From IMG/VR virus record IMGVR_UViG_3300021792_000012, positions 1-32,144 of that record: DNA of 32,144 nt; one strand, 5' to 3'. Source of the stretch: a virus. Position numbers and translations under genes: made by a program. Shown here in pieces: positions 1 through 32,144 of this stretch. Below the pieces are notes generated by a model. It was not told the DNA's origin, searched no databases, and saw only the letters and a program-made list of their open reading frames with translations. Each line of letters starts with the position of its first letter. Within the stretch, counting starts at the first letter, position 1.

Positions 1-54
1 GTAGATAGTCCAGATCACACATATTTAATGGAAGGAAATATTGCCACTCACAAT
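1..54 (+). other. C-terminal end of an intein inside the terminase large subunit gene (partial)
   Basis: The reading frame of the terminase is open to the left edge. Its first 18 codons read VDSPDHTYLMEGNIATHN, a close match to the C-terminal splicing blocks of inteins: a D-x-x-D-H-x-Y/F-L stretch, a small glycine turn, then the penultimate His and terminal Asn that cyclises during splicing. The next residue, Thr (base 55), is an allowed +1 extein nucleophile. Downstream, the sequence TTLTEYLILY is what normally follows the Gly-Lys of a terminase P-loop, so the intein appears to sit between the P-loop Lys and Thr, a common intein site in phage terminases. The N-terminal splicing blocks and any homing endonuclease lie outside the window and cannot be judged. 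The ATG at 28 lies within the intein and is not a start. Confidence 0.85.
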
Positions 55-1464
55 ACAACACTTACTGAATACTTAATTCTATACATTGCTACTTGGGGTA
101 CGTTTAATGAAAAATGGGATGTGAAATATGGTGTATATGTTTCTGACTCCATTGAAAACGGTGTTAAGAAAATGCGTAAAAGGTTGGAACGTAGATGGAA
201 ATCCAGCCCATTTTTACAACAAGCTATTCCTTACACTAGATTTACTGATATACGGTGGGAATTTGCAAATATGGCAGGACTGACTACAGTATTTCAGGGA
301 GCCGGTATAATGACTGGCATTCGTGGTACAGTAGAAGAAGGTACTCGTATTCGCTTGGTTCTTGCTGATGATGTTATGTCTGATGCTGATGCTAAATCAC
401 CAACAGTAAGACAATCTATTAGAGATGTAATTTATTCTGCAATAAACTTTGGTATGCATCCTAGATACCATAAGGTAATGTGGAATGGTACACCATTTAA
501 TACTGAAGATCCGCTATATCAAGCTGCTGGTTCAGGTGGTTGGGTTACTTCAATTTATCCCGTATGTGAAAAATTCCCAGTAAAAGAAAGTGAATTTAGG
601 GGAATCTGGGAAGATCGTTTCGATTATAACTATGTCTATAACCAATATAAACTTGCTAAACAAGTCGGTAACTTGCCCGGGTTTAACAAAGAATTATTAT
701 TAAGAATTGCCTCAGACGAAGAGAAGCTAATTGACGAAGAAGCCATACCTCATCTTAGACATATTGAGGTTATGAAAAACAAACAATTATTTAACTGTTA
801 CATAACTACAGACTTTGCAACCTCATCTAAAGAAACAGCAGATGACAGCGTTATCCTCGTTTGGTTCTATACAGCAAATAAGGACTGGATTGCTGTAGAT
901 GGTATTGCTAAAAAACAAAGAATGACACAAACCTTAGATAAGCTATTTGAGTTTGTAAGGCAGTATGAGCCACTTGGAGTAGGTGTAGAAATCACTGGAC
1001 AACAAGGGGGATTTATTGACTGGTTAAAAGAGCGTATGGTCACTTCTAAGACGTTCTTCACACTTGCCAAAGAGGTTGGCACTAACCACGAAGGAATACG
1101 CCCTGTAAAGGACAAATTAAGCCGTTTAAAGCAATTTGTACCGATTATAAATAGTGGTAAATTCCATTTAACAGACAAATTTGCTAAAAGTCCTGCTGGT
1201 ATCAAATTGCTTTATGAATTAAGCTTAGTTTCTGACGATGGCATAAAGGGTACGGACAACTGCATTGATGCAACAACTATGCTACAATACATGGAAAAGC
1301 AGGCTCCGAACCTTACTGGTAGTTCTATAGATACTGTAGAACAAGAAATGTATGAGGATTCTGGGGAAATAGATGACTCAGATTTTTACTCAGTTCATTT
1401 GGACGATGACGGTATGCCTGTAGATTCCCACGACTTATTTAATACCGATTCTTACCATGTATAA
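1..1464 (+). CDS. Phage terminase large subunit, C-terminal part (5' end outside the window, intein-interrupted)
   Basis: The motor ATPase and nuclease that packages phage DNA into the prohead through the portal. After the intein remnant (bases 1-54), the extein begins at base 55 with the helix that follows the P-loop. A Walker B-like LVLADD lies at about 352-372. Then comes the stretch WNGTPFNTEDPLY and a PVCEKFP motif, both seen in N4-type terminases. The RNase H-like nuclease is marked by Asp in TTDFA (811-813), a following acidic pair in TADDS, Glu in VGVEITGQ, and a C-terminal Asp in CIDATTM (1267-1269), so all three acidic positions are present. The acidic C-terminal tail is ordinary. 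The gene stops 3 bases before the next ATG, which fits one late operon. The Walker A Gly-Lys must lie before the intein, to the left of the window. Confidence 0.9.
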   Translation, partial: VDSPDHTYLMEGNIATHNTTLTEYLILYIATWGTFNEKWDVKYGVYVSDSIENGVKKMRKRLERRWKSSPFLQQAIPYTRFTDIRWEFANMAGLTTVFQGAGIMTGIRGTVEEGTRIRLVLADDVMSDADAKSPTVRQSIRDVIYSAINFGMHPRYHKVMWNGTPFNTEDPLYQAAGSGGWVTSIYPVCEKFPVKESEFRGIWEDRFDYNYVYNQYKLAKQVGNLPGFNKELLLRIASDEEKLIDEEAIPHLRHIEVMKNKQLFNCYITTDFATSSKETADDSVILVWFYTANKDWIAVDGIAKKQRMTQTLDKLFEFVRQYEPLGVGVEITGQQGGFIDWLKERMVTSKTFFTLAKEVGTNHEGIRPVKDKLSRLKQFVPIINSGKFHLTDKFAKSPAGIKLLYELSLVSDDGIKGTDNCIDATTMLQYMEKQAPNLTGSSIDTVEQEMYEDSGEIDDSDFYSVHLDDDGMPVDSHDLFNTDSYHV

Positions 1465-1467
1465 ATT

Positions 1468-2190
1468 ATGATTATTCAAGACTTAATTAATGAATTACAA
1501 TACGGAGCTTACAACGATTATCTTAGTAATGATAATTTTGGTGATCCCACTACTCCTGTATATCTACATGCTCTGAACATATCTTTAAATAGAGCGATTA
1601 AAAGATTACACGGAGATGTGCCACTAATCAGTAAAGCACACTTATTAAAAATTACACCGGGAAGGATGGTTTATTACCTTAAAAAAGAACGAGCTTTAAC
1701 AGATACAAGTAGTACAATAGCTTTAGAAAATCGTTATATAATTGATTCAGAATATAATCCATTTAACGGTACAATGTTAAGAGTTCTGGGTGTATTTGAT
1801 CACAATGGTAAAGAATTACCAATAAACACTATTCATAGTATTCGTGGCGTAACAATGCCGAAATATAATGTAATCGAATTAAAAAAACCGGATAAGTGTT
1901 TTTACTCCTTTACTTATCAAGACTCTCTATTACCTTTTGTTTATGATCCGGCTGACCAAGAAGCTTATTTGAACCAAGAAATTGATATACCCCCTGATGC
2001 TGAACCTGCTCTAATGTTTGCAATACTTATGATGATAGCTAGGTCTGCAACATATCAAGAGGGGGAAAAAGAAGAAACAGACTTTAGACAACTCTACGAA
2101 AAAGAAAAACAAGATTTAATCAATAAAAATGTAACTGCTGGTGTAATACCAGATACTTATGACTTGTTACATAGAAACGGGTATTTGTAA
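1468..2190 (+). CDS. Head-to-tail adaptor-like protein (N4 gp67-position homologue)
   Basis: A 240-residue protein directly after the terminase. The N-terminal part has short helices (VYLHALNISLNRAIKRLHGD, residues about 30-50), the middle is beta-rich, and the C-terminal third has an IPPDAEPALMFAILMMIA helix followed by a charged segment, FRQLYEKEKQDL. A helical bundle with an IPxxxxxAL helix and a trailing F/Y-x-x-x-Y-x-x-E helix is typical of adaptor (connector) proteins that sit below the portal. In N4 the gene beside the terminase also encodes a structural protein of about 30 kDa, which supports the call by position. There is no signal peptide or membrane segment. Its stop overlaps the start of the next gene by one base (TAATG), implying translational coupling. 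The adaptor role is inferred from fold-like features and position. Confidence 0.55.
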   Translation: MIIQDLINELQYGAYNDYLSNDNFGDPTTPVYLHALNISLNRAIKRLHGDVPLISKAHLLKITPGRMVYYLKKERALTDTSSTIALENRYIIDSEYNPFNGTMLRVLGVFDHNGKELPINTIHSIRGVTMPKYNVIELKKPDKCFYSFTYQDSLLPFVYDPADQEAYLNQEIDIPPDAEPALMFAILMMIARSATYQEGEKEETDFRQLYEKEKQDLINKNVTAGVIPDTYDLLHRNGYL

Positions 2191-2975
2191 TGTATAGTCA
2201 ACCGCATACGCAAAATAAGCAATTAGCTGCTGATTATTTGTATGGTCCAGATGCCGTAGAAAGCGCCCAGATCGGGTTAGGTGACGATATAGATTATTTT
2301 CTAAGGCATGCTTTTAAGGATGACATGGTTCCTTTAGGTACTGTGCAAAAAGATATTGTATTCGTAGATCTAAATTGTGGTGCAATCTCTACAGAAGAAG
2401 AAGGTGGTGGTGGCAGTGGGGGTAACGGAAACGGCAATGGCGGTGGTGGTAATGGTAATGGTGGCGGTGGTGGAGAAGAAGAACTACAACCCTTATTTAT
2501 GCGTGTATGGACATTCAACCCAGGTTTGGCGCAATCTTATCAAGCCCTTACTGTTAGCTTATCTTTAATCGAATTAATAGATGCTAATAATCATAATGTA
2601 CTTACAGGAAGACATTGGGGGGTATCTCCTTCATCTAGTACGAATGTTGCTCCATTTTTCTCCGGTCCATCACAAACAGATGGTTTAATTGGTTTAAGTA
2701 TTCACTATTCAGATAGGTATATAGCAAAGGAATCTCATCCAGAGGTTCCTATAAAAATACGATTAACACGACCATCTGAAAGTCATATACCATTCCACAC
2801 TCTTAAATTAGGTTATTATGATGTACCAATGAGTGAGATAGCTAATTGGACACCTTATAACAATACAAGACCTTATAATTTTGTTCAATTCTGGGAATTA
2901 GCTAATGTCTTTTCTGGTGTTAATTCAGTAACCTATACAATAGATAATCCACCAGCAGCTATACCATTAGGATAA
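2190..2975 (+). CDS. Tail-associated protein with Gly/Asn linker and a C-terminal discoidin-like sugar-binding domain
   Basis: 261 residues in two parts joined by a flexible linker. Residues 1-70 form a compact N-terminal part, probably the virion attachment end. Residues 72-96 are almost only Gly and Asn, flanked by Glu triplets. Residues about 100-225 form a beta-rich domain starting RVWTF and ending in LGYYDVP. This domain resembles part of the 1607-residue fibre downstream (RVWRF ... VRYYDVP, about bases 13416-13775), including IPxxxL/I before the YYDVP and similar spacing. In the fibre copy the context looks like an F5/8 type C (discoidin) domain, a fold that often binds sugars. I infer an appendage or tail-tip role in receptor contact. 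It starts on the last base of the previous stop and stops six bases before the next gene. Confidence 0.5.
   Translation: MYSQPHTQNKQLAADYLYGPDAVESAQIGLGDDIDYFLRHAFKDDMVPLGTVQKDIVFVDLNCGAISTEEEGGGGSGGNGNGNGGGGNGNGGGGGEEELQPLFMRVWTFNPGLAQSYQALTVSLSLIELIDANNHNVLTGRHWGVSPSSSTNVAPFFSGPSQTDGLIGLSIHYSDRYIAKESHPEVPIKIRLTRPSESHIPFHTLKLGYYDVPMSEIANWTPYNNTRPYNFVQFWELANVFSGVNSVTYTIDNPPAAIPLG
2403..2477 (+). repeat. Poly-glycine/asparagine linker-coding tract in the 261-residue tail protein
   Basis: About 25 codons of GGN and AAY encoding Gly and Asn, flanked on both sides by GAA/GAG codons. It joins an N-terminal attachment part to a C-terminal binding-like domain. The tract looks like the one at 16281 but uses Asn instead of Ser. 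Confidence 0.8.
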
Positions 2976-2981
2976 TTAAAT

Positions 2982-4295
2982 ATGTATTACCAAGTAAACA
3001 TTAACAGCACTGCTTATTTGATTGGTTCTGAAGAAAGTTCCAATATAGAGTTCATTGAAAATACTGTTATTGATCCAACAAGAAGTTATGATAAGCAGTT
3101 TGTATGTAAGGATCCTAAAGTTATTGATCTAATGAATCGTACAATTAAAGCGGGTAGATTAGACGGTAGATTAGAAATAAGAGCATTTTTACAGGCTAAA
3201 CAAGAAAAACAAATACCGATAACTTACGGCTTAACTATCAATACATCACAAGGCGACTTTTATTTTAATACTAATTTTGTTATTGACCAATATAAACATA
3301 ACCTACTAACTAACCTATTTCTTGGTTCAGAAGAATCCAGGTTTATTAATACTGTAACAGCTAACAAACGTGGTAATCCATACAGTACTCCATTAATATC
3401 TATACTAGGAGCGTTACCTGCTTCGTTTACTGTAAAAAGTATAACCATTAATATAGCTACTTATGTAGATGTGAAAACTGATGTGCAAATTCTTGGAATT
3501 AAGTTTAGTCCTAATCAATTCCGTTTAGGTTTACAAGTACACGGCATAACAAGACGAGTTATTAGTACCAAAAAAGGTGTTAAAGTATCTTTTGATTCCA
3601 TTAAAAAACTTGCACACCCTAATATTAAAAAATACTTTTTGGCTTTAAAAAACAAAAGAGTAATTGATAAAAAGGATTCCATACAGGTAGTTAATACTTA
3701 TCTGAATAACTCAAATAATATTGAAAAAGCAGACTTTGAACATCTACTTAAATTTTATAGTGACGAGCTTTTAAATAATAGCTTTGTTCAGGTTTACAAC
3801 CTAGAAAAAAATTCAAAGTATTTTGCTCAGGCACTAATTATTCATTCATTTGTAAGTGCTAAAGAATCAACAAAAGAGTTAAGTAAATATAGTATTAAAA
3901 TGCCCGATAAAATTACATTTAAAGAAAAGGGTTACGGTAAGGCTTTTAAAGACATTTATGCATACTTTTTTGATTTTGAAATTCTGTATAAAAATTCCAG
4001 TATATTTGATCAAAGCAGATTGGAAAAACTATTACAAAATATCGAATACTGCAAAATGAAGTATCATGCTAGGCTTATAGAGTCCGAACAAATATTGGAA
4101 TTTAATTGTAAACTAACACCAACCAGAACTACCTCTGCTTGGTTCAGAGCAAAGTTAGAAGAACCAGAGAATGTAGATGAGGTAAAGAGTTTACTAAAAA
4201 GGGCAGATTCTGGTAAAGTTCAGTTAATCTTAAAAATAGCTAATAACGAAGAAATTTCAGTAAGTTATAATGTAGGTAATTATGATAATAGCTAA
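2982..4295 (+). CDS. Unknown tail-region protein
   Basis: A 437-residue protein I do not recognise. The first half is beta-rich, with alternating hydrophobic residues around 70-190. The second half is helical and lysine-rich (residues about 200-400). There is no signal peptide, no membrane segment and no obvious enzymatic motif. The start is preceded by AGGA with about 8 bases of spacing. It overlaps the next gene by 14 bases, indicating coupled translation. It lies between the adaptor-like protein and the portal, the place where N4 carries its tail sheath and appendage genes, so a tail-tube, sheath or appendage part is the reasonable guess. That guess is positional only. Confidence 0.4.
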   Translation: MYYQVNINSTAYLIGSEESSNIEFIENTVIDPTRSYDKQFVCKDPKVIDLMNRTIKAGRLDGRLEIRAFLQAKQEKQIPITYGLTINTSQGDFYFNTNFVIDQYKHNLLTNLFLGSEESRFINTVTANKRGNPYSTPLISILGALPASFTVKSITINIATYVDVKTDVQILGIKFSPNQFRLGLQVHGITRRVISTKKGVKVSFDSIKKLAHPNIKKYFLALKNKRVIDKKDSIQVVNTYLNNSNNIEKADFEHLLKFYSDELLNNSFVQVYNLEKNSKYFAQALIIHSFVSAKESTKELSKYSIKMPDKITFKEKGYGKAFKDIYAYFFDFEILYKNSSIFDQSRLEKLLQNIEYCKMKYHARLIESEQILEFNCKLTPTRTTSAWFRAKLEEPENVDEVKSLLKRADSGKVQLILKIANNEEISVSYNVGNYDNS

Positions 4296-4830
4296 CACAA
4301 ACAGTACTTATGCACCCGTTCTTATCTTTAGAAAAGATGAGGAAACAGATATTGATGCTTCAGTAGTCAGCAGACTTTCTGGATTTGTAACTCCTTGGCG
4401 AGGTGCAGATGCCAATAAGCAAGTGCCATTGGTCTTTACTCAAGATCCTACTGATATTGCAAAAGTATTTGTATCATTACAACAAGGTAATATTAGTTAT
4501 CAAGCAGGAATTATTGCCATATTCTTAGATGGTAACTTAATCGTTTCAGATAACTGGAAAATCCAGCCAGAAAATGTTGAAGTAGCTGAAAATAAAGTTA
4601 TCAAAAGAATTTACTTTGATGTTGATACCGAAGAAGAGGTAGAAAACATAGGTGAAATAGATTTTACTTTGCCTGAAGTAGATCCTATAGATGATTCTAT
4701 ATTAAATAGCATATCTGATATTTTAGAGAATTATCAACATCCTAATATTAATGTCTCTTTACAATCTCTTCCTAGTTGGGTAGACGCAGATCCTACTGAA
4801 AGTGTATTATCCTCAAGCTCTTCAGATTAA
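4282..4830 (+). CDS. Unknown acidic protein upstream of the portal
   Basis: 182 residues, unrecognised. The N-terminal 110 residues look like a beta-sandwich (alternating hydrophobics, VPLVFTQD, YQAGIIAIFLDGNLIV, IKRIYFDVD). The last 70 residues are strongly acidic and finish in a run of serines. It begins inside the end of the previous gene, with GTAGG just upstream of the ATG, so the pair is probably translated together and may act together. The small beta domain with a disordered acidic tail would suit a tail accessory or assembly factor, but nothing in the sequence decides this. Confidence 0.4.
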   Translation: MIIANTNSTYAPVLIFRKDEETDIDASVVSRLSGFVTPWRGADANKQVPLVFTQDPTDIAKVFVSLQQGNISYQAGIIAIFLDGNLIVSDNWKIQPENVEVAENKVIKRIYFDVDTEEEVENIGEIDFTLPEVDPIDDSILNSISDILENYQHPNINVSLQSLPSWVDADPTESVLSSSSSD

Positions 4831-4844
4831 ATAGAATTTATATT

Positions 4845-7172
4845 ATGAATAAAGAACAGGAAATTTACAGAGAAAGATTTAATTTAGATTGGGAAAATAT
4901 ACCCACGCTAAAAGATCTTAGTGACGACCTAAAATTGGCTACACCAGACCATGACGAAGACTGGTTGGATCTCAGGAATGTAGAAGGTAAATATAAAATA
5001 AAGAAGCGCAAAGGCAAATCCAGCATTACACCTAAGCTAGTTAAGTTACACAATGCCTGGAGATATGCAGCGCTATCAGAACCTTTTTTAATAGATGCTA
5101 AGTTATTCAATGCAGCACCCGTTACAGGGGATGATGCAGGTAAAAGTAAGCCAGCCGAAATTCTATTAAACTACCAACTAACCAAAAAAATGGACTTGGT
5201 TAATTTGATGGATGAAATAGCAAGAGCTTGTGAAGAAGAAGGCACAGCAGTATTAAGACCTTATTGGGTTAGAAAAACAAAAAAGTCCACAAAAATAGTT
5301 CAGGAACCATTTGTTGATGAAAATGGAAATCAAGGATATATAGAAAAAGAAGTAGAATACGAAGAAGTCCTGGATGAAAATCCTTGGGTCGATGTCTTGG
5401 ATTATGACTCTCTCTATGTTGATCCTTCTTGTAAAGGTGATATTTCTAAAGCTAATTTCATTATTTACAGGGAACCAGCAAGGTTAGCAGATTTAAAAGA
5501 TTCAGAAGGTTATTATCTGGATGACCTACGGAAACAATTAATTGCTGAAAATGATAATGAAAGTCCTGAATCTTTAAACTGGCAAAAAGAATTTTTAGGC
5601 GAAGAAAGTGAATTTCTTTCTTCTCCTTCTACAAATGCAGAAGGGCAAGTTTTCGATAATCCTCAGAAAGGTACTAGAGGACACTTCTTTCGATTTGAGC
5701 ATTGGTTAGATTGGGACATACACAATGACGGCAATTTAGTGCCTATTGTTGTAACTATTGCTAAGGGTCACATAATTAGAATGGAGTTAAACCCTTATTT
5801 ACAAAAGCCATTTATCTTTATTCCATTAAATAAAGTTAGAGGTTCTGTCTGGGGAGAAGCTGATGCAGAATTGCTAAGAGACCATCAACAGATTAAAGGG
5901 GCATTAACAAGAAGTATTATTGATGCCATTGGATCTATAGCTTCTGGTCAATTAGGGATTATGAAAGAGTCTTTAGACCCAGTAAACTTAAAAAGATTTT
6001 TGGCAGGTGAAAAATACGAATTTAATCGTGGTATTGGTCCTGACTTTTTTAAAGAGCATCAACTCCCAAATATTCCACCAACTGCTATAGAATTAATTAG
6101 ACTTCAGGATGCTTCAGCAGAGGCTTATACAGGCATAAAAACCTTCGGTGAGGGCATTCACGAGTCCAGCGTAGGATCTAGTGTAGGTGGCATTAAAAGC
6201 GTCTTAGACACCAGTTCTAAGCGTGAAATGGCAATAATACGAAGGGTAGCAAGAGGGTTATTAGAAGTAGGTTATATAATTCTGGATCTGAATAGAAAAT
6301 ATCTCAGTAGTGAACAAGTAATTAATATAACCAAAAACATTAAACAATTTAAAAAAGATTTAATTAATTATCAACAATACCAAGAGCAATTAAATAAAGG
6401 TGTTCAACCACCAGAAGTAAAAGAAGAACCAACTGATCCTTTTGAGGGGTTAGAGGTTCTTAGTACTCCACAAGGCGAGCATTTTATAAGTATCAATAGG
6501 GAGCATTTAAGCGCAAGAGTAGATATATCTTTAACAGTATCTACACCAGAAGCAGATGACGAAAAAGCTCAAAACTTGGCATTCATTATACAAACATTAG
6601 GCGATAGCGCACCTATGGAGTTTAAGTTTAAATTAATTGCTGAATTTGCAAGATTGAAAAAATTGCCAGACTTAGCAGACTTTTTACTTAACTATAAACC
6701 ACAACCAAGTCCTGAAGAACAGGAAGCAGCCAAATTAGAGCAAGAGGTTAAAAAGAGCCTTATTGCTGCTGAATATGCTAAAGCACAAGAAAATAATGCC
6801 CAGGCAGAGCGACATAAAGCTGTAGCTTATGCATCTAGCGCACAAGCACAACTATACTTGGCTCAGGCATTAAAAGAGAAATCAGAAACAGATTTAAAAG
6901 ATCTTGAGTATGTAGAGCAAGAGAATGGAGTTCATCATGAGAGACAGAAAGAGTTAGAAATGCTTAAACACTCTGCTCACATGGAAAGCGCACAAATAGG
7001 GGCTAATGTTAAAGCATCAGAAGCTATTAAAGGAGCCAAAACTGCTTTCGATATGGAGCTAAGTAAGAAAGAGCAGGAAAAGAAAACTGCTATAGCTTTG
7101 GAAAAACTTAAAGCTGAAGTAGAAATTGCAAAAGCTAAACAAGCTAATTCATCAACTAATAACGGAGAATAA
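4845..7172 (+). CDS. Portal protein
   Basis: 775 residues, close to the usual size of podovirus portals of the N4 type. The portal is the dodecameric ring at one capsid vertex through which DNA is packaged and ejected. Supporting features are the conserved-looking WRYAALSEPFL near residues 72-82, a long mixed wing and stem region with VLDYDSLYVDP, and a clip and stem-like segment around residues 332-352 (RGSVWGEADAELLRDHQQ). A run of helices to residue 600 follows. The last 150 residues are a highly charged, Ala/Glu/Lys-rich coiled coil, which would correspond to the crown or barrel that reaches into the head. Almost no Shine-Dalgarno is visible before the ATG (AATAGAATTTATATT), so translation may rely on coupling with the gene upstream. 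The position between tail-region genes and scaffold supports the call. Confidence 0.8.
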   Translation: MNKEQEIYRERFNLDWENIPTLKDLSDDLKLATPDHDEDWLDLRNVEGKYKIKKRKGKSSITPKLVKLHNAWRYAALSEPFLIDAKLFNAAPVTGDDAGKSKPAEILLNYQLTKKMDLVNLMDEIARACEEEGTAVLRPYWVRKTKKSTKIVQEPFVDENGNQGYIEKEVEYEEVLDENPWVDVLDYDSLYVDPSCKGDISKANFIIYREPARLADLKDSEGYYLDDLRKQLIAENDNESPESLNWQKEFLGEESEFLSSPSTNAEGQVFDNPQKGTRGHFFRFEHWLDWDIHNDGNLVPIVVTIAKGHIIRMELNPYLQKPFIFIPLNKVRGSVWGEADAELLRDHQQIKGALTRSIIDAIGSIASGQLGIMKESLDPVNLKRFLAGEKYEFNRGIGPDFFKEHQLPNIPPTAIELIRLQDASAEAYTGIKTFGEGIHESSVGSSVGGIKSVLDTSSKREMAIIRRVARGLLEVGYIILDLNRKYLSSEQVINITKNIKQFKKDLINYQQYQEQLNKGVQPPEVKEEPTDPFEGLEVLSTPQGEHFISINREHLSARVDISLTVSTPEADDEKAQNLAFIIQTLGDSAPMEFKFKLIAEFARLKKLPDLADFLLNYKPQPSPEEQEAAKLEQEVKKSLIAAEYAKAQENNAQAERHKAVAYASSAQAQLYLAQALKEKSETDLKDLEYVEQENGVHHERQKELEMLKHSAHMESAQIGANVKASEAIKGAKTAFDMELSKKEQEKKTAIALEKLKAEVEIAKAKQANSSTNNGE

Positions 7173-7175
7173 ATA

Positions 7176-7544
7176 ATGTTTAATTCAGAAGAACTAGGTG
7201 CTAATAGTACACAGATATATAGTGAAGATAATTTACAAAAGCTGATTGAAAAATCTGATCAAATGCTGAAAGTAGGTGCTGCACTGCAAAGACTACAAGC
7301 TACAGAAGATTGGAAATTGGTTATAGATGATTATATCCTTGGTTCAAGTATTGAAGATCAACAGCAAAAATTGATCTATGCAGACAATAAAGAATCTAGG
7401 GAGCATGAAACACAAAATTTGATTAGCTTATTAGCTTTAAAGGAAAAATTAAAGTTATTACCTACAATAGTGGCTAGTGAAGTTCAGCGCAAAGAAGATC
7501 TGGAAAACCTACTAATGCAGAAACAAGAAGCAAACCAAGACTAA
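7176..7544 (+). CDS. Small helical protein between portal and scaffold
   Basis: 122 residues, predicted almost entirely helical. The central DWKLVIDDYILGSSIEDQQQ and the following charged helix resemble short proteins that commonly follow portal genes in podoviruses and are thought to help in head assembly. I recognise the pattern but not a named family. There is no membrane segment and no catalytic motif. The start follows CGGAGAATAAATA, a clear ribosome binding site. It lies three bases after the portal stop, so it is part of the same operon. Confidence 0.5.
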   Translation: MFNSEELGANSTQIYSEDNLQKLIEKSDQMLKVGAALQRLQATEDWKLVIDDYILGSSIEDQQQKLIYADNKESREHETQNLISLLALKEKLKLLPTIVASEVQRKEDLENLLMQKQEANQD

Positions 7545-7563
7545 TAAATAAGAGGATATTACA

Positions 7564-8664
7564 ATGTCAGATGAATTACAGGAAATAAATGAGCAGGAAA
7601 AGGAATTATTCAGTGCTACTGAAGATCCAATGACCGAAGCTGAGTTTCAAAGTTTGAAACAACAAGCCGGTTTAGATCCTAACGAACCAGGACCAAATCC
7701 AAACTTTTTTGAAAAAGATCCTATAACAGGACAAGAACCAAAAGATTCTGATCCAGCTCCGCAGGAAGGAGAAACTACTGAAGATTCTGAAGAAGCTTCA
7801 CAAACTCAAGAAGGCGAACAGGCTACTGAAACTAAAGATTCAGAAGCTGTAGAGGTATCAGCCGATGACGCTATTAATTTTTATAAAGCCTTAACTAGCC
7901 CAATAAAAGCTAATGGCAGGGAATTGGTAATAAAAGACCCTGAAGATTTCATTCGCTTGGTTCAGATGGGTGCAGGTGCGTCTAAATTTATTGAGCAGAG
8001 TAAAGATGATTTAGCAATCGCTAGAATGTTCAAAAAAGCTGAACTTACTGATCCAGATCAGTTAGCTATGTTAATTGATATTGCTAAGGGTAATACTAAA
8101 GCGTTAGCACAGTTTATTAAGGCTAATGAGATTGACATTTACAATCTTGATACTGAAGATAATTTAGACTATACTCCTAATCAAGAATATAAAGTTACAC
8201 CCAATGAGCTACAACTCGAGCAGGTGATGACTGAATTAAAGGATTCTGAATATTTTAATCCTACCCTTGAGGCTATTGATAAATTCGATCAAGCTTCTAT
8301 TGGGTTTATAGGAGAAAATCCTACAGCGATTAGAATTTTGCACGAACACATGCAAACGGGAATTTTCCCTAAGATCATGAATGAAGTACAAAATCGAAAG
8401 CTGTTAGGCAGGCTACCTGATGTAGCAGACATTGAAGCCTATTACCAAGTAGGTGAAGAAATGGAAAAAGCAGGATTACTTAACTCTCAGCCCCAGAATA
8501 CCCAATCTGCACGGCAAACCCAAAATCAACCACCCCAAAAGCTGCCTGGCTCTCTGCAACCGTCAAGAAGTGCAGGTAAAGGCAAAGTTCCAGCAGTAAA
8601 TAGCGTAGAAGAACTTTATGCACTAAGCGATGAAAAGTTTAATGAGCTGTTTGGGGATTTATAA
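7564..8664 (+). CDS. Scaffolding protein (N4 gp57-like)
   Basis: 366 residues directly upstream of the major capsid gene, where the scaffold normally sits. Residues 1-105 are acidic and low in complexity (Glu, Ser, Thr, Pro, Gln), as in many scaffolds. Residues 111-145 carry TSPIKANGRELVIKDPEDF followed by a LVQMGAGASKF segment, a signature I associate with scaffold or tape-measure-like proteins beside N4-type capsids (their usual form being roughly TAPFKANG ... LMQMGANY). The middle is helical. A Gln/Pro/Ser-rich linker at 320-345 precedes a short C-terminal helix, NSVEELYALSDEKFNELF, the likely capsid-binding tip. A good AGAGG ribosome binding site is present. It should be found in proheads but not in mature virions. 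Confidence 0.75.
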   Translation: MSDELQEINEQEKELFSATEDPMTEAEFQSLKQQAGLDPNEPGPNPNFFEKDPITGQEPKDSDPAPQEGETTEDSEEASQTQEGEQATETKDSEAVEVSADDAINFYKALTSPIKANGRELVIKDPEDFIRLVQMGAGASKFIEQSKDDLAIARMFKKAELTDPDQLAMLIDIAKGNTKALAQFIKANEIDIYNLDTEDNLDYTPNQEYKVTPNELQLEQVMTELKDSEYFNPTLEAIDKFDQASIGFIGENPTAIRILHEHMQTGIFPKIMNEVQNRKLLGRLPDVADIEAYYQVGEEMEKAGLLNSQPQNTQSARQTQNQPPQKLPGSLQPSRSAGKGKVPAVNSVEELYALSDEKFNELFGDL

Positions 8665-8685
8665 TTCCTAATTCGGAGTATTAAA

Positions 8686-10179
8686 ATGCCTATTCAAGCA
8701 AATATGGGTCAAGCTGCGTATAATGATCCATTAAACAATTTACCTAGTTCCTCTGGCGAACAGCTAAGAACAGAATGGTATAGACGCAAAGCATTAATCG
8801 AGACAGTACCTGAAATGGTAATGACTCGTTTAGCTAATCCACTTAATATGCCTAAGCACATGGGTAAGAAAATTAAATCCTATGTGGTTATTCCGGTACT
8901 TGATGATCGTAACATCAATGATCAGGGTATTGATGCGAGTGGTGCTACTTCTGGTTTCTTTAAACAATATGAATTATTGATACCATTAGGGCAAAGAACT
9001 GATGCATATCTATCTACCACTAAAATCACTGAACGAGTAGTTGTTAATAATGAAACATACTACCGTTTACCTGTGCGTGGTGAAGGTTCTACTCAAGCAT
9101 TGGCTAATACCGCTGCTGATCTTAAATTAGATCAAATCTTAAAGGAGCTGGAAGTCTTTGACACAGACATTGCTACTACTTTAACAGCAGTACTCGGTCA
9201 AGCTGAACCCTGGATAGTAAACCAGACGAATGGTCAAGCACCTGTTGGTGGAAATCTCTGGGGTTCTAGTCGGGATATTACAACCATCCTCGATAAACTA
9301 CCTTTGGTTCCTGAGCATGGTGGACGAGTAAACCGTATCGGTTATACCCGTATCCTTCGTGAAGGCACATTCCAGAAGTTCGGTATCTTCGATGAATACA
9401 CTCTTGAGTTGTTAGCATTCGATACAATGCATGATTGGCGTAAGCATAATCATCGTGAAATGATGCGAGCAGCTAATCGTATTTATGAACAAGTACTTTC
9501 CATCGACATCCTTCAAAATGCCGGTATTATCCGTTTTGGCGGTGATGCAACTTCATCTAGTGAGCTAACTGGTGAAACCAATGGCGTTGCTAGTGTTGTT
9601 AGTTATATGGACTTCATTAAGTTGGATTTATCTCTAACTCAAAACGGTACACCAACCAATACTCGTATCATTACTGGTTCAACCAATACTGATACCAAAA
9701 CTATTGATGGTGAACGTATTGCATTTGTTGGTAGTGAGTTAGTTCCTCAACTGCGTAAAATGAAGGACTTGCATAATAACCCAGCATTTATTCCTAAGCG
9801 TCAATATCTTGATGCTGGTAAAACGGTTATGCCAGGTGAAATCGGAGCAATCGCAAATTTCCGTATTGTAGTCATTCAAGACTTTATTTATTGGAAAGGC
9901 GCTGGAGCTAATGTTACAAATAACGCTGGTTATCGTGAAACAGGTGGTAAATACGATGTGTTCCCTATCCTTGTTGTAGGTTCAGATTCGTTCTCTACTA
10001 TTAGTTTCCATACTCGTAAAGGTGGTCGCAGTAAGTTTATTACTCAGCACTATAAGCCAAAAGCTAGTGTGATTGATCCTTACGGCGAAACTGGCGGACG
10101 GTCAATGAAGTGGTATTACGGCTTCTTGGCAGAACGACCAGAACGTATTGCACTTATGAAAGTAGTTGCTCAATACTAA
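8686..10179 (+). CDS. Major capsid protein, N4-gp56 family
   Basis: 497 residues; the shell-forming protein with a HK97-type fold. Recognisable parts are the N-terminal EQLRTEWYRRKALIE helix, the central HREMMRAANRIYEQVLSIDIL spine-like helix (about residues 260-285), and the C-terminal KYDVFPILVVGSDSF stretch (about 423-437) followed by a glycine turn. That C-terminal stretch corresponds to the YPTLIVGKDAF-like signature of N4-gp56 capsid proteins. Codon use in this gene is somewhat more GC-rich and more regular than its neighbours (CGT for Arg, GGT for Gly), as expected for a highly expressed gene. A CGGAG ribosome binding site precedes the ATG and a strong terminator hairpin follows the stop, again fitting high, defined expression. 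Confidence 0.85.
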   Translation: MPIQANMGQAAYNDPLNNLPSSSGEQLRTEWYRRKALIETVPEMVMTRLANPLNMPKHMGKKIKSYVVIPVLDDRNINDQGIDASGATSGFFKQYELLIPLGQRTDAYLSTTKITERVVVNNETYYRLPVRGEGSTQALANTAADLKLDQILKELEVFDTDIATTLTAVLGQAEPWIVNQTNGQAPVGGNLWGSSRDITTILDKLPLVPEHGGRVNRIGYTRILREGTFQKFGIFDEYTLELLAFDTMHDWRKHNHREMMRAANRIYEQVLSIDILQNAGIIRFGGDATSSSELTGETNGVASVVSYMDFIKLDLSLTQNGTPTNTRIITGSTNTDTKTIDGERIAFVGSELVPQLRKMKDLHNNPAFIPKRQYLDAGKTVMPGEIGAIANFRIVVIQDFIYWKGAGANVTNNAGYRETGGKYDVFPILVVGSDSFSTISFHTRKGGRSKFITQHYKPKASVIDPYGETGGRSMKWYYGFLAERPERIALMKVVAQY

Positions 10180-10189
10180 GCCAAACTAA

Positions 10190-10223
10190 GTCGGGTAATG
10201 CTTTGCATTGCTCGGCTTTTTAT
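10190..10223 (+). terminator. Rho-independent terminator after the major capsid gene
   Basis: A 12-base-pair hairpin lies ten bases after the capsid stop: GTCGGGTAATGC (10190-10201), loop TTT (10202-10204), GCATTGCTCGGC (10205-10216), then TTTTTA. All 12 positions pair (three are G-T wobbles). It is the only convincing terminator I found in the window. Genes continue on the same strand beyond it, so it must be leaky or be followed by another promoter. A partial terminator at this exact place, just after the capsid gene, is also the arrangement in T7. Confidence 0.9.
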
Positions 10224-10249
10224 TAATTAGAATAATTAGGAATGTACCA

Positions 10250-10930
10250 ATGAACGAAAATATAGATATTGATGAGTTTGTAAAAAAGAACAAAGCTTAT
10301 TTAGATGTTGAACATCTGAAAGCTATAGCTCAGGCTAGAAGCGTAGCCTTTCACCCTAACGCTAAAGAACGAGGACTTGTTAAATTACTGCATGATAACA
10401 ATGTTCCATTGGAAGAAATGTTAGTAATGCCTTCAAATGCAAATGCAGGAAAAAAGAATAAAAAGAAAAAGAAAGATCCTATAAAGGAAAAAATTGAAAG
10501 TTTAAATATTTCACAAATGACAGAAAGCCAAAGGCGAGCAGCAATGCGAGATTCTGCTAACAAAAAGCATCGTGTTATTGTTAGAGCCTTAGCCCCTTCT
10601 GACCAAGATTTAAAAAGTTGTTTGGTTGAAGCAGGTAATAGCTATATTGGCGAATTTAGGGTAATTGTTCCGTTCAATACTCCAGTATACCTGGAAGAAA
10701 TTATCCTTAAACACCTAACTGATCCAGATACTTGTTATCAAAAATTTGAAACTTCTAAAGGACCTCATGGTATACCGCAAGTGAAAAGTTTATCATTGCC
10801 AAAGTATCATGTTCAGATGCTTGAAGGGTTATCGGAAAAAGAATTACAAAGTTTAGCCGAAGATCAATATAAGCGTGGTGTCTTTGAAGAAGATAACAGA
10901 AAGGTAAGGAATGCATTAACCTTTAGTTAA
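10250..10930 (+). CDS. Unknown structural or assembly protein with a SAP/HeH-like N terminus
   Basis: 226 residues from the ATG at 10250, which has AGGA eight bases upstream; an upstream TTG at 10208 lies inside the terminator and is unlikely to be used. Residues 5-55 contain two helices with FHPNAKERGLVKLLHDNNV, resembling small helix-extension-helix (SAP/HeH) modules that bind nucleic acid or proteins. A Lys-rich patch (KKNKKKKKDPIKEK) follows at about 68-81. Residues 105-175 look like a small alpha/beta domain, and the C-terminus is helical. The basic patch suggests contact with nucleic acid or the acidic capsid interior. The functional guess is weak. Confidence 0.45.
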   Translation: MNENIDIDEFVKKNKAYLDVEHLKAIAQARSVAFHPNAKERGLVKLLHDNNVPLEEMLVMPSNANAGKKNKKKKKDPIKEKIESLNISQMTESQRRAAMRDSANKKHRVIVRALAPSDQDLKSCLVEAGNSYIGEFRVIVPFNTPVYLEEIILKHLTDPDTCYQKFETSKGPHGIPQVKSLSLPKYHVQMLEGLSEKELQSLAEDQYKRGVFEEDNRKVRNALTFS

Positions 10931-10932
10931 TT

Positions 10933-11838
10933 ATGGCTAGAAAAACCTACAATACAGTTAAAAAAGCAACTCGGATAGCTCTCGATTATCTTAAACATCA
11001 GTTTGATAATGGAAAGCTATCCAATTCTGATTATGCATCCGCTGTTACAGAGATACTTAAACAAAGTATCCAGTCAGATTCTGATACAGCTCTTAAAAAA
11101 GAAGAGCTGGAATTAAGAAAACTACAAGCTGAAGTAGATATAAAATTAGCTAAGGCTAAAATTCAATTAGAATTAATAAGAATACAAGCTGAACGTGTAA
11201 ACTTAAAAGCCACTGAGCAGAAAGTTTATATGGGTTGGGAAGAGCTGAAGCTTAAAGCTAAAGAGTTAGAACAACAAAGCAAAGTTCAAGCTAAAGAAAT
11301 TGAAATTAAGCAGAAGCATGCTGCTCAAGAAATAGAAAACTTAAAACAACAAGCTATTGACACCACTTATTCAATGGCAGTTAAACGCTCTCAAGTTGTT
11401 GTCAACGGAGCTAAGGTTTCTAGTACAGGTTCCTTTGCTGGCATGGATTGGAATCTTGGTGATGTTGGAGATCCCAATGGTACGATGGGTGCCGAAATGG
11501 CAGTTCAGCTTAGGAATGCTGATTTAATTAAACAGAAAGTAATGACCGAACTAAGTATGACAAGTAATACTGGTGGTTATGACGGTTCTACTTTCACTAC
11601 TGTTTCAGGTAGTAATTATACCGGTTTAAATGGTATAAAATATGGATTGTATAGAGCGCAAAAGAATAGTTTTAAACAGGATGCTTATATACGAATTTTG
11701 GGTAATATGTTAGATGCCAGAGCAGCTTACTGGAACGCCTTAGAAGGTGTTACAGGCGTTAATATGTCTGACTTGGGACTAGGTGATAGTGCCGTAAATA
11801 ATATGATTAACCAAGCTGTCCTTGCGGCAAATGAGTAA
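10933..11838 (+). CDS. Coiled-coil virion protein (N4 gp54-position)
   Basis: 301 residues starting two bases after the previous stop. Residues 5-145 form one long charged coiled coil rich in Ala, Glu, Lys and Gln (heptads visible through KAKIQLELIRIQAERVNLKATE). Residues 145-230 are glycine- and serine-rich with a GSFAGMDWNLGDVGDPNG segment. The C-terminal 70 residues are helical again. The style, a coiled coil followed by flexible Gly/Ser sequence, is that of internal or ejection proteins of podoviruses, and it lies after the capsid gene, where N4 keeps such genes. No enzymatic motif was seen. Confidence 0.45.
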   Translation: MARKTYNTVKKATRIALDYLKHQFDNGKLSNSDYASAVTEILKQSIQSDSDTALKKEELELRKLQAEVDIKLAKAKIQLELIRIQAERVNLKATEQKVYMGWEELKLKAKELEQQSKVQAKEIEIKQKHAAQEIENLKQQAIDTTYSMAVKRSQVVVNGAKVSSTGSFAGMDWNLGDVGDPNGTMGAEMAVQLRNADLIKQKVMTELSMTSNTGGYDGSTFTTVSGSNYTGLNGIKYGLYRAQKNSFKQDAYIRILGNMLDARAAYWNALEGVTGVNMSDLGLGDSAVNNMINQAVLAANE

Positions 11839-11846
11839 CAAATAAA

Positions 11847-14800
11847 ATGAACTTCGCATCCTACATCTTAAAATCACGAGGCATGAGTGAAGCAGCAGAG
11901 CTTAATATTGCTAATATTGCTACTGCTATGACAGAACAGAATCTTCTGATTGAAGAGACTAATGAAGGTATTGATGAATTAAAGCAACAGACTATTGATA
12001 ATACCCTTAGTATAAATACTCATGCTGACGACAACACAACAAGCATTAATACTCATTTAGACGATAACTCTGCCTTAATTATTGCTGCTGTTCAGGCTCT
12101 ACAAAATAGTGTTGTTGCTGAGGGTGATGAGACCCAAGATTTATTAAATCAGCTAAAACTAATTGCTACTACAGATGCTACAAAGCAAGATACAATAATT
12201 GCTAAACTTCAAGCAATCATTGATAAACCAGACAACGCTGCTGTACTAGCAGATCTCTTGGTTCAACTAACCCATATTGTCGATAATACTGCTGAAATTA
12301 ATCAGACTATCATTGATAAGACTGATGAAGAACTGGCTGAGTTAATTGCGATAAAAATAAATACTGGAGCCGTTAAAGATTTTGTAGATACTTCTTACGA
12401 TAATATGGTGGCTCAAAACTGCTTTGTCGTAGGTGATGCTACTATTCCTTCTGGAAACCATACCGTAACTATTACTGCTTTAACTGCTGATGTTTACTAC
12501 GGTGATGGTGCAGGTATTTTAATATCACAAGGAACCAAGAAAGTTATCGAAGCTGCCTTTGTAAAAACTTTACCAACACTTACTATAAAAAGCATAGGTG
12601 CTTGGAGTATTGAGATATTACATTTTGGTTTAGGTGGCTTACCTTCTAATTGTACTGCCGTTTTGAATCCTTACACAGATTTTGCTTCTGTAGTAGTTAA
12701 TACAGGACAAGCACACATCCAAGCTAATTGTGATCTTAAAATTGACTGGGGTGACGGTAATGGTGAAGTAGAGTATTTGTCTACAGGTAATACAGATCCA
12801 GATCTGGATATAACTAAACAAATTGATAATGATGGAACAACAATATCTATCAGATCAAAAGACCTTACTTGGTTCAGATTTGTTTCAGATAACTTTATTG
12901 AAATTCATTGTCACAATACAGAGTCCTTACTTGATTTAACGAACTTCTGTAATGGATTAACTAATCTTACCACTTTCACTGTAGATGCTCCTGGATTTCC
13001 TAATGTAACTAATTTTCTTAGGGCATTTAAAAATTGTTCATTACTAACACAAGTTAAGAATATTAATTATCAAAATGCTTTAAGTACAAAAGCCATGTTT
13101 GAAGGTTGTACCAATCTGCATGATATGGAAGTTATTAATTCCAGTAGTTGTGAAGACTTCTCTAAAATGTTTAAAGATTGTACTTCTCTTGTTTGTTTAG
13201 CAGGAATAGATACAACCGCACAAACAACTACAGCCAATATGTTCCAAAATACTGTTGCATTAATTCATCCTGACGCAGCAGAAATTGTAACCATTCAAGC
13301 CGGTAGTAACTGGTTAAACAATAGTAATTGTGATGAAACTACAGTAGGAAATCAGGCTCCTGTAATATCTTTACTAGGGGACAATCCAGATGATCAAGAT
13401 ATTCAATATCCTGCTGTTAGAGTATGGAGATTTAGAGTAGGTATCGGAACCACTCCGGGTAAATATAAAAGGGGTTTGGCTGAAATTAAACTGCTTACAG
13501 CCTCTGGACAGAACATTATAACAAGTAGCCAGGGCGCTCATTCTGCTTGGGATTACAATACAAGTCATCCTTCTTATGTAGCACCTACTCCAGAACTGGC
13601 TATTGATGGTGATGTTAATACAACTGGTTTTGTGCATATAGACTATCATCGAGATATTTATGGTCTTTATTATTTCTCTAGTGGAGAGGCAGTAGATTCT
13701 ATTGAAATTATTGCACCAAATGATGGTACTATTCCTTGGGAACATATAGAAGTTCGGTACTATGATGTACCTGCATACATTGGGCATAATTTAGTAGCTA
13801 ATGATTTTCGATATGAAAGCATAGTAACTCCTACTATAGTAGTGCCTATGCAAAATCTAAACTTGGTACAAGGAGAAACTAAAACCTTTAATGTTGCTGT
13901 ACCTGCTGTTTCAGTAGCTAATTATACTGAGCCAGGATATACAGCAGTAGATCCAGAGGATGGAGATATAACAGCAGATGTAACAACATCTGGTTCCGTT
14001 GATTTAACCACTACTGGTAATTACCCAATAACTTATAATGTTCAAGACAGTGCAGGTTTAGCAGCATCCAAAATACGAGCAGTTAATGTTAATGTTGTTA
14101 ATAAAGAGCCTGTAATATTTTTAAGAGGAGACAATCCAGAAGAGTTACCAGATATTTATTTTACTGTTTCACAAAATCCTACAGAGCATTTTCCTAATCT
14201 TGATTATTGGTTATTGTATGGAAATTCAGGTCCTACACCCGGATATGATAATCTAAAATTTGATAATCCAAGTTCAAGTGCCATTAAAAGCAGAAGGTAT
14301 GTTCTGGATTCTGATATTGATCTTACGATTAGAATAGCGCATTTAGCAACAGCTACTGAAACGGGTTATTTGAATGTCTTAGTAAGACCGGATGCTGGTA
14401 TAGCCAATTTTGGCTTCGGCGTTAAAATGGAAAACGGTACTTTAAAAGCAACACTACAAAGTGGTACTGTGGGTAATGAGTATGATGTAACTAACAGTCC
14501 GGTTTTCCCTATCTATGTAAGAATGCGAGTAACAAATCATGTTCTTAAACTTGATATTAAACAATACACACAAAGCTATAATCCCGTCTTAGACGATAAT
14601 GGAGATGTTGCTACAGCTAACGTCAGTCCATTTAGCAATAGCCCTAGATTAACTCTTGCTGCTTCTTATGATGCAAATAACACAGCACCAGTAACTGTTC
14701 AAAACTTATTTACTAGCAAAATACTTTGCACAGAAAGCGAATACAGTGATCCGGGTTATTGGGCATTTGATTATGAAGATGGTGACATTACAAATCTTGT

Positions 14801-16670
14801 AACTACATCTGGAACAGTAGACGTTACTACTGCTGGTTCATACACTATTGCATATTCTGTTACGGATAGTGGTGGAGCTACCGGAACAGCATCCAGAGTG
14901 GTTAATATAAACCATACAGACATAAGCCCTACAATAACTTTACAGGGTTCTTCTTACATGACCATCCCAGTAAATTCAACGTATATTGAACCGGGATATG
15001 TGGCACATGATTACGAGGATGGAGATTTAACAAACCAAGTTACTGTTAATGGTACAGTGGATACAACTACTCCTGGCAACTATTCATTAACTTATAGTGT
15101 TACTGATAGTAGCGGATTATCTACTACTGTTTATCGAGATGTTACTGTAGAAGTTGCAGCTAACCAAGCACCTACTATTACTTTACTTGGTGATAATCCT
15201 TACAATATAGTTGAGGGAACCGTATGGAATGACCCTGGAGCAACAGCTTCAGATCCTGAAGACGGTAATATAACAAATCAAATACAAGTTACTGGTAATG
15301 TAGATGTAACAACTGTTGGAACTTATACGCTAACTTATACTGTAACAGATAGTGGTGGCTTGTCTGATACTAAAACTAGAACTGTTACTGTTGTAGCTAA
15401 CCAAGCGCCTACACTTACATTACAAGGGGATAATCCTTTAATTATCCCAATAAGCACTACGGATACAGATCCAGCAAATTGGGTTGGACCTAGTAATAAC
15501 AAGCATTATGATATTGATGCCCAAGATTTTGAAATGGATGTGCTTAATGCACAGATTGATTTCACTTTATATGATTACTATAACCCTAATACTTACAATT
15601 ATTATCAGTATGCAAATATTAGATTACAAGGTAATAAGGTACGTTTAATAGACGATGGTATATTTGTAGCAACAGTGAATTTAGGTCAAACTGTAACGCA
15701 AATTGACAGACGATTTAAGCGTGCTGGTAATTCAGTAACTGCTTATTACAGATTGACAGCTAATGATCCTTGGACTCAGATAGGCTCACCTATAATATTT
15801 AGTCAGGCTACTCTTAAAGTTGATGTAGGTGGAACAGTACCGCTATTTGAATGCACTACTTATCCAGACTATACTGAACCAGGGTACACAGCCATTGATC
15901 CAGAAGACGGAGACATCACTGCTAATGTTGTAGTTACTGGTGATACAGTGGATACGCATACTGCTGGTTCGTACATTGTTACTTATACAGTTACAGATAG
16001 TAGTGGAGCATCAGCAACAGTCGATAGAACTGTGCTTGTTATCAGTAATCCAGTTATTACATTACTTGGTGATAATCCATATAGCCTCACACAGAACTCC
16101 ACTTGGACTGATCCGGGTGCTACGGCTGTTGATTTTGCTGGTACTGATATATCCAATGATATAGTGACAAATGGTACAGTGGATTCGGCTACTGTAGGCA
16201 CTTATAACATAACTTATAATGTAACAGATTCTCATGGATTCCATGCAGATACCGTTACTCGTGTTGTTGATGTTACCGCTAGTGGATCTGGTGGCGGCGG
16301 CGGCAGTGGTGGTGGCGGTGGTGGCGGTAGCTCCAATAATCCACCTGTTGTTACATTAAACGGCAATACAAATGTTACAGTACTTGTTGGTTCTACTTGG
16401 AATGATCCAGGGGCAACTGCAATAGACCCAGAAGAGGGTACACTTAATGTAGTTGTAGGTGGTGATACAGTCGATACAGCAACTGAAGGTACTTATGTTG
16501 TTACTTACACAGCCACAGACTCACAAGGATTAAGTGACACTAAGAATCGAACCATTACTGTCTCTGATGGTAGTTGTGTTGGTCAGGACTTTATTTATGA
16601 TCCAACTGAGTATAACGACACAGACCAAACAGATGATTACAAACCAGAGGATTACGATATATGTCCATAG
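11847..16670 (+). CDS. Giant fibre/adhesin with Ig-like repeats and nested binding domains
   Basis: A 1607-residue surface adhesin. Residues 1-180 are helical, with low-complexity NTxxSINTHxDDN repeats. About 185-265 form a small beta domain, an anchor module shared with the 228-residue protein downstream. Next are a PKD-like IDWGDGNGE and a BspA/DUF285-like section (about 345-470) with repeated M/LF..C..L units. From 500 on there are about seven DUF5011/HYR-type Ig-like domains, each recognisable by GDNP, then EPGYTAxDPEDGDIT, GTVDTxxxGxYxxTYxVTDSxG. Three of them carry another domain inserted after GDNP: a discoidin-like domain (about 13390-13790) and two lectin-like beta domains (about 14150-14720 and 15440-15850). 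A Gly/Ser linker (16281-16334) precedes the last repeat, and the tail is acidic. It is probably a tail or capsid fibre for host attachment. It overlaps the next gene by 10 bases. Confidence 0.8.
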   Translation: MNFASYILKSRGMSEAAELNIANIATAMTEQNLLIEETNEGIDELKQQTIDNTLSINTHADDNTTSINTHLDDNSALIIAAVQALQNSVVAEGDETQDLLNQLKLIATTDATKQDTIIAKLQAIIDKPDNAAVLADLLVQLTHIVDNTAEINQTIIDKTDEELAELIAIKINTGAVKDFVDTSYDNMVAQNCFVVGDATIPSGNHTVTITALTADVYYGDGAGILISQGTKKVIEAAFVKTLPTLTIKSIGAWSIEILHFGLGGLPSNCTAVLNPYTDFASVVVNTGQAHIQANCDLKIDWGDGNGEVEYLSTGNTDPDLDITKQIDNDGTTISIRSKDLTWFRFVSDNFIEIHCHNTESLLDLTNFCNGLTNLTTFTVDAPGFPNVTNFLRAFKNCSLLTQVKNINYQNALSTKAMFEGCTNLHDMEVINSSSCEDFSKMFKDCTSLVCLAGIDTTAQTTTANMFQNTVALIHPDAAEIVTIQAGSNWLNNSNCDETTVGNQAPVISLLGDNPDDQDIQYPAVRVWRFRVGIGTTPGKYKRGLAEIKLLTASGQNIITSSQGAHSAWDYNTSHPSYVAPTPELAIDGDVNTTGFVHIDYHRDIYGLYYFSSGEAVDSIEIIAPNDGTIPWEHIEVRYYDVPAYIGHNLVANDFRYESIVTPTIVVPMQNLNLVQGETKTFNVAVPAVSVANYTEPGYTAVDPEDGDITADVTTSGSVDLTTTGNYPITYNVQDSAGLAASKIRAVNVNVVNKEPVIFLRGDNPEELPDIYFTVSQNPTEHFPNLDYWLLYGNSGPTPGYDNLKFDNPSSSAIKSRRYVLDSDIDLTIRIAHLATATETGYLNVLVRPDAGIANFGFGVKMENGTLKATLQSGTVGNEYDVTNSPVFPIYVRMRVTNHVLKLDIKQYTQSYNPVLDDNGDVATANVSPFSNSPRLTLAASYDANNTAPVTVQNLFTSKILCTESEYSDPGYWAFDYEDGDITNLVTTSGTVDVTTAGSYTIAYSVTDSGGATGTASRVVNINHTDISPTITLQGSSYMTIPVNSTYIEPGYVAHDYEDGDLTNQVTVNGTVDTTTPGNYSLTYSVTDSSGLSTTVYRDVTVEVAANQAPTITLLGDNPYNIVEGTVWNDPGATASDPEDGNITNQIQVTGNVDVTTVGTYTLTYTVTDSGGLSDTKTRTVTVVANQAPTLTLQGDNPLIIPISTTDTDPANWVGPSNNKHYDIDAQDFEMDVLNAQIDFTLYDYYNPNTYNYYQYANIRLQGNKVRLIDDGIFVATVNLGQTVTQIDRRFKRAGNSVTAYYRLTANDPWTQIGSPIIFSQATLKVDVGGTVPLFECTTYPDYTEPGYTAIDPEDGDITANVVVTGDTVDTHTAGSYIVTYTVTDSSGASATVDRTVLVISNPVITLLGDNPYSLTQNSTWTDPGATAVDFAGTDISNDIVTNGTVDSATVGTYNITYNVTDSHGFHADTVTRVVDVTASGSGGGGGSGGGGGGGSSNNPPVVTLNGNTNVTVLVGSTWNDPGATAIDPEEGTLNVVVGGDTVDTATEGTYVVTYTATDSQGLSDTKNRTITVSDGSCVGQDFIYDPTEYNDTDQTDDYKPEDYDICP
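16281..16334 (+). repeat. Poly-glycine/serine linker-coding tract in the giant fibre
   Basis: About 18 codons of almost pure GGN with a few serines, visibly GC-rich against its surroundings. It separates the last Ig-like domain from the rest of the fibre. Simple GGT/GGC repeats of this kind change length easily by slippage. Confidence 0.8.
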
Positions 16671-18169
16671 GATTTTATGAAGGAAAAATGGCACTTGCCT
16701 CTAAAGTAGCAAAAAAGCGGTATATCCACACAACAGCTACTGGTGCGGTAGAGGCTGCTTTTAATGCCCCTATAGATGATTCTTCGGAAGATTGGGTAGA
16801 CTCTGTATCGTCTGGAGATAAGTGCTATATGGCAACTAGGAATGCTGTAATATTGATTGATGGTAATTCTCAGCATGATGTCACACCATTAGATGCTGAT
16901 ATAGCAAGTCGAATAAAATGCTTAGCTTTTTATACTGATAACTCAAACAAACATTATCTGGCAATAGGATGTGTTGGAGCAGGTACTGGTTCTACAGGTG
17001 CGCCAACTGTACCAGTTGTTTATATCTACTCATTAACTAATTTTTATAATTTAACTCTAATTAACTCTATTACACCTCAAGATTTACCACATGGACAAAT
17101 TGGTTTAGATCATCAAGGCGTATTTGCACTAGAATTTAATTCTTCTGGTTCAATGCTGGCAGTTGGTACATCCAACGGTTTTGAATTGTTAGATCATGAT
17201 TCAGCAACTAATACTTTTGTTATTAGAGGTGATATTACAGTAGGTTCTTATCCTATTACTGGGTTTGTATTCAATCCAGATAATGCTGATCAAATCTACG
17301 CACTTAAAAGTAAAACTAGCAATAGTTCTGACATCCTCACCTACAACTATGTTACAGATACTTATACAGGTAGACCCAGTGGTCCACCTAGTCAGAGCAT
17401 GGGTAGTGGTGATACTAATCCTTATATGTATAAAGAGCATCATCATAACGATTTAAGGCTTACATCTGATAATAATTATTTTGTAGCTAGGCATCGTAAA
17501 GATAGTCTTTGTATAATTAAGCGTTCTGATTGGCATTTAGAAAAAAAGTTTGATACTAATGGAAACTTTGATGCTATTGCTTGGATGCCAGGAACTAATG
17601 ATTTATACATAACAGAATCTAATTATGCAAATGGCTGTCATGTTATAACTGAAGATCCTACACTTAATAAATGGATAAAGACTACTGGTCTACCTTTTCC
17701 TTATGGAGAATTATATCAATTTAATAATATTGGCTTTGTCCTACTTGAAGTTACTGTGGATAAGTCTGGAATGCCTAATGATGCTAATATGCTGGGTATT
17801 GCTGTATATAAGCATCAAACAATAGGTGTTGGTAAAGTAGTTTATCAGAATAGTAATTGGATCAGTAAAATTCCCATACCTAGTGCTTATATAGGTAAGC
17901 GTGTTATGGTAATTATTAGACAAAAGAATTATCCTGTTTGGACAGCATCAATGTATTATGAGCAGGACACAATCATAATACCTACAAACGCTAAAGCTAA
18001 TAAATCATGCTATAAATGTACTACAGCAGGTACAGCAGATACTCTTGAACCTGATTGGAGTACCGCACAAAATGTTGGTAGCACTATTACTGATGGTGGT
18101 GTAGTGTGGACTAAGTTTACTGACTTAGTAAAACCAGTAGCAAACTTTCCAGAAATACCTACTAACTAA
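16661..18169 (+). CDS. Propeller-like tail protein with C-terminal binding module, copy 1
   Basis: 502 residues. Repeated units with patterns such as YLAIGC, VYIYSL, MLAVGTSNGFELLDHD and FVARHRKDSLCIIKR suggest a WD40-like beta-propeller over residues 45-340. Residues about 420-490 hold a compact module beginning W.ASMYYEQDTIIIP and continuing with YKCTTAGTADTLEPDW and ITDGGVVWTKF, a signature seen in many phage tail proteins that resembles small carbohydrate-binding modules. The next gene is a paralogue with the same order of parts. I chose the ATG at 16661 because GAGG lies 8 bases upstream and because the paralogue begins in the same way (MSxxFE, then an ASKxxxKR motif); the ATG at 16688 would remove this. 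It overlaps the fibre gene by 10 bases. Confidence 0.6.
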   Translation: MSIGFYEGKMALASKVAKKRYIHTTATGAVEAAFNAPIDDSSEDWVDSVSSGDKCYMATRNAVILIDGNSQHDVTPLDADIASRIKCLAFYTDNSNKHYLAIGCVGAGTGSTGAPTVPVVYIYSLTNFYNLTLINSITPQDLPHGQIGLDHQGVFALEFNSSGSMLAVGTSNGFELLDHDSATNTFVIRGDITVGSYPITGFVFNPDNADQIYALKSKTSNSSDILTYNYVTDTYTGRPSGPPSQSMGSGDTNPYMYKEHHHNDLRLTSDNNYFVARHRKDSLCIIKRSDWHLEKKFDTNGNFDAIAWMPGTNDLYITESNYANGCHVITEDPTLNKWIKTTGLPFPYGELYQFNNIGFVLLEVTVDKSGMPNDANMLGIAVYKHQTIGVGKVVYQNSNWISKIPIPSAYIGKRVMVIIRQKNYPVWTASMYYEQDTIIIPTNAKANKSCYKCTTAGTADTLEPDWSTAQNVGSTITDGGVVWTKFTDLVKPVANFPEIPTN

Positions 18170-18188
18170 CGGGTAGGGAGATAATATA

Positions 18189-19664
18189 ATGAGTAGTTTT
18201 GAAGCAAATGTAATAGCAGGAGCTAGTAAGGCAGACCAGAAAAGGGAGCTAAGGAGAGCGTTTAATGGTGTATTTGAGGATGAGTACCAACAAAGTTGTG
18301 ATACATCGTCTAGTGACTGGATTGGTTCCGCATACACTGATAACATGGTGTTCTTCTTAAAACGAGATACTATTGTAATGATTAATTCTTTAGGAGAAAG
18401 TCATGTATTGGCTTTACCTGCTGAATTAGACAATAGAATGAGAGCCATAGATGCTGGTTTTGATGCAGTAACTCTTGATACTCGTTTAGCCATAGCATGT
18501 GACGGAGATCCTAATGGTCATCCCATGCTTTACATTTATAACGTATCTTTTAATGGAAATGTTGTCTTAGATGGCACTGTCATGGCTTCTGATATGTTTG
18601 ATAATAACTTATCCGATGACTCTACAGATAAAGCCTATTGTGTTCAATTTGGTTTTGGTGCAGACATTGTAGCAATAGGTAGTAATGACGGTGTAGATAT
18701 ACTAAGTAGGGGTTCAGTTAATCCTTTATGGGCTACCAGTGGTGGATTAGCTATTCAATCACAATCCGATGTTTATGGTGTTGTATTTGAAGGCTCAAAA
18801 ATAGTTTATGTTTTTAAATCTGGTTCTAATGCCATTGTTCAAACGTATAACCAATCAAATGATCAATATGGTTCAGCTATGACTGTAGGTGCAGCCGGAG
18901 CATTAGGTGATAATACTCTTAACGTAATGAAAAGACGTAGGGTTGATGTACTTACACCTATTTATTGCAAACTCAGACCTAATCGTTTAGTTATTCTTGA
19001 GCCACTTACGCACACTAATCAATATACTTTAATATTGCCCGGTAGTGCGATATTTAGTGGACTTTGCTGGGCGTATGCAAATAACGTGTTGTACTATTGT
19101 GATGGCGGTAACTTTGTTAAAGAACTGGTTATTGGTGCTAATGGTGGATGGATGAAACAATCGCCTGATCGTTTACCAAGCTATGATCAAATGGTAGTCA
19201 ACGTACAAAATACAGAAAAATTAGTTGTAAATGTTGATACAAGTTTATCTCAACATGAATCACATTATGTTGCAGAGCTTTATTATAATAATATTATTTA
19301 TGATGGAGACAGAGTAACTACGGGATCAACATTTAATATACCTGTAGCACCCTCTTTACAATCTAAACCACTAATGGTTGTTGTGAGGCAAGAAATCTAT
19401 CGCAAATGGGAACCAAATACTTATTATAGTCTTGGTACTAGAATATTACCTACATCTGCTAAAGATTATAGAAAGGCGTTTTATTGTCAAACTAGCGGTG
19501 CATCGGGAACATCTGAACCTGATTGGGATACCCTTCAGTTATTTGATACAATTAATGATGGTAATACAACGTGGAAGCACTTTAGTCCCTTGGTTCAACC
19601 TGACGTAAACTTCCCGGAAATTGTAGAAAACCCTAATCAAGGTCCCCCCGGTGGAATGAATTAA
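18189..19664 (+). CDS. Propeller-like tail protein with C-terminal binding module, copy 2
   Basis: 491 residues, paralogous along its length to the preceding protein. Both start MSxxFE...ASKxxxKR, both have DWxxSxxxxD near residue 40, an LAIxC line, a VAIGSNDGVDILSRG or VGTSNGFELLDHD line, and MVV(V/I)RQ before the C-terminal module. The C-terminal module (residues about 403-480) reads W.PNTYYSLGTRILP, FYCQTSGASGTSEPDWDT and INDGNTTWKHF, followed by a proline- and glycine-rich tail. The propeller-like body has diverged more than the two ends. It is probably a receptor-binding or wall-binding tail part like its partner. A strong AGGGAG ribosome binding site is present. Confidence 0.6.
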   Translation: MSSFEANVIAGASKADQKRELRRAFNGVFEDEYQQSCDTSSSDWIGSAYTDNMVFFLKRDTIVMINSLGESHVLALPAELDNRMRAIDAGFDAVTLDTRLAIACDGDPNGHPMLYIYNVSFNGNVVLDGTVMASDMFDNNLSDDSTDKAYCVQFGFGADIVAIGSNDGVDILSRGSVNPLWATSGGLAIQSQSDVYGVVFEGSKIVYVFKSGSNAIVQTYNQSNDQYGSAMTVGAAGALGDNTLNVMKRRRVDVLTPIYCKLRPNRLVILEPLTHTNQYTLILPGSAIFSGLCWAYANNVLYYCDGGNFVKELVIGANGGWMKQSPDRLPSYDQMVVNVQNTEKLVVNVDTSLSQHESHYVAELYYNNIIYDGDRVTTGSTFNIPVAPSLQSKPLMVVVRQEIYRKWEPNTYYSLGTRILPTSAKDYRKAFYCQTSGASGTSEPDWDTLQLFDTINDGNTTWKHFSPLVQPDVNFPEIVENPNQGPPGGMN

Positions 19665-19679
19665 ATAAAGGTACTTAAC

Positions 19680-20366
19680 ATGCAATATTCTTACTTTTTA
19701 ACTCCAAGTGGTTCAGGTAGTGGTTCTGCTACTGCTGCTAACCAAGCTGCACTATTGGCAGCACTTCAGGATACCTCTGAATCGGACGAAACGCAGTCTC
19801 TTTTAACGGATTTGATTGCCGAATCCGATGATACTCAGACATTGCTTACAGCCCTAGAAACGGCAATTAACGATGCCTCAGACGAAGCTGTAATAGCAAA
19901 GCTGACAGAGCTTAAAACAGCGATTGAAGATACAACAGAATCAGATGAGACTCAGGCACTATTAAGCACACTGATTCAAGAATCTAACGATTCTCAAACA
20001 TTAGCAGCAGCTACTAATGCAGCGCTATCTGCAATGCAAACGCAACAAATTGCTAATACAGACGCAATTATAGCTAAGTTAGAAGAGCATCTTGTTTTTC
20101 TTAAAGAGTTAGATCCCACTGACTTTAGCTCTTCTGTGAAAACGGCTGACTTTACTGTAGCACCCGGAGCCAAACAGATACTTGTTACTAACACCGGGGA
20201 AAGCGATGTAACAATAGCAGGTGGACGTGTTCTGGTTCCAGGAGCATCATGGGGTATTGAAGCAAGCTATTTGTTAGAGTTACCATCTATTGATATTACT
20301 ATTGATGCTAATGGTGCAAACCCTCAATTTGTTGTAGATGTATTGACTAAGGCTAATACTCCATGA
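19680..20366 (+). CDS. Short anchor protein related to the N terminus of the giant fibre
   Basis: 228 residues. A Gly/Ser N-terminal stretch is followed by helical repeats of ESDETQxLLxxLIxESxDxQTL (residues about 35-125), matching a related EGDETQDLLNQL segment in the giant fibre. The C-terminal part (about 155-225) is a small beta domain whose order of elements matches the fibre's residues 195-260: a Thr-rich strand, then DVTIAGGRVLVPG, IEA, LPS and a final strand. It therefore looks like the fibre's virion-anchor without the long adhesive shaft. The gene overlaps the next by four bases (ATGA), so it may serve as the base to which the next fibre attaches. Role inferred. Confidence 0.5.
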   Translation: MQYSYFLTPSGSGSGSATAANQAALLAALQDTSESDETQSLLTDLIAESDDTQTLLTALETAINDASDEAVIAKLTELKTAIEDTTESDETQALLSTLIQESNDSQTLAAATNAALSAMQTQQIANTDAIIAKLEEHLVFLKELDPTDFSSSVKTADFTVAPGAKQILVTNTGESDVTIAGGRVLVPGASWGIEASYLLELPSIDITIDANGANPQFVVDVLTKANTP

Positions 20367-21562
20367 AATATATACCACCAAAATTAGTAGATACTACGCT
20401 TACTGATGAGCAGGTAGAAGACTTCGCATTGGATTCTTCTAGTCCCAGTGTTCGATTTTTATCATTTCCTAAAAGCACTAGATTAGCTCTTAATGACAAT
20501 ACTGCGGGTGCTGTAGTATTAAAAATACCTTTACAGGACTACATGCATATTGAATTTACACTACATGCTAGAAATTGGAATGGTAGTGCTGAAGTTAATT
20601 ATCGCATAATGCTAAAGGTTGCTAGCAACGGTGTTGTAGTTTTTAAAATTTTTAAAATTGGCAGACGTGCAAATGCTACAGCTAATGCATCCTTTATTCA
20701 TGAGAGTTTACGGACAGGTACAGATACAAATAATAATAAATTCTGTATTGTACTTGGTAAAACAAATGAAAAAGCTTATTGGAGTGTGTATTACGCTAAA
20801 GATTGGATAACTTATTATTCTCAATTCAATTCGACAGCATTTAGTGATGGTTTGGAGTTATTAAGAGAAACGGATTTATCTGCTTATGCTCCTTTGCTTT
20901 ATGCAAGTATTGAAGATCTATCTAATCCAATACCTTACAATAAGCTATACAAAGCAGTTAATGTTAATACAAACTCACTCAATAACTACAGTGATGAAAA
21001 AGTTTTATCTGCTAAGGCTATTCAAAAATACATAGATTCACAGCCTCATTATAAGCAATACCATCCTACTAGAATGGCAAAGTTATCACACACGCTTGAT
21101 GGGCATAAGTATATCCATACTCCGGAAGAAACTGGTTGTTTAGTAATTAAGCTACCTAATGGATTTAATTCTTCTATGTTTTCGATGGACGTTCATTGGA
21201 AATCTTATAAACCAGGCTCTAGTGCTAGTAGTATTAATCAAGCCAAATATGGTGTTTTAACCATAGGTGGTTATTTATATAACAATGGAAAAATCTGGCA
21301 CAGTACTACAATACAACCAAAAATGCATAGTTATATGGAGCCTTTAAGAGTTCGTTTAGGTAAAGATGCCGATGACAATCCAATAATTATTATTGGAGAA
21401 ACCACAGATACTTGGAAATATGCTAGAATAATTATTGAGAACTTATATTTAGGTTACAATAATATTCAGAAAACCAAATGGGTAACTGGCTGGGATATTA
21501 GTATTCAAGCAGATTTAACCCCTTATACTGTTCAATTAGATGTAGCAGATGCAATGGCTTAA
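20363..21562 (+). CDS. Tail fibre-like protein with internal duplication
   Basis: 399 residues. Two related beta-rich halves lie at about 30-190 and 240-395. Each has the pattern TAGAVVLKIPL or TGCLVIKLPNG, then an F/M-x-(F/M)-x-(L/V)-H-x-(R/K)-x-W/Y segment, a middle strand with YxxMLKV or YGVLTIGG, then SLRTGTDTNNNKFCIVLG or PLRVRLGKDADDNPIIIIG, and a late DLSAYAPLL or DLTPYTVQL. This style belongs to distal knob domains of phage tail fibres. The halves are separated by SDEKVLSAKAIQKYIDSQ (about 208-225), a short repeat commonly seen in fibre shafts. The ATG overlaps the previous stop. Receptor binding is the likely role. Confidence 0.6.
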   Translation: MKYIPPKLVDTTLTDEQVEDFALDSSSPSVRFLSFPKSTRLALNDNTAGAVVLKIPLQDYMHIEFTLHARNWNGSAEVNYRIMLKVASNGVVVFKIFKIGRRANATANASFIHESLRTGTDTNNNKFCIVLGKTNEKAYWSVYYAKDWITYYSQFNSTAFSDGLELLRETDLSAYAPLLYASIEDLSNPIPYNKLYKAVNVNTNSLNNYSDEKVLSAKAIQKYIDSQPHYKQYHPTRMAKLSHTLDGHKYIHTPEETGCLVIKLPNGFNSSMFSMDVHWKSYKPGSSASSINQAKYGVLTIGGYLYNNGKIWHSTTIQPKMHSYMEPLRVRLGKDADDNPIIIIGETTDTWKYARIIIENLYLGYNNIQKTKWVTGWDISIQADLTPYTVQLDVADAMA

Positions 21563-21573
21563 AGGATAAAGAA

Positions 21574-21921
21574 ATGCCTGATTCAGAAAAGATTTATACA
21601 ATCACACTAACAACACCATTGGCGGAACACTTGGTTCTGCCTATTGCAAGAGATCTTGGTTTCATCGTTGAGTTTGATCCAGAAACTGGTGAGGAGCCAA
21701 GTGAAGCTGAACAAATCCCTCTTGCTGTTGAGTTTCTAACAAATTTGGGTAAAAATATAATCAAAGATATGGTTAAACCAACTATATTAAGATTAAATAT
21801 ACAGGCAGTTGGTGATGTAATACAACAAGCCGAACAAGCGAAACAACAAGCAGAAGCATCTACTGAAACACTATTGGAACAATCAATAACAGGTGTAGTA
21901 GATGAACAAGCAATTAATTAA
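21574..21921 (+). CDS. Unknown small protein with coiled-coil C terminus
   Basis: 115 residues. The first 35 are beta-like and acidic (ITLTTPLAEHLVLPIARDLG). The rest is helical and rich in Gln, Ala and Glu, ending in a predicted coiled coil. It starts 11 bases after the fibre gene behind AGGATAAAGA and overlaps the endolysin gene by 20 bases. I do not recognise it. By position it could be a fibre assembly factor or a lysis accessory protein; neither is shown by the sequence. Confidence 0.35.
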   Translation: MPDSEKIYTITLTTPLAEHLVLPIARDLGFIVEFDPETGEEPSEAEQIPLAVEFLTNLGKNIIKDMVKPTILRLNIQAVGDVIQQAEQAKQQAEASTETLLEQSITGVVDEQAIN

Positions 21922-22612
21922 AGAAATACAACAAGCACTCCATGTAAAAGAAGATGGCATTTGGGGCAAACAAACACAGTATGCCCTTGATGCTTTTGCG
22001 TACGACCATAATTTAAAAATAAAACCTTACAGAGTTTTGTCTGATGAAGTCAGGAAAGCATTAGGTGTAAGACCGGATCGTACTATTAGAAAACAGCGTT
22101 TACATGCACATCCTGAATATAGAAATTCAATTTATAAACAGTTACCCCATTCTACTAATTATAGAGAAATGGTTAGAACTTATGGTCATCCAGTAACTCA
22201 AGTACCTTATCGCTTAATTAACTTAAAACCACCATATCAGTTGTTTTATGGACCTCAAAAAGTTAAAACTATAAGGGTACATAAAAAAGCAGCAGATTCT
22301 TTTTTGCATGCTTTAAACTTAGTGACTGAATATTACAGTCCTAAAGAAATTTCTGAACTACACTTAAACCATTACTCAGGAGCCTATAATCAACGGAGAA
22401 TAAGAGGTGGTAGATCCTGGAGTACACATGCATTCGGTTGTGCTATAGACTTTGCAGCGTGGGAAAATAGGCTTAGATGGCACTCAGATAGAGCGTTATT
22501 TGCAAAGCCAGAATATAAGGATTGGCATAAAGCTTGGAGACGAGCAGGATTTGTTAATCTTGGGACAGCACTCGACTATGACTGGATGCATTTTCAACTA
22601 GCGAGTATTTGA
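21902..22612 (+). CDS. Endolysin: peptidoglycan-binding domain plus M15 zinc peptidase
   Basis: 236 residues. Residues 1-50 look like a peptidoglycan-binding domain of the PG_binding_1 type (IQQALHVKEDGIWGKQTQYAL). The C-terminal half carries the M15 (D-Ala-D-Ala carboxypeptidase / L-Ala-D-Glu endopeptidase) zinc motif SxHxxGxAxD, here STHAFGCAID with His176 and Asp183, and the third ligand His230 in DWMHFQ. All three metal ligands are present, so the enzyme should be active against the peptide stems of the cell wall. There is no signal peptide, so release needs a holin. Length and arrangement are normal for a modular endolysin. It is followed two bases later by the spanin gene. Confidence 0.85.
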   Translation: MNKQLIKEIQQALHVKEDGIWGKQTQYALDAFAYDHNLKIKPYRVLSDEVRKALGVRPDRTIRKQRLHAHPEYRNSIYKQLPHSTNYREMVRTYGHPVTQVPYRLINLKPPYQLFYGPQKVKTIRVHKKAADSFLHALNLVTEYYSPKEISELHLNHYSGAYNQRRIRGGRSWSTHAFGCAIDFAAWENRLRWHSDRALFAKPEYKDWHKAWRRAGFVNLGTALDYDWMHFQLASI

Positions 22613-22614
22613 TT

Positions 22615-23049
22615 ATGTTTTTATTAAAATATTATAAGCTATTAATAGTAGCAGCTATTCTTATTGGATTTTTAATTACAGTAACTTGGTTAAAACATAG
22701 TATGCTTGAGAATGAGCGAAATAGAACCAAGAATGAAATAACTGCTACTTCTGTAAAAATTGAACAAAAGGAGATTAAAGCTGATGCAAGTATTTCTAAA
22801 AATGTTGATGGCATGGATGCTTACAATATTGGTAAGCAGTTGCACGACAAATTCTGTAGAGACTGTGACGGTAAGCAAACTATCGGAATGCCAAGCGAGG
22901 AAAGCAATAGTGGTGTCTCAGAAGGATATATTAACAGATGGGACGGCAAAGCAGATATTGAAACAGAACCTGATTCACAAGAGGCGTTGCCCTCAGTAGT
23001 TTGTGAAGATGGGTCTATAGTAAAGGAGTATAAAGATTGTGACTTTTAA
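22615..23049 (+). CDS. i-spanin (Rz-like inner membrane spanin subunit)
   Basis: 144 residues from the ATG at 22615, two bases after the endolysin stop; an in-frame TTG at 22609 is a less likely start. One N-terminal transmembrane helix (LLIVAAILIGFLITVTWL, residues about 9-26) is followed by a charged helical stretch and a hydrophilic periplasmic region with several Cys residues (CRDCDG near 80, CEDG and CDF at the end). The topology and its position after the endolysin fit an inner-membrane spanin that spans the periplasm and, with the nested lipoprotein, fuses the two membranes at lysis. Unusually for Rz, only the first third is clearly coiled coil. The stop region overlaps the next gene by 11 bases. 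Confidence 0.7.
   Translation: MFLLKYYKLLIVAAILIGFLITVTWLKHSMLENERNRTKNEITATSVKIEQKEIKADASISKNVDGMDAYNIGKQLHDKFCRDCDGKQTIGMPSEESNSGVSEGYINRWDGKADIETEPDSQEALPSVVCEDGSIVKEYKDCDF
22784..22999 (+). CDS. o-spanin (Rz1-like outer membrane lipoprotein), nested in the i-spanin gene
   Basis: 71 residues in the +1 frame, wholly inside the i-spanin gene. The N-terminus MQVFLKMLMAWMLTILVSSC is a short lipoprotein signal ending in a good lipobox (VSSC, lipidated Cys20). The mature part begins CTTNSVETVTVSKLSEC, the V-x-x-V then L-x-x-C spacing seen in many o-spanins. The ATG at 22784 has AAGGAG ten bases upstream; an upstream in-frame TTG at 22760 would add a basic NKRRLK segment and cannot be excluded. 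The embedded architecture matches known embedded Rz/Rz1 pairs, in which the i-spanin and outer-membrane lipoprotein meet in the periplasm. Confidence 0.8.
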   Translation: MQVFLKMLMAWMLTILVSSCTTNSVETVTVSKLSECQARKAIVVSQKDILTDGTAKQILKQNLIHKRRCPQ

Positions 23050-23548
23050 TATTCCTACAGAAATTTTATTCCTTCTAATAGGTTGCATTTTACTAGCTTC
23101 TGTTGGTATAGCTGTTGTTAGTTTTATGAAATATAGTGAACTATTAAGGATACGAATTACTACAGAGAACTATAAGCCCTTGTTTGATGTCTTAGAAACC
23201 AAAGATCAAATGTATAGGGCGCATTTTAAGTTTTGTGAAATTCCAACATTATTGATTACTAAAAATGGAAAAATAGTTAGTTGTAATTATTCCTTTGATG
23301 GTAATTTGTTATTATCAGAATATACCGTTAATAAGGATATTCTTCACTTTATTCCAAAATTCAGTAAACTAAAAAAGCAAATATCCGCATCTAAACCATT
23401 GGTTACTAAAACACAAATAATAAACATACCTAACCATCATGAAGAGCGCTTACATATAACATTATTAAGATGTTACAAGCCTAATGGGATAGTGCAAGAA
23501 GGTTATGCTGTCCGCTTCATTACAGGTAAAACTAATGCCTTTATTTGA
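23039..23548 (+). CDS. Membrane-anchored protein with a PAS-like domain
   Basis: 169 residues with a GTG start at 23039, supported by AAAGGAG 10 bases upstream; it overlaps the i-spanin by 11 bases. One transmembrane helix occupies residues 8-30 (ILFLLIGCILLASVGIAVVSF). The remainder is soluble. Residues about 60-160 resemble a PAS fold: an F-x-x-x-PTLLITKNGKIVSCNYSF segment, a helix with YTVNKDILHFIPKF, and then beta strands ending in NGIVQEGYAVRF. The match is to the pattern of hydrophobic positions and the NGKI-x-x-x-N turn, not to a specific known protein. No histidine kinase or cyclase domain is attached. Its place in the lysis cassette suggests a role at the inner membrane, perhaps in timing or sensing, but that is inference. 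Confidence 0.45.
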   Translation: MTFNIPTEILFLLIGCILLASVGIAVVSFMKYSELLRIRITTENYKPLFDVLETKDQMYRAHFKFCEIPTLLITKNGKIVSCNYSFDGNLLLSEYTVNKDILHFIPKFSKLKKQISASKPLVTKTQIINIPNHHEERLHITLLRCYKPNGIVQEGYAVRFITGKTNAFI

Positions 23549-23840
23549 TAAAGACCAAACAAGTACTTTAGTTAAAGTGCAAACAGATATATTAGAAATA
23601 GTACAAGAAATTAAAGTACTAAGTCGTACTATGCAAGACTTATTAAATCAGAACTTGCGTAATAAAGAAGCCAGTAAAGAACTTAAAGAACGCAATAGGC
23701 GCATAAATGAACGGCTTATTAAAGTAGAAGCACAGTTAGAGTTATTAACGCATACACATATTGATATTGTTAATGTAGCAGGTGATACGTCAGGAGACCT
23801 TAATATTGTTGGTAAAAATCAGGTAAAAAAAGATGAGTAA
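23535..23840 (+). CDS. Small coiled-coil protein with C-terminal GD-NI-GK motif
   Basis: 101 residues from the ATG at 23535, with CAGG 8 bases upstream; an upstream ATG at 23505 would add a segment lying within the previous gene and has a poorer context. Most of the protein (residues 5-80) is a charged helical coiled coil. The last 23 residues carry VNVAGDTSGDLNIVGKNQ, which is repeated in related form at the start of the next protein. A run of seven A lies just before the stop (23825-23831). Function unknown; it belongs to the lysis cluster by position and overlaps both neighbours. Confidence 0.5.
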   Translation: MPLFDKDQTSTLVKVQTDILEIVQEIKVLSRTMQDLLNQNLRNKEASKELKERNRRINERLIKVEAQLELLTHTHIDIVNVAGDTSGDLNIVGKNQVKKDE

Positions 23841-23991
23841 GCAAACAGTTAATATTAAAGGAGCCGTAAAAGGCGATGTAAATATTGCCGGTAAAGATCA
23901 GACTATCGGTAAATCTGATAATCATTTGCCTTGGTATATGAAGGGAATACAATTCATTATCTCTTGGTTCATTGGATGGAAAAATGGCTAA
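23833..23991 (+). CDS. 52-residue membrane-type protein with N-terminal GD-NI-GK motif
   Basis: A short gene overlapping the previous stop (ATG at 23833) and the next start (23984). Residues 6-24 read VNIKGAVKGDVNIAGKDQT, aligning without gaps to the end of the preceding protein (10 identities in 19). Residues 33-50 (PWYMKGIQFIISWFIGWK) form a hydrophobic helix with aromatic ends, a probable membrane or amphipathic segment. The motif looks like two rungs of a tiny beta-solenoid. The overlap at both ends, the ATGA-type junction and the shared motif argue that it is real. Function unknown; it may pair with its neighbour at the membrane. Confidence 0.6.
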   Translation: MSKQTVNIKGAVKGDVNIAGKDQTIGKSDNHLPWYMKGIQFIISWFIGWKNG

Positions 23992-24292
23992 GAAAAAGAG
24001 ACGTAAGCCTACTAAAATGGATATATATAGGGCGTTACCACGCCCTTTATTGATGTATGCTTTAGTCGTCTTGGTTCCTTATATGGCTATTACACCTGAA
24101 ATTGATAAAGATAAGTTTTTTTATGTAATCACTCTTGCCATTTCTGCGTTTGCTATACGAGAAGGTGGAAAGATTCTTCGTAAAGGAGAAGACTCTACAG
24201 TATACGAACCAGATCAAACTGATAACTTATTAAACTTGCCACCTGAATCTTTTAATCCAGATAAAAATCGGGAAGAGCCTTACATTGATTAA
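23984..24292 (+). CDS. Holin candidate with two transmembrane helices
   Basis: 102 residues from the ATG at 23984; a TTG at 23972 lies in frame but the ATG has GGA just upstream. The N-terminus is strongly basic (MAKKKRRKPTK), then two hydrophobic segments at about 20-38 (PRPLLMYALVVLVPYMAIT) and 45-60 (FFYVITLAISAFAIRE), then a hydrophilic acidic tail. A small two-helix membrane protein in the same cassette as an endolysin without a signal peptide and a spanin pair is the natural holin candidate. The RPLLMYA segment recalls holins of the 3-TM superfamily, but only two clear helices are seen. Confidence 0.5.
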   Translation: MAKKKRRKPTKMDIYRALPRPLLMYALVVLVPYMAITPEIDKDKFFYVITLAISAFAIREGGKILRKGEDSTVYEPDQTDNLLNLPPESFNPDKNREEPYID

Positions 24293-25013
24293 ACAAGTAT
24301 TTAAAAAGCCTGGCTACATTCCAGAAGTTGTAATCTCAGGCAATATCGAAAAAGACAAGGGAGTATTTGTAAGCCTACCCAATGATCATGATGTGATTAA
24401 AATAGGTAATTTAATAATAACTAATGTATTTGTACCCATAACTATAATCTCTGGTTCGTTGTTTTATGATAAGTGTACTATTTTTAATTATGGTGGTGAT
24501 GCTATAGATGTCTGGGGTGGGCGGATTAGAGGTAAATATACGATAGTCCGAGATAACAAACCTACAAGACCTTATACAGAATACCATCAAGACTTTCTTC
24601 AAATTGACGGTTTAAGTAATTGGAAAAAAGACCCATATAAAACTATTAGTGGTATAGTCTTGAAACACTTGGACGTAAAGTTACAAGGCAAGTATGCTCA
24701 AGGGATCGTTTTGACAGGTAAAAACAATACCGAGAACTGCGAATTTGGCTCTGAGAGCCTTAAATTTCACTTGGACGGGTATCCACACCTAGTTAATGGC
24801 TCCCAGCTCTCTAAGAGCATAATTGGCGGATATAGCAATGATGTTAATGGTGATGTTTATATACAAAACAGAAACAATCGGAATAAGCATAAAACGCATA
24901 AGGTGGTAAGTTCTATAAAGGTTAATCCCTATTCCAGTTTGGGAGTTAAATACCTAAACCCAAAAAGACTTACTAAAGAAGAATTTTTACAAGCAAGAAG
25001 AATATTATTATGA
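24285..25013 (+). CDS. Right-handed beta-helix-like protein, TTG start
   Basis: 242 residues. Repeated short strands separated by turns (LIITNVFVPITII, GSLFYDKCTIFNYGG, AIDVWGGRIRGKYTIV, ISGIVLKHLDVKLQG, GIVLTGKNNTENCEFG) give the look of a small parallel beta-helix. Such folds serve as phage polysaccharide-degrading or structural proteins. No ATG occurs anywhere in frame, so the start must be TTG at 24285 (GGAAG nine bases upstream, overlapping the previous gene by 8 bases) or another non-standard codon. It overlaps the next gene by four bases (ATGA), coupling it to a peptidoglycan-binding protein. A wall- or capsule-related role is likely but not proved; candidate acidic catalytic residues cannot be assigned. 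Confidence 0.5.
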   Translation: MIKQVFKKPGYIPEVVISGNIEKDKGVFVSLPNDHDVIKIGNLIITNVFVPITIISGSLFYDKCTIFNYGGDAIDVWGGRIRGKYTIVRDNKPTRPYTEYHQDFLQIDGLSNWKKDPYKTISGIVLKHLDVKLQGKYAQGIVLTGKNNTENCEFGSESLKFHLDGYPHLVNGSQLSKSIIGGYSNDVNGDVYIQNRNNRNKHKTHKVVSSIKVNPYSSLGVKYLNPKRLTKEEFLQARRILL

Positions 25014-25894
25014 GATTCAGAATAATTAAGAAAGGTGATAAAGGTAAAGCAGTAGCAAAGGCTAATAACCTACTATTACTTGGTTCAAAAGAAGAATTTG
25101 ATGGTGTAACTGAACAAGCTGTAAAAGCTATACAAACAGCTTATTATCTGCCGGTTACTGGTAATATCAACAAGCATACAATGTATGCAATGAGTAGTGA
25201 ATATAGAGAATATCAAGCTTTAAACCGTCTTTTAGATGTTAATAATCAAGATATTCTAGTGTTTAGCGATACATTTAAGAAAAACATAGTAGATAATCTT
25301 ATTAAGCCATTACCTTACGAATTAAATTTTTTTGTTGCCATAGACAAGTTACTTGAATACAAAAAAGAATTAAATGTTACTAATCCAGAATTAATTTTGC
25401 TCCTGGCTTTATCTCGATATGGTAGTGGTGTTCATACTTTTCCTGAACTTAACTATGACTATTCCGCAGCACAATTAGCTGATCTCGGAAAGTTCACTGA
25501 AAAAGAAATTAAAGAATTTGGACGTTGGCAAGTACAGACTTCACACAAGGCTGCTATTTGTACTAAGTTGGAAGGTACTTATAATTTTAGGAGCAGAGGA
25601 TTTTTTACAAAATTATCCGGTAAAGAAGCTTACTTAGGTCTAAGTAGATTTGCTAATGAAGCTTTACCTTCAGTATTTGAAGAAGATGTTTTAATAAAAA
25701 CTCCACAAAAATTAGCCTATACAGAATTTGCTTTAATATTTGAGTTCATTAAATTAAAAAATGGTATACCCAATTTTACTGAACTGGCTGTTAAGCCTTT
25801 AATAGATATTGTAAAGGCTATACCTATGCTATCCCCAGACAAATTTATGATGTACTATAATTGTTTTAAAATACTAGACATAAGGATTCTATAA
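25010..25894 (+). CDS. Peptidoglycan-binding domain plus degenerate GH19-like (chitinase/lysozyme) protein
   Basis: 294 residues. Residues 3-65 form a second PG_binding_1-like domain (IKKGDKGKAVAKANNLLLLG, then EFDGVTEQAVKAIQ). Residues about 125-260 resemble GH19 endolysins in order and spacing: LLLALSRYGSG corresponds to FLAQIGHESGG, then ELNYDYSAAQL to ENLNYSAEGL, then NFRSRGFFTKLSGKEAY to WRYRGRGLIQLTGRANY. The His-Glu pair carrying the general acid is replaced by Tyr137-Gly138; Glu146 at the second acidic position remains. So the protein probably binds the wall but does not cleave it by the usual mechanism. It is translationally coupled to the beta-helix protein before it and to the Lys-rich protein after it. 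Confidence 0.55.
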   Translation: MRFRIIKKGDKGKAVAKANNLLLLGSKEEFDGVTEQAVKAIQTAYYLPVTGNINKHTMYAMSSEYREYQALNRLLDVNNQDILVFSDTFKKNIVDNLIKPLPYELNFFVAIDKLLEYKKELNVTNPELILLLALSRYGSGVHTFPELNYDYSAAQLADLGKFTEKEIKEFGRWQVQTSHKAAICTKLEGTYNFRSRGFFTKLSGKEAYLGLSRFANEALPSVFEEDVLIKTPQKLAYTEFALIFEFIKLKNGIPNFTELAVKPLIDIVKAIPMLSPDKFMMYYNCFKILDIRIL

Positions 25895-26358
25895 TGCGTA
25901 AACATGACACTTACTTTTTTCAAGCACTAAAAGATACAGATTTTAAAAAGTCTATTGAAGCCTTTAGTGACTTTACTAAAACTCAAGCAACAAAGCTTTA
26001 TTATGTAATTAAGGCAAACAAAGATTACACTTATGAAAAGATTTATAAGGAAATGGTTTCTGATCCAATTTTGCTGAAAGCACTTAATAATGCTAGCCCG
26101 GCTTATGTTGATTGGGAAGATTCGATTGTGTACTTACGTCCACCAGTGCGTGAATTGGCTGTTATACTAATTGATACAGTATTAAATGAAGTAAAAGAGC
26201 GAACAGAACGAAAAAAAGTTGTGAAAAAGGCTAAAGAAGTGAAGCCTAAAAAAGCACAGAAAAAAGTTGAACCAAAGAAGAAAGCTGAACCAAAAAAGGT
26301 TGTTAAAAAAGTTTCTAAGCCAAAGTCTAAACCAAAAGCCAAGTCAAAGAAAAAATAA
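25894..26358 (+). CDS. Small protein with a lysine-rich, histone H1-like tail
   Basis: 154 residues; TAATG overlap with the previous gene and AAGGA upstream. Residues 1-100 are helical with an unremarkable mixed composition. The last 50 residues are half lysine, with Pro, Ala, Val and Glu spaced as in histone H1 or bacterial AlgP-like tails (KKVEPKKKAEPKKVVKKVSK). This tail would bind DNA or another polyanion without sequence specificity. Packaging in the virion with DNA, or coating of host DNA, are both possible. No catalytic motif. Confidence 0.55.
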   Translation: MRKHDTYFFQALKDTDFKKSIEAFSDFTKTQATKLYYVIKANKDYTYEKIYKEMVSDPILLKALNNASPAYVDWEDSIVYLRPPVRELAVILIDTVLNEVKERTERKKVVKKAKEVKPKKAQKKVEPKKKAEPKKVVKKVSKPKSKPKAKSKKK

Positions 26359-26361
26359 ACT

Positions 26362-28272
26362 ATGTCGCAGCGTTACTCCGGTCATACCTTGATGTCGGTA
26401 CTAGAAGCTATCGACTTTAAAAAAGCTTTATGGAATTTTATATTTTCCAATAAAAGAAAACATGGAACCCATTATGGCAAGGGTATGACTGCTTTTTGGA
26501 TGCTTATTAATAAAAAGCATACAATGAGAAAATTAGCTGATCCTAACTTTAGTACTGAACATAAATTTCATTACTGTAATTATGAAGGTACTTCAGGGTA
26601 TGGTGGAGATCAGCCTCAACTTAGTATTTTTACTTACTATTTAAACTCTCTTCCATCTGTTTATATTATTGAAGATTATGACGTAATTCCAGGAGATACT
26701 ATTTTATCTAATGGTAAAACACTATCGAATGCTGTTAGAAAATTCGGATATACCTATAAAGATTTAATAAGAGAAATACAAAAAATTAATAATAAACCTC
26801 ACGAAGAGAATAGTGACTTTGAAGAATTATATAAACAAGTTAAGTTACTACCTTCAGCGGTTTACATGCACTTCACTGCTCAAGAGTTATTGGATAAAAA
26901 GATAAAATTCACAGTAACTAACTTCATGGCTCATAACTTGGTTCTTTTTAGTAAACAAACAACAGCTACTATGGATACTAAAGTAACGGAACCAGATAGA
27001 TATAAAGATATTGTCTATAATAATAATTTTAGTGATACTTCTTTAGCTGAATATTACACTTATAGATTTAGAGATCCAAGAAGTATGTATACATCTATAT
27101 TGGATGGTACAGAAGATATTTATGGACAAAGTGAGAATGGAGATGATCCACTTTTAGGGACTGCGTATGTTCCACAAGAAGCTTATTGGACAAGAGCTTT
27201 TCATAGTACAATCTTTTCTTCTTGGGGCATAGATTTAAGGATGAAGCAGATTTGTTATGTGCTACCTTACCTAAAACGAGATACAAGTACTCATCCTTTA
27301 AACTCTGCACAAGATCCTTATGGCATGGTTCAAGGAAGAGCAGACGGTTTTCATTTTATAAAAGATAATGATTTAAACTTAACTCCACCCCCAGTTTCTG
27401 AAGTTGAATACACTACCCCAGAAAACGCCGTATTAACATTAAATCTATATCCGCATGAACAAGCCTCAGACTTTCCAACAAGAGTTATTACAGTAACTGT
27501 TACAGATACAAGCGATGATGGAACTTCTGAAGAAGATTGGACTATTCCGGCTATAAATGATCATACTCAATATGCTCCTGATACTATTCGTGTGAATCGT
27601 ATTTATGAGTATAAGAATGGACATTGTATTGCAGTTCATTATACAAATTTCAGACCTGAATGGTGGGGAACTGATAATGCTCATAGACCTGTAGATGAGC
27701 CATTATGGGATAATGAGACTACTTGGCGAAACAAGATGACCCATTTAATGAATGAAAGTGTAAGTACTAATCCTTACACCGAAGAAACAATGCCAGGATT
27801 TATTCCAATAGATTTTCAAGCTATAAATAAAATAAACTTTAAAAGAAACTCTAAATTACTTCCTTGGATCTCACATATTGAAACTGTTAATAACTTAAAG
27901 TTACATACATCATTTTGGGAAGACTGGGGAGATATAATTGGATTTGTTATTTCCTTCTTATTTTGTGGACCTTGTGCCTTTGTTAATATTTTAGTTTCAA
28001 TAGGCAAAGATATATATATTGAAAATATTTCTAAAGGAACAGGTGTAAAGTATGTTGAGCATTACATGGTTAAAGATAAATATGCAGATGCAGGTGAACT
28101 GGATTTAAGGCAAGAAGATATAACTGAACATGAGATTAATCCAGACATTATTGCAGAACTGGATAAGGTAACTGCTGACTCTAAATATAAAAAAGAAGTA
28201 GAACAACCTTTAGAGTTTTTAGAAAGGACTAATCCTGATCATCCTAATAGAGGGTGGCAAAAATGGAATTAG
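26362..28272 (+). CDS. Large unknown protein with a hydrophobic C-terminal segment
   Basis: 636 residues, unrecognised. The body is mixed alpha/beta with many aromatic residues. A proline- and threonine-rich beta section at about 335-385 (PPPVSEVEYTTPENAVLTLNLY) looks like an inserted fibronectin- or Ig-type module. Residues 525-548 (IIGFVISFLFCGPCAFVNILVSIG) form a strongly hydrophobic helix with a CGPC motif in the middle, preceded and followed by charged sequence. The C-terminal 80 residues are acidic. A single late hydrophobic helix in a large phage protein suggests a virion protein that touches the host membrane during ejection. Ends in TAG, followed by a 66-base gap. Confidence 0.4.
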   Translation: MSQRYSGHTLMSVLEAIDFKKALWNFIFSNKRKHGTHYGKGMTAFWMLINKKHTMRKLADPNFSTEHKFHYCNYEGTSGYGGDQPQLSIFTYYLNSLPSVYIIEDYDVIPGDTILSNGKTLSNAVRKFGYTYKDLIREIQKINNKPHEENSDFEELYKQVKLLPSAVYMHFTAQELLDKKIKFTVTNFMAHNLVLFSKQTTATMDTKVTEPDRYKDIVYNNNFSDTSLAEYYTYRFRDPRSMYTSILDGTEDIYGQSENGDDPLLGTAYVPQEAYWTRAFHSTIFSSWGIDLRMKQICYVLPYLKRDTSTHPLNSAQDPYGMVQGRADGFHFIKDNDLNLTPPPVSEVEYTTPENAVLTLNLYPHEQASDFPTRVITVTVTDTSDDGTSEEDWTIPAINDHTQYAPDTIRVNRIYEYKNGHCIAVHYTNFRPEWWGTDNAHRPVDEPLWDNETTWRNKMTHLMNESVSTNPYTEETMPGFIPIDFQAINKINFKRNSKLLPWISHIETVNNLKLHTSFWEDWGDIIGFVISFLFCGPCAFVNILVSIGKDIYIENISKGTGVKYVEHYMVKDKYADAGELDLRQEDITEHEINPDIIAELDKVTADSKYKKEVEQPLEFLERTNPDHPNRGWQKWN

Positions 28273-28338
28273 TAATATATACTTAAATGTAATGTATACA
28301 TAAATAGAATAACAATTCTTGGTTCAAGAGTCAGAGCT
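28273..28338 (+). other. AT-rich intergenic gap before the ejection-protein block
   Basis: One of only two gaps over 60 bases. It is very AT-rich and includes the palindrome GTATAC and a CATAAATA close to the T4 late promoter box (TATAAATA). No terminator, tRNA or clear -35/-10 pair is visible. It could hold a late promoter for the genes that follow, but the sequence does not prove it. Confidence 0.25.
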
Positions 28339-28572
28339 ATGCAAGAAAAATCTATAATTAATCCCCCTAAAGGTATTACATCTATAACTGCTTCAGCTAT
28401 CCGTAACGATGGACAGTATCCAGTAACAATATGGGTTAATGGTGTAAATACAGAAAGTAGGGGTGAAACTTTGGATGTGGAAGCTGTATTAAACTATGGA
28501 GAAGATCTACCTATAGATATTGGTTTTCGTGGTTTACAAGGCGAAGCTGTATTATATAAAACAAGCCAATAA
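28339..28572 (+). CDS. Small beta-rich protein of unknown function
   Basis: 77 residues, predicted as a small beta-sandwich (ITSITASAIRNDGQYPVTIWVNG, then IDIGFRGLQGEAVLY). It resembles small phage proteins that decorate or stabilise the virion, and has general likeness to the beta anchor domain of the 228-residue protein (DxGQYPVTIWVNG compared with GESDVTIAGG), but the match is weak. The ribosome binding site is poor (AAGAG about 10 bases upstream). First gene after the 66-base gap. Confidence 0.4.
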   Translation: MQEKSIINPPKGITSITASAIRNDGQYPVTIWVNGVNTESRGETLDVEAVLNYGEDLPIDIGFRGLQGEAVLYKTSQ

Positions 28573-28582
28573 GGAGTAAAAT

Positions 28583-29026
28583 ATGTTTGGTTCATTAGGT
28601 GCATTACTATCTAACGGTTTAGGTAGTATTGGAAGCAGTTTAGGCAGTCTTGGCTCGATAATTAAAGGTGGTTTTACTAACTTTATGAACGGTTCTGGTG
28701 CTGCAACTTTTGGAGCTGCTCCGAAAGGTATTATGGGACATTTGGGACAGATTCTTGGTGGTGGTGAAGGTACAACAGGCTTACTAAGTTCTCTAGGTAG
28801 TTTAGGTAAGATGTATACAGACTATGCAGGACTACAAACTCTAAAAGATATGCAAGACGAAAAAATGAAAATAGCCGATACTAACTTCAATAATCAGGTT
28901 AATACAACAAAAAATAAGATGTATAACCAAGTTTATGGCAATCTATTAGCTAGTGGCATGTCCGAAGAAGAGGCAAGAGCTAAAGCTGAAGAAGAAGTTG
29001 CCAGAATGCATATTCAAGGGGTCTAA
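28583..29026 (+). CDS. Glycine-rich internal virion (ejection) protein candidate
   Basis: 147 residues. Residues 1-80 are rich in Gly, Ser and Leu with GSLGALLSNGLGSIGSSLGSLG, a pattern of small internal virion proteins such as T7 gp14 and the small proteins before the N4 virion polymerase. Residues 80-145 are helical and charged. The glycine-rich hydrophobic part could insert in the host membrane during DNA ejection. A perfect AAGGAG lies 6 bases before the ATG, so it should be well expressed. Followed one base later by the next gene. Confidence 0.5.
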   Translation: MFGSLGALLSNGLGSIGSSLGSLGSIIKGGFTNFMNGSGAATFGAAPKGIMGHLGQILGGGEGTTGLLSSLGSLGKMYTDYAGLQTLKDMQDEKMKIADTNFNNQVNTTKNKMYNQVYGNLLASGMSEEEARAKAEEEVARMHIQGV

Positions 29027-29027
29027 A

Positions 29028-30395
29028 ATGGCTATCACATGGCGAAATATTTCAGCGCCTAACCTTTCTGGTATGAATACTTTACTCGGTGCGTATGATC
29101 GAGTAGGTTCTGGTTTCACTAATTTTGTGAAACAATATGAAGATAAAATGAAAGAAAGCCAGGGGCGAATTGTTGCTGATTATGCTAATCAAATGCAGAA
29201 TGCAGCTAATCTTCAACAACTCCAGCAAATTGCAGGTATGGCACAAAACAATACTCATGGCTTTTATAGCAATGTGCTAGAAAAGTTAGGTGAAGCTCAA
29301 CGTCTACGAGAAGCAGGTATTCTGGATCGTAAACAAGCTCTAGGCAATATTAGAAAACTAGGTATTGAAAACTACATTGGTGAAAAAACTAAAGAATATA
29401 AAATTAACACAGCTAGGGATAATGCAACTTTAGTTGGCATAAATGCAGATGTAGCAGGTAAAACTAAGCAGTATAAAATCAATACTGCTAGAGATAATGC
29501 AGCAATATTATCGGATCAGGCAGATGTTTCTAGTAAAACAAAGCAATACACTATTGATACAGCAATGTATGGTAGAGATACGGCTAAACAAAATTCTTTA
29601 ATTGCTGAGCTTAATAAGAAATTAAAAGATAAAGATTATAAAAATTACGATGAAAAATGGAGATTAGAGAAAAAATTAAGGCAAGCACAAGCCTATAGTG
29701 CTAGAGCTAGTGGTGTTAATGCTTACGCTAATGCTGCAAACAGTAATGATTTAAGAAAAGCCCGTATCAAGGATCGGGCAAATGCAGAATTGATGGCTTC
29801 GGTCTCTGGTAAAATACAACAAGAATTTAATCAGTATAGGGACATAGTTGAAAAAACAGGGTATAAAATGACTCCAGAACAAGCGCAAGTTGCTATGCAT
29901 ACTATTACAAATAAATACAGACAAGAATTAAACCCATCTCAACTATCTGTATTTAATAGTGCATTTAGATTGCCAGCTCAACAAACAGCTTTAACGCCAG
30001 ACTTAGGTACTCCTGTGCAAGGTATTAATCCTTTAGGTAAGGCATTAAAAACAAAGTCTGGTGGTTCTAAAGCAAATACAAGTCCATTATTAAATGAGCC
30101 TTATAAAGGTGGGCATAAAGACGCAGTAAAAAGAGCTATTAAACAGCAAATGGAGAAAAACAAGAATTTTGCTAAGGCTAAATTAGCTCTTAATATAAAT
30201 GGTGATGCTCTTGCTAAAAAGCTAAGAGATGGAAATAACAATCCATTAAACGCTAAAGCATTGTTGGATATAGTTAAAGAAATGGATTTATATGACCAAA
30301 ATATAATGTTGGAATCTTTAGCACAACACCCAGAAAAAGAAACAGTACTAGCACTAGCTAGGCGCATATTAGACTTTAAACAAGGTAAATACTAA
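29028..30395 (+). CDS. Coiled-coil internal virion (ejection) protein candidate
   Basis: 455 residues from the ATG at 29028, one base after the previous stop; a GTG at 28953 lies inside the previous gene and is not needed. The start MAITWRNISAPNLSG is a pattern I associate with internal proteins of N4- and T7-like phages. The protein is mainly helical, with a Gln- and Ala-rich first 100 residues, three tandem 25-residue units (29385-29609) and a basic C-terminal part. It lies between the Gly-rich protein and the giant gene, as expected for a set that forms an ejection channel or lies with the DNA. No catalytic motif was seen. Confidence 0.55.
   Translation: MAITWRNISAPNLSGMNTLLGAYDRVGSGFTNFVKQYEDKMKESQGRIVADYANQMQNAANLQQLQQIAGMAQNNTHGFYSNVLEKLGEAQRLREAGILDRKQALGNIRKLGIENYIGEKTKEYKINTARDNATLVGINADVAGKTKQYKINTARDNAAILSDQADVSSKTKQYTIDTAMYGRDTAKQNSLIAELNKKLKDKDYKNYDEKWRLEKKLRQAQAYSARASGVNAYANAANSNDLRKARIKDRANAELMASVSGKIQQEFNQYRDIVEKTGYKMTPEQAQVAMHTITNKYRQELNPSQLSVFNSAFRLPAQQTALTPDLGTPVQGINPLGKALKTKSGGSKANTSPLLNEPYKGGHKDAVKRAIKQQMEKNKNFAKAKLALNINGDALAKKLRDGNNNPLNAKALLDIVKEMDLYDQNIMLESLAQHPEKETVLALARRILDFKQGKY
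29385..29609 (+). repeat. Three tandem 75-base (25-residue) repeats in the ejection protein gene
   Basis: Copies begin at 29385, 29460 and 29535, exactly 75 bases apart. Each codes for KTKxYxIxTAxxxxxxxxxxxADVxx, with the first two nearly the same (KTKEYKINTARDNA and KTKQYKINTARDNA) and the third more diverged (KTKQYTIDTAMYGR). The nucleotide copies differ mostly at third positions, so the duplication is not recent. They probably add turns to a long helical rod. Confidence 0.8.
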
Positions 30396-32144
30396 ATGGG
30401 ATTTTTCACTGATTTTGCAAAACAGATGCAAGGAGCATCTAATCAATTAGAGCAATCACTGTATGCCCCAACTCCGGTAGCCCCAACAGCCGGAGTACCA
30501 GGAGTAGCGCCTATTGCAGGACAGCCCCAGCAAGCTCCAGGGTCTTTCCGAATGCCTCAGTATGCCAATGCTTATGAGTGGGCTGGTACGCAAAATTTGG
30601 GGACAGCAGACGGCTTTAACATAGTCGCTCCTTTGGTTCGTGGTGAAGGTAGTGAACTGGATGTTATAAAACAAGTACAGAACCAAATACTTGGTACACA
30701 TCCTATGGGTGTGGGTGAAGCTAAAAAAGCTAAGTTAGGTGGTACAAACGTAGCTAAACAGCAAAATCTGGGTGGTACTTCTGCAAAATTTGATCCCGAA
30801 ACTTGGCAATTTAATCCTGACTTATATAATCAATTTTTAGCAGATGTTAATGCTGGAAAGAAATCTGCTCGTGGTCCTGATGCAGATAGTACTAAGCATT
30901 TAAGATTTGCTGGTTATGATGCTGCTGAATCCAGTCTGGCAGCTCTTAAAAGAAAATCTCCAAAAGCTGTTCAAAGACAGCGTGAGTATGTTGCTGGTGT
31001 GCTTAATATACCAGTTGACCAAGTAACTGATAATCACATAGTCGCATTTGGTCGAATGAGCAAGAGTTTGCTTAATGACTATGTTAGAAATAATGCTGGT
31101 ACTGTCCTATTTAAAAAGCGTTTAGAGGATGGACGTTTATTAGTTGATCCAATTCTAGGTTCTGGAGCTTTATCCAGTAAGCTACAAAACTCTGTTCTTA
31201 ATACCGGTCGCCATAATCGGGCAAAAGAATATGCTAAATACGAAACACCCTATGACAGGGCGATGTATAATGCAGATGGATCTTTTGATCGTGGTGTGTT
31301 AATGGCACAGCACTACGGTAAAGAGGCTTTAGATAGTTTCCCAAAAGCTGCTACAACTACAGCAGCAGGTGGATTATCTTTACTTGGTTCGGCTATGAAT
31401 TATAGCCCAGCAGGACTAATAGCTAGAACAGCTCAAGAAATATTCAGCAAAGATCATAAAGCTACTGATTTTGGCGCTCCATTGAAGAAAGTAGCAAAAT
31501 CTTTAAGACATAGTGATTTAGCTACAAAAGGTTTCACTGGTGAACAAACTTCTGGTTCAACTCAAATAGACTACAACAGGCAAATTAAAGAAGATTTAAA
31601 AACCTCTAATGCTATAGCAAGATACGCTAAAAATGTTGTATCAGGTATAACTTCTGGTATGACTACAGAAAATGTTGCTCAATCAACCGCAGAAACATTG
31701 GTAGCTACTGCAACAGGGGGTGGTGGTTTAGCCGCTTATTCTTTATTACAGGGTGTTAATAATGCTGATTTAGCAATAGATGAATATAAGAAACAACATC
31801 CTAACGCTACTGTTAGTGACATAACTGAATTTAAAGCTAAAGCTAATGCAGTTGTTAATAAAATTGGCGAAATGATGGCAGAGCGCTATGCCTTCAAAGG
31901 TATAGGAAAGGGTGTAGGTAAAAGTAAGTTAGCTAAAAAAGTAATAAAGAAAATTAAAAATTCTAAAGCCAGTACATCAGTAGCTAAAGCAGGTGCAGCA
32001 GTTAATCTAACAAAAAGGGGTAGAGGTAATTTATCCAATGCTGGTACTGTTGCAGGTAAAGCATTAGGGATTGGACAACTTGCTGCTGGTAAGGCTACCA
32101 AATTTGCATTTAAAGAAGCCGGTGGTGAAGGTGCTGAGGAAGCA
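30396..32144 (+). CDS. N-terminal part of a very large virion protein with a nuclease-like domain (3' end outside the window)
   Basis: Open from the ATG at 30396, directly after the previous stop, for 583 codons to the window end with no stop. Residues 20-55 are Pro/Ala/Gly-rich. Residues about 150-245 resemble a staphylococcal-nuclease (SNase) domain: DADSTKHLRFAGYDAAE matches the family DGDTxxVRLAGIDAPE, with Arg170, Asp175 and Glu178 at the spacing of Arg35, Asp40 and Glu43, and Arg220 in AFGRM in the place of Arg87. Later parts hold amphipathic Gly/Ala segments (about 318-345 and 430-452), a Lys-rich patch and a GEGAEEA end, like the injection part of the N4 virion RNA polymerase as I recall it. 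By position it is that gene's counterpart; the polymerase core would lie beyond the window. Confidence 0.65.
   Translation, partial: MGFFTDFAKQMQGASNQLEQSLYAPTPVAPTAGVPGVAPIAGQPQQAPGSFRMPQYANAYEWAGTQNLGTADGFNIVAPLVRGEGSELDVIKQVQNQILGTHPMGVGEAKKAKLGGTNVAKQQNLGGTSAKFDPETWQFNPDLYNQFLADVNAGKKSARGPDADSTKHLRFAGYDAAESSLAALKRKSPKAVQRQREYVAGVLNIPVDQVTDNHIVAFGRMSKSLLNDYVRNNAGTVLFKKRLEDGRLLVDPILGSGALSSKLQNSVLNTGRHNRAKEYAKYETPYDRAMYNADGSFDRGVLMAQHYGKEALDSFPKAATTTAAGGLSLLGSAMNYSPAGLIARTAQEIFSKDHKATDFGAPLKKVAKSLRHSDLATKGFTGEQTSGSTQIDYNRQIKEDLKTSNAIARYAKNVVSGITSGMTTENVAQSTAETLVATATGGGGLAAYSLLQGVNNADLAIDEYKKQHPNATVSDITEFKAKANAVVNKIGEMMAERYAFKGIGKGVGKSKLAKKVIKKIKNSKASTSVAKAGAAVNLTKRGRGNLSNAGTVAGKALGIGQLAAGKATKFAFKEAGGEGAEEA

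What the first reader, a model, noticed from the sequence alone, without database searches (positions are those of the whole stretch)
1..60. Intein inserted in the P-loop of the phage terminase large subunit
The first 18 codons end in THN and fit intein C-terminal splicing blocks (PDHTYL, glycine turn, penultimate His, terminal Asn), followed by Thr. The extein then continues with TLTEYLILY, the helix that follows a Walker A Lys. So the terminase is split at its ATP-binding loop, a position where splicing would be strictly required for packaging. A +1 Thr is less usual than Ser or Cys. That packaging depends on protein splicing is inference from the position.
Basis: partly seen in the sequence, partly recalled or inferred. 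Interest (0 to 1): 0.75.

Follow-up and report, generated by a model that had tools for sequence, protein, structure and literature searches.

The report
Phage packaging-motor gene interrupted by intein
The left edge of this phage DNA fragment cuts through a self-splicing protein insert (an intein) sitting in the ATP-binding loop of the DNA-packaging motor; such inserts at this spot are already known in related phages, so this is a new example rather than a new kind of thing.

Summary
Bases 1-54 encode the last 18 residues of an intein, VDSPDHTYLMEGNIATHN. The terminase large subunit (TerL) of an N4-like phage (Schitoviridae) follows in frame from +1 Thr.

The 18 residues score 35.4 bits on a profile of related intein ends; the best of 300,000 random 18-mers scores 8.5. 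Eight fetched relatives carry an intein at this junction, and 83 intein-free relatives read RGx[AS]K|[ST] there, so the insertion splits Walker A between Lys and Thr. The contig stops inside the intein, so its N-terminal blocks, endonuclease and N-extein were not seen.

TerL inteins in N4-like phages are published (JA-1; PMC3670811), as are Lys|Thr P-loop TerL inteins (TerL1-a; PMC5050341).

Two corrections. A +1 Thr is normal here: relatives are class 3-like, with Ala1, Cys at F:4, THN and +1 Thr or Ser. An N-terminal Cys/Ser should therefore not be expected.

By-product: the Schitoviridae TerL inteins form one clade with Asn, not the class-defining Trp, at B:12. Whether the window's intein shares this is unknown.

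The parts
1..54 (+). C-terminal 18 residues of an intein (VDSPDHTYLMEGNIATHN), truncated by the contig end; block F remnant DHTYL at 13-27, block G THN at 46-54
   Evidence: 35.4-bit profile score against a random maximum of 8.5; aligned to intein ends in JA-1, L002, L012 and L059
49..54 (+). Penultimate His and terminal Asn of the intein (Asn would cyclise to release the intein)
   Evidence: sequence; HN in 91 of 93 aligned related inteins
55..57 (+). +1 Thr of the C-extein; it aligns with the Thr/Ser that follows the Walker A Lys in intein-free TerL
   Evidence: 83 of 83 intein-free relatives read RGx[AS]K|[ST] at this junction
55..1464 (+). C-extein: terminase large subunit (ATPase domain from just after the Walker A Lys, plus nuclease domain) with stop codon
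   Evidence: phrog_38 E 4.3e-59; 44-49% identity to Schitoviridae TerL in the listed rows; alignment A1

Best explanation
The window's left end cuts a terminase large subunit gene of an uncultured N4-like phage that carries an in-frame intein between the Walker A lysine and the following threonine. The precursor is made as one chain. The intein excises itself and joins ...HRGxAK to TTLTEYL..., which restores the ATP-binding loop and gives active TerL. By kinship the intein most likely splices by the class 3 route: an internal Cys (F:4) attacks the N-terminal junction, the N-extein passes to +1 Thr, then Asn18 cyclises. It most likely also carries a LAGLIDADG homing endonuclease that spreads it between TerL alleles. 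Shown here: the intein C-terminus, the in-frame junction with TerL and the insertion position. Inferred from relatives: the missing N-part, class 3 chemistry, the endonuclease and that splicing occurs.
For: In-frame 18-residue intein end with a 35.4-bit score against a random maximum of 8.5. The following residues are TerL. In 83 intein-free relatives the same junction reads RGx[AS]K|[ST], and 8 fetched relatives have THN|T there. Complete inteins at this exact site in JA-1, D456, 1.245.O, L002, L012, L059, L114 and L119 (319-347 aa) start with Ala and have Cys at F:4, THN and +1 Thr or Ser; their joined exteins rebuild HRGxAK|TT. JA-1 TerL is annotated 'intein-containing' and described in PMC3670811. 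The L012 intein models at pLDDT 94.7 as a HINT domain closest to class 3 DnaB inteins (Z 20.0, 1.5 A over 123 residues, 37% identity, 6bs8) plus an endonuclease as in PI-SceI (Z 28.1, 1ef0). Class 3 chemistry: PMC5222942 and PMC4031507.
Against: The window holds only 18 intein residues. The first residue, blocks A and B, Cys F:4, the endonuclease and the whole N-extein are outside the contig. No overlapping contig was found in the viral collection. The curated intein models do not call the fragment. Among intein subgroups the 18 residues fit the Trp-bearing class 3 profile slightly better than the Schitoviridae one (32.8 against 27.5 bits), so the exact lineage is open. No splicing data exist for any of these inteins here.
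Confidence: 0.92

Rival explanations
1. A split (trans-splicing) or decayed intein: the C-terminal half is fused to the TerL C-extein, but the N-half lies in a separate gene elsewhere in the genome or is lost.
For: Only the C-terminal part is seen, and the ORF has an internal ATG at base 28, inside the fragment. Split inteins are known in phages (established knowledge of gp41-1-type inteins).
Against: The frame is open to base 1 with 9 intein codons before that ATG, and the sequence before it (TCCAGATCACACATATTTA) has no purine-rich ribosome site. All complete relatives at this site are contiguous inteins with endonuclease. No intein N-half or N-extein lies elsewhere in the window.
Confidence: 0.04
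2. Assembly chimera: the intein end of one phage was joined to the TerL of another at the contig edge.
For: The feature is at the very end of a metagenome contig, where assembly errors concentrate; the window is a linear virus record.
Against: The join is in frame and at the exact position where relatives have it, with the expected +1 Thr. A random join would not land on the Lys|Thr junction.
Confidence: 0.03
3. Chance resemblance: the 18 codons are ordinary terminase or upstream sequence and the TerL starts at the ATG at base 28.
For: Upstream sequence is missing; the NCBIfam intein model gives no hit for the fragment.
Against: 0 of 300,000 random 18-mers come near its score. A start at base 28 would give a TerL without Walker A, whereas all 83 intein-free relatives have RGx[AS]K before the junction.
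Confidence: 0.01

Closest known systems
TerL intein of Vibrio phages JA-1 / VCO139 / JSF3 (Pacinivirus, Schitoviridae), described in PMC3670811
   Same: Same gene, same phage family, same insertion point between RGxAK and TT, same ending THN|TTL
   Different: C-extein about 48% identical; only 9 of the 18 intein residues identical. JA-1 has Asn at B:12; the window's state there is unknown
TerL inteins of L012/L013 (IMGVR 3300025759_000335 and 3300006802_007021)
   Same: Same site; closest intein end (10 of 18 identical, VDNATHTYLAGDYIVTHN)
   Different: TerL only 46% identical; a separate lineage
TerL1-a P-loop inteins of mycobacteriophages (PMC5050341)
   Different: Different terminase family (terminase_1) and phage group
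Class 3 DnaB inteins (M. smegmatis DnaBi1 6bs8, MchDnaB1 6rix)
   Same: Best sequence and HINT-fold matches of the window's relatives; THN ending; Ala1 and Cys F:4 in the relatives
   Different: Mini-inteins in DnaB with Trp at B:12; the Schitoviridae TerL inteins carry an endonuclease and Asn at B:12

Membership tests
Intein (protein-splicing element) | C-terminal block G: penultimate His, terminal Asn, then Cys/Ser/Thr +1 | tested here: met
   THN|T at bases 46-57; profile score 35.4 bits
Intein (protein-splicing element) | Block F about 18 residues before the end (hydrophobic, DxxH-aromatic-L) | tested here: met
   VDSPDHTYL aligns with VDNATHTYL (L012) and VDSPGHLFL (Gaia); first 15 residues alone 22.0 bits, 0 of 300,000 random equal
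Intein (protein-splicing element) | In-frame interruption of a host protein that is intact in homologues once joined | tested here: inconclusive
   C-side exact against 83 intein-free TerL; N-side is outside the contig
Intein (protein-splicing element) | N-terminal blocks A and B (residue 1, TxxH) | not testable with these tools
   The contig starts inside the intein; no overlapping contig found
Class 3 intein | Thr at G:5 (THN) | tested here: met
   bases 46-48 ACT = Thr
Class 3 intein | +1 Ser or Thr | tested here: met
   +1 Thr at 55-57; definition in PMC5222942
Class 3 intein | Cys at F:4, the initiating nucleophile | not testable with these tools
   Lies 3 codons left of base 1; Cys in 93 of 93 related inteins aligned
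Class 3 intein | Trp at B:12 | not testable with these tools
   Outside the window. In Schitoviridae TerL relatives tested here it is not met: Asn in all 15 distinct members of one clade
Class 3 intein | No Cys/Ser at residue 1 | not testable with these tools
   Outside the window; Ala1 in 67 of 93 aligned related inteins, including all P-loop-site relatives in Schitoviridae
Phage TerL P-loop (Lys|Thr) intein allele | Insertion directly before the Walker A Thr/Ser of TerL | tested here: met
   Column-for-column alignment with JA-1 and L002 and with 83 intein-free TerL; the Lys itself is off the contig
LAGLIDADG homing-endonuclease intein | Endonuclease domain between splicing halves | not testable with these tools
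   Outside the window; present in relatives

The most novel reading that the evidence does not exclude
The TerL inteins of N4-like phages, possibly including this one, are a class 3 lineage that splices without the class-defining Trp at B:12 (Asn instead) while keeping Cys F:4 and THN|T. They have also colonised two AK|T sites in the same gene: the Walker A loop and GxGAK|TGVRG.
Probability: 0.4. Interest if true: 0.45.

Novelty: new member of a known kind. Interest (0 to 1): 0.3.

Why it matters
It adds a divergent N4-like phage lineage to those whose packaging ATPase is held inactive until an intein removes itself. The related set suggests a testable question: whether class 3 splicing can do without Trp B:12. 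Mutation to Ala blocks splicing in the three class 3 inteins studied in PMC5222942, yet cultured, propagating phages (JA-1, D456, 1.245.O) carry Asn at that position in an essential gene.

Tried and rejected
Recovering the missing left part: exact searches of the viral collection with a 50-mer and with the first 20 bases found nothing; the window's own record has no further contig; the N-extein or intein N-part is not elsewhere in the window (only chance-level matches). Curated intein models on the fragment gave no hit, as expected for 18 residues. Assigning the fragment to the Asn or Trp intein subgroup by profile was inconclusive (27.5 against 32.8 bits). A first structure model from 4 sequences was poor (pLDDT 44) and was not used; the 61-sequence model replaced it. 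An IQ-TREE run on the inteins failed and was replaced by FastTree. Tori and Perler 2011 (PMC3133030), which redefines class 3 inteins, is not in the held library, so prior description of Trp-less class 3 inteins could not be ruled out. Rejected: a start at the ATG at base 28, because it would leave TerL without Walker A.

Full report
Observation. The first frame of the window is open from base 1 to the stop at 1462-1464 and reads VDSPDHTYLMEGNIATHN followed by TTLTEYLILY. From residue 20 on it is a terminase large subunit: phrog_38, E 4.3e-59, and 527 phage records match, all below 60% identity; the listed top rows are N4-like phages (Schitoviridae) at 44-49%. The portal and major capsid proteins in the window also match the corresponding phage families. 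The record is a linear virus fragment of 32,144 bases with no further contig.

Is the intein call more than chance? Yes. A profile of 37 related intein C-termini gives the first 18 residues 35.4 bits. The next best of 23,045 18-mers in all six frames of the window scores 2.7, and the best of 300,000 random 18-mers scores 8.5. Leaving out THN, the other 15 residues still score 22.0 with none of 300,000 random equal. Known members scored with themselves left out have minima of 26.7 and 28.5 bits, so the window lies within the family range.

Where is it inserted? Among 91 fetched TerL loci other than the window's own, 83 have no intein at this junction and every one reads RGx[AS]K|[ST]; 8 end in THN|T instead (the 8 include near-copies). 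In those with complete sequence the intein lies exactly between Lys and Thr and the joined exteins restore the Walker A loop, for example CHRGIAK|TTLKEYL in JA-1. The window aligns with JA-1 and L002 column for column across the junction. The window's ORF has no other Walker A motif, and neither the N-extein nor the rest of the intein is elsewhere in the window.

What the missing part should look like. Complete inteins at this site (JA-1, 12VC501, D456, 1.245.O, 1.238.A, L002, L012/L013, L059, L114, L119) are 319-347 residues and start with Ala. They have His at B:10, Cys at F:4 within QC[IV]xV (QCIAI in 1.238.A), and THN before +1 Thr or Ser. They hold a LAGLIDADG-type endonuclease. Class 3 inteins are defined by Trp B:12, Cys F:4 and Thr G:5, with +1 Ser or Thr (PMC5222942); Cys F:4 makes the first attack (PMC4031507). 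The profile of the Schitoviridae inteins finds class 3 DnaB inteins as its best solved relatives (6rix, 6riy, 6bs8). An AlphaFold model of the L012 intein (pLDDT 94.7) has a splicing domain that fits the class 3 DnaB intein 6bs8 at Z 20.0, 1.5 A over 123 residues and 37% identity, with the whole chain fitting PI-SceI at Z 28.1. The expected N-terminal residue is Ala, not Cys or Ser, and the deciding Cys lies just three codons beyond the window's left end.

Mechanism. Shown: the intein end, its in-frame fusion to TerL and the insertion point. Inferred: the precursor is inactive because the Walker A loop is split; Cys F:4 attacks the junction after Lys; the N-extein moves to +1 Thr; Asn18 cyclises; RGxAK-TTLTEY is restored. 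That packaging needs splicing is inference, supported by isolated lytic phages (JA-1, VCO139, JSF3, 12VC501, D456, 1.245.O) that propagate with TerL split this way; a tblastn with the window TerL finds one TerL place per record in the listed JA-1 group.

Known or new? TerL inteins in N4-like phages were reported for JA-1 and VCO139 in 2013 (PMC3670811), and Lys|Thr P-loop TerL inteins are described as classic in mycobacteriophages (TerL1-a, PMC5050341). The window is a further, divergent member: its TerL sits on a long branch (3.86 changes per column) with no close relative. P-loop inteins are scattered over the TerL tree (7 changes for 9 rows, at least 4 forced by well-supported branches), which fits horizontal spread; part of that sample was chosen by intein searches, so frequencies should not be read from it.

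By-product. All 15 distinct inteins of the Schitoviridae-type set have Asn at B:12 where the other 71 have Trp; the Asn group is one clade (FastTree support 0.951) nested among Trp-bearing class 3 inteins. All but L163 sit in a TerL recognisably of this family (39-48% to the window), and L163 is a distant TerL match at 27%. Trp B:12 to Ala blocks splicing in three studied class 3 inteins (PMC5222942). Five members (L115-L118, L121) sit at a second site in the same gene, GAK|TG(V/L/I)RG, with the Walker A loop intact. Whether this Trp-less group has been described could not be checked, because the key 2011 paper is not held. Whether the window's intein belongs to it is open: the 18 residues score 27.5 on the Asn profile and 32.8 on the Trp profile, while every complete intein seen at this site in this family is of the Asn type.

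Verdict. The finding is correct and well beyond chance, but ordinary in kind: a truncated view of a P-loop TerL intein of a type already described.

Noticed in passing
L115:2208-3224, L116:3001-4020, L117:3001-4017, L118:3001-4032, L121:3001-4020: Inteins of the same lineage at a second site in Schitoviridae TerL, GAK|TG(V/L/I)RG, with the Walker A loop intact; both sites share the local motif AK|T.
   Followed up: partly
L002, L012, L059, L114-L121, L163 and phages JA-1, D456, 1.245.O, 1.238.A: Asn at B:12 in place of the class 3 Trp, in one clade.
   Followed up: partly
L163:2998-4017 (IMGVR_UViG_3300019863_000024): A related intein between SGGRG and TRDED in a distant TerL-like protein of 1325 residues whose N-extein of 581 residues may hold a further insertion.
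   Followed up: no
L107:6169-6486 and L108:6169-6486: Vibrio phages 1.245.O and 1.238.A have a solitary hedgehog/hint domain ORF between the intein-bearing TerL and the next structural gene.
   Followed up: no
L106:61-2625: The intein-bearing TerL of Vibrio phage D456 is annotated 'DarB-like antirestriction'; Gordonia phage Gmala1's TerL carries the same label in one record. Likely annotation carry-over.
   Followed up: no
window 1-54: The contig breaks 54 bases before the intein/extein junction; a mix of intein-bearing and intein-free strains in the sample could cause such a break (not tested).
   Followed up: no
window 11847-16670: 1607-residue ORF with repeated 'YTEPGYTAIDPEDGDIT' type modules (bacterial Ig-like appearance), probable virion appendage; no PHROG match.
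   Followed up: no
window 2190-2975: 261-residue ORF in the structural cluster with a long Gly/Asn-rich linker (GGGGSGGNGNGNGGGG...) and no PHROG match.
   Followed up: no
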